NCBI GenBank assembly: GCA_902774685.1
Contig: CACYJH010000024.1
Span: 1 to 64,000, forward strand
Direction of reading: 5' to 3'
Source of the DNA: an uncultured Methanobrevibacter sp.
GTDB lineage: Archaea; Methanobacteriota; Methanobacteria; Methanobacteriales; Methanobacteriaceae
Length of the DNA: 64,000 bases
Shown piece after piece: positions 1 through 64,000 of the stretch. Position 1 is the first letter of the stretch, and each line of letters begins with the position of its first letter. The notes beneath the pieces are model-generated. The model searched no databases, was not told the origin of the DNA, and saw nothing but the letters and a program-made list of their open reading frames with translations. The position numbers and the translations under genes were made by a program.

Positions 1-121
1 CATCAGGATTATCATCCAATACCTCAAAATTCCCTAGAAACTCAAAGAATCCTGCACTTACACAACCTATCATTAAAAATATGGATAATAAAATTGATAT
101 GAATATGATTGATTTTTTCAT
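1..121 (-). CDS. Secreted or lipoprotein-like protein, N-terminal part only
   Basis: The start of a leftward gene whose remainder lies outside the window. An ATG at 121 follows a strong SD (GGAGGT) by 5 nt. The 40 visible codons start MKKSIIFISILLS, a positively charged start followed by a hydrophobic segment. A cysteine in the context MIGCVSAG resembles a weak lipobox, or alternatively a signal peptidase I site after VSA. The mature part starts FFEFLGNFEVLDD. Export to the cell surface is inferred from the leader. The function cannot be judged from this fragment. Confidence 0.65.
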   Translation of the reverse strand, partial: MKKSIIFISILLSIFLMIGCVSAGFFEFLGNFEVLDDNPD

Positions 122-454
122 GTGCTACCTCCAAAAGACTAAAAATGAATGATAAAAAGAATTGAGAAATCTCTTTTTTATACATTTTATCTTAGAATAA
201 GGTTAATATATAATTAAAATATTTATAAAAAAATATTTTTTAGTTCACTATTTAAATTCTTTATTGTCCTTTCTTTATAAAGTTTTGTAGATGAACCTTA
301 ATCTTGTTAAGGAAAGCCAATCTCCGCTTCCCATATCGCCATAATCCATTTAAACTTAAAGAGGAATATCATAAGAATTATATAAAAAAAGACATAAACT
401 TTTAATTAGTCCAAATTAATCAAAAAATAACTATTTTTAAATAAAAGTGATAAA
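122..454. promoter_or_regulatory. Divergent intergenic region with TATA boxes and a small hairpin
   Basis: A 333-base A+T-rich gap between two divergent genes. A self-complementary TATA-like element, CTTTATAAAG, lies at 273-282. A perfect 6-bp hairpin (CCTTAA/TTAAGG, 296-312) sits about where transcription from it would begin. The following 30 bases are unusually C-rich for this genome. A second TATA-like stretch (about 375-386) is closer to the transporter. The leader from the first promoter would be about 150 nt. I recognise no riboswitch class. Confidence 0.4.
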
Positions 455-1921
455 ATGAGTGAAAATTCCAGCTGGAGTTCAATAAAGACTTTCTTGCTTG
501 CAATGGTTGGTCTTACAATTGGTATAGGAAACATATGGCGTTTCAGTTATGTCTTCTATAGCAATGGTGGAGAATCATTCTTTATTCCTTACCTAATAGC
601 AATCATTGTAATGGGATTGCCGTTCTTGATATTGGAATACGGTTTGGGATATCACTTCAAAGAGAGTTTCTCAAAACTATTGCATGACATAAATCCGAAA
701 TTTGAGATAATCGGTTGGATGCTTGTTCTCTTTGTATTCGTTGTTGTAATCTATTATATGGTTATCCTGAGTTGGGATTTGGTATACTTCTTAAACAGTT
801 TCACATTTGGATGGGGAAGCGATCCATCAGCATTTTTCACTGCAAATGTTGGAGGTTCCTCTAATTTAAGCGGAATCACATCCATAATATTGCCAACTTT
901 CATGTGCAGCATAATCCTATGGGCATTATTCTGGTTTGTTTCAAATAGGGATGTTGATGAGGGTATCGGAAGAGTTTCAAGAATTCTAATGCCATTGCTT
1001 TTCATTATAATGTCATTTATTCTTATCTATTCATTTACATTACCGGGATTTGAATTAGGATTGACTACATTGCTTACCCCTAATTGGGAAATGCTATTAG
1101 ACATCAATGTTTGGCTTGCAGCATTCGCTCAGATAATATTTTCATTAAGCATAGGACAGGCTATGGTTTATACCTATGCAAGCTATTTATCTGAAAAAAC
1201 AAGGTTGATTGATAATGTCTTTATGGTTGTTGTGGCTAATTGCCTTTATGAAATTTTTGTTGCATTTGGAATATTTTCAATTTTAGGATACATGTCTGTA
1301 ACAAGCTCAATTCCTATAACTGAATTGATCAGTGACGGAACAAGCCTGATATTTATCGTTCTTCCGGAAGTCTTTGAAGTTATGGGCCCTATTGGAAGAA
1401 TAATAGCTCCATTATTATTGGTATCAATACTCTTTGCAGGATTTACATCTTCATTGGCATTATTTGAACCGTTGTTATCTTCCATTTGTGAAAAATTCAA
1501 TTGGTCCCGTAAAAAAGGAGTTACAGTATTAACCATAATAGCATGTCTAGGATCATTGCTCTTTTCAACAGGAATAAGCTGTTACTTGGTTGAAATCGTT
1601 GACACCTTTGTAAATGAGTTTGGAATTCTGATTCTAATAGCTGTACAGGCAATAATATTTACATGGTATTACAATGTGGATGAAATCATTCCTATATTAA
1701 ATGAAAATTCAGCAATCAGAGTTGGAAAGAAATGGAAATTCACCTTAAAATACATACTTCCATTGATGTTGGTTGTCATGTGGATTATAGGTGTTGTGCA
1801 TATAATCTACAATGCAGATCCATTTAAAGTGGAAATTTATCTTTTAATTACATTTGTAGTGGCTATTCTGTCAATATTCTTAACTAAAGCTCATGCAAGA
1901 AAAGCTGTAGATGCTGTTTAA
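455..1921 (+). CDS. Sodium-dependent transporter, neurotransmitter:sodium symporter (NSS/SNF) family
   Basis: A 488-residue polytopic membrane protein with about 11-12 hydrophobic segments. Residues 19-39 carry the family signature GLTIGIGNIWRFSYVFYSNGG, the unwound TM1 region that in LeuT-type carriers binds Na+ and substrate. The usual WRFPY is WRFSY here. Bacterial and archaeal relatives import amino acids with Na+. The substrate cannot be told from sequence. The start is supported by GTGAT 3 nt before the ATG. The gene appears monocistronic, and serS converges on it from the right. Confidence 0.9.
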   Translation: MSENSSWSSIKTFLLAMVGLTIGIGNIWRFSYVFYSNGGESFFIPYLIAIIVMGLPFLILEYGLGYHFKESFSKLLHDINPKFEIIGWMLVLFVFVVVIYYMVILSWDLVYFLNSFTFGWGSDPSAFFTANVGGSSNLSGITSIILPTFMCSIILWALFWFVSNRDVDEGIGRVSRILMPLLFIIMSFILIYSFTLPGFELGLTTLLTPNWEMLLDINVWLAAFAQIIFSLSIGQAMVYTYASYLSEKTRLIDNVFMVVVANCLYEIFVAFGIFSILGYMSVTSSIPITELISDGTSLIFIVLPEVFEVMGPIGRIIAPLLLVSILFAGFTSSLALFEPLLSSICEKFNWSRKKGVTVLTIIACLGSLLFSTGISCYLVEIVDTFVNEFGILILIAVQAIIFTWYYNVDEIIPILNENSAIRVGKKWKFTLKYILPLMLVVMWIIGVVHIIYNADPFKVEIYLLITFVVAILSIFLTKAHARKAVDAV

Positions 1922-2041
1922 AAGATAAAGAATTAAAATTAATTAAAAAATTAAAAAAATATTTTAAAAATAGATAATAAAAAATAAAAAAGAAATAGTT
2001 AAAAAAATCTATAAAAAAGAATAAAAATTAAAAAAAATAAA

Positions 2042-2070
2042 AAGCAAAGAATAAATCTATTCTTTTGCTT
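2042..2070 (-). terminator. Hairpin terminator overlapping the serS stop codon
   Basis: AAGCAAAGAATA (2042-2053) pairs with TATTCTTTTGCTT (2058-2070) with one bulged base and a 4-nt loop. On the minus strand it is followed by long T-rich sequence. The serS stop codon (2057-2059) lies at the loop/arm boundary, so the stem includes the last sense codons. Confidence 0.6.
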
Positions 2071-3334
2071 CAATAACTGTTTTTCCTCCCATATAAGGTA
2101 CTAATACCTCTGGGACTTTTATGCTTCCATCAGCTTGTTGATAGTTTTCCAAAATACAACAGATGGTTCTTTCAGTAGCAATAGCTGTACTGTTAAGAGT
2201 ATGCAATATTTGTGCATCTCCAGATCCTGCTCTACCGTATCTTGTTTTGGTTTTACGAGCTTGATAATCCTTACAGTTGGTACAGCTTACCAATTCCCTG
2301 AATGCCCCAGAACCTGGGAACCAAGCTTCAAGGTCGTATTTGATTGCTGCATTATCGTTTAAAGCTGATGATACAATAGCTATGACTTGGTATGGAAGAC
2401 CTAATTTCTGATAGATTCTTTCAGTTACTTCCATTAAATGATCATGCTGTTTTCTTGAATCTTCAGGAGTTGAGAAGATGAACTGTTCAATCTTTTCAAA
2501 TTGGTGAACCCTAAAGATTCCTAAGGTGTCTTTTCCATGTGATCCAGCTTCCTTTCTAAAGCAGGTTGAAAGTGCACAGTATCTTAATGGCAAGTCTTCA
2601 GGATTGATGATTTCATTTCTGTGAAGTGCTGCCAATGTCTGTTCAGCAGTTGCAATCAAGTACATGTCTTCATTTTCAACTTTGTATAATGTTTCCTCAA
2701 ACTCGCCAAGCTCTGAAGTTTCAGCTGCCACTTCCCCTTTTACAAAGAATGGGGTTTGCATTGGGATGTAACCTTCAGCTTCAAGTTCGGAAAGTGCAAA
2801 TTGAATCAATGCCAAGTTCAAATGCAAGATGTCTCTTTTCAAGTAGTAGAATCTTGCACCTGCAATGCTTGCTGCAGTTTCAAGGTCTGCCCCATCGATT
2901 TTGTTGATTAAATCCACATGATTCAACAATTCAAAGTCATGCTCTGGAATTTCACCATAGGTTCTGACAACCACATTGTCATCTTCAGTATCAGAAATAG
3001 GAACATCCTCATCGATGATGTTTCCAACTTTGTATCTGTAATCATCTCTAAGAGCAAGGTATTCTGCATTTTTAGCGCTTAACTCTTTAATTTCGTTAGC
3101 CACTTCCTTGGATTTTGCAATGACCTCTTCAATATTGCCTTCCTGTTTAGCTTTTTTAAATGATTTGGATAATTTGTTTTTCTCTGCTCTTAAAGAGTTT
3201 AATCTTCTTTCACCTTCTCTCCATAAGGTGTCATATTCAATAACTTTCTCTGCATTTTCTGTGCTTCTAAATCTTTTCTTCTCAGAGTCAAATATTATTT
3301 CAGGATTTTCTCTGAACAATTTAATGTCTAACAC
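2057..3334 (-). CDS. serS: Seryl-tRNA synthetase, canonical type
   Basis: A 425-residue class II aminoacyl-tRNA synthetase charging tRNA-Ser. It has the N-terminal tRNA-binding coiled coil (about residues 25-100, rich in K/E/R/L). The catalytic core contains motif 2 (FRKEAGSHGKDTLGIFRVHQFEK) and motif 3 near the C-terminus (GSGAFRELVSCTNCKDYQARK). Length and N-terminus (MLDIKLFRENPEII) fit the widespread canonical SerRS, not the rarer methanogen-type SerRS of some relatives such as Methanothermobacter. Monocistronic, ending in a hairpin that overlaps its stop codon. Confidence 0.95.
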   Translation of the reverse strand: MLDIKLFRENPEIIFDSEKKRFRSTENAEKVIEYDTLWREGERRLNSLRAEKNKLSKSFKKAKQEGNIEEVIAKSKEVANEIKELSAKNAEYLALRDDYRYKVGNIIDEDVPISDTEDDNVVVRTYGEIPEHDFELLNHVDLINKIDGADLETAASIAGARFYYLKRDILHLNLALIQFALSELEAEGYIPMQTPFFVKGEVAAETSELGEFEETLYKVENEDMYLIATAEQTLAALHRNEIINPEDLPLRYCALSTCFRKEAGSHGKDTLGIFRVHQFEKIEQFIFSTPEDSRKQHDHLMEVTERIYQKLGLPYQVIAIVSSALNDNAAIKYDLEAWFPGSGAFRELVSCTNCKDYQARKTKTRYGRAGSGDAQILHTLNSTAIATERTICCILENYQQADGSIKVPEVLVPYMGGKTVIEAKE

Positions 3335-3527
3335 TATTTATTCTCCTTTTAAATGAATAAAATAATTAATAAAATAATTAAGTAATTATATTGTAATTTA
3401 TTTCATAATCATAAAATTTTATCATAAAATTTTTATTAATAAATAATATATTTTTCTTATTTAATAATTATTTTGTTTAAAAAAACCAATTTCGCATATT
3501 CCATAAAGTGCTTTAAATTTTCAATAG

Positions 3528-4406
3528 CTATTTTTTCCTTTTTGAAGATTGCCTTATTTTTTCATGATAGAAATAATTGATTATGATCGGATTTTCATTA
3601 GGGCTTTTTATAAATGGCTCTTCATCAATTATATACATAAAATCATTCTTTTTTGCATAAGCACTGATTTCATCATCCAATTCTTTCCAATAAGACATAT
3701 CCTTATAAGTATAGATTTCTTTATAAAGAGGCATCAATTCAGGATATTTTAAATCTATATAATCCAAAATGGTCTTTTTATATCCTCCTCGCAGATTAAG
3801 ATTTTCAAGCCAAATATAATCACAAAAATCACTAATTTCTTCAATAATTTCAATAGTGTCTGTAATTTCAGGAAAAATAGGAGATATGAAACAGGTTGTT
3901 CTTATGCCTTCTTTGTGAAACTTCTTCATGGCTTTGATCCTATCCCTTATTGAAGGTGCATCATCCATGTCATCCTTGAAATCTTCATCAAGGGTATTTA
4001 TGGACCATGAAACCAAAGGATCATTGAATGTTTTTATCAAGTCCAAATCTCTGCACACCAAGTCTGATTTTGTAGTGATGATTAGATTAATGCCAGAACC
4101 TTTCAATTCCTCCAACAATTGACGAGTTCTGCAGAATTCCTCTTCACATTGGTTGTATCCATCAGTTACAGAACCGACAATTACAGTTTCTCCAGAATAC
4201 TTTTGAGGATTCTTCATAGGTTTCCAATACTTTACATCAAGAAAGGTTCCCCATTTCTCCTTATGGCCAGTGAACCTTTTCATAAAATCAGCATAACAGT
4301 ATTTGCAGGCATGTGGACAGCCAACATATGGATTTGCAGTATAACCTGCAATGGGAAGATTTGATTTGGATAAGATTGATTTTACATCCTTCTCTTGAAT
4401 AAACAT
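3528..4406 (-). CDS. Radical SAM protein, SPL-like/Rv2578c-like family
   Basis: The radical SAM cluster motif is near the N-terminus: GCPHACKYCYADFMKRF (CxxxCxxC). It is followed by segments typical of the spore-photoproduct-lyase-like group (VIVGSVTDGYNQCEEE, LIITTKSDLVCRDLDLI, SWSINTLDEDF). This group binds a [4Fe-4S] cluster and S-adenosylmethionine; the substrate of these archaeal members is unknown to me. I prefer the ATG at 4406 (MFIQEKDVKSIL, preceded by GGCGAT) over an upstream ATG at 4469, which would overlap the neighbouring gene. It is transcribed with the upstream unknown gene, about 50 nt away. Confidence 0.8.
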   Translation of the reverse strand: MFIQEKDVKSILSKSNLPIAGYTANPYVGCPHACKYCYADFMKRFTGHKEKWGTFLDVKYWKPMKNPQKYSGETVIVGSVTDGYNQCEEEFCRTRQLLEELKGSGINLIITTKSDLVCRDLDLIKTFNDPLVSWSINTLDEDFKDDMDDAPSIRDRIKAMKKFHKEGIRTTCFISPIFPEITDTIEIIEEISDFCDYIWLENLNLRGGYKKTILDYIDLKYPELMPLYKEIYTYKDMSYWKELDDEISAYAKKNDFMYIIDEEPFIKSPNENPIIINYFYHEKIRQSSKRKK

Positions 4407-4455
4407 AATATCGCCAATATATAAATAAAAAAAACTAATAGATTTCCCTTTAGAA

Positions 4456-5085
4456 TTAGAGCCCATCAATTAAAATAGAATATCTTGATTCTGCCTTTAA
4501 TATTGGATCCTTTGAGATATTGTTGTGGCTTAATATTTTAATTGCCTTAAATTCGTCAGAGCATAAATCCTCTCTTTTTGAAACCTCTTCTTCCAAATAA
4601 TCCGGATAAACCAAATAATCAAAATCCATTTCCAAGTTAGTGAAATTGTCCTTATCATATTTGAAATCTATGACATCTGCTCCAATATCACAAACCAAAT
4701 CCTTCAGGAATTCTGAATAGACCTTCACTTTTTTATCCTTATTTGACTCTCTTATCTTATTGAATTCCTCTTCACTCAAAAGGGCATATTTAATGTCTTC
4801 ATCAATATTTATATAATTTTGAAAAATTGCTTCAATCTCTTCATCATCAATGGCTTTTTCAATCAAATTCTTTTCAAAAAGACAATTAGATACGATTTTA
4901 ATGCTTTCTTTTATCTGAGAGAATGTATTTATTTTGATTGCCAATGAATCCATTTTCACTTTACTTTCTGAAAGCAAAATGGCAAAATCTCCTTCTTCCG
5001 CATCTGGAAATCTGTTTACTTTAAATTCATTTAGTCCTGCCCATTCCACTATTTGCTTACACATGGGGGTTGTAACAATTATCAT
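4456..5085 (-). CDS. Conserved-looking protein of unknown function
   Basis: About 209 residues starting MIIVTTPMCKQIVEWAG. The ATG at 5085 follows GAGG by 6 nt and is preferred over a TTG at 5097. It is soluble and acidic, with no membrane segment and no motif I can name. Visible features are a CKQIVEWAG segment near the N-terminus, a run of Asp/Glu around residues 80-100 and a final SRYSILIDGL. It sits immediately upstream of, and probably in one transcript with, the radical SAM protein, which suggests a shared role but does not identify it. Confidence 0.6.
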   Translation of the reverse strand: MIIVTTPMCKQIVEWAGLNEFKVNRFPDAEEGDFAILLSESKVKMDSLAIKINTFSQIKESIKIVSNCLFEKNLIEKAIDDEEIEAIFQNYINIDEDIKYALLSEEEFNKIRESNKDKKVKVYSEFLKDLVCDIGADVIDFKYDKDNFTNLEMDFDYLVYPDYLEEEVSKREDLCSDEFKAIKILSHNNISKDPILKAESRYSILIDGL

Positions 5086-5243
5086 AATATTCCTCAATAA
5101 GATAAAAAACTATTAATCCTTATTTTTTCAATTAAAATTTTTAGAATTTAATTTTAATACTTATTATTTAATTCTTATTAAATATTATATATCACAAAAT
5201 ATAAAAATTATATTATAATCAAACATTGATTTGAGGCTAAAAA

Positions 5244-5975
5244 GTGAAAGTAAGTTTAAGTTTTGAAAAGGGTTATTCTAAAGACCTTTCCATTATGGTT
5301 GATGCATTAAGAGCAAGCACTACAATCACAATTGCTTTAGATAAGTTTAAGGAAATCTATCCAGTATACACTCCAGAAGAAGCAATTGAAATAGCTCAAA
5401 AGAAAGATGCCGCTTTAGCTGGTGAGAGAACAGGCAGAACAATCGAAGGATTTGAACTTGGAAACTCACCTGGTGAAATGAAAGAGTATGATGGTGAGAA
5501 GGATTCGCTGGTTCTTACAACCACCAATGGAGTTAGAGTTCTGGAAAATATGGATGCTGAAACCATATTAATCGGATCTTTCATCAATGCCAAAGCTTGT
5601 GCAAAAGCAGCTTGTGAACTTGCAACAGAACATATTGAACTGGTTATGGGGGGTTTCGAAAGAACCTTTGCAATAGAAGACTTTTTGGCTGCTGGCGAAA
5701 TAATGTACTGGATTCAAGAAGAGTTAGGCAAACAAAATAAATTAGACATTGATGATATAGATTATTTCAAAGAGGAAACCGGAATAACAGAATATGCACT
5801 TTCAGCTATTTTAGCAAGTAGAAATGGAGAATTGGTAGAGAATAACTCCATTAAATCAAAATCAGGACGTCGTCTTTCATATTTAGGCTATGAAGATGAT
5901 GTCAAGCTTTGTGTTCAAAGAAACATCAGTGAAAATGTTGGAATCTATAAAGATGGAAAAATCACCTTATATTAA
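5244..5975 (+). CDS. comB: 2-phosphosulfolactate phosphatase
   Basis: A 243-residue Mg-dependent phosphatase that removes phosphate from 2-phosphosulfolactate, the second step of the phosphoenolpyruvate-based route to coenzyme M. Family signatures are IMVDALRASTTITIALD near residue 17, ERTGRTIEGFELGNSPGEM near 57 and LTTTNGVRVLEN near 90. The start is GTG at 5244, preceded by GAGG; no ATG gives a complete N-terminus. The next pathway enzyme visible here, comC, is 22 kb away, so the route is not organised as an operon in this window. Confidence 0.93.
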   Translation: MKVSLSFEKGYSKDLSIMVDALRASTTITIALDKFKEIYPVYTPEEAIEIAQKKDAALAGERTGRTIEGFELGNSPGEMKEYDGEKDSLVLTTTNGVRVLENMDAETILIGSFINAKACAKAACELATEHIELVMGGFERTFAIEDFLAAGEIMYWIQEELGKQNKLDIDDIDYFKEETGITEYALSAILASRNGELVENNSIKSKSGRRLSYLGYEDDVKLCVQRNISENVGIYKDGKITLY

Positions 5976-6180
5976 CCCCTACTGAACGCAGTACTGAAGA
6001 CATATTGAGCACACATTTGAAGATTAATTTTAATTTGCTTTCAAAAAGTTTATAAGTACAATTAATATAATTAATATAAGAAAAATAAGATAACAATAAA
6101 CTAATTAATTTAATAAAACTAATAAAATATAATTAGAAAAATTCTAATACTGAAATAAAACATTTAAAGAAGGATATCTA

Positions 6181-7347
6181 ATGATTAGAGAATGTTTAAA
6201 AATAATAGGAACTGCACACGTGTCCCAAAATAGTGTAGATGAGGTAAGAGCAGCTATTTTAGAAGACCAACCAGATGTGGTTGCTATTGAATTAGATAGA
6301 GGGCGATACCAAAGGTTAATGAATGAAAGAAATGGTGTCGTAGAAGATGATACAATTCATATTACTAAAATCATAAAAGAAAACAAAGTTGGTGTTTTCT
6401 TGGTTACAACTCTTCTTTCCTACATGCAAAATAAGATTGGGGAAGATGTTGACATAAAGCCTGGTGCTGAAATGCTTGGTGCAATCGAAGCGTCTGAAGA
6501 GGTTGGATGCAGAATTGCATTGATTGACAGAGACATCAATATCACACTTCAAAGGGTATTGAACAGCATGAGCACCTGGGAAAAGCTAAAATTCGTATAC
6601 GGAATTGTCGCATCATTATTCTCATCAGAGGAAGAAGAGATAAACATCGAAGAGTTGAAGGAACAATCCAATATCGACCAGGCTATGGAATACTTTAAGG
6701 AAATCTCCCCTGGAGCATACACTGCCCTTGTTAAGGAAAGGGACGCATATCTTGCAAAAGGAATATTGGGAATTCCTGAGGATAGGGTAATAGCTGTTGT
6801 AGGTGCAGGACATAGGGAAGGAATAATAGAATACCTTGACCACCCTGAAACCTTGCCAAGCTACGCTGAATTAAATAACATGAACAAAAAAGGAGGCATA
6901 CCTTGGCTTAAGATCATCTTGGCATTAATCCCTATTTCATTTATAGTGATATTTTTTCTTGCTTGGATGAATGGTATTCACATAGAAGGAGATATCCTAC
7001 AGTTCGTTGTTATCAGTATGATTATGGGATTCATAGGTTCAATCCTTTCAGGTTCCAAAATCCAATCTGCACTTATCGGAGGATTAGTTGCTCCGTTAAC
7101 AATCATTCACCCAGTGCTTGCTGCAGGATGGTTCTCAGGCCTTGCAGAAGCTAAATTCAGACATGTGAGAAAACAGGACATCAACAATTTAGGAAAGATT
7201 GAAAGCTTTAGAGACCTATGGAATAACAATATCATCAGAATATTGCTTGTGGTTGTTGGAACCAACTTAGGAGTAAGTATAGCAACCCTTATCATATTGC
7301 CATCCAAGGTATTTATTCCATTGTTCATGAAGATATTCGGAGGCTAA
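6181..7347 (+). CDS. TraB-family membrane protein
   Basis: 388 residues. An N-terminal TraB/PrgY-like domain (about 1-235) has the motifs IIGTAHVSQNSVDEV, ELDRGRYQRL and VVGAGHREGI. Four predicted membrane spans follow (about 245-265, 275-295, 300-325 and 355-380). Bacterial TraB shuts down peptide pheromone and the fold is related to Tiki/GumN metalloproteases; the role in methanogens is unknown. The SD AAGGA and an ATG at 6181 set the start. A TATA-like stretch (TTTATAAGTA, about 6048-6057) lies upstream. The DUF1922 gene follows after about 60 nt and is probably cotranscribed. Confidence 0.85.
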   Translation: MIRECLKIIGTAHVSQNSVDEVRAAILEDQPDVVAIELDRGRYQRLMNERNGVVEDDTIHITKIIKENKVGVFLVTTLLSYMQNKIGEDVDIKPGAEMLGAIEASEEVGCRIALIDRDINITLQRVLNSMSTWEKLKFVYGIVASLFSSEEEEINIEELKEQSNIDQAMEYFKEISPGAYTALVKERDAYLAKGILGIPEDRVIAVVGAGHREGIIEYLDHPETLPSYAELNNMNKKGGIPWLKIILALIPISFIVIFFLAWMNGIHIEGDILQFVVISMIMGFIGSILSGSKIQSALIGGLVAPLTIIHPVLAAGWFSGLAEAKFRHVRKQDINNLGKIESFRDLWNNNIIRILLVVVGTNLGVSIATLIILPSKVFIPLFMKIFGG

Positions 7348-7406
7348 TCATCACTTAACTCCAAAAGAAAACTGATCTTTAAAAAATTAAATAATTGAGG
7401 TTAACT

Positions 7407-7667
7407 ATGTACTTAATATTTAGATGCGACTGCGGAAGGGTTCTTTATGCAAAAAAAGGAAGGGCTACAAGGAAATGCACCTGCGGAAAAACAGTTAAAG
7501 TGAAAGACCGCAGAATCCTTCAAAGAGTGGAAACTGCACAGGAAGCTTCTTTAGCAGTCCAAAGAATGCAGGAAGAAATCTATGGAGGTTCCATGTTTAG
7601 CACTGCAGAGGAATTTAAAAACAACAAATTCCTTAATCAGATTGATAGAAAAATGAGGGAATTATAA
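7407..7667 (+). CDS. DUF1922 small zinc-binding-type protein
   Basis: 86 residues. The start MYLIFRCDCGRVLYAKKGR is placed at ATG 7407, 6 nt after TGAGG; a TTG at 7395 would sit inside that SD. Two CxC pairs (CDCG and CTCG, about residues 7-9 and 22-24) form a small rubredoxin-like metal knuckle as in the Methanothermobacter DUF1922 protein of known structure. The rest is helical (VETAQEASLAVQRMQEEIYGG). Function unknown. It follows the TraB-family gene and ends at a perfect 12-bp hairpin. Confidence 0.75.
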   Translation: MYLIFRCDCGRVLYAKKGRATRKCTCGKTVKVKDRRILQRVETAQEASLAVQRMQEEIYGGSMFSTAEEFKNNKFLNQIDRKMREL

Positions 7668-7668
7668 A

Positions 7669-7714
7669 TGCAATTCATATAATAAATATCAAATTTATAG
7701 AAATATGAATTGCA
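7669..7714 (+). terminator. 12-bp hairpin directly after the DUF1922 stop codon
   Basis: TGCAATTCATAT (7669-7680) and ATATGAATTGCA (7703-7714) are a perfect inverted repeat with a 22-nt loop, starting 2 nt after the stop codon. Weakly T-rich DNA follows. Terminator or 3'-end stabiliser inferred. Confidence 0.5.
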
Positions 7715-7915
7715 AAATCATCTTAATTTTGTAAAAATATAATAAAATCATCATAAAATTTTAAAAAAAATATAGCTAAACAGCTTGAAAAACATTAAAT
7801 TTATAAATATAATTAATAAATATAATTAAATGCTTATTATTAAATACTAATTTTTACATAATAAACTATATAGAAAATATTTAAAATTTTAAATACAAAA
7901 TTGTTTAAGGACTTA

Positions 7916-9262
7916 ATGGAAATGGACTCGATAATTATAGGAATTGAAATATTAATAATAATAATTTTAATATTGCTTAATGGACTTTTCTCCCTTGCAG
8001 AAATTGCTGTGGTATCCACTAGAAGAATTAGAATGCAAAAAATCGCTGATGATGGCGATAAAAGAGCATCACTTGTTTTAGACTCAATGGATAATGTTAG
8101 TGACTTTTTATCCACTGTACAAATTGGTATAACATTTACAGCAATTATCACAGGGGCTATGGGTGGAACTACTTTTTCTGAACCTATTGGTAACTTTTTA
8201 AGCCCATATATACCTTACAGTTACCAATTAAGTTTCATATTTGTTATTCTTGTCACTACATACTTCACAATCTTAATTGGTGAAATTGTACCAAAAAGAA
8301 TGGCATTGAATGACCCTGAAGGATATTCATTGAAAACCGCAAAATTCATGCAGATAAGTTCATGGATCTGTAAGCCAGTTGTTAGATTACTCGATAGTTC
8401 TACAAATCTTGCACTCAGAATCGTTGGTTCCTCACCAAAAGAAGAGCTTGTTACAGAAGAAGAAGTCAAGCTTCTTATCGAAGAAGGTATTGAAGACGGT
8501 ACCATTGCTGAAGAGGAAGAGGACATCATTAAAAGGGTGTTCCGTTTAGATGACCAGAAAGTTGATATGATAATGACTCCAAGAAGTGAAATCATCTGGA
8601 TAGACTTGGAAGATGACTTGGAAGAAAACAAAGAAAGAATCATTAACAGTAAAAGATCCATTTTCCCTGTTGCTGAAGGAGAATTAGATGATTTCATAGG
8701 TGTTGTTCAGGCTAAAGACCTATTAAGCGAAATATTCTTAGGCAAAGATGTGGACATCAAAGCAACTGTTAAATCTCCATTGGTTGTTCCTGAAAATATG
8801 CTTTCAATGGACTTGCTTCAAGAATTCAAAGAAAACAGAGAATATGTTCATATGGTGCTTGTTGTAGACGAATTCGGAAGCGTAGTCGGATTGATTACAT
8901 TAAACGACCTTCTTGAAGGAATTGTAGGAGATATTCCTGGTATCGATGAGGAAGATGACCCTAAAGCAATTGAAAGAAAAGATCATTCTTGGTTAATTGA
9001 TGGTAGATTCTCAATTGAAGACTTTAAAGACTTGTTTGAAATTGAAGAGGATATGCCTAATGAAGTTGAAGACGGTTATACAACTATTGCAGGATTCATC
9101 CTTTCACATGCAGGAAAAATACCTGAAGCAGGAGAAATATTCCATGAAGGCAAATTCACCTTTGAAATTGTGGATATGGATGGAAACCACATCGATAAGA
9201 TTTTGGTAACCGTTAACGAAGAGGATGCAAACAAATTGGATTTGGAAAGTAAAGAAGATTAG
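7916..9262 (+). CDS. CorC/HlyC-type (DUF21-CBS) membrane protein
   Basis: About 448 residues. A DUF21 (CNNM) membrane domain with 3-4 spans (first about 190 residues; QKIADDGDKRASLVLDSMDNVSDFLSTVQIGIT is characteristic) is followed by a pair of CBS domains (MTPRSEIIWIDLEDDLEE, VDEFGSVVGLITLNDLLEGIVGDI). A CorC/HlyC C-terminal domain (WLIDGRFSIEDF onward) completes it. Relatives act in Mg2+/Co2+ transport. AAGGA lies 4 nt before ATG 7916 and 10 nt before ATG 7922; either may be used. The antiporter gene begins 8 nt after its stop, so the two form an ion-transport operon. Confidence 0.9.
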   Translation: MEMDSIIIGIEILIIIILILLNGLFSLAEIAVVSTRRIRMQKIADDGDKRASLVLDSMDNVSDFLSTVQIGITFTAIITGAMGGTTFSEPIGNFLSPYIPYSYQLSFIFVILVTTYFTILIGEIVPKRMALNDPEGYSLKTAKFMQISSWICKPVVRLLDSSTNLALRIVGSSPKEELVTEEEVKLLIEEGIEDGTIAEEEEDIIKRVFRLDDQKVDMIMTPRSEIIWIDLEDDLEENKERIINSKRSIFPVAEGELDDFIGVVQAKDLLSEIFLGKDVDIKATVKSPLVVPENMLSMDLLQEFKENREYVHMVLVVDEFGSVVGLITLNDLLEGIVGDIPGIDEEDDPKAIERKDHSWLIDGRFSIEDFKDLFEIEEDMPNEVEDGYTTIAGFILSHAGKIPEAGEIFHEGKFTFEIVDMDGNHIDKILVTVNEEDANKLDLESKED

Positions 9263-9270
9263 GTGATGAG

Positions 9271-10221
9271 ATGGACCCAATAATATTACAGATAGTTTTA
9301 CTTGTTGTCGGATTTGTACTTTTAATAAAAGGTGCTGACATATTCGTAGATGGTGCAAGTAATGTTGCATACAATTTAAAGATACCTGCAGTGATTGTAG
9401 GATTGACAATAGTTGCATTCGGTACAAGCGCTCCTGAAGCAGCCATGTCTATCACATATGCCCAAGCGGGAAATGCCGCATCATCTTTAACAAACGTTAT
9501 AGGTAGTAATATCTTCAATATTTTAGTGGTTGTTGGTGTTTCTGCATTGATTGGAAAATTGACAGTGGAAAAAATTTTGGTTAAAAGGGATTTCCCATTT
9601 TTAGTAGTTTCTACAATAGGTTTGCTTTTAATAGCTTTAACAATTCATCAAATTAGCATGCTTTGCGGAATAATCTTCTTGATTATCATTATCGCATATG
9701 TTTATGTTCTTGTACAGGAAGCGAGAAACGATAGGGAAGCCATGTCTGAGGATGTTGAAGTAAGGCTCTCAATACCTAAATCATTTATCTACATAATCTT
9801 GGGTATTGCTGGAATCATAATTGGGGCCAAATTAGTTGAAATCAATGCATCTGCAATCGGATTAAGAGCAGGATTAAGTGCAGCTCTTGTCGGTCTTACA
9901 ATTGTCGCAGTAGGAACTTCCTTACCTGAACTTGTTACATCTGTCACTGCACTAAAAAAAGGAGAAAATGGTATTGTAATAGGTAATGTGCTTGGGTCAA
10001 GCATTTTTAACATCTTATTCATTTTAGGTTTAGCTGGTGCACTAAGCCCTGTCCCTTTAAAAATTGAACCAAAAATAGTTTTAGACATATTTATCATGAC
10101 TATCATTACAATTATAGGTGCATTATTTGCTTATACTCAAAACGAAGTGGATAAAAAAGAGGGAATTGTTCTAGTAATTTTATACATTGCATACATAGCA
10201 TTTAGAATTATGACCAATTAG
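9271..10221 (+). CDS. Calcium/sodium antiporter, CaCA family (YrbG-like)
   Basis: 316 residues with about 10 membrane spans in two inverted halves, each with an alpha-repeat: GLTIVAFGTSAPEAAMSI (about residue 46) and GLTIVAVGTSLPELVTSV (about residue 209). The acidic residues of GTSAPE and GTSLPE line the ion path in this superfamily. It exchanges Na+ for Ca2+ or another cation across the membrane. SD AGGTGATGAG overlaps the end of the preceding CorC-like gene, 8 nt away, implying translational coupling. A hairpin with a T tract begins at the stop codon. Confidence 0.93.
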   Translation: MDPIILQIVLLVVGFVLLIKGADIFVDGASNVAYNLKIPAVIVGLTIVAFGTSAPEAAMSITYAQAGNAASSLTNVIGSNIFNILVVVGVSALIGKLTVEKILVKRDFPFLVVSTIGLLLIALTIHQISMLCGIIFLIIIIAYVYVLVQEARNDREAMSEDVEVRLSIPKSFIYIILGIAGIIIGAKLVEINASAIGLRAGLSAALVGLTIVAVGTSLPELVTSVTALKKGENGIVIGNVLGSSIFNILFILGLAGALSPVPLKIEPKIVLDIFIMTIITIIGALFAYTQNEVDKKEGIVLVILYIAYIAFRIMTN

Positions 10222-10254
10222 GTTAATTAATTAGTTAATTAATTAACTTTTTTT
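10222..10254 (+). terminator. Hairpin plus T tract after the antiporter gene
   Basis: GTTAATTAA (10222-10230) pairs with TTAATTAAC (10239-10247), then seven Ts follow. It starts immediately after the stop codon. The sequence to about 10290 is a run of TTCTTATTTT-like units that also encodes the lysine-rich C-terminus of the convergent gene. Confidence 0.6.
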
Positions 10255-10272
10255 CTTATTTCTTATTTTTTC

Positions 10273-11133
10273 TTATTTTTTCTTATTTTCTTTAACTATA
10301 TCCTTAATCTCACAAGCTTTACAAATCTTAGCAGATGTTGGCTCCCCACATCTTTCACATTCATTAAGAACTGTTCTAATATTATCAACATCCAAGATTT
10401 GCTTAAATGATTCCAAAACATTTTCTTTAGTTCCAGGATGCTTTGATTCTGTATTATTTAAAAACTCTTTTATCTTAGCCCTTAATGAAAGATTGGAATA
10501 AGGGCATTCGTCCAAATGAATTTCAATGCCATTAAGAATCGCCCACATTCCCACTTCTTTTTCAGGTGTGTTCCATAATGGCTTGATTCTTGGAACCAAC
10601 TTTTCATGAATCTGATCAAGCTCTGGTCCGAATTTAGAGAACTTTACAGTATCCCCTCTTGAAAAGCTCATTAAAAAGGACTGTATCTCATCATCAAGAT
10701 TATGGCCTGTCGCTATTTTATCAGCACCTATTTCATAAGCTGTCTTATTCAAGATATTGCGTCTGAAAACACCACAGGGAATGCAAGCGCTTTTAAAATA
10801 GGAATGAATGTCATCCAATGCGAATCCTTCTTCATCCTTAAAGGATTTTTGAATGAGAGGAATATCCAAAGCTTTAGCATTGTTTACTGCAGCATCTATT
10901 CCATGTTGACGATAACCTTCAATTCCCTCATCAACTGAAATGGCTACAAGTTCAAAGTCAAAATCAGCATTTTCCTGATAATTCTTAAGTGCATGCAGAG
11001 TCAAAACACTGTCCTTACCACCAGATAAGGCAATGGCTATTTTTTCATTCTCCTTGATCAATTCATAATCATCTATCAGATTATTGATTCTTGAGAATAT
11101 CTTATCGTTGAATTCATCTTTATTTAAACTCAT
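10273..11133 (-). CDS. tRNA 2-thiolation enzyme, NcsA/TtuA (TIGR00269) family
   Basis: 286-residue PP-loop ATPase that activates tRNA uridine for sulfur insertion. The ATP site is SGGKDS (residues 37-42). The three cysteines that hold a [4Fe-4S] cluster in TtuA-type enzymes are present as CIPC (C117, C120) and DECPYSN (C210). A C-terminal zinc knuckle, CERCGEP...CKAC, is present, but the N-terminal zinc finger of many relatives is absent. The start is fixed by AGTGAT just before ATG 11133. It stands alone, convergent with the antiporter gene. Confidence 0.85.
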   Translation of the reverse strand: MSLNKDEFNDKIFSRINNLIDDYELIKENEKIAIALSGGKDSVLTLHALKNYQENADFDFELVAISVDEGIEGYRQHGIDAAVNNAKALDIPLIQKSFKDEEGFALDDIHSYFKSACIPCGVFRRNILNKTAYEIGADKIATGHNLDDEIQSFLMSFSRGDTVKFSKFGPELDQIHEKLVPRIKPLWNTPEKEVGMWAILNGIEIHLDECPYSNLSLRAKIKEFLNNTESKHPGTKENVLESFKQILDVDNIRTVLNECERCGEPTSAKICKACEIKDIVKENKKK

Positions 11134-11226
11134 GATATCACTTAAAAATTAAAAATATGAAAATCCATTAAAAAAAAGTATAATTTATTAATAAAAAAAT
11201 AAGTAAAACTAAAAAAATGATAAAAG

Positions 11227-11259
11227 AATTAAAGAAATTATTCTGCGAATTCTTTAATT
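11227..11259 (-). terminator. 10-bp hairpin overlapping the DegT stop codon
   Basis: AATTAAAGAA (11227-11236) and TTCTTTAATT (11250-11259) are perfectly complementary with a 13-nt loop. The stop codon (11238-11240) is in the loop and the upstream arm encodes the last residues. T-rich sequence follows on the minus strand. Confidence 0.55.
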
Positions 11260-12335
11260 GCTTTAATGATTAAATCTAAATCTTCCTCAGTTAATTTAGC
11301 ATGAACAGGAAGAGAAAGAACCTCTTCAACTATCTCTTCAGTTACTGGAAGACTTTGGTCGTAACCCATTTCCTTATAGAGAACTTGGTCATAAAGAGGA
11401 ATTGGATAATAAATTCCATTACCAATACCGTTTTCAATTAAATGATCAGACAATTCATCTCTTTTGCCGTCTTTAATCTTAATTGTGTATTGGTGGTATA
11501 CATGCTTACAATCATCCTTTACAATTGGGGTTTCAATCAAATCAACATCAGCTAAACCTTCATTAAGGTATTTGGCATTTGCAATTCTGCTGTCATTGAA
11601 GGAATCTATTTTCTTAAGCTGTTCCAAACCAATAGCTGCTGCAATATCAGTCATTCTGAAGTTGTATCCTAATACATCATGATGATATTTGGTAGCAGAA
11701 CCATGAGCTCTGTAGATTTTTGCATTTTCTGCAAATTTCTCATTATTTGTGGTGATCATACCACCTTCACTGGTGGTCATGTTTTTAGTAGGATAGAAAC
11801 TGAAACAAGCCATATCTCCAAGATTACCTACTTTTTCACCTTTGTATTCAGCACCATGAGCTTGTGCTGCATCTTCAATAACAATCAAGTCATGCTCTTT
11901 TGCAATTTTCATTATGGCATCCATATCTGCAGATTGTCCATATAATTGAACAGGCATAATGGCTTTGGTCTTGTCAGTAATTGCTTCTTCTATTTTTGCA
12001 GGGTCAATTGTAAAGGTTTCAGGATCTATATCAACAAAAACAGGGCGAGCGCCAGTGTATAGAATAGAGTTACCGGTAGCTGCAAATGTGAATGGAGTTG
12101 TAATTACTTCATCCCCTTCACCGATTCCAGCTGCTAAAAGAGCAACGTGCAATGCGGAAGTTCCGGAATTGGTAGCAATTCCATACTTTGCACCAACGTA
12201 TTTTGCAAATTCCTCTTCAAATTCGATTACTTTTGGCCCTTGTGCAATCATACCAGATTTCATTACTTCAATTACTGCATTTATCTCTTCTTCTTCAATA
12301 ATAGGACTAGCTATTGAAACTTTAATATCTGCCAT
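11238..12335 (-). CDS. DegT/DnrJ/EryC1/StrS-family aminotransferase
   Basis: 365-residue PLP-dependent sugar aminotransferase. Visible signatures are [27 protein letters not shown] (about 58-85), [13 protein letters not shown] (about 153-165), the Schiff-base lysine in [17 protein letters not shown] (about 182-198) and [19 protein letters not shown] (about 223-242). Such enzymes aminate keto-sugars for glycans or surface polysaccharide. No sugar-nucleotide gene is adjacent, so the substrate is unknown. The gene is divergent from trm1 and ends in a hairpin covering its stop codon. Confidence 0.92.
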
Positions 12336-12399
12336 ATTTTCACCTATAATGAATAAAATTATAATTATCTCTTTATAATTATTTCCAAAAAATATTGGT

Positions 12400-12431
12400 T
12401 TTTAAATTATTTGTATTTTAAATTATTTGTA
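12400..12431. repeat. Perfect 16-bp tandem duplication between degT and trm1
   Basis: TTTTAAATTATTTGTA occurs twice in immediate succession (12400-12415 and 12416-12431) in the divergent promoter region. It may be only slippage in A+T-rich DNA; a duplicated regulator site is possible. Confidence 0.6.
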
Positions 12432-12560
12432 GTTAAATAGTTTATAATAATTATTTATTTTTAATGTTATATTAGTTTTACTTTAAATTCTATAAATTAT
12501 ATAAATAAAATAAAAAATAAATATTAATAAGAATATCAATAAACGATAAGGAACAATAAT

Positions 12561-13772
12561 ATGGAAAATAATCATAATTATCAAAATAATTACGACACTG
12601 AAATAAAAACATACAGTGAAGATGAATTGAAAATAATCGAAGAGGGCAAAGTTCAGATAAAATTCCCCGACTTCGATAAGGTTTCATCAGATGCTCCTGT
12701 TTTCTATAATCCAAGAATGGAATTCAATAGGGACACTTCAATCCTTGCACTTCAGGCATACCAAAGGGAAGTAGATAGGGAAATAAGCATATGCGATTTG
12801 TTTGGTGGAAGTGGAATAAGGGGAATACGCTATAAAAAGGAAATTGATGGAGTTGGAGATGTTGCAGTAAACGACATCAGTCCCCTTGCAAATGAATTTA
12901 CAAGAATCAATGCAGAACTCAATGAAGTTGAAGTGGAGATAGATCAAAAAGAGGCAAACAATGAACTTAGAAGCAATATGGGAAGATTTGATGTCATTGA
13001 CATAGATCCATTCGGCACCCCTTCACCATTTGTGGATTCTGCAGGATATAACCTCAAGAGAGATTCCTTGCTTTGCTTAACTGCCACTGACACATCCTGT
13101 CTTTGCGGAACATATGTGGAACCATGCATCAGAAAATACAATGCAAAATCATATAAAAGTGAATACTGTCATGAAAACGGTATTAGAATCCTTATAGGAT
13201 TTGCAGCATTGACACTTGCAAAATATCAGAAATACATTGAAGTGAAGATGTCACATAGCAGTGAACACTATATGAGAACTTATCTTAAGGTTAGAAAGGG
13301 GTCCAAGGCAACCGATGAATCATTGAAAAACATCGGATACATTGCACACTGCAAACATTGCTTATACAGAGGAGAATTCAAAGGTCTTGCAAGCAGCATT
13401 CCAGATACCTGTCCGGAATGTGGTGAAAAGCTAATCACAGCAGGCCCTATGTGGTTAGGACCTATTCAAAATGAGGAATTCATTGATTCAATGATTGAAA
13501 TAGCTGATGAAAAAGAGCTCAATCAAAAGGAAAAGGTTTTGAAATTACTGAATTCATGTAAAATTGAAGCAAATGCACCAAGCACATTTTATGACATCCA
13601 TAAGGTTTGCAGGGCATTGAAAATCAGCGCTCCTAAGTTTGATAAGGTATTTGACAAACTTGAAGAGGAAGGATTCATTGCAGTCAAGACACATTACAGC
13701 CCACTTGGAATTAAAACCAATGCAAGCAATAAGGAATTGATGAAAATTGTCCGAGAAATAGTTGATGAATAA
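12561..13772 (+). CDS. trm1: tRNA (guanine(26)-N2)-dimethyltransferase
   Basis: 403-residue class I methyltransferase forming m2,2G at position 26 of tRNA. It has the SAM-binding loop ICDLFGGSGIRGIRYK (about 77-92), the catalytic motif IDIDPFGTPSPFVDSA (about 147-162) and a C-terminal zinc site CKHC...CPEC (about 271-298). It closes with a winged-helix-like tail. The first 40 residues are asparagine- and acid-rich and less conserved in appearance. AAGGA precedes the ATG by about 7 nt. Monocistronic. Confidence 0.95.
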   Translation: MENNHNYQNNYDTEIKTYSEDELKIIEEGKVQIKFPDFDKVSSDAPVFYNPRMEFNRDTSILALQAYQREVDREISICDLFGGSGIRGIRYKKEIDGVGDVAVNDISPLANEFTRINAELNEVEVEIDQKEANNELRSNMGRFDVIDIDPFGTPSPFVDSAGYNLKRDSLLCLTATDTSCLCGTYVEPCIRKYNAKSYKSEYCHENGIRILIGFAALTLAKYQKYIEVKMSHSSEHYMRTYLKVRKGSKATDESLKNIGYIAHCKHCLYRGEFKGLASSIPDTCPECGEKLITAGPMWLGPIQNEEFIDSMIEIADEKELNQKEKVLKLLNSCKIEANAPSTFYDIHKVCRALKISAPKFDKVFDKLEEEGFIAVKTHYSPLGIKTNASNKELMKIVREIVDE

Positions 13773-14279
13773 GCAATTTATGAACAATTTGCAAAAATAA
13801 TCTTTTAATTTATAAGAATTATTAAATAAAATTAAAAAAATTACTTGATAATAAAATTTTTATTGCATATACTTAACTTAATAAAGAATTAAGCGAATAT
13901 TAATAGAAATTTGGATAAAATACCCATAGATTAAAGCGAAAAAACAATCTAATCAACTATAATTTAATTTTATCAAATTTAATTACATTAAAATAGGATT
14001 TAAAAGTGTAGATTTATCAATAATTAATTAAAATAATAAAATAAAATTTAAATAAAAAAATATTTATTTAGTATTAAAATATTTTAATATTAATAAAATT
14101 TATCAAAATATAGAATAAAATAAGCAAAATAAACAAAATTTACATAAAAATTTATATATAAAAATTAACATAATTAACATTAAGGGAAACACGCTATAGA
14201 TTATCATAGAAAATAATATAAAAAAAATTTAATTTTATAATTTTCTTGAATAATTAGACAAATATGAAAAAGTGAAAAT
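13773..14279. other. 507-base A+T-rich gap with the Lrp promoter
   Basis: No ORF with an SD and no tRNA-like fold is seen. A strong TATA-like element (AATTTATATATAAAA, about 14149-14163) would start transcription near 14187, giving the Lrp gene a roughly 90-nt leader containing the less A+T-rich stretch GGGAAACACGCTATAG. The rest is low-complexity A/T. Confidence 0.5.
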
Positions 14280-14759
14280 ATGTGTGCAAAAAAGAATGAA
14301 GAAATAATCAAATTGGACGAAACTGATATTAAAATTCTAAAGATCATCAATGATGATGTAAGAATTTCATACAGGCAAATTTCACGTGATTTAGGAATTT
14401 CTGTAGGAACTGTACACAATCGTATCGATAAAATGCTTAAATCTGGAGTAATTGAAAAATTCGCACCAGTTTTAAACCATAAGAAATTAGGTTACGCACT
14501 TACAAGCATTATCGGTGTAAACGTAAAAGGTCAAGAATTAGAAGCTTGGGAAGCAGAAATCTCAAACAATAAAAACGTTGTAGGCCTTTATGACGTTACT
14601 GGTCAATATGATGCTATTGTAATTGCTAAATTTAAAGATACTGATGAATTAGATAAATTCCTTAAAGAATTACTTAAATCCGGATGTATTGAAAAAACAA
14701 TTACACAAACTGTACTTAATATCGTTAAAGAAGATATTGGATCTGCAAATATCCTTTAA
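14280..14759 (+). CDS. Lrp/AsnC-family transcriptional regulator
   Basis: 159 residues. An N-terminal helix-turn-helix (about 13-62; LDETDIKILKIINDD, YRQISRDLGISVGTVHNRIDKM) is followed by a RAM/ligand-binding domain (about 75-150; ITSIIGVNV-like strand, GLYDVTGQYDAIVIAKF). The family forms octamers that sense amino acids or redox state and act as activator or repressor. Codon use is strongly A/T-ending and regular, hinting at high expression. The gene stands alone with long flanking gaps and a very long hairpin 25 nt after its stop codon. Confidence 0.92.
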   Translation: MCAKKNEEIIKLDETDIKILKIINDDVRISYRQISRDLGISVGTVHNRIDKMLKSGVIEKFAPVLNHKKLGYALTSIIGVNVKGQELEAWEAEISNNKNVVGLYDVTGQYDAIVIAKFKDTDELDKFLKELLKSGCIEKTITQTVLNIVKEDIGSANIL

Positions 14760-14784
14760 TCTTAAGTGCAATCAAATTTAAACT

Positions 14785-14852
14785 AATAATAATTGAATAA
14801 ATTTTATAATTTAACCCCTTTTTAAAATTATAAAATTCTTTTAATTATTATT
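14785..14852 (+). terminator. Near-continuous 28-bp hairpin after the Lrp gene
   Basis: Outer arms AATAATAATT/AATTATTATT (14785-14794, 14843-14852) and inner arms AATTTTATAATTT/AAATTATAAAATT (14800-14812, 14825-14837) are perfect. The 5x5 internal loop can also pair partly. The apical loop contains AACCCCTTTTT, and AAACCCCTTT recurs just after the stem. Confidence 0.5.
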
Positions 14853-14860
14853 CAAACCCC

Positions 14861-14960
14861 TTTAAAATAAATATTTTAATATATTTTTTAACTATTTTTT
14901 ATTTACTATATTTAAAATAAATATTTTAATATATTTTTTAACTATTTTTTATTTACTATT
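14861..14960. repeat. 50-bp tandem duplication downstream of the Lrp gene
   Basis: Bases 14861-14910 are repeated at 14911-14960 with a single mismatch at the last position (unit begins TTTAAAATAAATATTTTAAT). It lies in the 443-base gap between the Lrp gene and mptA, which otherwise holds only the long hairpin and the mptA promoter. Confidence 0.85.
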
Positions 14961-15160
14961 TCTAAAATTAACTCTTTTTAAAAAAGCTACCTTTAACAAA
15001 TAATCAATGAAAATTAAATAAAAATTAAACAATTAAACAAAAAATATATAAATATAGAATTATAGTATTGTAAATATAGAAAATAAAATATTTATTTTAT
15101 TATAAGAAATTAAAAACATGGATTGTAGAAATTTATTGTAATGAATTTATTGTAATAAAA

Positions 15161-15170
15161 ATTTATATTT
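15161..15170 (+). promoter_or_regulatory. Probable TATA box of mptA
   Basis: ATTTATATTT lies 33-42 nt before the ATG, so the predicted leader is about 15 nt and includes the SD AAGAAGG. A further TATA-like run is near 15043-15055. Confidence 0.35.
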
Positions 15171-15202
15171 ATTTTTAATAAATTTAAAGAAGGTAAAACA
15201 AA

Positions 15203-16141
15203 ATGGTAGTTTGTCTCCCAGACACACAAGATGATGAACCACGTATCCCTATTCACTTAAGCAGAGTAGGTGTTACTGGTGTCAAAAAACTTTTAACTCT
15301 TAAAAGAAAAGAAAAAAGACCAATCATATTATTACCTACTTTTGATGCTTTTGTAGATTTGCCAAGCACTCAAAAAGGTACACATATGTCTAGAACTCCT
15401 GAAGCTATCAGTGAAGTTGTTGATGAAGTTGCTAAAGGTGCTTCCGGCGGTGTTGAATCACTTTGTGCGGATATCGTTAATAGGATGCTTGAGAAGCATG
15501 AATACGCTAAACGTGTTGAAGTAAACATGGTCAGTGACTACATGTTCATGAAAGAATCCCCAGTTACAGATAATAGATCTCAGGAAATGGCTAAATTAAT
15601 AGCTAATGCTGTTGGTATCCGTGAAGATGATGGAACCATCACCATTAGAAAGGCTATTGGTGCTGAAGTCATTGGAATGACTGTATGCCCATGTGCACAA
15701 GAATCTGTAAGAGAAGTAGATAAAAGCAACTTATTAAAATTCTTAGATGAAGAAACATGCGAAAAAGTATTGGATACTGTAACTTTCGCTTCTCACAACC
15801 AAAGAGGAGTAGGAACCATTTTAATAGAAGTTCCTGAAAAGGAATACATCGATGGTGAAAAATTGATTGAAATCATTGAATCATCCATGAGTTCCCCTAT
15901 TTCAGAACTATTAAAACGTCCAGATGAAAATGCAGTTGTAATGCGTGCTCATAAAAATCCTGTATTTGTAGAAGACTGTGTCAGAACAATGAATGAGAAG
16001 ATCATTAAAGAGTTTTCATACTTGCCTGATGACACATTGATCACTACAAGACAAGAAAACCACGAAAGTATTCACAGACACAATGCTTATGCAGAAAAAG
16101 TTTCAACTTTAGGTTCTTTAAAAGAAGAGCTTAATTTATAA
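15203..16141 (+). CDS. mptA: GTP cyclohydrolase MptA
   Basis: 312-residue Fe(II)-dependent enzyme of the FolE2-like family that opens GTP to 7,8-dihydroneopterin 2',3'-cyclic phosphate, the first step to tetrahydromethanopterin. Seen: the N-terminus VCLPDTQDDEPRIPIHLSRVG, GTHMSRTPEAISEVV (about 58-72), the conserved GMTVCPCAQES (about 153-163) and the SHNQRGVGTI segment (about 197-206). AAGAAGG precedes the ATG. A hairpin terminator follows 1 nt after the stop codon, so it is likely monocistronic. Confidence 0.95.
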   Translation: MVVCLPDTQDDEPRIPIHLSRVGVTGVKKLLTLKRKEKRPIILLPTFDAFVDLPSTQKGTHMSRTPEAISEVVDEVAKGASGGVESLCADIVNRMLEKHEYAKRVEVNMVSDYMFMKESPVTDNRSQEMAKLIANAVGIREDDGTITIRKAIGAEVIGMTVCPCAQESVREVDKSNLLKFLDEETCEKVLDTVTFASHNQRGVGTILIEVPEKEYIDGEKLIEIIESSMSSPISELLKRPDENAVVMRAHKNPVFVEDCVRTMNEKIIKEFSYLPDDTLITTRQENHESIHRHNAYAEKVSTLGSLKEELNL

Positions 16142-16142
16142 G

Positions 16143-16190
16143 AAGTTTATATTAAGTTTAAAACTTAATTTAAACTTTTATTTTTTCTTT
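16143..16190 (+). terminator. Nested palindromic terminator after mptA
   Basis: AAGTTTA/TAAACTT (16143-16149, 16171-16177) encloses ATTAAGTTT/AAACTTAAT (16151-16159, 16161-16169), followed by TTTATTTTTTCTTTTT. Strong hairpin plus T tract. Confidence 0.65.
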
Positions 16191-16486
16191 TTAAACATAT
16201 GCAAATATTGCTTATTTGCTTAAATATAACTTTAAACAATAATAAAAATAATAACTATTTTTAATATTTATAGACCTAGTCAATATTAGGTTTATTAAAT
16301 ATTCTTATTTTCAATTCAATTTAAACTTTTATTTTACTTAGTTTAATCTTAATCAACTTGATTTTTCGTGAAATATTTAATTAACGGTGTTAAATTAAAA
16401 CTATTTATACTTAATCTAAACATATATATTATTACTAGGTTAATTATTTAGTCAATTGACCCTTAATGAAAAAAAGTGATGGTTTT
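16191..16486 (+). promoter_or_regulatory. Upstream region of the ABC1 kinase gene with a palindrome
   Basis: A+T-rich. TATA-like elements are near 16405-16412 (CTATTTATAC) and 16421-16431. An imperfect 24-bp palindrome, GGTTAATT...AATTGACC, containing the perfect 10-mer GTCAATTGAC (16451-16460), lies where transcription should start, 26 nt before the ATG. A protein binding site is possible. No gene is seen. Confidence 0.35.
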
Positions 16487-18079
16487 ATGGCAAAAGAAGA
16501 TAAGAAAGCATCAAGGAAACGTTTTGATGAAATTATGGGTGTTGCAAAAAGACACCACTTAGCAAAATTGTTGAAAGACAACGAAGACGATGAAGATTTT
16601 GAAGTTTCAGACTTAAGATATGCAATGGAAGAGTGTGGTCCTGCATTCATTAAATTAGGTCAATTACTTGCTACAAGGCCAGATTTAGTTGGTAATGAAA
16701 TAGCTGATGACTTGAAATTGCTTAGAGACAATACTCCAGTAACTCCTTTTGATGAAATGAAGGCAGTTATTGAAGAAGAGATTGGGCAACCTCTTGAAGA
16801 AGTATATTCTGAATTTAACGAAGAGCCTCTCGGTTCTGCATCAATCGGCCAAGTTTATAAGGCAAGATTAAAGGAAACAGACCAAGAAGTTGCAGTTAAG
16901 GTACAAAAGCCAGGTATCATTGATGTAATCGAACCGGATGTAAAAATATTGAATAAGTTAGCTGGAACCTTAGATAAGCATGTTTCAGGAACAAGAGTAT
17001 ATAACTTGCCTGCAATGGCTCAGGAATTTGAAAGATCAATCTTTAAAGAACTTGACTACATGGAAGAGGTCAGAAACATTGGAAAGATCACCAATAACTT
17101 TAAAGATGTAGATTACATTAAATTCCCAGAAGTATATCCTGAATATTGTAGCTCCAAAATCATCACCATGGAACTTATTGATGGATATGAAGTAACTGAC
17201 TTGTTCGACAAAGAAATTGAAGGAATAAACAATAAGGAAATCGCCCAATATGGATGCCAATCCTACTTAAAACAAGTATTGCTTGACGGATTCTTCCATG
17301 CAGACCCACACCCAGGTAACCTGTTTGTAACTAAAGACAACAAGCTTTGTTACATTGACATGGGAATGATGGGAGTTGTAAATGCTACCTTCAGATCCAA
17401 TTTTGCTCAATTGGTATTGCTTTTATTGGATGGAAATTCACACCATTTAATCAATCAAATGCTTTATATGAACATCATCACTCCTGAACAGAACACTGAT
17501 GAATTTAAAGCAGATGTCGATGACTTGCTAAATACATACATTGGCGTTGATATGGACCAAATGGATGGAATTTTCGACAATTTAATGAACGTAATGATCA
17601 AACACAATATAATTCTTCCAAGAGAATTCGTAATGATTGGAAGAGGACTATTGCTCATTGAAGATGCTGGAGACAAATTAGACCCTCACTTCAATCTTAC
17701 TGAAGAACTTGAAAGTTTTGCTAAAAAGATGATTAAGACCAAATTTGAACCAGGAAATCTTGTAGGTGGAGGATTCAACTATATTGTAGAAATAGAACAC
17801 TTATTAAAAGACTTGCCTGACAGACTTAACAGCACTCTTGACCAGCTTGAAAAAGGACAATTGGAATTGAATATGAACCACACTGGCTTGGATGAATTGA
17901 AAGACCAATTATCCATTTCCTTAATCGTTTCTGCATTGCTTGTTGGTTCATCCATTGCAATTTTAGCAGATAAAGGCCCAAGAGTATGGGACATTTCAGC
18001 TATCGGTTTCTTTGGATTCCTAATCAGTGCAATTCTTGGAATATATATTATTATTAAATTCATACGTACTGAAAAGTAA
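16487..18079 (+). CDS. ABC1/UbiB-family atypical kinase
   Basis: About 530 residues. The start MAKEDKKASRKRFDEIMG at 16487 has GTGAT 6 nt upstream; an ATG at 16466 lacks an SD. Family motifs: KxGQ region FIKLGQLLATRPDLVGNE, LGSASIGQVYKARL with EVAVKVQKPGI, catalytic loop GFFHADPHPGNLFV and metal motif YIDMGMMG. Two membrane spans end the protein (SLIVSALLVGSSIAILA, IGFFGFLISAILGIYIIIKF). UbiB proteins support isoprenoid quinone or lipid metabolism in bacteria; methanogens lack ubiquinone, so the archaeal target is unknown. The secreted protein gene follows after 44 nt. Confidence 0.9.
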   Translation: MAKEDKKASRKRFDEIMGVAKRHHLAKLLKDNEDDEDFEVSDLRYAMEECGPAFIKLGQLLATRPDLVGNEIADDLKLLRDNTPVTPFDEMKAVIEEEIGQPLEEVYSEFNEEPLGSASIGQVYKARLKETDQEVAVKVQKPGIIDVIEPDVKILNKLAGTLDKHVSGTRVYNLPAMAQEFERSIFKELDYMEEVRNIGKITNNFKDVDYIKFPEVYPEYCSSKIITMELIDGYEVTDLFDKEIEGINNKEIAQYGCQSYLKQVLLDGFFHADPHPGNLFVTKDNKLCYIDMGMMGVVNATFRSNFAQLVLLLLDGNSHHLINQMLYMNIITPEQNTDEFKADVDDLLNTYIGVDMDQMDGIFDNLMNVMIKHNIILPREFVMIGRGLLLIEDAGDKLDPHFNLTEELESFAKKMIKTKFEPGNLVGGGFNYIVEIEHLLKDLPDRLNSTLDQLEKGQLELNMNHTGLDELKDQLSISLIVSALLVGSSIAILADKGPRVWDISAIGFFGFLISAILGIYIIIKFIRTEK

Positions 18080-18123
18080 ACAAAACAAATAATGATTAGA
18101 AAAATTGTAGTTAGGTGATATAA

Positions 18124-18585
18124 ATGATTAAAAAAATTTTTGCATTATTATTGTTAAGCTTTTTAGTCATTGGAGCTGCAAGTGCTGCAGACTTTAAGCT
18201 TAATGATGGCTTTGAACAAGTAACTGAATTTTTCTCAGCAAATAACGAAACCGGCATGACCATATGCACTTGGGACTATGACGATAGTGTTAAAGAGTAT
18301 TATTTACAAAACGATACCGATTACATCATCGTTGAAGGAGACAATAATACCTACAACACAACAGAACACACTTCAAGTGAAATGGGAGATGTAATGAATT
18401 ACATGACCAGTGGAAATATCGGTTTAAGTTATGGAGTTTTAGAAATAGCAGAACATAACGGCAACAAATATGTCATTTATGCATATATGGAAAAGGCAAC
18501 TCCTGATGATTGGAAAGCATGTTATGATGAATTGATGAAATTCAATGAAAACAATAACATCGAACCAATAGCTGATGCAATATAA
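18124..18585 (+). CDS. Small secreted protein of unknown function
   Basis: 153 residues with a clear signal peptide (MIKKIFALLLLSFLVIGAASAAD, cleavage likely after ASA). The mature part is acidic and rich in Asn and Asp with several NxT/NxS sequons (NDT, NNT, YNTTEH). It has no membrane span and no motif I recognise. SD AGGTGAT lies 4 nt before the ATG. It is 44 nt after the ABC1 kinase gene and probably cotranscribed; an 8-bp hairpin and T tract close the unit. Confidence 0.75.
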   Translation: MIKKIFALLLLSFLVIGAASAADFKLNDGFEQVTEFFSANNETGMTICTWDYDDSVKEYYLQNDTDYIIVEGDNNTYNTTEHTSSEMGDVMNYMTSGNIGLSYGVLEIAEHNGNKYVIYAYMEKATPDDWKACYDELMKFNENNNIEPIADAI

Positions 18586-18595
18586 AATTTAATTT

Positions 18596-18628
18596 TAGGA
18601 AAATTCTTTTTTTCCTATTTTCTTTTTT
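18596..18628 (+). terminator. Hairpin plus T tract after the secreted protein gene
   Basis: TAGGAAAA (18596-18603) and TTTTCCTA (18610-18617) are a perfect 8-bp stem with a 6-nt loop, followed by TTTTCTTTTTTT. Confidence 0.65.
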
Positions 18629-18720
18629 TAAAAACATTTAAATTAAATATAAACAATAAATAAAACTTATTTTAGAAAAAATAAAATTATCACTCCTTAT
18701 TTTCCAATTTAAAGGTGCAA

Positions 18721-18751
18721 GCAAGTACTTGCATTCGAAAACCTTTATATT
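18721..18751 (+). promoter_or_regulatory. Palindromic operator-like site abutting a BRE/TATA promoter
   Basis: A perfect 12-bp palindrome GCAAGTACTTGC (18721-18732) lies 10 nt before the TATA box CTTTATATT (18743-18751), with a BRE-like purine stretch CGAAAAC between. It heads the small membrane-peptide gene at 18822. The predicted start is near 18775, giving a leader of about 45 nt. The placement suits a regulator that competes with TFB/TBP or activates them. Confidence 0.5.
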
Positions 18752-18821
18752 GTCGATTTAATAGAAATATGTTTAAGTCTAATTGAAATAACTAATTGAA
18801 ATAAATTCTAGAGGTGGAAAT

Positions 18822-18968
18822 ATGAGTATAATTTTATTAACTATTTTATTAACTATTTTAATTTTAATGGGATCAGCTCTTTCCCTTAGGAATGAAGAAT
18901 CTGAAGAAGCTGAAATCATTAATGAAATTAAAATTAAATATCCTGTTAGCACAAGATACTATGCATAA
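18822..18968 (+). CDS. 48-residue single-span membrane peptide
   Basis: Begins MSIILLTILLTILILMGSAL, one hydrophobic span (about residues 2-21). An acidic stretch RNEESEEAEIINEIKI and the tail KYPVSTRYYA follow. The SD GAGGTGG lies 5 nt before the ATG and is among the best in the window. It has its own TATA promoter with an adjoining palindrome and sits between two genes it does not overlap. Too short for confident homology. I infer a real small membrane protein, perhaps a regulatory subunit, from SD plus promoter plus composition. Confidence 0.65.
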   Translation: MSIILLTILLTILILMGSALSLRNEESEEAEIINEIKIKYPVSTRYYA

Positions 18969-19157
18969 TTAGGATAAAAAATAACAATTATTTTTTTTAT
19001 AACTTTATTTTAAATTTTAAACTTAATTTTTAATTATTAAACCTAATTTTTAATTATTTAATTACTTTTTTACTAAAACATTATTATTTTAAAAAATAAC
19101 TTTTTATTTTATTTTTAAGAAATTGTTTTATATTTATTTAAAAAAAAGAGTATAAGA

Positions 19158-19176
19158 ATTAAATTAATAATTTAAT
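19158..19176 (-). terminator. 8-bp hairpin covering the zinc-ribbon gene stop codon
   Basis: ATTAAATT (19158-19165) and AATTTAAT (19169-19176) with a 3-nt loop. The stop codon (19172-19174) lies in the stem. A run of seven Ts follows on the minus strand. Confidence 0.5.
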
Positions 19177-19444
19177 CCTTTGCCCATCTTTTAAGGTTTG
19201 GGAAAACCTCATTCATCATTTTTAAAGCTTCATCCATGTCAATGTCAGGATGAACTTCAACCATTTTTTCACTGCAGAAAGCAATCATATCTTCCATAGA
19301 CATGTCAGATGTGAATTCACCATCCTTAAAGCAGTACATGCAGTAATCCTCATTTTTAGAACCATCAGCATTGGTTCCGTAAAGTTCTTCAGTCATAGGC
19401 ATTGCGCAGGATTGACAGAATTTTTGATTTTCGAAATTTTCCAT
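19172..19444 (-). CDS. Putative zinc-ribbon domain protein
   Basis: 90 residues matching the small putative zinc-ribbon family. The segment KFCQSCAMPMTEELYGTNADGSKNEDYCMYCFKDGEFTSDMSMEDM carries two CxxC pairs (about residues 9-12 and 34-37), followed by a helical acidic tail ending KRWAKD. Members are found across bacteria and methanogens without known function. Monocistronic, ATG at 19444 preceded by an A+T-rich leader. Confidence 0.8.
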   Translation of the reverse strand: MENFENQKFCQSCAMPMTEELYGTNADGSKNEDYCMYCFKDGEFTSDMSMEDMIAFCSEKMVEVHPDIDMDEALKMMNEVFPNLKRWAKD

Positions 19445-19633
19445 AATATCATTTCCTAATTTGAGTAAACATATATATTAAAATCAATAGTATTATAAGT
19501 TTCGAAAGAGCATTTAAAGAGTATTTTATTTGCAGTATTTTGTAAAATTTATATACTATCTAAATTAAAAATAACTATATAAATTTTTATAAAAATAATC
19601 TAAAAACTATTTAAAAATAATTTAAGTGATTTT

Positions 19634-20089
19634 ATGTCAGACGTATTATTAAAAACTACAGGACAAATTATAGGACATTTCAATGCATATAAAGGTTCCA
19701 GACCAGCATTTCATGGAGAACATGTTGTCATTGTAAGAGGAATCAGCCGTGACCAAATCGAAATTGATGATATGGAAGCTAAAATAGCAGAACTTAAAGA
19801 CATTCTTCATGCAGAAGAAGCGGATGTCATGTCAGATGACGGTAAAGAATTTGTAGAAAAGGTAGATTCTTACATAAGAGATGCTGAAGCTGCTGATACA
19901 GCACCAGATAATGGTGGAATTCTCAAAATGAAAGAACAATTGGAAGCTATGGGACTCCATGTTGAGTACAAACTCTTCCTAATGCCTAATGTAGGTGCTT
20001 TTGTAGCAATCTGGAAAGACAAATCTGGATTCGGACCATTATATGTTGAAGTAACCGCATCCGAAAGAGGAGACGGTGAAGAGATATAA
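19634..20089 (+). CDS. Conserved methanogen protein, probably DUF2120 family
   Basis: 151 residues, soluble and acidic. The N-terminus MSDVLLKTTGQIIGHFNAYKGSRPAFHGEHVVIVRG is followed by a long helix (MEAKIAELKDILHAEE). The end carries VEYKLFLMPNVGAFVAIWKDK and VEVTASERGDGEEI. I assign DUF2120 from memory of the GSRP...VIVRG pattern and cannot verify it. AAGTGAT precedes the ATG by 4 nt. cofG follows 75 nt downstream and may be in the same transcript, suggesting but not proving a link to methanogen cofactor metabolism. Confidence 0.6.
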   Translation: MSDVLLKTTGQIIGHFNAYKGSRPAFHGEHVVIVRGISRDQIEIDDMEAKIAELKDILHAEEADVMSDDGKEFVEKVDSYIRDAEAADTAPDNGGILKMKEQLEAMGLHVEYKLFLMPNVGAFVAIWKDKSGFGPLYVEVTASERGDGEEI

Positions 20090-20164
20090 AATAAAAATCC
20101 AATAACTTATCCTAATTTATTAATAATTTATTAAATTAAAAATTAATCAAAAAACTGGTGAAAA

Positions 20165-21295
20165 ATGTCTAATCTATCCAATATTGATTTTGAAAACCTT
20201 AGTCGAGACGACTTGAAAAGTATTTTAGAATGCAAAAAAGAAGACATTCTAGAACTAATGAGCTTGGCTAATTCAAAAAGAGAAAGCAATTTTGTCACAT
20301 ATTCCAAAAATGTGTTCATCCCACTTACAAAAATATGCAGAAATGATTGCGGCTACTGTGCATTCAAACAAAGTCCGGATGATCCAGATGCAATCATATT
20401 GATGGAGAAAGATGAAGTCTTGTCCACATTAAAGGAAGCTGAAAAATATGGCTGTAAGGAAGCATTGTTTACAATAGGTGAAGATGCAGATACAGAACCT
20501 GCTGTAAAGGCAAAGTTAGACAAATTAGGCTATGAAAACATGGTAGACTACATTTACGACATCTGCAAAATGACTGTTGAGGAAACAGAGTTATTCCCAC
20601 ATACAAATGCAGGAAACTTCTCATATGAAGATATGAAAAAATTAAAGGAATACAATATCTCAATGGGAATGATGCTTGAAAATTCATCAGAGAGGTTAAT
20701 GAACACCATAGCACATGAAAAAAGTCCTGGAAAAGATCCTAAATTGCGTATTGAAACTATAGAAAATGCTGGAAAGCTCAATATTGCATACACAACTGGA
20801 ATATTAATTGGAATCGGTGAAACAAAAGAGGAAATAGCTGATTCATTGCTAAAAATAAAAGAGATTTGTGATAAGTATGGCCACATTCAAGAAGTAATCA
20901 TTCAAAACTTCACTGTAAGTCCTGGAATTGAGATGGAAGACCATGAAGAGCCAAGTCTTTTAGAAATGGTTAGAACTGTTGCAGCTGCGCAACTGCTTTT
21001 CGATGAGGATGTTTCAGTTCAGGTCCCACCAAATTTGAACTATGAAACCAGCCAAATATTCCTTCTCTGCGGTACTGATGACTGGGGTGGAGTATCCCCA
21101 CTTAGTGAAGATTATATAAATCCATCATCCCCATGGCCAACTCTTGAAAGATTGGAAAAACTGACTAATGATGCGGGATACCAATTAAAAGAAAGATTGG
21201 CAATATATGAAAAATACATAAATGAAAAATATATAGAAAATCCAGTTTTATTGGAAAAAACAAAAAGAGCACAAGAAGAGATTGAAAATAACTAA
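20165..21295 (+). CDS. cofG: 7,8-didemethyl-8-hydroxy-5-deazariboflavin synthase, CofG subunit
   Basis: 376-residue radical SAM enzyme. The cluster motif is CRNDCGYCAF (about residues 59-68). Downstream signatures are FTIGEDADTEPAVK, ELFPHTNAGNFSYEDM and SMGMMLENSSERL, then IQNFTVSPGIEMEDHEEP and PPNLNYETSQIFLLCGTDDWGGVSPLSEDYINPSSPWP. With CofH it joins the tyrosine- and diaminouracil-derived parts into the F420 chromophore. GGTGA precedes the ATG. A 9-bp hairpin with T tract follows. Confidence 0.96.
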   Translation: MSNLSNIDFENLSRDDLKSILECKKEDILELMSLANSKRESNFVTYSKNVFIPLTKICRNDCGYCAFKQSPDDPDAIILMEKDEVLSTLKEAEKYGCKEALFTIGEDADTEPAVKAKLDKLGYENMVDYIYDICKMTVEETELFPHTNAGNFSYEDMKKLKEYNISMGMMLENSSERLMNTIAHEKSPGKDPKLRIETIENAGKLNIAYTTGILIGIGETKEEIADSLLKIKEICDKYGHIQEVIIQNFTVSPGIEMEDHEEPSLLEMVRTVAAAQLLFDEDVSVQVPPNLNYETSQIFLLCGTDDWGGVSPLSEDYINPSSPWPTLERLEKLTNDAGYQLKERLAIYEKYINEKYIENPVLLEKTKRAQEEIENN

Positions 21296-21318
21296 TCTCT
21301 TCCAATTATTTTTAATAA

Positions 21319-21355
21319 TTAAGAGAAAAACAATTCTCTTAAACTATTTTTTAAA
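21319..21355 (+). terminator. Hairpin plus T tract after cofG
   Basis: TTAAGAGAA (21319-21327) and TTCTCTTAA (21334-21342), a perfect 9-bp stem with a 6-nt loop, followed by CTATTTTTTAAATT. It sits in the 60-base gap between convergent cofG and the reductase gene. Confidence 0.65.
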
Positions 21356-22543
21356 TTATAAAAAGATTCTACCTAATTTTAAAAGTGATTTTGGATCTGC
21401 TTTGATAACCAATTTGACCAATTCACTTGTGGTTACCTTATCAAATTCCATTTCCTTGAATTTATGAGCAATCTTATTGATTCCCTCATCATCTAAAGTC
21501 CATAGATACTCAGTGACTTTAGTGTACTTTTGCATTTCACTGCCCATCTCATCCAAGTATAACTTTTCATATTTCTTGAGGAATTTCTTGGAACAGTCCC
21601 CTGATTTTATGGCTTCTGCAGCAACTTCACCAGCGAATCTTCCACCTAACATACCATTAGTTATTCCTCCACCGGTTAGTGGATTTACTTGACTTGCAGC
21701 ATCTCCACAAAGCATGATATTGTCACCGTACATTTCCTTGACAAGACCGCCTACAGGGTCTCCACCAGCATTCAATTCAACTGCCTGAGCCTCTTGAGTT
21801 GCATAACAATTGTCTACAGCATCAACAAGGTATTCATAAGCAGGCTTTTCAGCCATATTTGTAATGATTCCGAGACCTGCATTTACAACATCCCCACCTT
21901 TAGGGAAGAGCCAGAAATAGCCTCCTGGAGCTACACTACCAAAATAAAACTCCAAATAATCATTTCTTTCCATTTTGACATTGCACATTTCGAACTGTAC
22001 ACCTGCCACCATATGCTGAGGCTTGATATATGCATTCAATCCAGCCCATTTAGCTACATGACTTTCAGGACCATCTGCACCAATTATGATTTTTGCATGG
22101 ATATCGAAGATTTCACCCATGGATTCACAAGTTACAATGAATGTTCCATCTTCTTGTCTTTTAAGACCTTTGGCTTGGGTTTTAATTTTAATTTGTGCAC
22201 CTTCCCTTGCAGCTTCCATTGCCATATGCTTATCAAAGACCTTACGTTCCAATACATAACCTGCATCAGGCAAATCGATTTGGTCCTCACTAAGCCATAC
22301 ATCAGTGCCGTCAGGAGCAACGAATCTTACACCACGAATTTCGTTGGTAATCCAATGAGGATCCGCTTCAAGGTCCAATTTTTCAAAAATCCTTTTTGAA
22401 ACCCCTTCAGCACATCTTTTAGGAAATCCAATTTCAGATTTCTTATCTATAATAATTACATCTGCCCCGCCTTTAGCTGCAAATCTTGCAGCTGAAGAAC
22501 CAGCAGGTCCACCACCAATTACCAATACATCAGTCTCAATCAT
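21356..22543 (-). CDS. Geranylgeranyl reductase family, digeranylgeranylglycerophospholipid reductase
   Basis: 395-residue FAD enzyme that saturates the isoprenoid chains of archaeal lipids. An N-terminal Rossmann motif VIGGGPAGSSAARFAAKGG (about 7-25) is followed by the FAD-linked segments GADGPESHVAKWAGL (about 163-177) and MLCGDAASQVNPLTGGGITNGMLGGRFAGEVA (about 278-310). The family substrate-side motif appears as YFGSVAPGGYFWLFPKG. Other members reduce menaquinone or bacteriochlorophyll side chains; in a methanogen the lipid role is most likely. Convergent with cofG. Confidence 0.9.
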   Translation of the reverse strand: MIETDVLVIGGGPAGSSAARFAAKGGADVIIIDKKSEIGFPKRCAEGVSKRIFEKLDLEADPHWITNEIRGVRFVAPDGTDVWLSEDQIDLPDAGYVLERKVFDKHMAMEAAREGAQIKIKTQAKGLKRQEDGTFIVTCESMGEIFDIHAKIIIGADGPESHVAKWAGLNAYIKPQHMVAGVQFEMCNVKMERNDYLEFYFGSVAPGGYFWLFPKGGDVVNAGLGIITNMAEKPAYEYLVDAVDNCYATQEAQAVELNAGGDPVGGLVKEMYGDNIMLCGDAASQVNPLTGGGITNGMLGGRFAGEVAAEAIKSGDCSKKFLKKYEKLYLDEMGSEMQKYTKVTEYLWTLDDEGINKIAHKFKEMEFDKVTTSELVKLVIKADPKSLLKLGRIFL

Positions 22544-22587
22544 AATAATTCATCCTACTATAATATAATCTTATGACGAATGATTAT

Positions 22588-22656
22588 AAAAAATTTTTTA
22601 CTAAATCCTCTCAAAATTTTCTAATTAATCCTTGGAGAATTTTTTAATAAATCCTC
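22588..22656. repeat. Three tandem 23-bp copies, the last being the 3' end of taw2
   Basis: Units at 22588-22610, 22611-22633 and 22634-22656 share the pattern AATTTTTTAnTAAATCCTC with exact 23-base spacing. The third unit contains the taw2 stop codon and last codons (ARIY), so the gene end appears to have been copied downstream twice and has since drifted. Confidence 0.7.
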
Positions 22657-23408
22657 GCATCCAATACTATATGCTCTACACCAGGAGCATATCTTTTAAT
22701 CTTTTGAATATTCAAAACTTCAACTTCCCTCTCACCACACTCAAAAGCAACTTGCTTCACTCTTTCGTATGGGCGGGTTTCAATTAGCTTATCTGGAACA
22801 GTTTCATGATAATGGATTATTCCACCATCCTTGACACATTCCATAGCTGGGCGTAAGAAGTGATGAGTTGTCTTGACATATCCCATCAATACCCGATCTG
22901 CAGAATATTTAGGAGCCTCTACAGCACAATCCCCTAAAATAGGAACCATCCTATCATATTCTGCCTTTTCATTAATTTTATTCAATTCAATGTTATTTTT
23001 CAAGAAATGATAGGAATTTGGGTTTATTTCAATTGAATAGATTTGCTTTGCTTGGCTATGAACACCAATTGGAATGGAAAAATAGCCGATTCCAGCAAAC
23101 ATGTCCACCACAGTTTCACCTTTGCCAACCAATTTGGCAATTCTGAGTCTTTCATTATTGTTTCCTTTGGCCCACATCACTTTAGATAGGTCCAAATTAA
23201 AGAGACAGCCATTTTCCTTATGAATTGTTTCTGTCTCATTTCCATATAAAATACTTATGGTAGGCTCTCTTTTCTGCCCTTCAATCTGATCAATTTTAAT
23301 GATGGATTTGACATTATGGCGAGCTGCAATTGATTCCAAATTATCTGAAATATCCTCATCAAACTTGCTGTCAACTATTAAAATATCTCCAATCTTCTTC
23401 CATTTCAA
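22644..23408 (-). CDS. taw2: tRNA(Phe) (4-demethylwyosine37-C7) aminocarboxypropyltransferase
   Basis: About 255 residues. It transfers the aminocarboxypropyl group of SAM to the tricyclic base at position 37 of tRNA-Phe in wyosine synthesis. Signatures: LDLSKVMWAKGNNNERLRIA, SAM loop VVDMFAGIGYFSIPIG, and DRVLMGYVKTTHHFLRPA with IHYHET. The MGY tripeptide in place of the catalytic NLP/NPPY separates Taw2 from Trm5. I place the start at TTG 23408 (then KWKKIGDIL) because GGTGA lies 4 nt upstream; an ATG at 23438 would add ten hydrophobic residues and has GAGG only 2 nt away. Confidence 0.85.
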   Translation of the reverse strand: MKWKKIGDILIVDSKFDEDISDNLESIAARHNVKSIIKIDQIEGQKREPTISILYGNETETIHKENGCLFNLDLSKVMWAKGNNNERLRIAKLVGKGETVVDMFAGIGYFSIPIGVHSQAKQIYSIEINPNSYHFLKNNIELNKINEKAEYDRMVPILGDCAVEAPKYSADRVLMGYVKTTHHFLRPAMECVKDGGIIHYHETVPDKLIETRPYERVKQVAFECGEREVEVLNIQKIKRYAPGVEHIVLDARIY

Positions 23409-23438
23409 AAAATCACCAAGAAAATAATAAAAAATCAT

Positions 23439-24048
23439 ATCCTCAATTCAATAATTATAATTTATTTTAATAAATAAAATATTTTTTGTAAATAACTATC
23501 TAAAAATAACTACAATAACTCAAACTAAATTAAACTAAATTAAAAACATTTATATAATACAAAATTAATAATAAATGTAAATACATTAAAATAAATTAAA
23601 GTTATTAAAATCAATATTGATTATTTAATAAAAATATTGATTAGAATTAGGTAGTTTGAATTAAAATATAAAAAAATTAAGTTAAATTAAAAATAAAGAG
23701 CATATCAATCTAAAATAATAAAATAATTCCCTATTAAGAAATATAGAAATTACGATAAAATAAATCATATGATGGAAATTATTTAAAAATTATCCAAAAT
23801 AACGAAACTATTATATATAATGTATAACATAATATGAATAGGTTAGGAAAAGAGTTATAATTGTAAGCATTATTAGTTTTATCTATTTATATAACTTAAT
23901 GAAACCTAACGATTTTCTAATTTTAATAATAATTTCAATCATTTTTAAATAGTATATTAAAAATTTATACTTTTAGATTATAATTTATTATTTAAGATTA
24001 TTTTATGCTTTAAATTTAATTTTACATTATTATACGAGGTGTATTAAT
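23439..24048. other. 610-base divergent gap, taw2 to psmB
   Basis: Very A+T rich. A TATA-like element (TTATATATAA, 23811-23820) is followed 21-27 nt later by GTTAGG (23842-23847), which can pair with CCTAAC (23905-23910), enclosing a second helix GTTATA/TATAAC (23854-23859, 23890-23895). This could be a small structured RNA or a psmB leader. A nearer TATA-like AATTTATAC (about 23964-23972) probably serves psmB. Nothing else is recognised. Confidence 0.35.
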
Positions 24049-24621
24049 ATGGCTGATAAAAACACTTTTGAAGGTACAACCACTGTAGGTATTACCTGTG
24101 TAGATGGTGTTGTATTTGCAAGCGAAAGAAGAGCAAGTATGGGAAACCTTGTTGCTCACAAAGTAGCTGAAAAAATATTCAAAATTGATAATCATATTGC
24201 AGCAACCATTGCAGGATCTGTTAGATTAAGAAATGGTAAGGATATTAGTATCGAAGCAGCTGCATCTGTAAGTTCTAACATATTACGCTCCTCACCTGCA
24301 TATGTACAAACTCTTATCGGAGGAGTAGATGACACTGGTGCATCCATTTATTCTTTAGATGCAGCAGGTGGTATGATTAAAGATACCTTCATCTCTACCG
24401 GTTCAGGTTCTACATTTGCATATGGTGTTCTTGAAGACAGATTCCACGAAGACATCACTGTAGAAGAAGCTAAAGAATTAGCATTAAGAGCTATCAAAGC
24501 AGCTACAGAAAGAGATACCTATTCTGGAAATGGATTCTTAGTAGCGGAAGTTACTAAAGACGGATTCAAAATGTTAGAAAAAGAAGAAGTTGAATCTATT
24601 ATTGAGAAAATCAATAAATAA
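24049..24621 (+). CDS. psmB: Proteasome beta subunit
   Basis: 190-residue precursor of the 20S proteasome catalytic subunit. A 9-residue propeptide (MADKNTFEG) precedes the nucleophile Thr10 in TTTVGITCVDGVVFASERRASMGNLVAHK. The fold continues with AATIAGSVRLRNGKDISIEA and FISTGSGSTFAYGVLEDRF. Autocatalytic removal of the propeptide exposes the N-terminal threonine; the subunit assembles with alpha rings to degrade proteins delivered by PAN or similar ATPases. A strong SD (GAGGTG) lies 8 nt before the ATG. The 3' end is followed by an imperfect copy of itself. Confidence 0.97.
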   Translation: MADKNTFEGTTTVGITCVDGVVFASERRASMGNLVAHKVAEKIFKIDNHIAATIAGSVRLRNGKDISIEAAASVSSNILRSSPAYVQTLIGGVDDTGASIYSLDAAGGMIKDTFISTGSGSTFAYGVLEDRFHEDITVEEAKELALRAIKAATERDTYSGNGFLVAEVTKDGFKMLEKEEVESIIEKINK

Positions 24622-24670
24622 AAAAATTCAATTAAAAGTTGAATCTATTGTTGAAAAAATCAATAGCTAA
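24589..24670. repeat. Imperfect duplication of the psmB 3' end
   Basis: The last 33 bases of psmB including the stop (24589-24621) recur at 24638-24670 with 29 of 33 identical, period 49. Both copies keep the reading frame (VESI-EKIN then stop), so the second is a decayed duplicate of the gene end. Confidence 0.8.
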
Positions 24671-24798
24671 AAAATATATACGAATTATTATTTTTTAACT
24701 TTATTTTACAACTAATTTTACATATTACAGTATAGATAGTATATGCAATAAATTAAGTAAACATCTTTTTTATGACACACAAGCTGTTTATTTAAGTG

Positions 24799-24837
24799 AG
24801 AATATTGAATTCAAATTCGTAGATTATTCAATATTCT
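24799..24837. other. Perfect 12-bp hairpin between psmB and the aCPSF1 gene
   Basis: AGAATATTGAAT (24799-24810) and ATTCAATATTCT (24826-24837), 15-nt loop, followed on the plus strand by TTTAATATTTTTTTC. It lies about 180 nt past psmB and 195 nt before aCPSF1, in a 410-base gap without ORFs. A terminator or a structured leader is possible. Confidence 0.5.
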
Positions 24838-25031
24838 TTAATATTTTTTTCATTAACCCTTTAAAAATCTAGTCCATTTAATAGATATTTTTGAAAAAAC
24901 CATGAACGGCTTATTTAAAAATTAACCAAAATTTACTTAACGAATATTCCAAGATAATCATAAAGAATCCAAGGAAATATTGATTTTATACCATATGCTA
25001 ATTTTATACGTCTATTTTTCGAAGTGATAAT

Positions 25032-26942
25032 ATGGCTTCAAACGTTTTAGAAGAAATCAAACAAAAAATCATGAAAAAACTACCTGATGAAGTTCAATTA
25101 GCTAATATTGAATTTGAAGGTCCTGAGGTTGTTATATATACAAAAAACCCAGACATTGTAGCGGACAATGGGGACTTAATCAGAAACTTAGCAAAAGAAC
25201 TTAGAAAAAGGATTATAATCAGATCAGACAAATCAGTTTTATTGGATTATGAGGAAACCATTCAAAAAGTAAGGGAAATCGTTCCAGAAGATGCTGAAAT
25301 AACCAACATTACTTTTGATGAAGTGACAAATGAAGTGGTTATCGAAGCAACCAAACCGGGACTTGTAATTGGAAAATATGGAGTAACCTCCAGAGAAATC
25401 GTAAGAAAAACCGGTTGGGCTCCAAAGATTTTAAGAACTCCTCCAATCAGATCTGACATAATCGATAGAATCAGAAATACCTTAATGCGCAACAGTAAGG
25501 AAAGAAAGAAAATCTTACAGACTTTAGGTGCAAGAATCCACCAAGGCGGAAAATATGATAATGAATGGACAAGATTAACCGCAATGGGAGGATTTAAAGA
25601 GGTAGGACGTTCTTGTATGTTACTTCAAACTCCAAACAGTAGAGTATTGCTCGATTGTGGAGTGAATGTAGCTGGCCAAGATGAAAAAAGTTCATTCCCA
25701 ATGCTCGGAGTTCCTGAGTTTTCAATTCAAGACCTTGATGCTGTTGTAGTATCTCACGCTCACTTGGACCACTGTGGATTCATTCCTTACCTTTACCACT
25801 ATGGATACGAAGGCCCTGTTTACTGTACCACTGCAACAAGAGATTTGATGACATTATTGCAATTGGATTACATTGATATTGCACATAGGGAAAACAACCC
25901 ACTTCCTTTCAATATAAAGCATGTGCAAAAAATGATCAAACATACCATCACTCTTGATTATGGGGAAGTAACTGACATTTCTCCAGACATTAAATTGACT
26001 TTGCATAATGCTGGACACATTTTAGGTTCTGCTATGTGCCACTTCCACATTGGTGACGGAGCACACAACTTGCTTTATACTGGAGACTTCAAATATGAAA
26101 GAAGCAGATTATTGGAAGCTGCAACCACAAGATTCCCAAGAGTGGAAAGCTGTATTATGGAAAGTACATATGGTGGACATGAGGATGTGACCCCTTCAAG
26201 AAACAATGCAGAAAAAGAATTGATGAAAACCATCTACAAAACCTTGAAACGTGGTGGAAAAGTATTGGTTCCTGTATTTGCAGTAGGAAGGGCACAAGAA
26301 TTGATGATTGTGCTTGAGGAATACATGCGTCATGGAATGATTTCAGAAGTGCCAATCCACCTTGACGGTATGATTTGGGAAGCAACTGCAGTGCACACTG
26401 CAAGACCTGAATACTTAAGCAAGGATTTAAGAGACCAAATTTTCCATATGGGAAGAAACCCATTCATTGCAGAATCATTCAATAAGGTTCAAAACAATGC
26501 TGAAAGAAAACAGATTGTTGAAGGAGAACCTTCAATCATACTTTCAACATCAGGTATGTTAACAGGAGGAAACTCTGTAGAGTACTTCAAATGGTTATGC
26601 GAAGATAAAAGAAACACAATTGTTTTCGTAGGTTACCAATCTGAAGGATCTCTTGGTAGAAGAATCCAAAAAGGACACAAAGAGTTACCATTTGAAGATG
26701 AAACAGGTAAAACAAGAGTCTACAATGTAAAAATGGAAGTAAAAACCATTGAAGGATTCAGTGGTCACTCCAACAGAAGACAATTGATGGAATTTGCAAA
26801 AAGATTGCATCCAAGACCTGATAAGATCATTACCTGTCACGGAGACCCATATAAAGCAGTTGACTTGGCTTCAAGTATTCACAGAAGTTATAAGGTTGAG
26901 ACTAAAACTCCACTAATTCTTGAAGCAACAAGACTTCAATAA
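25032..26942 (+). CDS. KH-domain beta-CASP ribonuclease / transcription termination factor aCPSF1 (FttA)
   Basis: 636 residues. Two N-terminal KH-type domains (about 1-150; [18 protein letters not shown]) precede a metallo-beta-lactamase domain with HxHxDH in [20 protein letters not shown] (about 240-259). A beta-CASP domain follows ([45 protein letters not shown]) and the final histidine motifs are [11 protein letters not shown] and [10 protein letters not shown]. Archaeal aCPSF1 cleaves nascent RNA at U-rich sites and ends transcription. GTGAT precedes the ATG. Its own stop codon lies in a perfect 12-bp palindrome. Confidence 0.96.
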
Positions 26943-26963
26943 TCAATAAAATTATTGATTATT
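26938..26963 (+). terminator. 26-bp palindrome containing the aCPSF1 stop codon
   Basis: AATAATCAATAA (26938-26949) and TTATTGATTATT (26952-26963) are perfectly complementary. The stop codon is bases 26940-26942. T-rich DNA follows about 20 nt later. Confidence 0.55.
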
Positions 26964-27109
26964 ATTTAAATTATCATTAATTTTTAATATAATATAAATA
27001 ATAGCTAAAACAAATATTAAAATGTTAACTATTATTTAACTAGTATAACTAATTATTTAATAGCCAAAGAAAATAAAAACTTTAAAAAAATTATTATTAG
27101 GTGAATTTT

Positions 27110-28129
27110 ATGGTTACTTACTCAGAATCTGGTGTAGACATTGATTTAGAAGCATTGACTGTTTCAAAATTAGCTTCAAAATTACAGCCAACATTGGAAT
27201 ACAGAAATATTATAACTGATAGTGGACACTTTGCAGCATTGGTTGAACTTGGCGATAAGGCTATTGCTATGAGTACTGATGGTGTAGGAAGTAAGATATT
27301 AGTTGCAAAAATGATGGAAAAATATGATACCGTTGGAATCGACATGATTGCAATGGTAGTAAACGATATCCTTTGTGTAGGTGCAGAACCTATTGCATTG
27401 GTAGACTACTTGGCAGTTGAAGAACCAGATCCAAAAGTAGCTGAAGAAATCGCAGATGGTCTTGTTAAAGGTGCTGAAGAATCACAAATTGCAATCATCG
27501 GTGGGGAAACCGCTTCTCTTCCAGGAATTGTAAAAGACTTCGATTTAGCAGGAACTGGAATCGGTTTTGTAGACAAGGACAAAATCATTACCGGTGCAGA
27601 TATTGAGGCAGGAGACATCTTAATTGGTCTTAGAAGCAGTGGTATTCACAGTAACGGATTAAGTCTTGCAAGAAGAGCAATATTTGAAGACGGAGGATTC
27701 ACTGTAGATGATAAAATGCCAAATTCAGACACTACCATCGGTGAAGAATTATTGAAACCAACCCAATTATATGTTAAAGCAATTGTAGAGCTCTTAAAAC
27801 ATGACTTTAACATCAAAGGTCTCGCTCACATGACTGGTGGAGGAGTAAACAACCTTTCAAGACTTAAAAAAGGAATTGGTTTCGACATTACCGATTATCC
27901 TGAACCACAAGACATTTTCAAATTAATCTATGAACAAGGAGTTCCTTTAGAAGAAATGTACAAAGTTTTCAATATGGGAGTTGGATTCTGTGTAATCGCA
28001 AGCCCTGAAGAAGCTGATGCTGTTGTAGAAGCATTGAATGAAAATATTGAAGCTTTCAAAGTAGGAACAGTTACTGATGAAGAAAAGATAACTGTAAAAA
28101 CATTTGAAGGAACTGTAATCGAATACTAA
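27110..28129 (+). CDS. purM: Phosphoribosylformylglycinamidine cyclo-ligase
   Basis: 339-residue AIR synthetase of purine synthesis, closing the imidazole ring with ATP. Motifs: [68 protein letters not shown] and [13 protein letters not shown]. The ATG at 27110 is preferred; the in-frame GTG at 27101 is part of the SD AGGTGA. It stands alone between the aCPSF1 gene and comC with about 120 nt to the latter. Confidence 0.96.
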
Positions 28130-28251
28130 ATTTAAACAAATTTACCTAAAATAATTATTCAATGATTAAAAAAATATAAAAATGCATTAAAAAAAAAATA
28201 AATCTTACAAAGATTTTCAACAAACGCCAATCATAGAAAAGGAGGGAAAGA

Positions 28252-29280
28252 ATGAGGATTAGTGTTGAAAACGAAAGAAAACTTGTTAATGAAATCTTAG
28301 TCAATATAGGTGTGCAAGAAGATCATGCTAAAATAATTACTGAAGCGACTTTAGACTCTGACTTAAAAGGTTTCACTTCACATGGACTTGGAAGATTCCC
28401 ACAATACATTAGAGGAATCAAAAACGGTTTCATTGAAACCAAAGGTGACTACGAAGTTGTAAAGGATGAAGATTCCATTGCACTCATTGATGGAAAAAGC
28501 TTATTTGGACAATACATTGCACATGAAGCTATGATGATGGCAATCAATAAGGCAAAGGAAACTGGTATTGCTGCAGTAGGTACCTTCAATTCAAACCACT
28601 TTGGAATTACCGGATATTACTCTGACTTAGCTATTAGAAATGATATGATTGGTATTGTAATCTGTAACACTGAACCTGGAGTTGCTCCTTTAGGTGGTAA
28701 AAAAGCTATTCTCGGAACTAACCCAATAGCTATCGGTATCCCTTCTGAAACTTACATTGCTGTTGATATGGCAACTGCTGTAAGTGCTAGAGGAAAAATC
28801 TTGGAAGCTAAAAGGAAAGGTGTGGAAATTCCTCCAAACACTGCAATCGATAAGGATGGAAACCCTACCACTGATCCTGAAGCTGCTTTAGGCGGTTCTA
28901 TCCTCCCATTCGGTGGAGTAAAAGGATACGCTTTAAGCTTCATGATTGAAATCATGTGCGGACCTCTCGTAAATGCAGCATTTGGTACCCATGTAACAGG
29001 TACTGCTGGAGATTACAAGGAAGACTGTAACAAAGGAGACTTGTTTGTAGCAATCAACCCTGCAAAATTCGTTTCAATCGACGCATTCAAAGAACAAGTT
29101 GAAGAATTCGTCAAAGAAATCAGAGAATCAGGAGACACCTTCATACCAGGTGACCTTGAAGTAAGAAGAATTGCTGAAAATGAGGAAAAAGGTTTAGAAA
29201 TAGATGAAAAACTCTATGAAACTTTACAAAGCATTTGTGAAGATACAAATATAGATTTAGACAGTTACTTAACTGAATAA
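28252..29280 (+). CDS. comC: L-sulfolactate dehydrogenase, Ldh2/YlbC-family NAD(P) oxidoreductase
   Basis: 342 residues of the malate/L-lactate/sulfolactate dehydrogenase-2 family, which has its own fold rather than a Rossmann fold. Motifs: DLKGFTSHGLGRFPQYIRG (about 36-54), TFNSNHFGITGYYSDLA (about 110-126) and GTNPIAIGIPSE (about 158-169). In methanogens ComC oxidises sulfolactate to sulfopyruvate for coenzyme M; closely related enzymes act on malate, so substrate assignment rests on family and organism. Very strong SD (AAGGAGGG). comB at 5.2 kb supplies its substrate. Confidence 0.85.
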   Translation: MRISVENERKLVNEILVNIGVQEDHAKIITEATLDSDLKGFTSHGLGRFPQYIRGIKNGFIETKGDYEVVKDEDSIALIDGKSLFGQYIAHEAMMMAINKAKETGIAAVGTFNSNHFGITGYYSDLAIRNDMIGIVICNTEPGVAPLGGKKAILGTNPIAIGIPSETYIAVDMATAVSARGKILEAKRKGVEIPPNTAIDKDGNPTTDPEAALGGSILPFGGVKGYALSFMIEIMCGPLVNAAFGTHVTGTAGDYKEDCNKGDLFVAINPAKFVSIDAFKEQVEEFVKEIRESGDTFIPGDLEVRRIAENEEKGLEIDEKLYETLQSICEDTNIDLDSYLTE

Positions 29281-29882
29281 ATCTACTTTTTTATTTTTTA
29301 CTATTTTTACTTTTTTTACTTTTCAATATTTTTTAGATTTAACTATTCTATTTTTTACTAATTTTTTTTAATCAAATTTTTACTGCAAAAATTTTTTACA
29401 TAATTTACCAATATAATAAATTTTATAATTTTACTAAATCACTAATTTTAAAAAATTTTCAAATTTTATAATTTTCATATTTTTCAACCACTTTTTTTAA
29501 AAATTATTATGAAAAAATACTAAAATTTTTAGCATTTCAATGACTGTGATAAATTTAATAATAAAAGTTTATTAAACAATAGTTTAAATTAAAAACTATT
29601 AAAATTATTAATCGGTTAATTAAAATTCTGAAAGTAGAAACAATAGTATAAAATTTGATAAGTTGAGATGTAGATGAGGTAAATGAAAAATAGCAAAGTA
29701 GTGCAAATATGAAAAAATGATTTTGTGAAAATTAAAAATTGTGAAAATTTAAAAAATTTTAAAATTAAAAATTTGAAATTAAAAAAATAATTTTGAAAAT
29801 ACAAGAAAAAAAAATTATTAAAAAATTTTTTAAAAAATATTAAAAAAATAATTTAAAAAAATAGTAGGAAAAAATAAAAAAA
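29281..29882. other. 602-base low-complexity A+T gap between convergent genes
   Basis: Long T-rich tracts after comC (to about 29370) are a plausible U-rich terminator for it. Long A-rich tracts precede 29882 and would terminate the leftward gene. Between them I see no SD-preceded ORF of useful length and no strong hairpin. Confidence 0.5.
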
Positions 29883-30275
29883 TTAAATTGCACATGAAGG
29901 TGCAAAACCTAAGTCATTCAATAATGTATCGAGACCTTTTTCTGCCATGACAACATCATCAACCAAACAGAATATTCCAAGCTTTCCTTCCTTAATGAAA
30001 GTGGAAAGTTTACTTGCATCATCCAAAAGTTCAGATGCATCCTCTTCTGCAACTGTAAAGAAAAGATCTGTTTCCATCATATTAAGGGAACTGTTTACAT
30101 TGAATTTGGAATCAATATTTCCTTCTTTCCTTTCAATCAATAGAAAATTCTTATCTGTTTCACCGACAAAGAAAGCAATTTTGGTACCTGGACTTAAAAC
30201 TGCAAAATAATTTTCAGAGTCCTTTACAAACTTGTCCCATAGATTATTGTCATGAATCTTTACTGGCTTTACCAT
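29883..30275 (-). CDS. Small protein of unknown function next to a DGC-domain gene
   Basis: 130 residues starting MVKPVKIHDNNLWDKFVKDSE. Soluble, mixed alpha/beta in look: AVLSPGTKIAFFVGETDKNFLLIERK, then MMETDLFFTVAEEDASELLDDASKL and GIFCLVDDVVMAEKGLDTLLNDLGFAPSCAI. Cysteines are near the C-terminus only. I do not recognise the family. SD TGGTGGTTAT precedes the ATG. It lies 34 nt after the DGC-domain gene, last in the leftward cluster, so a shared metal- or cysteine-related role is possible but unproven. Confidence 0.6.
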   Translation of the reverse strand: MVKPVKIHDNNLWDKFVKDSENYFAVLSPGTKIAFFVGETDKNFLLIERKEGNIDSKFNVNSSLNMMETDLFFTVAEEDASELLDDASKLSTFIKEGKLGIFCLVDDVVMAEKGLDTLLNDLGFAPSCAI

Positions 30276-30309
30276 ATAACCACCAAAAGAAAAAAAATAA
30301 GAACTTAGA

Positions 30310-30696
30310 TTAATCTAATTCAAGTTCATTGATCTTATTTTCAATAACATCCTTAACTATCTTTACACAGATTTCTCCTTCCTCATCCAATCTAGCAGCA
30401 TCATTTGCCTTGTGTTCTGTTTCAGCTAAAATATCCCCAACATTAAGTTCATCTATAATCTGAACTCCTTTCTGTTCCAATATTTTTCCAACACAATTTC
30501 CTTCACAACCATTGATTGCTAAAATTGGATATTTATCAAGCATTCTTTTAAAACCTGTGACATTTGCAGAAGTTGAACCCATACAAATGGATAATATTTC
30601 CACATCATCAATAGCCAAGTCATGAACAGCAACTCTTGCCACCAATCCATTTGGACTCATGCCGCTGCATGCTGCCAAAGCAATTTTCTCTTCCAT
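30310..30696 (-). CDS. DGC-domain putative zinc-binding protein
   Basis: 128 residues from ATG 30696 (SD GGAAGTG 5 nt upstream); an ATG at 30726 would add ten residues but has no SD. Family signature: cysteines in MEEKIALAACSGMSPNGLVARVAVHDLA, ILSICMGS and LAINGCEGNCVGKILEQKG (CxxxC). DGC proteins are predicted metal binders of unknown function, common in anaerobes. It lies 66 nt downstream of polB1 and 34 nt upstream of the unknown 130-residue gene. Confidence 0.8.
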   Translation of the reverse strand: MEEKIALAACSGMSPNGLVARVAVHDLAIDDVEILSICMGSTSANVTGFKRMLDKYPILAINGCEGNCVGKILEQKGVQIIDELNVGDILAETEHKANDAARLDEEGEICVKIVKDVIENKINELELD

Positions 30697-30762
30697 AACA
30701 ACACTTCCTTTTTTAATTATGATCATTTGTTAATATTTATATAAATATCATTAAATTTTAAA

Positions 30763-32682
30763 CTATTCCTTCTTCATTTCAGGAACGTATTTTGCGTAAA
30801 AACCATCAGTATCTGCATAAATAGCCTTAAAACCATAAGTTTCAGCTTCTTTCATAGCCTTTTTAATATGCTGACGTCCCCATGCAGTAATAGCTTGAGC
30901 ACATTCAAATGAATACCAACGGAACCTTAAGAATCCATAAACCCCATACATTGTGTTAGCCAAACGTTTCAACGCCTGTTGTTGTACATCCAAACTCTTC
31001 TTCAAGATAGGATCATCAGTAGCCTTCATCCTATTCTTTACTGCAAATCTTTCATTCAGGATGTCTTCCAATGCAGATGGAATGAAACCTTGAGGCTCTT
31101 TCTTGAATTTGAAATAATGCTCAGGGGAAATGTAATACTCTTCATCATTATCCATTTCAGAAGAAAGTTCCTCTTCCTTAAGATTGTCAATTTCATCATA
31201 GCCTGTTTCAAAATCTTCAAACTTGGAATTATATGAAACATTATCATTTACCAAAACATCTGGAGAGATGTTTTTTGAAATAATCAAAGTAGGATACAGG
31301 CTTTTGAAGTCGAACTGAACCAAATTCTCATGCAATCCTATTTCAGGTTCCTTCACATAACCTCCAGAATTGCTGCCTCTTTCCTTAATGTTCTTCATGG
31401 TCATGTTAGGCTTGTTAGGTACAACTTCATTGGCTTCATAAGCCTTTCTTACCAAGTACCATTCTGCCTGTTGACCTGTAGCCATACGAGTCACATCAAC
31501 AAAAGGCTGTCCAACTATACGGGTCAATTCTAAGTTCAAAGGCAATGTTTCTTGAGCTATCTTCAAAGTGGAGACAACATCATCAAGGGAATATTTGAAT
31601 AGGTTCTTAAGTTCCCTTCCTCCATTGTCCCAGAATTCATAAATCCTATCTCCAGGAACATCAATCTTCTCTTCACCAAAGAACTCAAAGTAAACCCTTT
31701 CCAAAGTGTATCTGTCAAGAGACATGTATCTTCTCATCACCAAATACAAATCAACATGAAGAAGGCCTTTAAAGGTAGCTGCATTATTGTAACCTCTTCT
31801 AATGAATTTGACATTGGATCCGTCAACACCTAAATCCAAATCGATGCCCCAAATCTTTGCCCTATCTCTAAGATATGGGAAATCAAATACATCAGAGTTA
31901 TAGCCTATAATGATATCAACATTCGCTTCCTTAACTGTTTTGATGAAAGCTTCAATCATTTCCTTTTCGCTGTCAACCTTTTCTATAAAGTACATTTCAG
32001 GGTCATTCTCAAATTCGTCCCCTTTTGTGGATATGACTTTTCTTACCCCTACATTGCTGTCGATTCCAATCATGATGATTTCATCCTCATCAGGATTAGG
32101 CATTCCATGAGGGTTTCTAACTTCCAAGTCGAAGCTCATCATTCTAAATTGCTGGAAGTCTGTATTTGCGGTTATAGGACTTTTAGTCAATTTGAGAATT
32201 TCAAGAGAATCATCCTCTGCATCAATGGTTTCGAAGGAATCAATCAATTCCCCTTCCAATTCCAATTCAGCCATAGGGACCAAAGCATTGTCTATCAAAT
32301 ATCTTCTGTAAAATGGAATATCATGTTCCCTTAACTGCTTTACGGAATCCAAATCCCAAATCACATCCCTATATTTAGGAACTTCCTGAGGATGAGTGAA
32401 GCTGATCTTTACGAATTCAGTAGGAACTTGAAAATCCTTTTTCTCCACCTTTTCAAGTTTTGTAAATTCCAAATCACCATTCTTTTCAAGCTCTTTCAAA
32501 TCATCAATACATTTGTCAATATCACCAGAAGGCAAAATGTAGAGGTAAGGGATGAAGCTGTCATCCAATGCAATCAAATCATTGGATTTTTCTCCTTTTA
32601 CCTTACCGAATAAGCGCATTACTGGCTTTTCTTCATAAGTAATGTAATCAATATCCAAAAGAACAATATTTCTTTTTACCAT
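30763..32682 (-). CDS. polB1: DNA polymerase B, large N-terminal subunit of a split enzyme
   Basis: 639 residues holding the N-terminal, 3'-5' exonuclease and palm/finger parts of a family B replicative polymerase. Exo I is SFDLEVRN (D185, E187), Exo II GYNSDVFDFPYLRDRA, Exo III YSLDDV. Motif A is FDFKSLYPTLI (about 457-467), motif B KRLANTMYGVYGF (Thr where Ser is usual) and motif C YADTDGFY (622-629). It ends only 10 residues after motif C, so the thumb domain must come from a separate gene, as with PolB1/PolB2 of Methanothermobacter. GGTTGATAGG precedes the ATG. The second part is not in the window. Confidence 0.93.
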   Translation of the reverse strand: MVKRNIVLLDIDYITYEEKPVMRLFGKVKGEKSNDLIALDDSFIPYLYILPSGDIDKCIDDLKELEKNGDLEFTKLEKVEKKDFQVPTEFVKISFTHPQEVPKYRDVIWDLDSVKQLREHDIPFYRRYLIDNALVPMAELELEGELIDSFETIDAEDDSLEILKLTKSPITANTDFQQFRMMSFDLEVRNPHGMPNPDEDEIIMIGIDSNVGVRKVISTKGDEFENDPEMYFIEKVDSEKEMIEAFIKTVKEANVDIIIGYNSDVFDFPYLRDRAKIWGIDLDLGVDGSNVKFIRRGYNNAATFKGLLHVDLYLVMRRYMSLDRYTLERVYFEFFGEEKIDVPGDRIYEFWDNGGRELKNLFKYSLDDVVSTLKIAQETLPLNLELTRIVGQPFVDVTRMATGQQAEWYLVRKAYEANEVVPNKPNMTMKNIKERGSNSGGYVKEPEIGLHENLVQFDFKSLYPTLIISKNISPDVLVNDNVSYNSKFEDFETGYDEIDNLKEEELSSEMDNDEEYYISPEHYFKFKKEPQGFIPSALEDILNERFAVKNRMKATDDPILKKSLDVQQQALKRLANTMYGVYGFLRFRWYSFECAQAITAWGRQHIKKAMKEAETYGFKAIYADTDGFYAKYVPEMKKE

Positions 32683-32707
32683 CCTATCAACCGAATATTT
32701 TTATTAT

Positions 32708-33793
32708 CTAATAATCATCAGATTCGTCTTTTTCCAATTCTTCCATCTCTGATTTGTCCTTTTCAAGCTCTTCTTTAAGAGACATGATAACTGCATATGC
32801 AATTCCTAAAATCAAAGGCCCGATTATAAATCCAACAATACCGAAAACATAAGGTCCTGCCATAAATCCTACTAAAAGGATTAAGGAAGGCATATCCGCA
32901 TAATTACTTGCAAGCATTGGGCGAATGTACATATCACTCAAACTCAATACAAAACCCCATAATATGGTTAGGATTCCTTGAGTGATATCTCCAACTACAA
33001 AGAATGCATAAATTGCCAAAACCCAATAAACTATCCAAGGACCAATGATAGGAATCAGTTGAGCAATACCTGTTATGATTCCTAAAAACAAGGCAAATTT
33101 ATATCCTAAGAAATAATAACCTACACCACCTAAAATACCGATGATGATTGCAGTTAAGAAGTGACCATAGAATATGGATTTTAAAACATTTGCAACATCA
33201 TCTAAGGTTCTTTCAAAGAAAGCCTTGTGCTTTTCTGGAATAAATATATAAAGATGTTCCACTATCTTATCGCCATCACGAGTGAAATAATATATTGAAC
33301 AGATCAATACGAATAATTGAACCAATACATCTGAAAAGTGTCTTACGAATTTCACTGCATAGTTGAATATATATGTTAAAATGTCATGCACTCCACTGGT
33401 TAAGGCACCAACATAAGGTTTGATGAACCCTTGAATCTCTACAGGCAACGCTTGGATAAATGTGGTAATGGCTAAATTCAAATCAATGCCAGAGCTTATA
33501 GAAAGATTATGAGAATTGAAAAACATATCTGCAAAAATGGCTATTTCCCAAAACACATATATGAATAATAATATCAATGGAATGATCACCAGAAATATTG
33601 CCAGAAATATGGAGATTGAAGGAATCCTAATTTTTGATTGAATCCTATCCGCAACTGGTTTAATACCATATGCAATCATTGCTCCAAGCAATATCATATT
33701 CAATACAGGCATGACAGTGAGTAATGACAATAATAAGAGGATTATTATAATTACAATATGCAAGCCATATTTACTTTCACTAAGATTAAACAT
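32708..33793 (-). CDS. AI-2E family transporter (PerM/UPF0118)
   Basis: 361 residues with about 8 membrane spans. The family signature is in the second half: FYGHFLTAIIIGILGGVGYYFLG, LFLGIITGIAQLIPIIGPWIVYW and GFMAGPYVFGIVGFIIGPLILGI, then an acidic cytoplasmic tail (EELEKDKSEMEELEKDESDDY). Bacterial members export autoinducer-2 or exchange Na+/H+; the archaeal substrate is unknown. It lies between pyrK and polB1 with gaps of 52 and 25 nt, in one leftward cluster. Confidence 0.9.
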   Translation of the reverse strand: MFNLSESKYGLHIVIIIILLLLSLLTVMPVLNMILLGAMIAYGIKPVADRIQSKIRIPSISIFLAIFLVIIPLILLFIYVFWEIAIFADMFFNSHNLSISSGIDLNLAITTFIQALPVEIQGFIKPYVGALTSGVHDILTYIFNYAVKFVRHFSDVLVQLFVLICSIYYFTRDGDKIVEHLYIFIPEKHKAFFERTLDDVANVLKSIFYGHFLTAIIIGILGGVGYYFLGYKFALFLGIITGIAQLIPIIGPWIVYWVLAIYAFFVVGDITQGILTILWGFVLSLSDMYIRPMLASNYADMPSLILLVGFMAGPYVFGIVGFIIGPLILGIAYAVIMSLKEELEKDKSEMEELEKDESDDY

Positions 33794-33845
33794 GTTATCA
33801 TTAAATAAATTATTTGTTAAATCATTACTATTAATTCTATTTAGA

Positions 33846-34655
33846 TTAGAAATACTGCTTTAATCCAGAAGCAGTTCTATGGAATTTGCCGAACTCTACG
33901 ATTTTAGACACTTGGTCAGATGAGAATACAGGTCCTTCTGCACATATTCTCCAACCGGTTTTATCAACACAGCATTGGCCGCAAACACCTATAGCACATT
34001 TCATATAACGTTCCATAGAATATTCACCTTCAATCATATGAGCTTCCAAACTTCCATATAATGGTCTCATCATTACTTCAGGACCGCAAACAACAGCCCA
34101 GTCATACTCCTTATGTTCAATTAGCTGTAAAACCCTATGGGTTGCAAATCCTTTGAAACCGCAGGATCCATCATCAGTACAAGTGTAAACTTTTGCGCCT
34201 CTTGCTTTCAAACGTTCATCGAACAACAATTCATCCTTAGTTTGTGCAGCGCAAACGACATCTACGATAGCCTTTTTCTTTAAAGCCTCTTCAGTGAATG
34301 ATGCAATCGGAGCCATTCCAACTCCTCCACCAATAGCCAAGACTCTCATGCCTTTCAAATCAGTGTCAAAACCATTTCCATATGGTCCTCTAATACCTAA
34401 CTTGTCACCTTCCTTAAGTGAATGAAGGTCTTCTGTGAATTCACCAACTTTTTTGACAGTTATTCCAAATTCACCTTTATGAACATCAATATAAGAAACG
34501 GACATTGGCTTTTCATCCTTAAAGTTCCACACCATGACAAATTGTCCAGGAGTAGGAATATTCTCACCAACCATAGTCCAATCAAAAATAAAAGTCTTGA
34601 TTGTAGGAGTTTCTTCTATAATCTTTTTAATCTCTATAACTTGAGGTACATTCAT
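33846..34655 (-). CDS. pyrK: Dihydroorotate dehydrogenase electron transfer subunit
   Basis: 269 residues from ATG 34655, which has a textbook SD (AGGTTTGGTGAT); an upstream ATG at 34712 would overlap pyrD. FAD-binding segment LGIRGPYGNGF, NAD-binding loop AIGGGVGMAPIASF and a [2Fe-2S] site CAIGVCGQCCVDKTGWRICAEGPVF near the C-terminus. It passes electrons from dihydroorotate oxidation at PyrD to NAD or another acceptor. It follows pyrD by 43 nt. Confidence 0.93.
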   Translation of the reverse strand: MNVPQVIEIKKIIEETPTIKTFIFDWTMVGENIPTPGQFVMVWNFKDEKPMSVSYIDVHKGEFGITVKKVGEFTEDLHSLKEGDKLGIRGPYGNGFDTDLKGMRVLAIGGGVGMAPIASFTEEALKKKAIVDVVCAAQTKDELLFDERLKARGAKVYTCTDDGSCGFKGFATHRVLQLIEHKEYDWAVVCGPEVMMRPLYGSLEAHMIEGEYSMERYMKCAIGVCGQCCVDKTGWRICAEGPVFSSDQVSKIVEFGKFHRTASGLKQYF

Positions 34656-34698
34656 TCTATCACCAAACCTTAGAAAACTTAAGCCCACACTATGGCCA

Positions 34699-35604
34699 TC
34701 ATTTATGAGCAAAACCTACCATATCATTTATTGAATCAAATTCGCTATCTTCTATGAACTCTTCCAAATCAGAAGAGATTCTTCCAAAAATTTCCGGACC
34801 TTCATACATGATTGAAGTTCCAATCTGAACAGCACTTGCACCAGCATATAAAAACTCTATGACATCTGCATAATTGCGTATTCCTCCGACACCAACAATA
34901 GGAATATCTGTCGCTTCATATGCGTCATATACACAGCGCACTGCAATCGGCTTGATTGCCGGCCCGCTCATTCCACCAAACTTATTGGCGAGAATCGGAT
35001 TTCCAGTTACAATATCGATTTTCATTCCTGGACCTAATGAATTGATCAATGTCAAACCGTCTGCTCCAGCATTTTCTGCAGAAACTGCTATTTCGGAAAT
35101 GTCAGTTACATTTGGAGTCAATTTTGCAAGAACTGGAACATCAACCGCTTCTTTAACTGCCTTTACAACATCATAAGTCAATTGAGGATTTTGACCGATG
35201 GAAGCACCATAACCTTCCATAGCATGAGGACATGAAACATTTAGCTCAATCATATCAACCAAATCTTCAACTTCTCCGGCAACAAATGCAAATTCTTCGG
35301 GATTTGCACCGTAAATAGAAGCTATTGATCTGCCTTTAACACGATTGACATCTTCCAATTCCTCTTTAAAAGCTTTTACCCCAGGACTTGAAAGTCCGAT
35401 AGCATTGATTATTCCTCCTTCTACAGCAACTGTAGTTGGATTCTTATAACCATCATTAGGGTCTTTAGAAAATGATTTAGATACAACTGCACCAGCACCA
35501 GATTCTAAAATCCAATTAAGAGAAGATGCATGGCTGCCTAATACCCCTGCAGCAAGCATCAATGGATTCTTTAATCTGACACCACATAAATTTGTTTTTA
35601 ACAT
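34699..35604 (-). CDS. pyrD: Dihydroorotate dehydrogenase, class 1B catalytic subunit
   Basis: 301-residue FMN enzyme oxidising dihydroorotate to orotate in pyrimidine synthesis. N-terminus LCGVRLKNPLMLAAGVLG, core IELNVSCPHAMEGYGASIGQNPQ with the family's catalytic cysteine, VPVLAKLTPNVTDI, and the phosphate-binding end VGVGGIRNYADVIEFLYAGASAVQIGTSIM. First gene of the leftward cluster, with PyrK as electron-transfer partner immediately downstream. SD GGAGGTT precedes the ATG. Confidence 0.96.
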   Translation of the reverse strand: MLKTNLCGVRLKNPLMLAAGVLGSHASSLNWILESGAGAVVSKSFSKDPNDGYKNPTTVAVEGGIINAIGLSSPGVKAFKEELEDVNRVKGRSIASIYGANPEEFAFVAGEVEDLVDMIELNVSCPHAMEGYGASIGQNPQLTYDVVKAVKEAVDVPVLAKLTPNVTDISEIAVSAENAGADGLTLINSLGPGMKIDIVTGNPILANKFGGMSGPAIKPIAVRCVYDAYEATDIPIVGVGGIRNYADVIEFLYAGASAVQIGTSIMYEGPEIFGRISSDLEEFIEDSEFDSINDMVGFAHK

Positions 35605-35926
35605 GAATAACCTCCAATAAAAACATAAGCAAGATAATTCTTTAATTTATAAGATTTAATTTGAATATTTTGTATTAAATTGTATTGAATTTGCATTTAA
35701 TCTATTTGGATTAAATTTGAATATTTAAATAAATTTGAATTTGAATATTTATATAAATATATAGTATATAATTTTATACTATTTTAATATATGAAAACTA
35801 TTAAATATAAAATATTTGATTTTTTATAGAAAAATCCATCACTTTTTTTGAAAAAATATCAAAAATCAAGGAACACATAAGAGAAATAATGTAAAATATA
35901 TTAGAAATAAAAATTAAAATAGAATT
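35605..35926. promoter_or_regulatory. Divergent promoter region of pyrD and nop5
   Basis: 322 bases of A+T-rich DNA with several imperfect copies of TTGAATTTGAATATTTA (about 35655-35755) and TATA-like stretches (about 35745-35770). The nop5 ATG has no SD, so its transcript may be leaderless or weakly translated. No ORF or hairpin of note. Confidence 0.4.
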
Positions 35927-37159
35927 ATGGAATATTATATAACACAATGCATTGCAGGATTTATTGCATTTGATGAAAATCTTGAAATAGCTGAATACAA
36001 ATTATTCAAAGAAGATGAAATAGTTTCAAATCTTATTAAAATAGAAGAGAATGAGATTTTAGAACAAGAAATTGAATTGATCAATGGATTAATTTCTAAT
36101 GATTCATCTGATGAAAATAAAATCATCATAGAAACCACCAAAAGAAAATCTCAATACAAGGACCTTGAAAACTACGAAATCATTGAAACTGAAACTCCTA
36201 ATAAAGGTGGGGAATATTTAAGAAATAATCTCAATGAAATTTTCAAAGAGATAGGATTTGAAAAGAGTGAAGAAGACATCATTGAATATTATGAAAGATT
36301 GGCTATAGAACAGATTAAACAATCATCACAGGAAGAGGATAAGCTCTTGATTCAGGCAATAAACTCTGTAGATGATATTGACGAATCAATCAGCAAACTA
36401 GTCGAACGTATTCGTGACTGGTACACAATCTATTTCCCTGAAATGGACACTATAGGAAATAATGAAACCTACATTAAATTGATTGCCCTTAGTGAAAATA
36501 GGGAAGACATAATGGAAAACTTTAAAGATCAATTTAGCGAAGACATAGATTACAGTAGCGGAGCAGATATAGAAGAAGATGATTTGGAAATGTTGAAAAA
36601 CTTTGCAGAATCTATCTATTCACTTCAAAAATCAAGGAAGGAACTTGAAACTTATATTGATTCTAAGATGGAATCAATCGCTCCAAACTTAAGAGACCTA
36701 TTAGGTGCAACACTTGGTGCAAAATTAATAGCCCATATTGGAAGCATTAAAAGATTAGCAACTTATCCTGCAAGTGTTATTCAAATAATGGGTGCAGAAA
36801 AGGCAATATTCAGACATTTGAAAACTGGAGAACGCCCACCAAAACATGGTTTGATATTCCAACACCCAAGTGTACGTGGTGCAAAATGGTGGAATAGAGG
36901 AAAAATAGCTAGAAACTTGGCTTTAAAAATCACATTAGCTGTTAGGAAAGACGTGTTCTCCGGAGAATATGATCCAAGCATTGCAGAGGACTACTTGAAA
37001 AAGGTGGAACAGATTGAAAAGGAAAATCCTTTCCCTAAAAAAACCAGCCAAAGAAGAGCTAACGAAAGAAGAAGTGAAAGGGATAAAGGAAAGGGAAAAT
37101 CCAAAAAATACAAAGGAAATAAGAAGAATAAGAAAAATAAAAAAAGAAGAAGAAAATAG
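35927..37159 (+). CDS. nop5: Nop5/Nop56/58 core protein of box C/D sRNPs
   Basis: 410 residues. A Nop N-terminal domain is followed by a coiled-coil middle (LEMLKNFAESIYSLQKSRKELETYIDSKM) and the conserved NOP domain GATLGAKLIAHIGSIKRLATYPASVIQIMGAEKAIFRHLKTGERPPKHGLIFQHP (about 262-318). The C-terminal 45 residues are almost all Lys/Arg/Asn. It bridges L7Ae-bound C/D sRNAs and fibrillarin for 2'-O-methylation of rRNA and tRNA. The fibrillarin gene follows after 90 nt, the usual archaeal pairing. The ATG at 35927 lacks an SD. Confidence 0.95.
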   Translation: MEYYITQCIAGFIAFDENLEIAEYKLFKEDEIVSNLIKIEENEILEQEIELINGLISNDSSDENKIIIETTKRKSQYKDLENYEIIETETPNKGGEYLRNNLNEIFKEIGFEKSEEDIIEYYERLAIEQIKQSSQEEDKLLIQAINSVDDIDESISKLVERIRDWYTIYFPEMDTIGNNETYIKLIALSENREDIMENFKDQFSEDIDYSSGADIEEDDLEMLKNFAESIYSLQKSRKELETYIDSKMESIAPNLRDLLGATLGAKLIAHIGSIKRLATYPASVIQIMGAEKAIFRHLKTGERPPKHGLIFQHPSVRGAKWWNRGKIARNLALKITLAVRKDVFSGEYDPSIAEDYLKKVEQIEKENPFPKKTSQRRANERRSERDKGKGKSKKYKGNKKNKKNKKRRRK

Positions 37160-37249
37160 TTATATATTGACAATTCATTAGAATTTGAATTTTTCAATTA
37201 TTTCAATCCCATATTATTAAATTAATTCATATTTATAAAGAGTGAAACA

Positions 37250-37930
37250 ATGAACATATTCTATAAAGATGGTGAGATAGCCACTAAAAACTTAACTCCT
37301 GGAATTAAGGTTTATGATGAAAAACTAATAAGAGAAGGAGAAAATGCTGACAATAACGAAACATCAGCAGAAAATATAGAGGAGTATCGTATTTGGAATC
37401 CTCGCAGATCCAAATTGGCTGCTGCGTTATTGAATGGACTGCAAGATTTCGATTTGAAAAATGATTCTAAAGTCCTATATCTAGGTGCATCTACAGGAAC
37501 AACCGTATCTCACATATCAGACATTTGTGACAGCGGATTAATCTATGCGGTAGAGTTTTCACCAGTCAGCATGAAAAAATTGGTCAGACTATCCCAAAAA
37601 AGAAATAATATCGCACCAATACTTGCTGATGCAACCAAACCAAAATATTATTTGAACAAGGTTGAAAAAGTGGACTTGGTTTACTGTGATGTGGCTCAAG
37701 AGAAACAGAGCGAACTCTTTATGGACAATATGGATCTGTTCCTAAAGGAAGACGGACAAGGCTTAATTACCATTAAAGCAAGAAGCATTGATGTTGTTCA
37801 AAAACCTAAAAAAATATTCAAAGATGAAGCAAAAAAAATAAAGGAAAATGGTTATTCTATTTTGGAAAAGATTAAACTAGAACCTTATGAAAAGGACCAT
37901 ATAGCTTTTCTTGTTGAAAAATCTTTTTAA
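37250..37930 (+). CDS. flpA: Fibrillarin-like rRNA/tRNA 2'-O-methyltransferase
   Basis: 226-residue SAM methyltransferase of the box C/D sRNP. Signatures: EEYRIWNPRRSKLAAALLNG (about 46-65), SAM loop VLYLGASTGTTVSHISDI (about 79-96), YAVEFSPVSMKKLVRL and the catalytic region DLVYCDVAQEKQSELF (about 142-157). Partner of Nop5 encoded just upstream. SD AGAGTGA precedes the ATG. No hairpin is seen at its 3' end; the T-rich run starting at the stop codon may serve. Confidence 0.96.
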   Translation: MNIFYKDGEIATKNLTPGIKVYDEKLIREGENADNNETSAENIEEYRIWNPRRSKLAAALLNGLQDFDLKNDSKVLYLGASTGTTVSHISDICDSGLIYAVEFSPVSMKKLVRLSQKRNNIAPILADATKPKYYLNKVEKVDLVYCDVAQEKQSELFMDNMDLFLKEDGQGLITIKARSIDVVQKPKKIFKDEAKKIKENGYSILEKIKLEPYEKDHIAFLVEKSF

Positions 37931-38382
37931 AAGAACATACAATCATTTTTGAATAAAAAACATTTTTAAAAACCATACGTAGCCAATATTTTAGCTTAAA
38001 ACAGTCATTTATTTATCAAAATAATGATCTATAAAACATAAGAGACAAAAATATCATTTAATCAGATATGCTAAGAAATCATCAAAAAATCAATACATAC
38101 ATTATTCCTAATAACTTTTTAACTATTTTTAATTAAATAATCGGCAATTTAAGCATTGCAAAACTGTTTTTTGCAAGTATTACTTTTATGCTAAAACCAT
38201 AGATGAAAATAATAATACACAATAGATATTTTAAAAAAATGATTGTTAAAAATTATTAAAAAGATAAAATAAAACTAATGCAAGTGATTGATAACAACTT
38301 GAAAAAAATTACCATAATTTATAGGATTTTTAAGAAAAAATAAAAACTTTAGCATAATACGAACAAGTTCAAAAAAGTATTA
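37931..38382. other. First part of a 928-base gap between convergent flpA and coaBC
   Basis: No gene seen. Notable are a perfect 8-bp hairpin TTGCAAAA/TTTTGCAA (38156-38163, 38169-38176) and the 9-mer AGTATTACT at 38176-38184 and again at 38376-38384, exactly 200 nt apart, the second just upstream of the TATA box of the hairpin locus. Its inverted form AGTAATACT is at 38641-38649. Confidence 0.4.
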
Positions 38383-38451
38383 CTAGTGAAACCTTTTTAT
38401 ATAAGAAAATAACAAATATATATTTGCTAATGCAATAAAAAAAGAGTTCAT
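38383..38451 (-). CDS. Candidate 22-residue hydrophobic peptide in hairpin locus A
   Basis: ATG at 38451, 22 codons, TAG. The peptide begins MNSFFIALANIYLLF and ends SYIKRFH: hydrophobic with a basic end. An SD (GAGGAT, 38458-38463) lies 6 nt upstream and is inside one arm of a 13-bp stem, so it could be sequestered. The start overlaps the stop of a 10-codon ORF (ATGA). Same length and same SD spacing as the ORF at 63306-63374. Coding is unproven; random A+T-rich DNA also yields hydrophobic short ORFs. Confidence 0.3.
   Translation of the reverse strand: MNSFFIALANIYLLFSYIKRFH
38396..38404 (+). promoter_or_regulatory. TATA box of hairpin locus A (plus strand)
   Basis: TTTATATAA preceded by the BRE-like GAAACC. 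Predicted start near 38425, before a hairpin that ends in eight Ts. It lies inside the minus-strand 22-codon ORF. Confidence 0.5.
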
Positions 38452-38528
38452 AAAAATATCCTCTGAGTTAATTCACTCATAAAAACACTCCATAATTAAC
38501 TAACTTAGAGGATTGAACTTTTTTTTAA
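38425..38528 (+). ncRNA. Candidate structured RNA A, about 100 nt
   Basis: Arms ATCCTCTGAGTTA (38458-38470) and TAACTTAGAGGAT (38501-38513) give a 13-bp stem with one G-U pair and a 30-nt loop. Outside it, 38438-38449 pairs with 38515-38526 (12 bp, one G-U), merging into a T tract. With the TATA box at 38396 this looks like an independent RNA gene with a factor-independent end. It is not a tRNA and has no C/D or H/ACA boxes that I can identify. The opposite strand also has a TATA-like element (about 38553-38562) and could be the transcribed one. Confidence 0.45.
38448..38480 (-). CDS. Candidate 10-codon ORF overlapping the peptide start in locus A
   Basis: ATG at 38480, peptide MSELTQRIFL, TGA overlapping the next ATG. 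SD GGAGTG lies 5 nt upstream. The ATGA overlap suggests translational coupling to the 22-codon ORF. Very short, so chance is a real alternative. Confidence 0.2.
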   Translation of the reverse strand: MSELTQRIFL

Positions 38529-38530
38529 AA

Positions 38531-38858
38531 ATAAACTATTTTTAACGCTTTTTTAATATATTTTTTAAAAATTTTAACAAAATATTACTAATTTTACTTT
38601 ATTTTCAAAAATAAGAAAGAACTATTAATTTTTGTAAAAAAGTAATACTTTTTTTAATTATTATTCAATTAAAAGGATAAAATAAGTATTAAAAAAACTA
38701 AAGGAAAAAATTTTAAATCCATATAGGGAAATAAGGGAAAAAATAAGAGAATAATTTTTAAAAAAATTGAAATTTTTTAAATAAAATGAGAAAATTGAAA
38801 AATTAAAATTAAAAATTTGATGAAAATAAAAAAAGAAAATAAATAGTTAAATTAAAAA
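38531..38858. other. Remainder of the flpA-coaBC gap
   Basis: A+T-rich, no gene seen. It contains a TATA-like element for leftward transcription into locus A (about 38553-38562) and an 8-bp A/T hairpin AAAAAAGT/ACTTTTTT (near 38636-38654). Long A runs before 38858 would give coaBC a U-rich 3' end. Confidence 0.35.
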
Positions 38859-40043
38859 TTAATTTAACTTTTTAGAAATCTCATCAAATATTGATTTGGA
38901 AATCTCTTTTTTAGAATTTAAGGAAACTTTCTTGATTTCATCACTTACAAGAATCACTTCATTGGTTTCAGATCCAAAACCGCATCCCTTATGGGCAACG
39001 TCATTTGTTACAACCAAATCAGTTCCTGCCTTTTGCATTTGAGTTTTAGCACACTCAATCATCTTTTCTTCTGAAATATCATATTCTGCCTTAAATCCAA
39101 CGAGGAATATGTCCTCATTGATCTTCTTAATCCTATGAATAATCTTTGAGACAGGTTCAAATTCTAAGGATAAGTTATATGATGATGAGATTTTAGAATC
39201 TTCCTTGCTTATTGGAGTGAAATCAGAAACAGCTGCAGTAGCTATGAATATATCATTATCCGGAATTAATTCATCTATTTTCTCATTCATAACAGTTGTT
39301 GATTCTGCATCAATCACATTTAATACCTTTGGAATGGAAACTTCATGATGAGCAGCCAAGATTGTTAGATTAGCTCCTCTAATGAATGCCTCTTTAGCCA
39401 ATTCCAATCCCATTCTTCCGGAAGACCTGTTGGAAATACCTCTAATAGGATCTATTTCCTCAAAAGTTCCACCTAAACTAATAAGAATATTCTTTCCAGC
39501 AATCTTAGATAGATTATCATCTGCAGTTCCTTTTTCAACTTTATCCAGATTAACTGTTCTTATTGATTCAAGAACGATATCTTCAATAGCTGGGAATTTG
39601 GCTTTTCCTTCATCAATACGTGGATTGACGAATATGATTCCATCATCTTTTAATTTCTGAACATTATCGCTTACTGCATCATACATTGAATCATGCATGG
39701 AAGGCACAAATACGATTGGTGTATCATGGCCATAAGCAGTGATCAATAGAGTATTCACCGGATTATCTGAAATCCTATATGCAAATTTACTGATAGTGTT
39801 TGCAGTTGCGGGAGCAACTAAAATCAAATCCGCTTGAGCGTATTTCACATGTTCAATTTTACCGGTTAACTCTACAACTACCTCTTGACCAGTAGCAAAC
39901 TCCAAAGCATTTGGATGAATTATCTTAGTAGCTTCAGTGGTCATGAATGCCTTTACTGTATGACCTTGCCTTCTAAATTCTCTTGCCAATTTAATAGTCT
40001 CTGTAGCTGCAATACTACCAGTGACACACAATATAATTTCCAT
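38859..40043 (-). CDS. coaBC: Bifunctional phosphopantothenoylcysteine decarboxylase / phosphopantothenate-cysteine ligase
   Basis: 394 residues. An N-terminal FMN-dependent CoaC domain (about 1-180; CVTGSIAATETIKLAREFRRQGH, LILVAPATANTISKFAYRISDNPVNTLL, FVPSMHDSMYDA) is followed by a C-terminal CoaB domain (about 190-394; ILISLGGTFEEIDPIRGISNRSSGRMG, AAVSDFTP, FLVGFKAEY). Together they make phosphopantetheine from phosphopantothenate and cysteine on the way to coenzyme A. The start is fixed by CGTGAT just before the ATG. Leftward, probably monocistronic. Confidence 0.96.
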   Translation of the reverse strand: MEIILCVTGSIAATETIKLAREFRRQGHTVKAFMTTEATKIIHPNALEFATGQEVVVELTGKIEHVKYAQADLILVAPATANTISKFAYRISDNPVNTLLITAYGHDTPIVFVPSMHDSMYDAVSDNVQKLKDDGIIFVNPRIDEGKAKFPAIEDIVLESIRTVNLDKVEKGTADDNLSKIAGKNILISLGGTFEEIDPIRGISNRSSGRMGLELAKEAFIRGANLTILAAHHEVSIPKVLNVIDAESTTVMNEKIDELIPDNDIFIATAAVSDFTPISKEDSKISSSYNLSLEFEPVSKIIHRIKKINEDIFLVGFKAEYDISEEKMIECAKTQMQKAGTDLVVTNDVAHKGCGFGSETNEVILVSDEIKKVSLNSKKEISKSIFDEISKKLN

Positions 40044-40150
40044 ATAATCACGTCAATATCATTAAAATATAATTTGTTAATATTAAAATATTTATTTAAG
40101 ATTAAATCTGAATTTATAAAAAATTTCTAAAAAAATAATGAATAATTAAA

Positions 40151-40220
40151 TCTAAACAGGTTAGACTTATCTAAACTAACTTATCTAAACAATCTAGACT
40201 TCTCTAAACAAGTTAGACTT
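40151..40220. repeat. Four tandem TCTAAAC-TTAGA mini-palindromes
   Basis: Units start at 40151, 40170, 40184 and 40203 (spacing 19, 14, 19) with consensus TCTAAACA-GTTAGACTTA. Each full unit is itself a small inverted repeat (TCTAA/TTAGA). They fill the DNA right after the stop codon of the PsbP-like gene and upstream of coaBC. Confidence 0.7.
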
Positions 40221-40222
40221 AA

Positions 40223-40777
40223 TTACATCTTAATACTATTAATTATAAAGTCAAAAGTTCCTTTTAATTCTTCATATTGAGAGTCAGGAGCGGAACATAA
40301 AATAACATAAATGTCAGACCCTTCCTGTAACCAAATGGCCCTATGATGTTTTGTCACATTATCAGATACTGAAGTATACTCTGCTTCCATAGCGGGTTTG
40401 CCATTAAAAGAAACATTACCCATAAATAAAATGTTGAAATCAGAATTGCGAGACAAAATATTATAGTTAGATGTGAATTCTGATTGAAGAGAACGGGCTT
40501 TAGATTTCTTTTCAATATTTACGTTAATGCTGCTAAAGCCTGAAGAATCTTTTGGATCAGGTTTTGCAACAGCTAAAATTGATTCATTTGACTTAGAATC
40601 TGCAGAAACCCAATCTCCAGGCATTGATAATGTGATTCCATTTGCAGAATATTCAACTGATTGCTGTGAAGCATTCACATCATCACCATGATTTCCGAAT
40701 ATTGGGAAATTTACAAGAAATGAAACTCCCACAATCAATATAATTATTAGTAATCCTATACCAATGATCTTTTTCAT
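40223..40777 (-). CDS. Membrane-anchored PsbP-like surface protein
   Basis: 184 residues from ATG 40777 (GGAGATATAG upstream; an ATG at 40810 would overlap no SD). One N-terminal span (IIGIGLLIIILIVGVSFLV) is followed by an external domain resembling archaeal PsbP-related proteins: NGITLSMPGDWVSADSKSNESILAVAKPD, KPAMEAEYTSVSDN and HHRAIWLQEGSDIYVILCSAPDSQYEELKGTFDFIINSI. Function unknown. It begins 41 nt after the stop of the glycine/serine-repeat protein and is probably in one operon with it. Confidence 0.75.
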   Translation of the reverse strand: MKKIIGIGLLIIILIVGVSFLVNFPIFGNHGDDVNASQQSVEYSANGITLSMPGDWVSADSKSNESILAVAKPDPKDSSGFSSINVNIEKKSKARSLQSEFTSNYNILSRNSDFNILFMGNVSFNGKPAMEAEYTSVSDNVTKHHRAIWLQEGSDIYVILCSAPDSQYEELKGTFDFIINSIKM

Positions 40778-40818
40778 ATCTATATCTCCAAAGAATAATG
40801 GCAGTGCCATTAATATGT

Positions 40819-41580
40819 TTATTCGTCAGAACCTCCACCGGAAGATCCTCCATCAGAGGAACCTCCTCCGCCGGAACTACCTCCATCAGAAGAGCCACCA
40901 CCAGATGAACCTCCTCCACCAGAAGAACCACCGTCAGAACTGCCTCCTCCAGAAGAGCCACCACCAGATGAACCTCCTCCACCAGAAGAACCGCCATCAT
41001 AAGTGCCATCATCGATGGATGAACTGGAACTTGAAGAAGAACTTGAGCTTGATGAGGAACTGTATGTAGTATTTGAGTAAGATTTTGTATAATTACTGCT
41101 TATTGATTTATTCACTTTAACTTCAGGGAATGCAGTATCATTTATTGTTGCACTGCTATCAGAAAAGAGATGCGCAACATCATTATCACCTACAATACTG
41201 CTCATTCCAAAACTAATTCCAGCACCAAAAGCTATAAGCAGAAATACCACTGCAAAGGCAACAAACCAAGGGCTTGAATTTGAAGATTCCTCAGGTTTCT
41301 TTGATACTGTATAAGAATCAGGATTATGAACATACTTGCGAACTAATTTTTCTTTTTCCTCACGATTTCTTTCATAATTTTTTTCTCTAGAATTTAATGA
41401 AGAAGGAGTTTCTTCTTTTCCTTGCATCGCACGGATTCTATCACTAACTTCAATAGTCTTTATCTTATGCATATACTGATCTCTCAAATAGAAATACTTT
41501 TCTTCAGAGATAAGACCTGCTTCATAATCTCTTTCAAGATTATGTAAAATCTGCATAAGTTTCTTCCTATCTTGATTCAT
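40819..41580 (-). CDS. Membrane protein with SHOCT-like N-terminus and Gly/Ser/Asp repeat tail
   Basis: 253 residues. An N-terminal SHOCT-like helix (LERDYEAGLISEEKYFYLRDQY, about 14-35) and a basic linker precede one membrane span (about 103-125, FVAFAVVFLLIAFGAGISFG). The external part ends in a run of about 13 serines and some 70 residues of GGSSGGGSSDGG-type repeats. The repeat DNA is itself repetitive, so length variation is expected. The tail looks like a flexible stalk or linker. SD AGGAGAAGT lies close to the ATG. The PsbP-like gene follows after 41 nt. Confidence 0.75.
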   Translation of the reverse strand: MNQDRKKLMQILHNLERDYEAGLISEEKYFYLRDQYMHKIKTIEVSDRIRAMQGKEETPSSLNSREKNYERNREEKEKLVRKYVHNPDSYTVSKKPEESSNSSPWFVAFAVVFLLIAFGAGISFGMSSIVGDNDVAHLFSDSSATINDTAFPEVKVNKSISSNYTKSYSNTTYSSSSSSSSSSSSSSSIDDGTYDGGSSGGGGSSGGGSSGGGSSDGGSSGGGGSSGGGSSDGGSSGGGGSSDGGSSGGGSDE

Positions 41581-41774
41581 ACTTCTCCTCCTATAATGAA
41601 TTTAATTATAAACAATTTTATAAAAAACATTGCTTTTTATAAAAAATTTAATTTATACTAATCTAATATATGAATTTTATATATTATAAATATAATTAAA
41701 TAAAAAAGGGTATGAAAGTATGAATGGGAAATGACCATTGCATAAAAATAAAAAATTAAAGAAATAAAAAAAGA

Positions 41775-42602
41775 TTATTTGAATAAATCTTCATTAAAGA
41801 TAGGATAAGAACCTAAAATCTTAAAGAATGAAGTGTTACTTTCCAAATCATTTAAAATAGAACTTATATTCTCGTCTAACCTATGACCTTCAAGATCTAT
41901 AAAGAAAATATAATGCCCTAATCCTTCTTTAGATGGGCGTGACTCAATTTTTGTCAAGTTTATGTCATTATCTGCAAATAGACCTAAAAGTTCATAAAGT
42001 CCACCTGGCTTATCTTCGAATAATGAAAATGATATTGAGGTCTTATCGTTTCCGGTGATAGGTGCATCCTCATTATCCAAAACGATAAAACGGGTTTCAT
42101 TATTGAAATTCTCTTGAATATTTGTATCAATGACTTTTAAATTATAGAGTTCAGCTGCCTTCAATGTACCAATAGCTGCATCTTCACCAGTTTCTGCAAC
42201 CCTTTTTGCAGCTGCAGCTGTACTTAATGTATAATGGGCAGTTATGCCGTGCCTTTCCAAATAAGGTTGGCATTGACCTAAAGCCTGTGAATGTGAATAG
42301 ACATTCTCTATTTCATCAACACTCATATCCTTAGCAGCCAATAGATTATGATTAATTGGAATGACTATCTCATTTTTAATCTTCAAATCAAAATTATGAA
42401 TCAATGAATCTAAAGTCAAACTAACTGGACCTTCAATGGAATTTTCAATAGGTACAATACCACATACACATTCCCCTCTTTCAACAGCACCCATAACCTG
42501 CTGTATTGAACAGTAGGAAATCAGATTGTCACTGACCAAGGATGCAGCTTCGTGAGAGAAGGTTCCTTGAGGTCCTAAAAATGCAACTTTATCTTTTATC
42601 AT
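41775..42602 (-). CDS. pheA: Prephenate dehydratase
   Basis: 275 residues. The catalytic domain (about 1-180; KVAFLGPQGTFSHEAAS, GIVPIENSIEGPVSLTLDSL, NETRFIVLD with the TRF motif) is followed by an ACT regulatory domain (about 195-270; GGLYELLGLFADNDINLTKIESRPSKEGLGHYIFFIDLEGH, with the phenylalanine-binding ESRP). It converts prephenate to phenylpyruvate and is normally feedback-inhibited by phenylalanine. Standalone gene; no chorismate mutase domain is fused. SD GGAGA precedes the ATG. Confidence 0.96.
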   Translation of the reverse strand: MIKDKVAFLGPQGTFSHEAASLVSDNLISYCSIQQVMGAVERGECVCGIVPIENSIEGPVSLTLDSLIHNFDLKIKNEIVIPINHNLLAAKDMSVDEIENVYSHSQALGQCQPYLERHGITAHYTLSTAAAAKRVAETGEDAAIGTLKAAELYNLKVIDTNIQENFNNETRFIVLDNEDAPITGNDKTSISFSLFEDKPGGLYELLGLFADNDINLTKIESRPSKEGLGHYIFFIDLEGHRLDENISSILNDLESNTSFFKILGSYPIFNEDLFK

Positions 42603-42779
42603 AAAAAATCTCCAAAATATTTACTATTTTTTATATATTTCTCATAGTATAAAAACAGCAAGGTAATAAAAACTTAAATAAACTAAGTAATTATTTAAAT
42701 TCATTAAAATAAGAAAAAACAGTACCTAATAATCAAATCAACAATAAAAATAGTAAAAATATAGAAAAAAAGAAAAATA

Positions 42780-42802
42780 AAGCATAAGAAAATCTTATGC
42801 TT
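42780..42802 (-). terminator. 9-bp hairpin with T tract after the first CBS gene
   Basis: AAGCATAAG (42780-42788) and CTTATGCTT (42794-42802), perfect, 5-nt loop. It lies 31 nt past the stop codon and continues on the minus strand as TATTTTTCTTTTTTTC. Confidence 0.7.
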
Positions 42803-42832
42803 ATACTAAAACCAATTTACTCAAACTCATAT

Positions 42833-43651
42833 TTATTGAGTTTCAATCTCATAAATTAATTTTAGCAGATCTGATTGGGTTACGATACCTATAATTTGAT
42901 CATCATCGTCAACTACAGGGTAACCATTATAACCAGTTTCCAACATTGCATCTGCAAGCTGTGGAATTGTTGCATATTGGGAAATTGTATCTACATGAGT
43001 AGACATGTAGTCTCCAGCAGTCAATTCCTTAATCTGAGAAGATTGATACTTATCAGGAGTGTGTTTCCTGAATGAAACAAATGCTTTTGCAATGTCTTTT
43101 GAAGTTATAATACCCGCGAGTTCATTGTCTTCAGTGAGTAACAAACGTCCTACACCTGAATCCATGATAACTTTTCTTGCATGAACTAAACGGTCATCAG
43201 CAGATATTGAAATAATATCTCTAGTCATAATATCTTTAACTGAAATCTTTTCATATGCTTTTGCTTTGCATAAATATATGAAATCAGATTTAGTTACGAT
43301 TCCTACCATTTCACCATCAGATAAAACTGGAAGTGCACCTATATTCTTTTCAATCAAAATTTTTGCCACTTCAGTTATGTCGTCATCCTCATCTACTGTA
43401 ATCAAGTCTTTAACCATTACAGTAGATACATGGAAATGGGAAGGAGCCATATTACCATATTTAGCGGAGCCTAATTTATCAGCTATATCTTTTTCTGAGA
43501 TAATTCCAACTAAAACTTTCTTATTTTCATTGGTAGTAGTTACAGGTATTCTAGATAAGTTATCCTTATACATCATTCTTAGACAATCACATATGTTTAA
43601 ATTCTTATCAATAGATACCACATTTTCAGACATTATATTTTTGATTTTCAT
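42833..43651 (-). CDS. Four-CBS-domain protein
   Basis: About 272 residues from ATG 43651 (GGTG upstream), consisting almost entirely of two Bateman pairs. CBS repeats show as IKNIMSENVVSIDKNLNICDCLRMM, VMVKDLITVDEDDDITEVAKILIE, VKDIMTRDIISISADDRLVHARKVI and TAGDYMSTHVDTISQYATIPQLADAML. CBS pairs bind adenosyl ligands (AMP, ATP, SAM) and act as energy sensors; the partner is unknown. Followed by a hairpin terminator. A second four-CBS gene lies just upstream on the same strand. Confidence 0.88.
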   Translation of the reverse strand: MKIKNIMSENVVSIDKNLNICDCLRMMYKDNLSRIPVTTTNENKKVLVGIISEKDIADKLGSAKYGNMAPSHFHVSTVMVKDLITVDEDDDITEVAKILIEKNIGALPVLSDGEMVGIVTKSDFIYLCKAKAYEKISVKDIMTRDIISISADDRLVHARKVIMDSGVGRLLLTEDNELAGIITSKDIAKAFVSFRKHTPDKYQSSQIKELTAGDYMSTHVDTISQYATIPQLADAMLETGYNGYPVVDDDDQIIGIVTQSDLLKLIYEIETQ

Positions 43652-43812
43652 AATAACACCAACGATAAAATACAATGAAATAGCTATTAGAAATAATCTA
43701 AAATAAAATAATTCTTATTTTAGATTGAATTATATCTCATAGCGTATCTAATCAAAGATATAAACTATTAACCTACCAATAGCTATCTCTTAAAGTTCAA
43801 CAATAGCTACCT

Positions 43813-43917
43813 GATTGAATCTTTAAAAAAACAATCATCAAGATTGGATGATTAATCTTTTAAAAAGAAACAATCGTCAATTATTTAAAAAGATTGATTG
43901 ATTAATCTTTTAAAATT
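43813..43917. repeat. Degenerate repeats running out of the 3' end of the second CBS gene
   Basis: The gene end (about 43891-43917, including the stop at 43902) recurs 50 bases downstream (43841-43867, AGATTGGATGATTAATCTTTTAAAA) and in weaker form near 43813-43840. Each copy can fold as AAGATT...AATCTT. CAATAGCTA repeats (about 43778, 43801) extend the array. Confidence 0.6.
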
Positions 43918-44819
43918 GTGTTTAAAATATCTCTTTCGGTGACGATTCCTACAAGTTCTTCATCATCAACTACAGGAACACCACCAATGTTCTTTTCAGC
44001 TAATAAACCGCATAAGTCTCCTAATCTAACATTAGATTCAGTTACTAAAATATTCGGTTTAATGATATCACAAATTTTTCTTTTTAAAACATCTAAACCA
44101 CTATTAGAGGTCATAGAAGCAAACATTTCTTTATCACCGAAGAATCTTAAGATATCAGTTGAAGTTACAATTCCTATTAATTTACCTTCTTCAACTACAG
44201 GAATTCTTCTTAAGTTATTTCTTACCATAATTTTGGAACAGCTTTCAATAGGAGTTCCAGGAGTGGTAGTAATAACATCCTTAATCATAATGTCACCTAC
44301 AGTTTCATCAGTCAAGGAACCTGCAAGTGCTAATGCGAAATCTCTTTCAGTGACTATTCCCACTACTTTTTCTTCTTTATCTACGATTGGTAAAGATCCA
44401 ATACCGTTTTCGGTCATTACATCGACACTTTCTCTAATAGAATATTTAGGACCAATAGAAATAGGGTCTCTTGTCATGATTTCCTTAACAGGTTCGTTGA
44501 TAGCTGCCAAGAAATTATCATTATGTTTCTTTTCTATTATGTCAAATTTACTTCCTCCACCAAGGAAGTCAAGAATATCCATAGCAGTTACAATACCCAA
44601 AAGTTTATTTGAGCCAGGATGGGTTACTGGTAATCTTCTGAATCCATGTTCTATCATCATTTCAGCAGCTTCCTTAATGGACTTGGTTTGAGGAATGCAA
44701 ATGACTTCTTTCTTAGCGAGAGTCATGATTTCGCCCTCATTTTCAGCTACTTTACTTTCATGTTCAACAGAACCACGATTCATAGATTTTCTCAAGTTTT
44801 TAGTGTTTTTGTCTTTCAT
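43902..44819 (-). CDS. Four-CBS-domain protein with a charged N-terminal extension
   Basis: 305 residues. About 30 polar residues (MKDKNTKNLRKSMNRGSVEHESK) precede four CBS repeats: ICIPQTKSIKEAAEMMIEHGFRRLPV, EIMTRDPISIGPKYSIRESVDVM, DIMIKDVITTTPGTPIESCSKIM and the last ending VGIVTERDILNTILKD. Likely an adenosyl-ligand sensor. A perfect SD GGAGGTG lies 5 nt before the ATG and is part of a 30-bp tandem duplication, so the message carries two SD copies. The 3' end is also repeated. Confidence 0.88.
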   Translation of the reverse strand: MKDKNTKNLRKSMNRGSVEHESKVAENEGEIMTLAKKEVICIPQTKSIKEAAEMMIEHGFRRLPVTHPGSNKLLGIVTAMDILDFLGGGSKFDIIEKKHNDNFLAAINEPVKEIMTRDPISIGPKYSIRESVDVMTENGIGSLPIVDKEEKVVGIVTERDFALALAGSLTDETVGDIMIKDVITTTPGTPIESCSKIMVRNNLRRIPVVEEGKLIGIVTSTDILRFFGDKEMFASMTSNSGLDVLKRKICDIIKPNILVTESNVRLGDLCGLLAEKNIGGVPVVDDEELVGIVTERDILNTILKD

Positions 44820-44824
44820 ATCGA

Positions 44825-44884
44825 CACCTCCGGATTTAATAATTCTTCCAGGTCCACCTCCGGATTTAATAATTCTTCCAGGTC
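44825..44884. repeat. Perfect 30-bp tandem duplication containing the SD of the CBS gene
   Basis: Bases 44825-44854 and 44855-44884 are identical. On the minus strand each unit ends in GGAGGTG. Read in one frame the two units encode DLEELLNPEV twice, and that frame stops in a TGA that overlaps the CBS gene ATG. It has no ATG/GTG start upstream, so it may be a remnant of a gene end. Confidence 0.9.
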
Positions 44885-45432
44885 TAAATTACAAATCCTA
44901 CCATAATAATCAAGTTATAGAACTCGCAGGAAATATTATTGACCAAATGACAAATCATATCCTAAAAAATTCATTAAAAAAAAAAGTTTTTAAAGAATTT
45001 TCTAATCACAATTTACACCCAATACAATAATATAGAAATAAAGTCTATAATTAAGCTATTACAGCAATGGACGATTCATAATTTATTTTTGAAATTATGG
45101 ATTTGTGGGAAGTTCTTATATATCATTAATTCTATCATTCAAGCTTTAAATCAATAAAAGCCCTCTAGAAATTTAAATTGAAAATTTAAATAAATGACAT
45201 AGAACTAACTACACTATTAGTTAGGTTTTGATAGTTAATATTATTATCGATTTATTTTTGAAATGCCTAAAAATTTTATCTAAAATTAAGGAAATTTAGT
45301 AAAATTTTAAAAAAAAATAGAAATATTATACTTATATTAATAATAAGCACATATAATAAATATATAATAGAATATAATAAAAATATTTTAAATAATTGCA
45401 TTAATCAATCATAAAAATTTTAAGGGATTAAA
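44885..45432. other. 548-base divergent gap before the nucleotidyltransferase gene
   Basis: Near 44895-45030 the base composition is closer to coding DNA than elsewhere between genes, but no ORF with start and SD is convincing; possible gene remnant. A 7-bp hairpin CTAACTA/TAGTTAG lies near 45207-45226. The rest is A+T-rich promoter DNA for the rightward gene. Confidence 0.4.
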
Positions 45433-46545
45433 ATGGACAAAATTAAGAAAACCGTTAGAACAAGAGATTTTATCATAAGTACAGATGGATTATTATTTGC
45501 TTCAACCAATTACATTCACCCTGAAGACAGGATGATCTGCTTTTTAAGATACATTCCAGATGAAAATGGGGATAGGGAAAAGGACGGAATCAGATATTCC
45601 AAAGTAGGATCTGAAGAAGCTTATGCATACCTAAGAGAAAATCACCCAGATTACTTATACTTCTGTGACGTTACAAACGTTGAAATGATGGGAGTTCCTA
45701 TAGACAAGGTTGAAAGAATCATCAAACCAGAAGAAAGATTAAAGGGTCTTAGAGCAACTTATTATGATGAAATCAACACTAAAGTAGCAAATGGAGAAGA
45801 ACTTGACTATAAAGAGGAACTCTTAAGCAAACTATTCGACTTATCAGACTTCTTCCATTATGTAGCAGGTATCGACTACGATGACCTTGGAATCTCAGGA
45901 TCAATATTGCCAGGACTTCAAAAGGCAGGAACTTCAGATCTTGACTTTGTAGTCTATGGCCTTGAAAACCATAGAAATGCAATCAAGGCATACAAAGACA
46001 ATAAGGACAAGCCTGTTTTCATAGATGAGTTAGACAAATCAATCACATTAAACAGAATTAATGATGATTTCTGGGACTTCGTATATGATAAGAGGATCAA
46101 GGATGACAGTCTAACTAAAGAAGAGTTCGCTTGGTATGAAGAACGTAAAAGCAATAGAGGACTCATCAGAGAAACATTGTTTGACATTCTAGCTACTAGA
46201 AACTATGATGAGATTGAAGGAACCTGGGGAGATACCGTATACGAACCAGAAGGATTTGCGAAAGTTAACTGCACAATCAAAAGTGCATTAGGCGCTTTTG
46301 ACAATCCGGCTGTATATACAATAGAAGATGTTGAAATCTTAGAAGGTCCAGATATTGAAATCTCAGAACTTGCATCACTTACCCACACATATGCTGGAGA
46401 AGTAGTTGATGGAGAAGAAGTAGTTGCAAGAGGAAAAATAGAAAAGGTTCTTAAAAATGGAGAGTTTGAAAAGTATAGAATTCTTGTTGGAACTACCAGA
46501 GAATCATTGAATGAGTATATTAAGTTAAGAGAAAGTCCAGTATAA
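45433..46545 (+). CDS. Predicted nucleotidyltransferase, DNA polymerase beta superfamily
   Basis: 370 residues. The N-terminal part is RTRDFIISTDGLLFASTNYIHPEDRMICFLRYIPD. The middle carries the nucleotidyltransferase signature GISGSILPGLQKAGTSDLDFVVYG (about 154-177; GS followed by DxD). The C-terminal domain (FAKVNCTIKSALGAFDNPAVYTIEDVEILEG) resembles a small beta domain. Often annotated as DNA polymerase subunit beta in methanogens; the true substrate (RNA, protein or small molecule) is unknown. AAGGGAT precedes the ATG. It ends in a hairpin containing its stop codon. Confidence 0.82.
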   Translation: MDKIKKTVRTRDFIISTDGLLFASTNYIHPEDRMICFLRYIPDENGDREKDGIRYSKVGSEEAYAYLRENHPDYLYFCDVTNVEMMGVPIDKVERIIKPEERLKGLRATYYDEINTKVANGEELDYKEELLSKLFDLSDFFHYVAGIDYDDLGISGSILPGLQKAGTSDLDFVVYGLENHRNAIKAYKDNKDKPVFIDELDKSITLNRINDDFWDFVYDKRIKDDSLTKEEFAWYEERKSNRGLIRETLFDILATRNYDEIEGTWGDTVYEPEGFAKVNCTIKSALGAFDNPAVYTIEDVEILEGPDIEISELASLTHTYAGEVVDGEEVVARGKIEKVLKNGEFEKYRILVGTTRESLNEYIKLRESPV

Positions 46546-46565
46546 CTGGATTTCTTATTTTTCTT
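46534..46565 (+). terminator. Hairpin containing the nucleotidyltransferase stop codon, with T tract
   Basis: AGTCCAGT (46534-46541) and ACTGGATT (46545-46552), 8 bp with one G-U, 3-nt loop spanning the stop codon (46543-46545), followed by TCTTATTTTTCTTTTTTT. Confidence 0.7.
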
Positions 46566-46947
46566 TTTTTAAATTATTTACTATTTTTAACTAAATTTAT
46601 CTATCTACATTCAAAACTATTTTTATAATTTTAATATAAATTAAACTATTTTTAAAAAACGAATTAAAATTAACAAATTCCACACAACAAACCTCATTTT
46701 AATTAACCGTTTTTGTAATTAAAATGTATGAAAAATCATACCTTAAAATCAATTTTTCAACTTAATATAAAAATTGATTAAAAACTCTTAAATTCTAATA
46801 AAAATAAAAAATTATAATTATTTTATAAAATAAACTATTTTTAACAAGTTATAATCAAAAATAACCACATATTATTTATTATATGAAAAATAAAGAATAA
46901 TTTACCAATAAATTTTTGAAAAAATAAATAATATGGAGTTAAAAAAA
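46566..46947. other. 382-base A+T-rich gap before the Cas4-like gene
   Basis: No ORF with an SD, no tRNA, no CRISPR-like repeat. TATA-like stretches occur (about 46872-46880). I see nothing else. Confidence 0.5.
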
Positions 46948-47838
46948 ATGATAAGTGTATCAACAATTAAAAGTTATATGTTCTGTCCTTTGAAATTGTA
47001 TTTCCAAAGCAATATTGATGAAGAAACGGAAGAGGATTATTTCATCTCAAAAACATTAAAGGATCTTAGAATGGACATACAAGACATTCTTTCAAAAAAC
47101 CTAAGACATGTAAAAAAGGATATGAACGAAAAAGAAATAGAAAAAAGACTTGCAATAGGAATAAGCAATCAAGTGAAGACAACCTTTGACATTATCGAAG
47201 AGATAAATGAAAAAAACAGAAATAATGAAAATGAAGATGAAAACAACCTAAAAAAGGATGATGAAATAGAATTCATAGATAAGAAAAATAGTGAAATAAA
47301 AACAGATGACAAACTAAAGGAATTGAAAAAAGAATTGATAGATGAAATAAACCTAAATCTCAAAATACTTTCTCTAAAAGTATCTCAATCCATGAAAGTT
47401 CTTAATAAGAATGGTGGAGAAATTCAAAACCTGTTTTTCCCAACTTGCATGTATAACTATCTAATAAGAGACATAGGTCTTGACTTGATTGGAGTTATAG
47501 ATAAGATCGAAGTTGAAAAGGGAAACTACTTCCCAATATCACTGAAATCTTCAAATCCTCCAATAAATGGGGTTTGGGATGGTGATTTCATGGAAGCAAT
47601 AGCTAATGCACTTCTAATAGAACAGGAATTCAACACTTATGTTACAGTGGCATACATTGATTACTTGAAAATAGCTGATCGAAGAGCAGTGATAATAGAT
47701 ACAGATGCAAGAAAAAGCTTTTTTAAGGTCTTGACCAGTGTCAACAAGATTGTTGAAAATGGTGAAATTCCTACCGTCAAGACCAATTTAAAAAAGTGTG
47801 AAAATTGTGAATATAAGGAGTTATGTGACAATAGCTAA
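46948..47838 (+). CDS. Cas4/RecB-like PD-(D/E)XK family protein with an altered active site
   Basis: 296 residues from ATG 46948 (GGAG 8 nt upstream; an ATG at 46933 has no SD). The N-terminus ISVSTIKSYMFCPLKLYF has the first Fe-S cysteine, and the C-terminus CENCEYKELCDNS has the other three. The nuclease core shows GLDLIGVIDKIEVEKGNYFPISLKSSNPP, where the usual D/E-x-K reads S-L-K, so the catalytic acid is missing in this alignment. A 70-residue highly charged insert (about 90-160) is atypical. No CRISPR array or other cas gene is in the window. Confidence 0.7.
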   Translation: MISVSTIKSYMFCPLKLYFQSNIDEETEEDYFISKTLKDLRMDIQDILSKNLRHVKKDMNEKEIEKRLAIGISNQVKTTFDIIEEINEKNRNNENEDENNLKKDDEIEFIDKKNSEIKTDDKLKELKKELIDEINLNLKILSLKVSQSMKVLNKNGGEIQNLFFPTCMYNYLIRDIGLDLIGVIDKIEVEKGNYFPISLKSSNPPINGVWDGDFMEAIANALLIEQEFNTYVTVAYIDYLKIADRRAVIIDTDARKSFFKVLTSVNKIVENGEIPTVKTNLKKCENCEYKELCDNS

Positions 47839-47872
47839 GAAAAGGGAATTAAATAAAAAAAAAATAAAATAA

Positions 47873-48196
47873 TTAAATTAAAACTGGGAAAAACGGTACC
47901 ATTAAGTAAACTGCAACTAAAACTATCACAGTTAAAATAACAATAGCTCCAAGAGGTACCTTCTTCCATGCGAGCCCACCTGCAATTACTGCTCCAATTA
48001 GACCTATGTACCATAAGTCAGGGTCTACAGTCAACACTCCCGGACAAATCAATGCAGCAAGTGCAGTGTATGGAATCAGATTCAAGAATTTCTCGAATTT
48101 TGGAGAGAAATTCAATCTTTCCATAAAGATAGCTGGAATTACCCTTGGAATGAAGGTAACAAGTGCACAAAGAATAATGAGCAAAGTAATGTTCAT
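47873..48196 (-). CDS. azlD: AzlD-type branched-chain amino acid exporter subunit
   Basis: 107 residues with about 4 spans: ITLLIILCALVTFIPRVIPAIFMERLNFSPKFEKFLNLIPYTALAALICPG is characteristic of AzlD. It works with AzlC to export branched-chain amino acids or analogues. Its ATG overlaps the AzlC stop codon by one base (TAATG), and its SD (GAGGTG) lies inside the end of azlC, so translation is coupled. Only 34 nt separate its stop from that of the convergent Cas4-like gene. Confidence 0.9.
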   Translation of the reverse strand: MNITLLIILCALVTFIPRVIPAIFMERLNFSPKFEKFLNLIPYTALAALICPGVLTVDPDLWYIGLIGAVIAGGLAWKKVPLGAIVILTVIVLVAVYLMVPFFPVLI

Positions 48197-48942
48197 TATT
48201 GCACCTCCTCATTGCTGCAATTCTCATCAGCGGCCTTATAGGCATCCCCTAAAACAGTATCATCATCGACTATATACATTCCAATTAGAGCACCTAAAAG
48301 AATAGCGATAATCAATGACCAATTTCCAATGAAAAACTGCAATACAACATTTAAGATAGCAGTTATTACAACTAAAATAGCCAATTCCTTACTTTCCTTA
48401 ACTGCAGGAACCAATAGTGCTACAAATAGGGCATATAAGGAAATATTGAAACTGTTTGCAACAATTATAGGGAGCACATTCAAGACAATAACACCAATGA
48501 TTGCTCCAAAAATCCAAGAGAGCCATGCAATTCCTGCAAGACCTATATAAGTCCATATTGAAGACTCTTCCATTAACATGAACATTGCAAATGCTTCATC
48601 GACAGCCAGGTGTGATGAAGGAATTCTTACAGCAAGGGAAGCATCATCAACCTTATTGTAAATGCAAGTGTTCATTACAAAATATCTGAAATTAAGCACA
48701 AATGAAGTCAAAACAATATTGAAAAGAGTAGCTCCTTGAGCCAACATGGTAGCTATCATAATTTGTCCTGCCCCTGCATAAATTAGCACAGACATTGAAA
48801 CAGTCTCAAATGGAGAGAGCCCTGCCTTAATAGCTAAAGCAGCATATCCAATACCCATTGGAATGTATCCAAAGGTAATTGGAATACCTAACTTCATACC
48901 ATGCACTAACCTTTCCTTTCTACTAATATAAAACAACTCCAA
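48196..48942 (-). CDS. azlC: AzlC family branched-chain amino acid permease
   Basis: Up to 248 residues, 6-7 membrane spans. Family signature near the N-terminus: LGIPITFGYIPMGIGYAALAIKAGLSPFETVSMSVLIYAGAGQIMIATM. It ends in a short acidic tail (AADENCSNEEVQ). The start is uncertain: TTG 48942 has no SD, GTG 48906 and ATG 48897 are preceded by AAGG-type purines and leave a normal N-terminus for the family. Forms a two-gene exporter operon with azlD. The leftward ehbQ-like gene lies upstream on the same strand. Confidence 0.88.
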   Translation of the reverse strand: MELFYISRKERLVHGMKLGIPITFGYIPMGIGYAALAIKAGLSPFETVSMSVLIYAGAGQIMIATMLAQGATLFNIVLTSFVLNFRYFVMNTCIYNKVDDASLAVRIPSSHLAVDEAFAMFMLMEESSIWTYIGLAGIAWLSWIFGAIIGVIVLNVLPIIVANSFNISLYALFVALLVPAVKESKELAILVVITAILNVVLQFFIGNWSLIIAILLGALIGMYIVDDDTVLGDAYKAADENCSNEEVQ

Positions 48943-48994
48943 AAATAGCTAAAAAATCATTGAAAAAATAGATAAGATGGAGGAAATAAAAAAA

Positions 48995-49654
48995 TTAAAA
49001 TTTAATATTATCCCCTAATCTTTTTACATCAAATACGGCAGTGCTTGCAACTGCCATAACTGCCATTACACCTGCTTGAACAGGATCGGTTACAATCAAA
49101 TCAGCCTCTTTTGTAACACTTCCAGGCATGTTTAAGGTAATTACAATCAAATCTTCATGTTTTTCTTTAAGCGCTTTGACAGTGTCTGTAATCTTGCCTC
49201 CCATCAAGGACCCTGCAAGAACAAGAGCATGCACACGAGGCAATCTGTTTACAGCATCAACCGCTTCTGCAATATTTCCTTCCCCAACTAAAGGTATGGT
49301 ATCCACACTTATACGTTCACCACGTATGTTGTGTCTGTCCGCTTCTGTAATAGCTCCAACTGCAACTTGAGATACCTGAGCTCCGCCACCGAAAATAAGA
49401 ATCCTTTTACCGAAAATGTCATTTAATGAACCATGAATTTCAATGTCCAAGATAAAGTCCTTAGACTCCAAATCCTTTATCAACTCATCTAGCTCTTCGA
49501 CATTGTCAAGCTCTAGATTCAATGTTCCCACATCATTGTTTACATAAAGATGAACATATGAGATATTGATTCCATGACTTGAAAGAATATCTGTTATCTC
49601 GTCTAGAACTCCTTTCTCTTCTTTAGTTGTAATTGTTAAAGAAATACTATTCAT
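48995..49654 (-). CDS. ehbQ: ACT-domain protein, probable EhbQ
   Basis: 219 residues. An N-terminal ACT domain (about 1-75; [34 protein letters not shown]) precedes a DUF5612-type Rossmann-like domain ([76 protein letters not shown]). Seventeenth gene of the cluster by position, matching ehbQ of Methanothermobacter; the symbol rests on order. An ACT domain suggests amino-acid-responsive regulation. A 15-bp hairpin and a 158-nt gap separate it from ehbP, so it may be transcribed separately. Confidence 0.65.
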
Positions 49655-49751
49655 AATATTACCTAATAATACTTAAAATATTCAATTATTTAAAGATTAT
49701 CAAAATTCAAATAATCAAATCATTTTTCTAATTTAAAAAAAAAAATAAAAA

Positions 49752-49819
49752 AGATTAATTGGAGAATGGTTAAAAATTTTTTATGAGGAAAACAAATACG
49801 AAATTTCTCCAATTAATCT
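49752..49819 (-). terminator. 15-bp inverted repeat spanning the ehbP stop codon
   Basis: AGATTAATTGGAGAA (49752-49766) and TTCTCCAATTAATCT (49805-49819) are perfectly complementary with a 38-nt loop; the ehbP stop (49813-49815) lies in one arm. On the minus strand the stem runs into TTTTTATTTTTTTTTT. Confidence 0.7.
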
Positions 49820-50076
49820 AATTTTGCCTTTAGCGCATCTAACTCCGCATGCGCTTTCTTGTATAAATTTAAATAGCTGTCATGTTCGCTGACAGGAATA
49901 ACCTTAAGGCCTAACTTTTCATACTCTTCAATATAAGATCCATCAAATACCGGAATCTCAAACTTGATTTCTTCTGGAGTCTCATTGACAATGATCAAAT
50001 CCCTATAAGGGAAATCATATTCTACAATATAGCCTCCAAGGCTCATTATGTGATAAGGCCTAATTACAAATTTCAT
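49813..50076 (-). CDS. ehbP: Energy-converting hydrogenase B subunit P
   Basis: 87 residues, soluble: MKFVIRPYHIMSLGGYIVEYDFPYRDLIIVNETPEEIKFEIPVF, then a helical end (YKKAHAELDALKAKLD). Assigned by order between ehbO and ehbQ. No cofactor motif; its role in the complex is unknown. GGTGAT precedes the ATG. Its stop codon is embedded in a long hairpin that probably ends the main ehb transcript. Confidence 0.75.
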   Translation of the reverse strand: MKFVIRPYHIMSLGGYIVEYDFPYRDLIIVNETPEEIKFEIPVFDGSYIEEYEKLGLKVIPVSEHDSYLNLYKKAHAELDALKAKLD

Positions 50077-50177
50077 TAAATCACCACAATTAAATTTAAA
50101 AAATTCAATTAGTACAAATTTCTATAATCAATATCTAAATATTAATCTAATAAATCTAAATCCAAATATAATCCAAA

Positions 50178-51176
50178 CTAGAACAATGCAATAACCATAG
50201 CTAAAGCTCCAAGAGCAGAAGTGATCAATATAGTAGGATATAACTGCCTATTGGTAAATATTGGAGAGAATGCACTTACAATTGCCATAATTACAGGCAA
50301 CAATAGTGAAACGATAATACATACTATAAATTTAAGTGAGAATAGCTCTGGTGCAACACCTAAGAACAATACACAGTACATTAAACCTAAAGTAAATATC
50401 AAGAATCCTCTGGTTAGATAAACAAATGTTCTGTATTTGGAAGCAAGTTCCATATATGGCCCTTCAATCACATCAGATTTAGCCTTGATATAGGAAAATG
50501 GATATTCGTTCAATAGAATCATATATCCTATAAAGAATACGACAGTTCCGATAATACCTGCCAAAGTGAATAGGACTGGTCCGTTAGCTTGCTGATAAGC
50601 TACAATTTCTCCTAAATAAATGCTTTTTGATAAGGCTGCAGGTATGAATAAAGCCAAATACAGTGGGAATGAACCAAAAATGATCATCCTAAGGGATCTG
50701 TTTGAACTGATGTCTTCAATGGATGATACAAGCAAACCTGGTCTTTCAGCACCTTTCGCATGATCTGGGAACCTTAGATTAATACTCATAACGGATTTGG
50801 ATAAGGAACCCATTAAAACATAAGCAATTTCTTCAACTTTTAAGAATCCAACAATAGCTATTAGGCTAGCAAAGGCCATGAACTTATAATTCTCAGGCAT
50901 CAATGCCAAGAATACTGCAAGCACTGCAATGAAACAAAGGATAGGCATTGCCTTATATAATCCAGGCGCTGGAGAATTTGGTCTTATATTCTCCTTAAAC
51001 AGGAATTTGACTGATGCCCATAGCCCGGGACTTGTAACAGGTGGCCCGATTCTTTGCTGAATCCTTGCTTGAACATATTTCCTTTCAATTCCAGGAATCA
51101 AAACACCTATGAACAAAGCTATGATAAGTGTTAAGATAACCTCTAAAATTGAAATAAGTGATATTTCAAATGCCAT
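50178..51176 (-). CDS. ehbO: Energy-converting hydrogenase B subunit O (NuoH/EchB-like)
   Basis: 332 residues, about 8 spans. NuoH-type signatures include IPGIERKYVQARIQQRIGPPVTSPGLWASVKFLFKENIRP (about 26-65) and the acidic loop SDVIEGPYMELASKYRTFVYLTRG. This subunit connects the hydrogenase module to the ion-translocating membrane arm. It follows ehbN after a 123-nt gap that is filled by a tandem duplication; ehbP follows after 101 nt. Confidence 0.93.
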   Translation of the reverse strand: MAFEISLISILEVILTLIIALFIGVLIPGIERKYVQARIQQRIGPPVTSPGLWASVKFLFKENIRPNSPAPGLYKAMPILCFIAVLAVFLALMPENYKFMAFASLIAIVGFLKVEEIAYVLMGSLSKSVMSINLRFPDHAKGAERPGLLVSSIEDISSNRSLRMIIFGSFPLYLALFIPAALSKSIYLGEIVAYQQANGPVLFTLAGIIGTVVFFIGYMILLNEYPFSYIKAKSDVIEGPYMELASKYRTFVYLTRGFLIFTLGLMYCVLFLGVAPELFSLKFIVCIIVSLLLPVIMAIVSAFSPIFTNRQLYPTILITSALGALAMVIALF

Positions 51177-51193
51177 TTTTCTTTCCTCATAAT

Positions 51194-51296
51194 AATTTTT
51201 AATTAAACGTTAACCATGAATTATTTTGAATTACTTCTAAACTTTAAATTTTTAATTAAACGTTAAACATGAATCTGAATAAATTTTAAACTTTAA
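51194..51296. repeat. Imperfect 53-bp tandem duplication filling the ehbN-ehbO gap
   Basis: The pattern AATTTTTAATTAAACGTTAA-CATGAAT...TAAACTTTAA occurs at about 51194-51247 and again at about 51247-51296. Each copy has a near-palindromic TTAAACGTTAA. It may be a duplicated RNA element or spacer. Confidence 0.65.
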
Positions 51297-51299
51297 ACT

Positions 51300-52475
51300 T
51301 TAATGAATATTGGATTGCAAGATTGATTTGTCCAACTTGTTGTTTTTTGTATCATAAACTTCTATTGCCCTATCTGAACAGGTAAAGCATGGATCACATT
51401 GAACAATGCATAACTGACCGTCAGTGATGTGATTGCCAATAGATGCATATTGCATAGCTCCGATATTGGTCATTGAAGGAGTCCTTATGATTGAGTGGCG
51501 AACTCTTCCATCCTCAATGGCATAGGAGTGATACAATGTTCCCCTTGGAACTTCAATATAGCTTTCAATCAAGTCAGTGTCAACCATTTCCCAAGATCTG
51601 TCAGTTATCTTACCTTCTGGCAAGTCTCTGATAGCTTGACGAATGATCTTGATTGCTTCAAATATTTCAAACACTCTCATGAGAAGCTGTGCCTTTACAT
51701 CACAGGTATCTTGAGTTATGATGTCATAATCAAAGTTATCATACTCATACATGTCTGTTCTTAAATCTCTCTTTACACCGGTAGCACGTAAGGTAGGGCC
51801 ACTGCAAGCTAATTTAAGAGCCTGTTCCTGTGGAATGTAACCTGTACCTGTAATCCTTGACAATACTATTGAATCATGAACGAATCTGTCTGCAAAGTCT
51901 GCAACATTCTTTTCTACAAGGTCCATACCATCTAATATTTTTCTGATTCTATTGTCATCCAATTCACATCTTGGCCTTACACCACCAATGATGGAACAAC
52001 CATATTGAACACGGTTACCTCCAATCATTCCTAAAAGCTCCATAATTGTTTCCCTAATGAAGAAAACCCTCATGGAAAAGGTTTCATGAGCCAAGGTTTC
52101 ACAACCGTGACCTAAGTACAATAAGTGACTGTGCAATCTTTCAAGCTCTCCGACGATTACACGAATATAAACAGCTCGCTTAGGCACTTCAACTCCAAGA
52201 CCTTTTTCAGCAGTTCTTACAGAGTTCCATGTATGTGCATTTGAACAGATACCGCAAATCTTTTCTGTAAGCATATTGGCTTTTTCCACTGGAAGACCTT
52301 CCATAATACGCTCAATACCTCTGTGGTTAACACCAATTGTGATTTCCGCATCCTTAATTATCTCATCTTCTACGAAAAATCTAACCCTATAAGGTTCTAA
52401 AGCAGCAGGGTGAACTGTACCCATTTGGATTTCAGTTTCTATGATTTCCTGCTTTTTAGCTTTCTTTTCTTCCAT
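51300..52475 (-). CDS. ehbN: Energy-converting hydrogenase B large catalytic subunit
   Basis: 391-residue [NiFe] group 4 large subunit. The nickel-iron site cysteines are in [11 protein letters not shown] (C74, C77) and DPCFTCSDR (C363, C366). The [10 protein letters not shown] segment (about 51-60) is typical of the NuoD-related branch. The second motif has Arg rather than His, as in other energy-converting hydrogenases, and only 22 residues follow it. It forms H+ from H2 and passes electrons through EhbM and the ferredoxin subunits to ferredoxin. 26 nt after ehbM. Confidence 0.96.
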
Positions 52476-52501
52476 CTTATCCCTCTTTAATACATTAATG
52501 A

Positions 52502-52948
52502 TTAATCAGCATTTAACAAATGTGGCAAAGCTGCAACAACTCCTGCTAAAACATCTTGAGGTCTTACAGCACAACCTGGAACCTTTGCATCAACTGGAAT
52601 TACATTTTCAACAGGCCCTTCAATCTCTTCTGAAGGAATGTCTCCATAACAATTCTTATAGACTCCACCCATAACTGCACAAGCGCCTGCTGCAACAACA
52701 AGCTTTGGATTTGGAATGGCATTATAGATGTCTATAAGAGGTTCCTTATTGTCATGAGTAACTGGTCCTGTAACAACGAGAATATCCGCTTCACGAGGAT
52801 TCCAAGTTAAGAATACACCATATTGTTCCATATCAAATTTAGGAGATAAAACTGCATTTACAATCTCAATATCACAACCGTTGCATCCACCGGTATAAAC
52901 TAACATGATGTGGATAGCTTTTGATCTTGCAAGTGTCTTAAGACTCAT
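52502..52948 (-). CDS. ehbM: Energy-converting hydrogenase B small subunit (NuoB-like)
   Basis: 148 residues with the four cysteines that hold the proximal [4Fe-4S] cluster: [14 protein letters not shown] (C22, C25), [10 protein letters not shown] (C90) and [14 protein letters not shown] (C126). It forms the electron-transfer unit with EhbN. It starts directly after the ehbL stop codon with GAGGTG inside the upstream gene, so the two are translationally coupled. Confidence 0.95.
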
Positions 52949-53587
52949 TTATTCACCTCCCTCATTGTCAGAACTTTTTTTTGGAATTTGAGAACCTCTT
53001 TGAGCATCCTTTTCATATTTCTCATTGATGTTATCCTGAATGTCCTTGATTTTGGACACTCTCTCAAGGCCTGCTCCCACTTCACCAATATCCTCACCAT
53101 CAGCAACTATGTTTTCAGACAATAATGATTTGTCAGATAGGTATTGGGAAATGAAGGCAATCTTTTCTTGAGATATCTTGATAGGTTCCTCCATCAATTC
53201 CTTAGTGTCAATATGAATTTCACCAACATTTCCTGGGTGAATGGTTCCTGCCTCTTCAAAGAATGAATATATCGGGCAGAAGTCATGACACCAATAACAA
53301 ACTACACATTTAAAAGGATCAAGTTCTGGAACTTCAGTCTTTACCCATCCTTCCTTAAGTTTTACAGGGTTTTGCAATGGCTTCATTGTAACTGCACCGG
53401 TTGGACAGACATTTGCACAACCTCCACATCCAATGCAAGCTTCTTCATCAACTTTCTTGTCTGGCTCAACAGTGCCAGTAAGAATAGCGTTACGGAGTTC
53501 CATATCAGTTACTCTATCTGAAGCAAAGAGAATCCTTTTGAAATTAGTATAAGCTCCATTAAGCATTATTTTCAATACATCTTTCAT
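52949..53587 (-). CDS. ehbL: Energy-converting hydrogenase B ferredoxin-type subunit L
   Basis: About 212 residues with two [4Fe-4S] motifs: [12 protein letters not shown] and [12 protein letters not shown] (about 50-100). A long polar C-terminal half ([26 protein letters not shown]) follows. NuoI-like electron conduit between the hydrogenase centre and ferredoxin. ATG 53587 lies 10 nt after AGGAG; the TTG at 53596 is only 2 nt from it and is less likely. Starts 13 nt after ehbK. Confidence 0.92.
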
Positions 53588-53600
53588 TTCTATCAAACTC

Positions 53601-55049
<1,449 letters not shown>

Positions 55050-55128
55050 GATTCTTCTCCTTAATAATAGGTAGACCATTAATCATAATTCAACCGACCA
55101 AAAGATTGATTGAAATAAATCCCATTTC

Positions 55129-55404
55129 CTAATGATCTCCTTTCGCTCGTCCTCCTAATAATGCACTGCCAATCAAAACGCCAATTACAGCAGCTAAAAA
55201 TACGGTAGCTATTGGCAAGTCTGGATAAGTGGCAAATTGGCCTATATCATAAGACATTATGAATCCTCCTACAATAAGGGCAACAATTGCACCGGCAGTA
55301 AACTTAAAGCTGTTTTCCTCTTTCAAATGGAGCCTTGTTCCTATAATGAATCCAAAGATCAAAGCAATGATAATTGGCCCAATAACAATATTAGCGAAAC
55401 TCAT
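55129..55404 (-). CDS. ehbJ: Energy-converting hydrogenase B membrane subunit J
   Basis: 91 residues, three hydrophobic spans ([59 protein letters not shown]) and a polar end (GGRAKGDH). Assigned by position between ehbI and ehbK. It overlaps the ehbI stop by 4 nt (ATGA), so it is translationally coupled. No known individual role; part of the membrane arm. Confidence 0.85.
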
Positions 55405-55910
55405 TCCTCTTCCTCCGCTAATTTTTTAAATTGTGAAAATGCAATTACAACTGCACTTAAACCAACAAATACCTTCAATCCAACTGCGATGTTTAAATAA
55501 GGAACAATTCCTGCATGAGTTACATCAGGATATGAGAATATTGCTGCCATAGCGGGAGGAACAAGTCCATAAAGATTTCCACCTACATTATAGAGGAATG
55601 AACCGGTTAAGGCAAGTCCAGCTAAACCGAGCAATACATAAGCTAAAGCTCCAACAGATTCCAATGTGGAAATGAATTTATGAGACATCTTCAATGGGCT
55701 TCCATCTACACCATAAATTATAACACAGAATATGATTGCTCCTGCAATCATTGCTCCACCTTGGAAACCTCCACCAGGAGTTATGTGACCTCCTAAAATA
55801 GTCATGATTCCTAAGGCAATCATTATAATTGCTATAGGGAGAGTCATTATCTTCAATATTGGACTGCTGTCATTCTTATTCCAGTTTGGAGATTTTTTAC
55901 CTTCAACCAT
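55401..55910 (-). CDS. ehbI: Energy-converting hydrogenase B subunit I, MnhB-like
   Basis: 169 residues, 4-5 spans. The MnhB/MrpB signature [28 protein letters not shown] (about 44-71) links it to Mrp-type Na+/H+ antiporters and to membrane-bound hydrogenases such as Mbh. It belongs to the ion-translocating part. Start overlaps the ehbH stop by 1 nt. Confidence 0.9.
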
Positions 55911-56236
55911 TATTCATCATCTCCTTCATCAACAATTAAACTGTCAGAATTTATATTCTTATCCAATATCTTTCCTTTACCGAATACAAGCAATACTACA
56001 AGTACTGCAGTAACCAAAATCAAAGATTCTCCTAATGTATCGAAACCTCTCCAATCGAATACGACTAAGGTTACCATGTTAGGAGCCAATTGAGTTCCAA
56101 CAGCATTGTAAATCAAGCTTATTCCTGGCTGTATCAAATGTTTGAAACCATATAATGCATCAAATAAGGTGGATGCAAAAATAATGGTTGCCAAAGCCAT
56201 TATCAAAGATCTGATGCTTGTAGTATAATCAGACAT
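55910..56236 (-). CDS. ehbH: Energy-converting hydrogenase B subunit H, MbhE-like
   Basis: 108 residues with two main spans and the MbhE-type motif [32 protein letters not shown] (about 56-87). An acidic C-terminus follows ([12 protein letters not shown]). Mrp-like module subunit. Overlaps ehbG by 8 nt. Confidence 0.88.
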
Positions 56237-56564
56237 ATTTTAACCCCCAGTAAATTACTGCAATAAGAATTCCAAGAGTTACCATAACATAAAATGTCAT
56301 TTTTTCCAAGGAATCTGATTGTTCAGATTTTATTTTGCTTGCAAGAGGCATATTTGTAAAGAACAATACTCCAGCCAATATGACTACAATAACGGAAGCG
56401 ATTACGCTGACATGTCTAAGGAATAATGCAGCAAGTATCAATGAAACGAATATCAGGAATTCTGCTGCAAGAGCCCCTGAAACATTATCCATAGTTGTAG
56501 GGTCTTTAGATAAGTTTGACTTAAGTCCTTTAATAGAATCCAAGAATTTTTGGTATAAAGCCAT
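56229..56564 (-). CDS. ehbG: Energy-converting hydrogenase B membrane subunit G
   Basis: 111 residues, a soluble first 30 residues ([26 protein letters not shown]) then three spans ([58 protein letters not shown]). Named by order. Start overlaps the ehbF stop by 1 nt. Confidence 0.85.
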
Positions 56565-58045
56565 TAGATCAATCCTCCTGCAAATGGAATGAATATATCA
56601 GTTACAATGTTTGGGAAAATACCTAAGACCAAACAAATGATAAGCAATACTGCTACAGAGAATACTGTAGCTTTTGGGATTTTCTCATGAGCAAACTTCA
56701 AGTCTTTTGGTTTTGGCTGCAAGTATACTGTATGGAATGCCTTTACAAATGTGAAGAATATTACAACACTTACAATGATTGCAAGTATAGCAAGTTCAGT
56801 GTATCCTGCATCCAAAGCCGCCTGTACAAGCATCAATTTACTTTGGAAACCGTTGAATGGAGGAACACCTGCCAATGCAAATCCACCAAGCAATACCATA
56901 ATAGCCATTGTTGAATCAACCGCAATCAAACCACCTAATTTTCTGGTGTCTGATGTTTTTGTAAGGTAGTATACTGTACCGAATCCAATGAACAATAATG
57001 CAGTTATCACAATTTCATTTGTTGCCTGGAACAACGCTGCAGCAATGGAATATTCTGTACCTATACCAAAACCTAAAGCAATGAAACCAAGTTCTCCTAC
57101 AGCCAAGAATGCTATCATTCTTCTAAAGTCTACCTCCATTGCAGACATTGCAATGCTTAAAACCATTGCAAGAATAGCAAATACAATTATTGCTGTATTG
57201 AAGTAAGGTATATATGCAAATATCTTATACAATGCAATTCCAAATGCAAGCATGCATAATACTGAAAATCCTTGCAATATTGCAGAACCGTTAGGTCTTG
57301 CCTTGGAGTAAACAGCTGATTTTATAGTGTGGAATGGAGGCAAACCTGCTGAGTATAGCCATCCAAACAATATTAAGGCAAAACCGATTACCAAACTTGG
57401 AGAATATGGGTTTACGAAATTATTGCTTATTGCATAAATTATATCGTTGATGTTTACTGAACCAACTGTCCCGAGTATAAATCCAATACCTAACAATAGC
57501 ATTGGACCTCCGATAGCACCTAAGATCAAATATTTCATTGCAATCTCATAATTGTCTTCTGTGCTTGATGCGATAATGATACCTACTTGAGTGAGTGCTG
57601 TAATCTCAAAGAACACATACATATTGAATATATCATTTGAAAGCATCAATGCAGTTACAGATGCTATACCCATAAAGATAAGGTACAAATAAGGTCCGGA
57701 AACTTCTTTTTTCTCTGCGAAGTATGTGAGCACTGCCAAAAATGCTACAATGCCCATAAGGAATATGAAAATTCTTTCAATATTTCCAAATAGATAAACA
57801 ATACCAGTATTATAACTAGCTGCAAGGGTACCAACCAGATTTGATGGAAGGGAACTTGCAATAAGTGCTGGGTCATGACCACCGAAGTATTGAACACCAA
57901 CAGCAGCGATAATTGCAATCAAAGGAATTGCAATAGCTACAACAAGGGATATTGCCTTTACGGTTTTATCCTTGCCACCAAATATGTTAACAATCAAAGC
58001 AGCTAATATTGGAACGACAACCATTAATGGAATTAGATAATTCAT
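56564..58045 (-). CDS. ehbF: Energy-converting hydrogenase B subunit F (NuoL/M/N, MnhD-like)
   Basis: 493 residues with about 14 spans, the main ion-pumping subunit. Conserved charges lie in [20 protein letters not shown] (glutamate of the TM5 motif, about 135-154) and in [37 protein letters not shown] (lysine motif, about 223-260). [22 protein letters not shown] continues the fold. Homologous to complex I antiporter subunits. Overlaps ehbE by 4 nt (ATGA). Confidence 0.95.
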
Positions 58046-58404
58046 TTTTCATCCCCCATCATTTCAGATACGCTTAAGGTTCCATGCTTTCTATATAGAA
58101 CCATAGCTAAAGCCAACATCACTGCTAAAGTACTTGCACCAATTACAATACTTGTAAGAACTAATGCTTGAGGCAAAGGATATGCTGAATTAGCAGCAAA
58201 CCAATCTGCAGACATGCCTGGCAAGAAGATTGGCACTACTCCACCTGCTTTATAGCCTAAGCAGATCAGGAATAGGTTTGCTCCTTCCTCAATAAAAGCA
58301 ATACCGATAATCTTCTTGATCAGATTATCTATGAATACTGCTGCAAAAAGTCCGATAATTATAAATGCACCAGAAGCAAATAGAGAAGCCATTTGAAGAT
58401 CCAT
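58042..58404 (-). CDS. ehbE: Energy-converting hydrogenase B subunit E, MnhC/NuoK-like
   Basis: 120 residues, three spans with the NuoK-type [20 protein letters not shown] and [29 protein letters not shown]. The glutamates in the second span correspond to the proton-path residues of NuoK. Start overlaps the ehbD stop by 1 nt. Confidence 0.9.
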
Positions 58405-58637
58405 TATGCCTCCCTCCTTCTAGTTTTCAAAACAGCCAATGCGATAAATACTGGGACAATAGCTCCTTCCACAATAGCTTGTGTCAATGCTACATCTGGA
58501 GCAAGGAGCAATTGGAAGAGAATCGCTACACAGAACCCAGAAATGCCTGTTAAGATAGCTGCCTTAAGTAAGTCATTTTGTAAAAGTGCGATAATAGCGC
58601 TTACAACTGCAACAATAATTAATACAACCTCAATCAT
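58404..58637 (-). CDS. ehbD: Energy-converting hydrogenase B subunit D, DUF4040/MbhD-like
   Basis: About 77 residues, three spans, with the MbhD/MrpA-C-terminal motif [52 protein letters not shown]. Several ATGs precede; I prefer 58637 (MIEVVLIIV), 9 nt after GAGG. An ATG at 58661 would add eight residues. Overlaps the end of ehbC. Confidence 0.85.
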
Positions 58638-59073
58638 TGCCATCATCCTCACTTTCTTCATCTAATTCTTCACTTGAATCATCACTCATATCCAAATTAT
58701 CTTCAAGAAGAACTTCATTTATCAATTCAGTTTCCTCTTCTTCATCTTCAGAAGTCTCTTCAAGACTTGGATTAAGTACAGGATTATTGAGAATATCTTC
58801 TCCATGGAAATAAGCATTGGCTAAGGCATGAGCCAATAATGGAGCTAAGAATAAATAAATAAGAGCGAATAAAGGTTGACCTATTGCTATAAATGCAATT
58901 ATGCCTGCAATATCAACAATCCCCAAAATATGAATTCTAGCATAGACTACATTATCCAAGTTTCTATCAATTCTTAAAACACCTACTGTTGCAATAATTA
59001 TCAAAAGTGCAGAAATGATAAGCAAAATTGATTGGATGAGATTAATTATACCAGCATCAATTCCAAACATCAT
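58630..59073 (-). CDS. ehbC: Energy-converting hydrogenase B subunit C, MnhG-like
   Basis: 147 residues. Three spans of MrpG/MnhG type ([51 protein letters not shown]). The last 50 residues are extremely acidic ([17 protein letters not shown] to ESEDDGND), longer than usual for the family. Overlaps ehbB by 4 nt. Confidence 0.88.
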
Positions 59074-59318
59074 CCGGCCCTCCTAATAACTGCTGCATAA
59101 GCTATTGTTCCAACAATACCCAATAAGAGTAAAGCTAAAGCAATATCTTTGAAAAATCCGATATTATGAATAGTACCGACTGTTATAAGAAGCAAAGTAA
59201 GTGCTAAAGTAAATGAAGAAGTACCTATAAGTCCCATGGATGTAGATTTATATGTAATAATCCTCAAAGTTGCAAATGAAAATACAATCAATGCAATTAT
59301 TAAAAAATTAAAAAACAC
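59070..59318 (-). CDS. ehbB: Energy-converting hydrogenase B subunit B, MnhF-like
   Basis: 82 residues, three spans (FFNFLIIALIVFSFATLRIITYK, LIGTSSFTLALTLLLITVG, FFKDIALALLLLGIVGTIAYAAVIRR). The start is GTG 59318; an in-frame TGA lies immediately upstream, so no earlier start exists, and the SD is poor. A TATA-like element on the minus strand (TTTATAAAT, 59376-59386) would put a transcription start about 37 nt upstream, so ehbB onward may have its own promoter. Confidence 0.85.
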   Translation of the reverse strand: MFFNFLIIALIVFSFATLRIITYKSTSMGLIGTSSFTLALTLLLITVGTIHNIGFFKDIALALLLLGIVGTIAYAAVIRRAG

Positions 59319-59458
59319 TCAGAAATCAATAAAATATTCATTATCATCACATTCTATGATTAATAAACTAAATCAGATTTATAAACATTACAAATAAGAT
59401 ACAAAATTCAATTAAATTATAAAATCGCTTATTTTCCTAAATTAATGCAAAAAGGAAC

Positions 59459-59773
59459 TTATTCCAGCATTCCCTTTATGTAAGGTTCAAATGGAATAAT
59501 GTCTTTAACATCTCTTGGAGCAATAACTGCAACTTTAATGACTTGATTTTCACTGTCCAAGTCTACAGATAATGTTCCTGGAGTTAAAGTAATACTGTTG
59601 GCCAAAATTGTTTGGGATATTGGTCTTTTCAATTCAGTATCAATATCAATCACAATAGGCTCAAAACCATTAGATTTGAAGATTCTTAAACACATATCTA
59701 TTGTGGATTTGATAATTTCTAAAATAAGAACCACTAAATAAGCAATCGCATAATAAATTCTACTTAAAAACAT
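59459..59773 (-). CDS. ehbA: Energy-converting hydrogenase B subunit A, MnhE-like
   Basis: 104 residues from ATG 59773 (MFLSRIYYAIAYLVVLILEIIKS). One or two spans, then a soluble domain with PISQTILANSITLTPGTLSVDLDSENQVIKVAVIAPRD, the MrpE signature. An upstream ATG at 59821 would add 16 residues without an SD. First of 17 ehb genes in the same order as in Methanothermobacter. 140 nt separate it from ehbB. Confidence 0.88.
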   Translation of the reverse strand: MFLSRIYYAIAYLVVLILEIIKSTIDMCLRIFKSNGFEPIVIDIDTELKRPISQTILANSITLTPGTLSVDLDSENQVIKVAVIAPRDVKDIIPFEPYIKGMLE

Positions 59774-60127
59774 TAAAATAACCCCATAATGTTTTAGTTT
59801 GATATATTTACAATAAGTCAAGAATTTATGAGAGATCAGTTAGGATTTTCTGTAAGAAAATTTAAACAGACCATAACAAATCATGATAAATTATCATAAA
59901 TATTCATGGCATTCCTATGACAAAATCCTCTCTTTAAAATTTGTAAAAAGAACACCATATAAATTATATATAATTATAAAAAAATTTCATTTTTATAATA
60001 TTGTTATAAACACTATTATTTATCATGATTATTTATTATAAATCTTTTTATATTTTTCATAAAAAATTAATCAAAAATTTCATAATATGAAAAATAGTAA
60101 TACTAAATGGATTAAAAATAATAAAAA
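59774..60127. promoter_or_regulatory. 354-base region upstream of the ehb cluster
   Basis: A+T-rich. TATA-like stretches for leftward transcription occur around 59960-59975 (AATTATATATAATT). A CATGATAAA-type element repeats near 59883 and 60022. No ORF. It should contain the main ehb promoter and the 3' end of the upstream membrane protein gene. Confidence 0.4.
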
Positions 60128-60856
60128 TTAGTGAAAAGAAGTTAAAAAATCAATGAAAAATATGATTTTGTTTGGAAACAATAAAAGGAAGATTATGACC
60201 ATAATCAGAAATAGAATTACTCCAAATTTCTTATGATATTCCCTATCTGAAAATGGGCTGAATGCCTTCACTCCGGATGGGGTGAATGAATCCAAAATTA
60301 TATGGCTGCACAAGCCTGAAAAGATTGAAAATACAAGCAATGTAAGATTAATTTTTAAAGGGGAAATAAATCCCATATTGATGGAAATAAGCAACAATGC
60401 AATAGCTATCAAAAATATTGGATATAACCTTTTATTGAGAAACAATAGCCCTAAGGAAATGATCACCATCAATAGAATCATCAAATTTATTGGATTGGTG
60501 AAATCCAAATCATATGAGGACAATCCAATCCCAAAAAACAGGAACAATGAAATGAAAATAGTCAGGACAAAAACTCCTAAAATAGAATGAGTAAATCCCC
60601 TATGGTTAGAAAGCAAGAATATGCCTCCTAAAAAAATAATCACCAACCCTAAGTAATAAGGAAGCCCCAGGAAATATAAGAACAATGACATCACAGCTCC
60701 AAGAGCAATCATGGTAAGTACATGATTCCTTTTGAAGTCATGGTCAAAGTCTGGAATATTTGCTGAGATTACCGCTAACGCAATAGCCAAAGGATCATAA
60801 AACATAAATAGAGAAAGTACAAACGCAAATATCGTATGGCCTTTATAAGAGGAAAT
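60128..60856 (-). CDS. YdjM/DUF457-like membrane-bound metal-dependent hydrolase
   Basis: About 242 residues with 7-8 spans. Metal-ligand motifs are IPDFDHDFKRNH and LSNHRGFTHSILG. The first ATG (60805) would start inside the first hydrophobic segment. The frame continues upstream as SSYKGHTIFAFVLSLF, which holds the family's conserved N-terminal histidine, but has no ATG, GTG or TTG before a stop. The best candidate is ATT at 60856, just after GGATGTG. Relatives in bacteria are LexA-regulated or hydrolase-like; function unknown. Leftward, upstream of ehbA. Confidence 0.75.
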   Translation of the reverse strand: MSSYKGHTIFAFVLSLFMFYDPLAIALAVISANIPDFDHDFKRNHVLTMIALGAVMSLFLYFLGLPYYLGLVIIFLGGIFLLSNHRGFTHSILGVFVLTIFISLFLFFGIGLSSYDLDFTNPINLMILLMVIISLGLLFLNKRLYPIFLIAIALLLISINMGFISPLKINLTLLVFSIFSGLCSHIILDSFTPSGVKAFSPFSDREYHKKFGVILFLIMVIIFLLLFPNKIIFFIDFLTSFH

Positions 60857-60993
60857 ACTAACACATCCTATTTAAATTAACACACTTATTATAAACAAAA
60901 CACTCCAAACAAGCATGTTCAAATAAATATTTGATTTTAAGTAGATATAAAGTAAATGAGAGCATTTGAGAAGTAATGAGATTTATTTTTTTT

Positions 60994-61731
60994 TTAATCA
61001 ATCATGCCAAAATACTCTAAAAATGCAATCATCTGCAAATAAGACCTTTCGCATATCCTTTCATTTGCATATCCGATGGCTGACAAGACTTCACAGGTTA
61101 CAGAAGGAATCTGTGACAAGTTAGCCTCATCCTCCAAAGCGCCTTTAAATGGAATCCCTGCTACAGGATAGATTATCTTTTCAGAACCTACCTTTTTGGA
61201 AATATAATCTGCAATGAAAAAGCTTGCATCACATGGCTTTTGAGTGCAGAATACCCCTTCCTTACCCGGGTTTGAATTAGGTGCAGATGAATGAAAATCC
61301 CCAATGGCTGAAACATTCAATTCCTTTGCCTTCTTTAAGATGATGTTTGTAATTGAATTAGGCAAATGTGTGGATCTGTTTAAGTCAATCCCATCAAAGT
61401 ATCTTGAATTATCCATAGTGCTTTTTGGAGAGGCAAATGGAATAATGTAAATGGTTCCGTTCAACTCTGCATCAAAGATTTTATCGATTAATTTCAATGC
61501 GGATATTTGAGGCGCCAATTCATTTCCATGAACTCCTGCAACAAGCATCAAATTAGGATAAGAATCACCAATCTTAATCATAGGAGTTCCCTTTATGGCT
61601 TGATTTAAAATGAATTTGGAATTGTCAGATAATTCAATGTTGTTGAAAATATTTCTGTTTGCAGAGATAAAGCCTCCACTTTCTTTAGAAATAATTTCCA
61701 ATTCCAAATTATTCTTATTTAAATCATCCAT
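60994..61731 (-). CDS. Succinylglutamate desuccinylase/aspartoacylase-family zinc deacylase
   Basis: 245 residues of the M14-like AstE/AspA family. Zinc ligands and catalytic residues: VAGVHGNELAPQ (His and Glu, about 66-77), FDGIDLNRSTHLP (Arg, about 112-124), AIGDFHSSAPNSNPG (His, about 143-157) and VTCEVLSAIG with the catalytic Glu. Substrate unknown; relatives deacylate N-acyl amino acids. ATG 61731 with GGTGAT upstream is preferred over an adjacent TTG. Divergent from argG. Confidence 0.85.
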   Translation of the reverse strand: MDDLNKNNLELEIISKESGGFISANRNIFNNIELSDNSKFILNQAIKGTPMIKIGDSYPNLMLVAGVHGNELAPQISALKLIDKIFDAELNGTIYIIPFASPKSTMDNSRYFDGIDLNRSTHLPNSITNIILKKAKELNVSAIGDFHSSAPNSNPGKEGVFCTQKPCDASFFIADYISKKVGSEKIIYPVAGIPFKGALEDEANLSQIPSVTCEVLSAIGYANERICERSYLQMIAFLEYFGMID

Positions 61732-62005
61732 CAAATCACCTTTTAAAAAAAATAGAATTTAAAGTTTTTAACTTAGAAAACTTGTACTAAAAGCAATAAT
61801 ATTAACTTTAAAAAAATTGTACTATACGCATAAAAGTTTTTAGTAATTTACATAATTTTACAGTAATTAATTTATAGTTTATTTTATTTAAACTTAAAAT
61901 TATATATAATAAAAAACAAAAATTAAAATGTTATATTAATTAACAAAGATTTTTAACTAAAATTTTTATTAAATTAACAATTATTAAATAATATAAGTGA
62001 TTATT

Positions 62006-63106
62006 ATGGAAAAAGTCGTTCTTGCATTCAGTGGAGGATTAGACACCACTGTATGTGTTAAATTATTGGAAGAAGAATATAATTATGAAGTAATTACTGC
62101 ATGTGTTGATGTTGGTCAACCTCCTGAAGAATTGGAAAAATCCCAAAATTCTGCAGATAAGATCAACACTGGTAAACATTACATCATAGATGCTAAAGAT
62201 GAATTTGCAAATGAATACATTGCAAGAGGAATCAAGGCAAATGCAGAATATGAAGGATACCCATTAAGCACTGCACTTGCAAGACCTTTAATTGCAATGA
62301 AAATCATTGAAATTGCAGAAAAAGAAGGCGCAACTGCAATTGCACACGGATGTACCGGAAAAGGAAATGACCAATTCAGATTCGAGGCTATCATCAGATC
62401 AATGTCTGACTTTAAGATCATTGCTCCAATTAGAGAAATGAACTTAACAAGAACTGAAGAAGTGGCTTACGCAAAAGAGCACGGCCTCAACTTATCTTAT
62501 GATAAAATCTACAGTATTGATGAAAACCTTTGGGGAAGAGCTATCGAAGGGGATGTGCTTGAAGACCCTGCAAATGAACCTCCTGAAGAAATCTATGAAT
62601 GGACCAAATCTGCTGAAGACGCTAAAGACACTCCTACAAAAGTAAGCATTGAATTTGAAGAAGGAGTTCCTGTAGCTATCAACGGAGAAATGATGGGACT
62701 TGTAGACCTTATCAACAAGGCAAATGAAATTGCTGGTGAAAACGGGGTAGGTAGAGTTGACATCATCGAAAACAGAATGATTGGTCTTAAAAGTAGGGAA
62801 ACCTATGAAGTTCCAGGTGCTAAATTATTGATTGCCGCTCACAAGGCTTTAGAGCAATTGGTCTTAACTGTAGATGAATTAAGATTTGCAGATTATATGA
62901 GCACATTATATGCTGATTTAGTTTACGAAGCATTATGGCAAGAGCCTTTAAGAGAAGACCTCGATCAAGCTTTCGACCATATGCAAAGAAGAGTTAGCGG
63001 TGAAGTTGTAATGAAATTATTCAAAGGTTCCATTCAACCATTAAGCAGAAAATCACCTTTCAGCTTACACAGCATTGAACAAATCACCTTTGAAGACAAA
63101 TGCTAA
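62006..63106 (+). CDS. argG: Argininosuccinate synthase
   Basis: 366 residues joining citrulline and aspartate with ATP in arginine synthesis. ATP loop [18 protein letters not shown] at the N-terminus, [16 protein letters not shown] (about 84-99), [18 protein letters not shown] (about 111-128) and the C-terminal [18 protein letters not shown] little shorter than bacterial ArgG (about 400). ATG 62006 follows AAGTGAT; the GTG at 61997 is part of that SD. A 10-bp hairpin terminator follows. Confidence 0.97.
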
Positions 63107-63118
63107 CTATCAAAAATT

Positions 63119-63150
63119 AAATAGATAATTGATTTTATCTATTTTTTATT
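63119..63150 (+). terminator. 10-bp hairpin with T tract after argG
   Basis: AAATAGATAA (63119-63128) and TTATCTATTT (63135-63144), perfect, 6-nt loop, continuing into TTTATTTATTTTTTT, 12 nt after the stop codon. Confidence 0.75.
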
Positions 63151-63305
63151 TATTTTTTTAATTTTTTTAAAACTTAACCTATCAAAGTAATGCTTTTTTT
63201 GCATAAACAAAAATAAGATATTTTTTTAAATACCTAAAATAATTTTAATAAATTAGTAAAATAATGCATAAGCTAAAAACTTTTTAATTTGCAAAATAAT
63301 TCATA

Positions 63306-63374
63306 TCAGCAAATATGCAAAAACTTTATAAATAAAAAAAAATAAATAATAATCCGAGAATAATATGTACTCAA
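63306..63374 (-). CDS. Candidate 22-residue hydrophobic peptide in hairpin locus B
   Basis: TTG at 63374, 22 codons, TGA. The peptide begins MSTYYSRIIIYFF and ends LFIKFLHIC. The SD GGGGGTGAT (63381-63389) is nearly the full anti-SD complement and lies 6 nt upstream, as in locus A. Codons 2-7 lie in one arm of a 13-bp inverted repeat, so translation could be gated by RNA structure. Length equals that of the 38383-38451 ORF. Translation is unproven. Confidence 0.35.
   Translation of the reverse strand: MSTYYSRIIIYFFLFIKFLHIC
63325..63334 (+). promoter_or_regulatory. TATA box of hairpin locus B (plus strand)
   Basis: TTTATAAATA preceded by the BRE-like GCAAAAAC. The predicted start is near 63352, just before the inverted repeat. 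It lies inside the minus-strand 22-codon ORF. Confidence 0.5.
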
Positions 63375-63445
63375 TTACATATCACCCCCTTTACATATGT
63401 TTTTTTTAAAAATTAAACCTTTGCATATTATTCTCGCCTTTTTTA
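63352..63445 (+). ncRNA. Candidate structured RNA B, about 90 nt
   Basis: CGAGAATAATATG (63355-63367) and CATATTATTCTCG (63424-63436) are a perfect 13-bp terminal stem, extendable by a G-U and an A-U pair, with CCTTTTTT directly after it. Inside, ACATAT/ATATGT (63377-63382, 63395-63400) forms a second helix around a C-rich loop. With the TATA box 25 nt upstream this is a complete small transcription unit between convergent argG and sfsA. No known RNA family recognised. Confidence 0.5.
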
Positions 63446-63550
63446 AATCTATTTTTCATTATTTTTAAAATTAGAGTTAAATATGCTTTTTTTAAAAAAA
63501 AGAATCCTTATATCAATTAAGTATTTTTATTTGAATATCTTTAATCTTGA
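63446..63550. other. Remainder of the argG-sfsA gap
   Basis: A+T-rich, with long T and A runs that would end the leftward sfsA transcript. A weak TATA-like stretch for leftward transcription into locus B may lie near 63460-63475. No gene seen. Confidence 0.35.
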
Positions 63551-64000
63551 TTAGTTTTCTAAACTAAAATCAAGTGAGTTTCCAACCAATTCAATATTTT
63601 CCAAGGTGTTTTCAGTTTTATAGACAAGAATCTCCACACCTTCATCGTATGCCCTATTCAAAGTTTTGGAAAACTCGGGATCATTTTCCCAATTAGGTCT
63701 GAAACTATTCCCATTCGGATGTTCAATCAGGAAAAATACAACTGAACGGATTCCCTCTTTTTTAAGTGAAATAAGCTCTTCCAAATGTTTTCTGCCTCTT
63801 TCAGTAGGGGCATCTGGAAACTGTGCAATTCCATCCTTGATTAAAGTGACTGATTTTACTTCAACATATGTTTCATCAATCGGATTCTTATTGCTGTCTA
63901 GATTAGCCAAATAAATGTCTATTCTTGAATTGCCAATTGTCTTTTCAGATTCCACAACCTCATAGCCAGACAATTCCTTAATTTTTTTATTTGAAATAGC
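63551..64000 (-). CDS. sfsA: SfsA-family protein, C-terminal part
   Basis: The reading frame is open to the window edge; about 149 C-terminal residues are visible. Signatures: SRIDIYLANLD, TYVEVKSVTLI (nuclease-like ExK), FPDAPTERGRKHLEELISLKKEGIRSVVFFLIEHP. SfsA was named for sugar fermentation stimulation in E. coli; the fold combines an OB-like and a PD-(D/E)XK-like domain and binds DNA nonspecifically. The true start lies beyond 64000; the TTG at 63973 is internal. Confidence 0.9.
   Translation of the reverse strand, partial: AISNKKIKELSGYEVVESEKTIGNSRIDIYLANLDSNKNPIDETYVEVKSVTLIKDGIAQFPDAPTERGRKHLEELISLKKEGIRSVVFFLIEHPNGNSFRPNWENDPEFSKTLNRAYDEGVEILVYKTENTLENIELVGNSLDFSLEN

Follow-up and report, generated by a model that had tools for sequence, protein, structure and literature searches.

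What is encoded in the gap that separates an argG-like from an sfsA-like gene in the DNA of an uncultured Methanobrevibacter sp.? The stretch analysed, here called the window, comprises 64,000 nucleotides, and a preliminary description had placed in this gap a candidate for a stand-alone RNA gene of about 90 nt bounded by a 13-bp perfect terminal stem, with a TATA box before the stem and a tract after it. Inspection of the locus bore out each of these elements (Table 1). The region from 63355 to 63436 is a perfect 13-bp hairpin enclosing a loop of about 56 nt, and the plus-strand RNA folds with a z score of -6.7, none of 200 shuffles being equally stable. Perfect inverted repeats of 13 bp that contain 4 or more G/C and are separated by 30-90 nt are present at only two places in the window and were found in none of 30 dinucleotide shuffles. 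ARAGORN detected no tRNA or tmRNA in the window, and no Rfam family reached its gathering score there, the best weak match being mir-723 (E = 6). As far as can be read from the sequence, the element has its own promoter and terminator, and the segment 63354-63444 almost certainly encodes an RNA of about 90 nt as a stand-alone gene beside argG. This reading is supported because the element is conserved, its stem covaries, the spacing to the promoter is fixed and paralogues exist, as described below.

Table 1. Coordinates of the RNA gene candidate and its surroundings in the window
Feature	Position	Strand	Remarks
argG-like gene (argininosuccinate synthase)	61997-63106	+	syntenic upstream neighbour, recognised by sequence
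Antisense GGGGGTGAT and 22-codon TTG ORF	63306-63389	-	judged not a gene
TATA box TTTATAAA	63325-63332	+	centred about 27 nt upstream of the stem; predicted +1 at about 63354
Closing stem, 5' arm CGAGAATAATATG, 13 bp	63355-63367	+	pairs perfectly with the 3' arm
Core hairpin ACATAT / CACCCCCTTTAC loop / ATATGT	63377-63400	+	displays the anti-Shine-Dalgarno-like loop
U-tract and UUAAACCUUU	63400-63423	+	second target-pairing element; its 15-mer ATATGCAAAGGTTTA matches exactly, in 19 genomes, only this RNA and PIN leaders
Closing stem, 3' arm CATATTATTCTCG	63424-63436	+	pairs perfectly with the 5' arm
CCTTTTTT (T6 tract)	63437-63444	+	probable archaeal oligo-T terminator, directly 3' of the stem
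sfsA-like gene	63551-64000	-	convergent neighbour, recognised by sequence

The opposite strand had also drawn attention, since the loop contains there a Shine-Dalgarno (SD)-like sequence that was thought too strong to be due to chance and to drive a TTG ORF of 22 codons. To call it the best SD-like sequence of the window was fair: GGGGGTGAT occurs once (minus strand, 63389-63381) and GGAGGTGAT is absent. The match is indeed not accidental, but the reason is a different one: the RNA has a conserved anti-SD loop, to which this sequence is complementary, and the sequence does not work as an SD. The ORF (63374-63306) exists as well; its translation from this SD is contradicted by an ATG-TAA start-stop located directly after the motif and by the lack of conservation of the ORF, which ranges from 7 to 41 codons across 13 orthologues and is missing in one. 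Although the window holds this sole GGGGGTGAT, translation of the antisense strand from it has a practically negligible probability.

Of 19 Methanobrevibacter genomes searched, 13 carry the element, designated class A, with an identity of 86-100%, and in most of them it is flanked by argG and sfsA; the locus in G003 lies at a contig edge, and a 14th copy, in G017, is truncated where the contig stops. The named records that bear the hairpin all belong to Methanobrevibacter. Matches in IMG/VR and matches of the 17-mer outside Methanobrevibacter lack the closing stem and were set aside as chance or SD antisense. The genome paper of M. ruminantium M1, which is treated here as G012, lists three non-coding RNAs (PMC2812497).

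The core TATCACCCCCTTTACAT was found again at unlinked loci, where the promoter spacing is kept and the closing stems are quite different (GAACTAATCCTA/TAGGATTAGTTC, GAATTATGAACT/AGTTTATAATTC, AAGGACTAAATC/AGATTAGTCCTT and GGGATTGTCCTT/AAGGGCGATCCC, among others). Over 16 aligned copies the invariant loop core reads CxTATCACCCCC-TTTACxT. Because a MAFFT alignment of the whole paralogues misaligned the stems, an alignment anchored on the stems, with N as padding, was used instead. The covariation check in relatives that had been proposed for this locus turned out in favor of the structure: each of the 12 closing-stem pairs shows double-sided changes over the family, with 95% of the cells paired, and the covariation score of the whole structure (both helices) was 0.650, as compared to 0.194 for shuffles and no more than 0.153 when partners were slid, values from an alignment that itself leans towards structure. 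A cross-pairing control of the arms, which is independent of that alignment, showed that 8-12 of 12 positions pair (mostly 12) when both arms come from the same copy, versus a mean of 5.8 when they come from different classes. A covariance model recovered 42 copies in 16 of the 19 genus genomes and had no match in 42 other archaeal genomes. Averaged over 34 family copies with unrelated stems, the TATA score has its maximum at -25 to -30 relative to the start of the stem, a fixed spacing by which a transcript would begin with the stem, and many copies carry a T-rich stretch after the stem. The RNA gene, the covariation and the family are thus established by computation, and by these sequence comparisons the RNA is class A of a multi-copy family in the genus Methanobrevibacter that was previously undescribed.

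Two further elements resemble family members. One, in L157 (G013:C26:11861-11944, minus strand), is an additional and divergent copy of class A type, in which the closing stem is unchanged and the loop reads CUAAUACCCCCCCCCUUUUUACAUAG. The other, at 1400-1600 of L014 (G027, another genus), is a longer hairpin with a AUAUUCACCCCCUUAAAUCGUAUG core that might be a distant relative; the covariance model does not recover it.

The loop AUAUCACCCCCUUUACAUAU is complementary to AUGUAAAGGGGGUGAUAUG, the SD and AUG of the mRNA of a PIN protein encoded at another locus, and the RNA loop is colinear antisense to the PIN leader and start site. In the 19 genomes, exact ATGTAAAGNGGGTGA is found only in family RNAs read backwards or at PIN start sites, and the exact 15-mer ATATGCAAAGGTTTA only in class A RNAs and PIN leaders. 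When 250 leaders taken from the fetched loci were ranked as targets, the 11 PIN orthologues occupied ranks 1-11 (-35.6 to -53.1; overall mean -19.6, s.d. 7.6), a ranking that is not independent for some genomes, as PIN had first been noticed through sequence hits; the PIN genes of G004, G008 and G013 were found by protein homology alone. Compared to shuffled leaders, the loop-only duplex reached z scores of -4.5 to -8.8 with PIN orthologues, while PIN paralogues that directly follow ImmA and have no leader for the most part gave values between about 0 and -3, and a single one reached -4.0. After the cost of unfolding both partners was subtracted, the net energy with the GCAUAU form of the RNA was -18.5 to -40.0 kcal/mol for PIN orthologues and -2.9 +/- 2.4 kcal/mol for control leaders (n = 80). 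Classes B, C and D pair with PIN leaders less well than the class A GCAUAU form. In M. ruminantium M1 the predicted duplex has 42 bp over about 47 nt and spans the SD and AUG, and in other genomes two or more paired elements are separated by looped-out stretches of the leader. RNAs with UUUACAUAU (G007, G008, G012 and G013) go along with leader elements of the AUGUAAAG type, and most genomes with the RNA sequence UUUGCAUAU have leader elements AUAUGCAAAGG; this covariation of leader and RNA may be a single evolutionary event. Computation thus establishes an exceptional complementarity to a start site at a different locus, conserved across genomes.

The PIN gene is the third of an Xre-ImmA/IrrE-PIN operon, preceded by an HTH_3 gene and a Peptidase_M78 (ImmA/IrrE) gene. 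Its product has about 153 amino acids and an alpha/beta fold (AlphaFold pLDDT 93.6), with D8 and E92 invariant. The sequence models of Pfam for PIN did not match the protein, and among the VapC/PIN structures that the model matched in Foldseek the best was VapC4 from P. horikoshii (TM 0.69-0.72); a PIN fold with conserved acidic residues is present in the model. These characteristics point to a VapC-like PIN protein, a probable toxin. An operon of the same composition, Xre-COG2856-PIN, was predicted to be a three-component toxin-antitoxin system by Makarova et al. 2009 (PMC2701414). The part of that work dealing with this operon mentions no RNA layer, unlike what is proposed here.

We consider it likely that the RNA acts in trans and, in genomes that have the PIN gene, pairs with the PIN leader and start site, covering the SD and AUG and so blocking translation of the probable toxin. 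In this mechanism the closing stem (13-15 bp) would lock the 5' and 3' ends of the RNA, leaving a single-stranded interior with the anti-SD loop AUAUCACCCCCUUUACAUAU and the second element UUUUUUUUAAAAAUUAAACCUUUG on show. The anti-SD loop would nucleate on the PIN SD, and pairing would then zip along the leader to occlude ribosome entry. These steps are inferred: the RNA would be transcribed, and the duplex would form in the cell. The effect on PIN would most naturally be repression, with activation or decay as alternatives, and the PIN protein, VapC-like in its modelled fold, may be toxic. The other family members may have targets of their own.

The distribution of the two partners is not tightly correlated. 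No PIN orthologue was detected in the genome of the window (87% complete), in G006 and G015 (both incomplete) or in G011 (99% complete), and the RNA is intact in each of them; conversely, G005 has the PIN leader, and a class A RNA was not found in it. Either PIN is not the whole story of the RNA or it was lost from the genomes that lack it. In the genome of the window and in G011, where the RNA was found and a PIN orthologue was not, the RNA may have other targets or be a relic. The anti-SD sequence of 16S rRNA is AUCACCUCCU, and the loop of the RNA resembles it. The C-rich loop could accordingly bind a large number of strong SDs in competition with the 3' end of 16S rRNA, acting as a global dampener or decoy for which PIN is merely the best target. 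Such a role would agree with the retention of the loop in PIN-less genomes, with the anti-SD core being the sole part common to the paralogues, and with the weaker pairing to other leaders, such as L087 (class A, -9.6) and L077 (class C, -27.0). It is nonetheless unlikely, as the control leaders net so little energy, the exact start-site 15-mers are exclusive to PIN, and the second element UUAAACCUUUG, which has no role in SD recognition, has a unique match to PIN leaders.

That the loop is colinear with the PIN leader read in antisense, and that some genomes have one partner alone, could also be understood if the RNA were the relic of an inverted duplication of that leader, complementary by descent and with little current regulation. 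We regard this origin as quite improbable, since the stem covaries, the promoter spacing is kept, the loop is near-invariant in divergent genomes and the leader elements beyond the SD are conserved too. The terminal inverted repeats, the copies at several loci and the AT-rich surroundings are what a DNA-level element, such as a MITE-like inverted repeat or a bidirectional terminator, would show, and there would then be no RNA gene. However, the repeats vary between copies and the interior is conserved, which is the reverse of a transposon, the TATA box lies outside the repeat at a fixed spacing, and the class A copies are mostly syntenic at argG/sfsA, so that the chances of this explanation are very slim.

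The proposed trans-acting RNA has partial counterparts among known systems. In the parts of PMC3510493 that describe it, sRNA162 of Methanosarcina mazei, likewise from a methanogen, base-pairs in trans and thereby hides a ribosome binding site, as is proposed here. It differs in being a 191-nt primary transcript with three stem-loops that pairs via a single-stranded linker, in targeting a transcription factor and in having homologues confined to Methanosarcina; the two RNAs are set side by side by description, with no sequence relationship shown. The LhrC RNAs of Listeria monocytogenes, as portrayed in sections of PMC4132741, are also a multicopy family, and UCCC motifs are discussed for them; they are bacterial and have an adhesin target, whereas in the archaeal RNA a loop inside one closing stem is complementary to a start site over a long stretch. 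In type I toxin-antitoxin systems, according to the relevant passages of PMC8309996 and PMC6563280, an antisense RNA acts against translation of the toxin mRNA, the same relationship as suggested here, and the toxins are usually small hydrophobic peptides, in contrast to the VapC-like PIN protein. The portion of PMC12390103 concerned with their distribution gives type I pairs as bacterial, so far from Proteobacteria, Firmicutes and Tenericutes, and our literature search found no description of a type I-like system for Archaea. By predicted pairing, an RNA would here engage the mRNA of a probable toxin, in the manner of an RNA antitoxin. Unlike in type I systems, the RNA (at argG/sfsA) and PIN do not form a linked module with a small hydrophobic toxin: PIN lies at a distant locus, where Xre and ImmA/IrrE are already part of its operon, and the coordinates of the two genes in M1 (2.572 and 1.497 Mb for RNA and PIN) differ by about 1.07 Mb. 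The pair is not filed as type I because of this lack of linkage and the kind of protein, a putative toxin by its similarity in fold to VapC.

Archaeal sRNAs with a phylogenetically supported target are few. In the present case the RNA and a start site that it could target are both conserved among Methanobrevibacter of the rumen, organisms that contribute a large share of ruminant methane. The 42-bp duplex over SD and AUG that is predicted for M. ruminantium M1 can be tested directly. Should the PIN protein be toxic, this would be an RNA-controlled toxin in an archaeon. A broader and more tentative possibility, to which we give less than even chances, is that the genus-wide family constitutes a type-I-like antitoxin layer on VapC-like toxins, over Xre-ImmA-PIN, and that paralogues came to address additional start sites, as class C might that of a VWA-domain gene.

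Class D and class B RNAs are found close together in L168 (G012:C1:961000-966000; 1592-1684 and 2395-2484) and are also neighbours in G007:C48 and G008:C189. Between them, in G012 and G008, there is an ORF with a Panacea/SocA-like antitoxin domain (PF13274 for the G008 protein), and given this arrangement it is possible that the RNA family is tied to toxin-antitoxin-like genes.

Other start sites were considered as targets. A LytTR-linked membrane gene with the conserved start site NTGTAAAGGTGGTTATATG was rejected because its pairing with class A (-3.8 to -9.6) is weak; this start site is conserved upstream of a membrane protein and downstream of a LytTR-like gene in L087, L156, L297, L299, L302 and L305. 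Near position 1500 of L077 (G015:C38), the leader AAAACTAATGTAAATGGGGGTAATTATATG of a VWA-domain-like gene has a net energy of -27.0 kcal/mol with the class C RNA, which makes it a candidate second target, for that class, as judged by predicted pairing. Two or three ACTAGAAACTATTGGGTGAT-like repeats, to which a portion of the class C RNA is complementary, are located 3' of a membrane-protein-like gene in L075 (about 1400-1560, G003:C69) and L076 (about 1440-1620, G002:C25).
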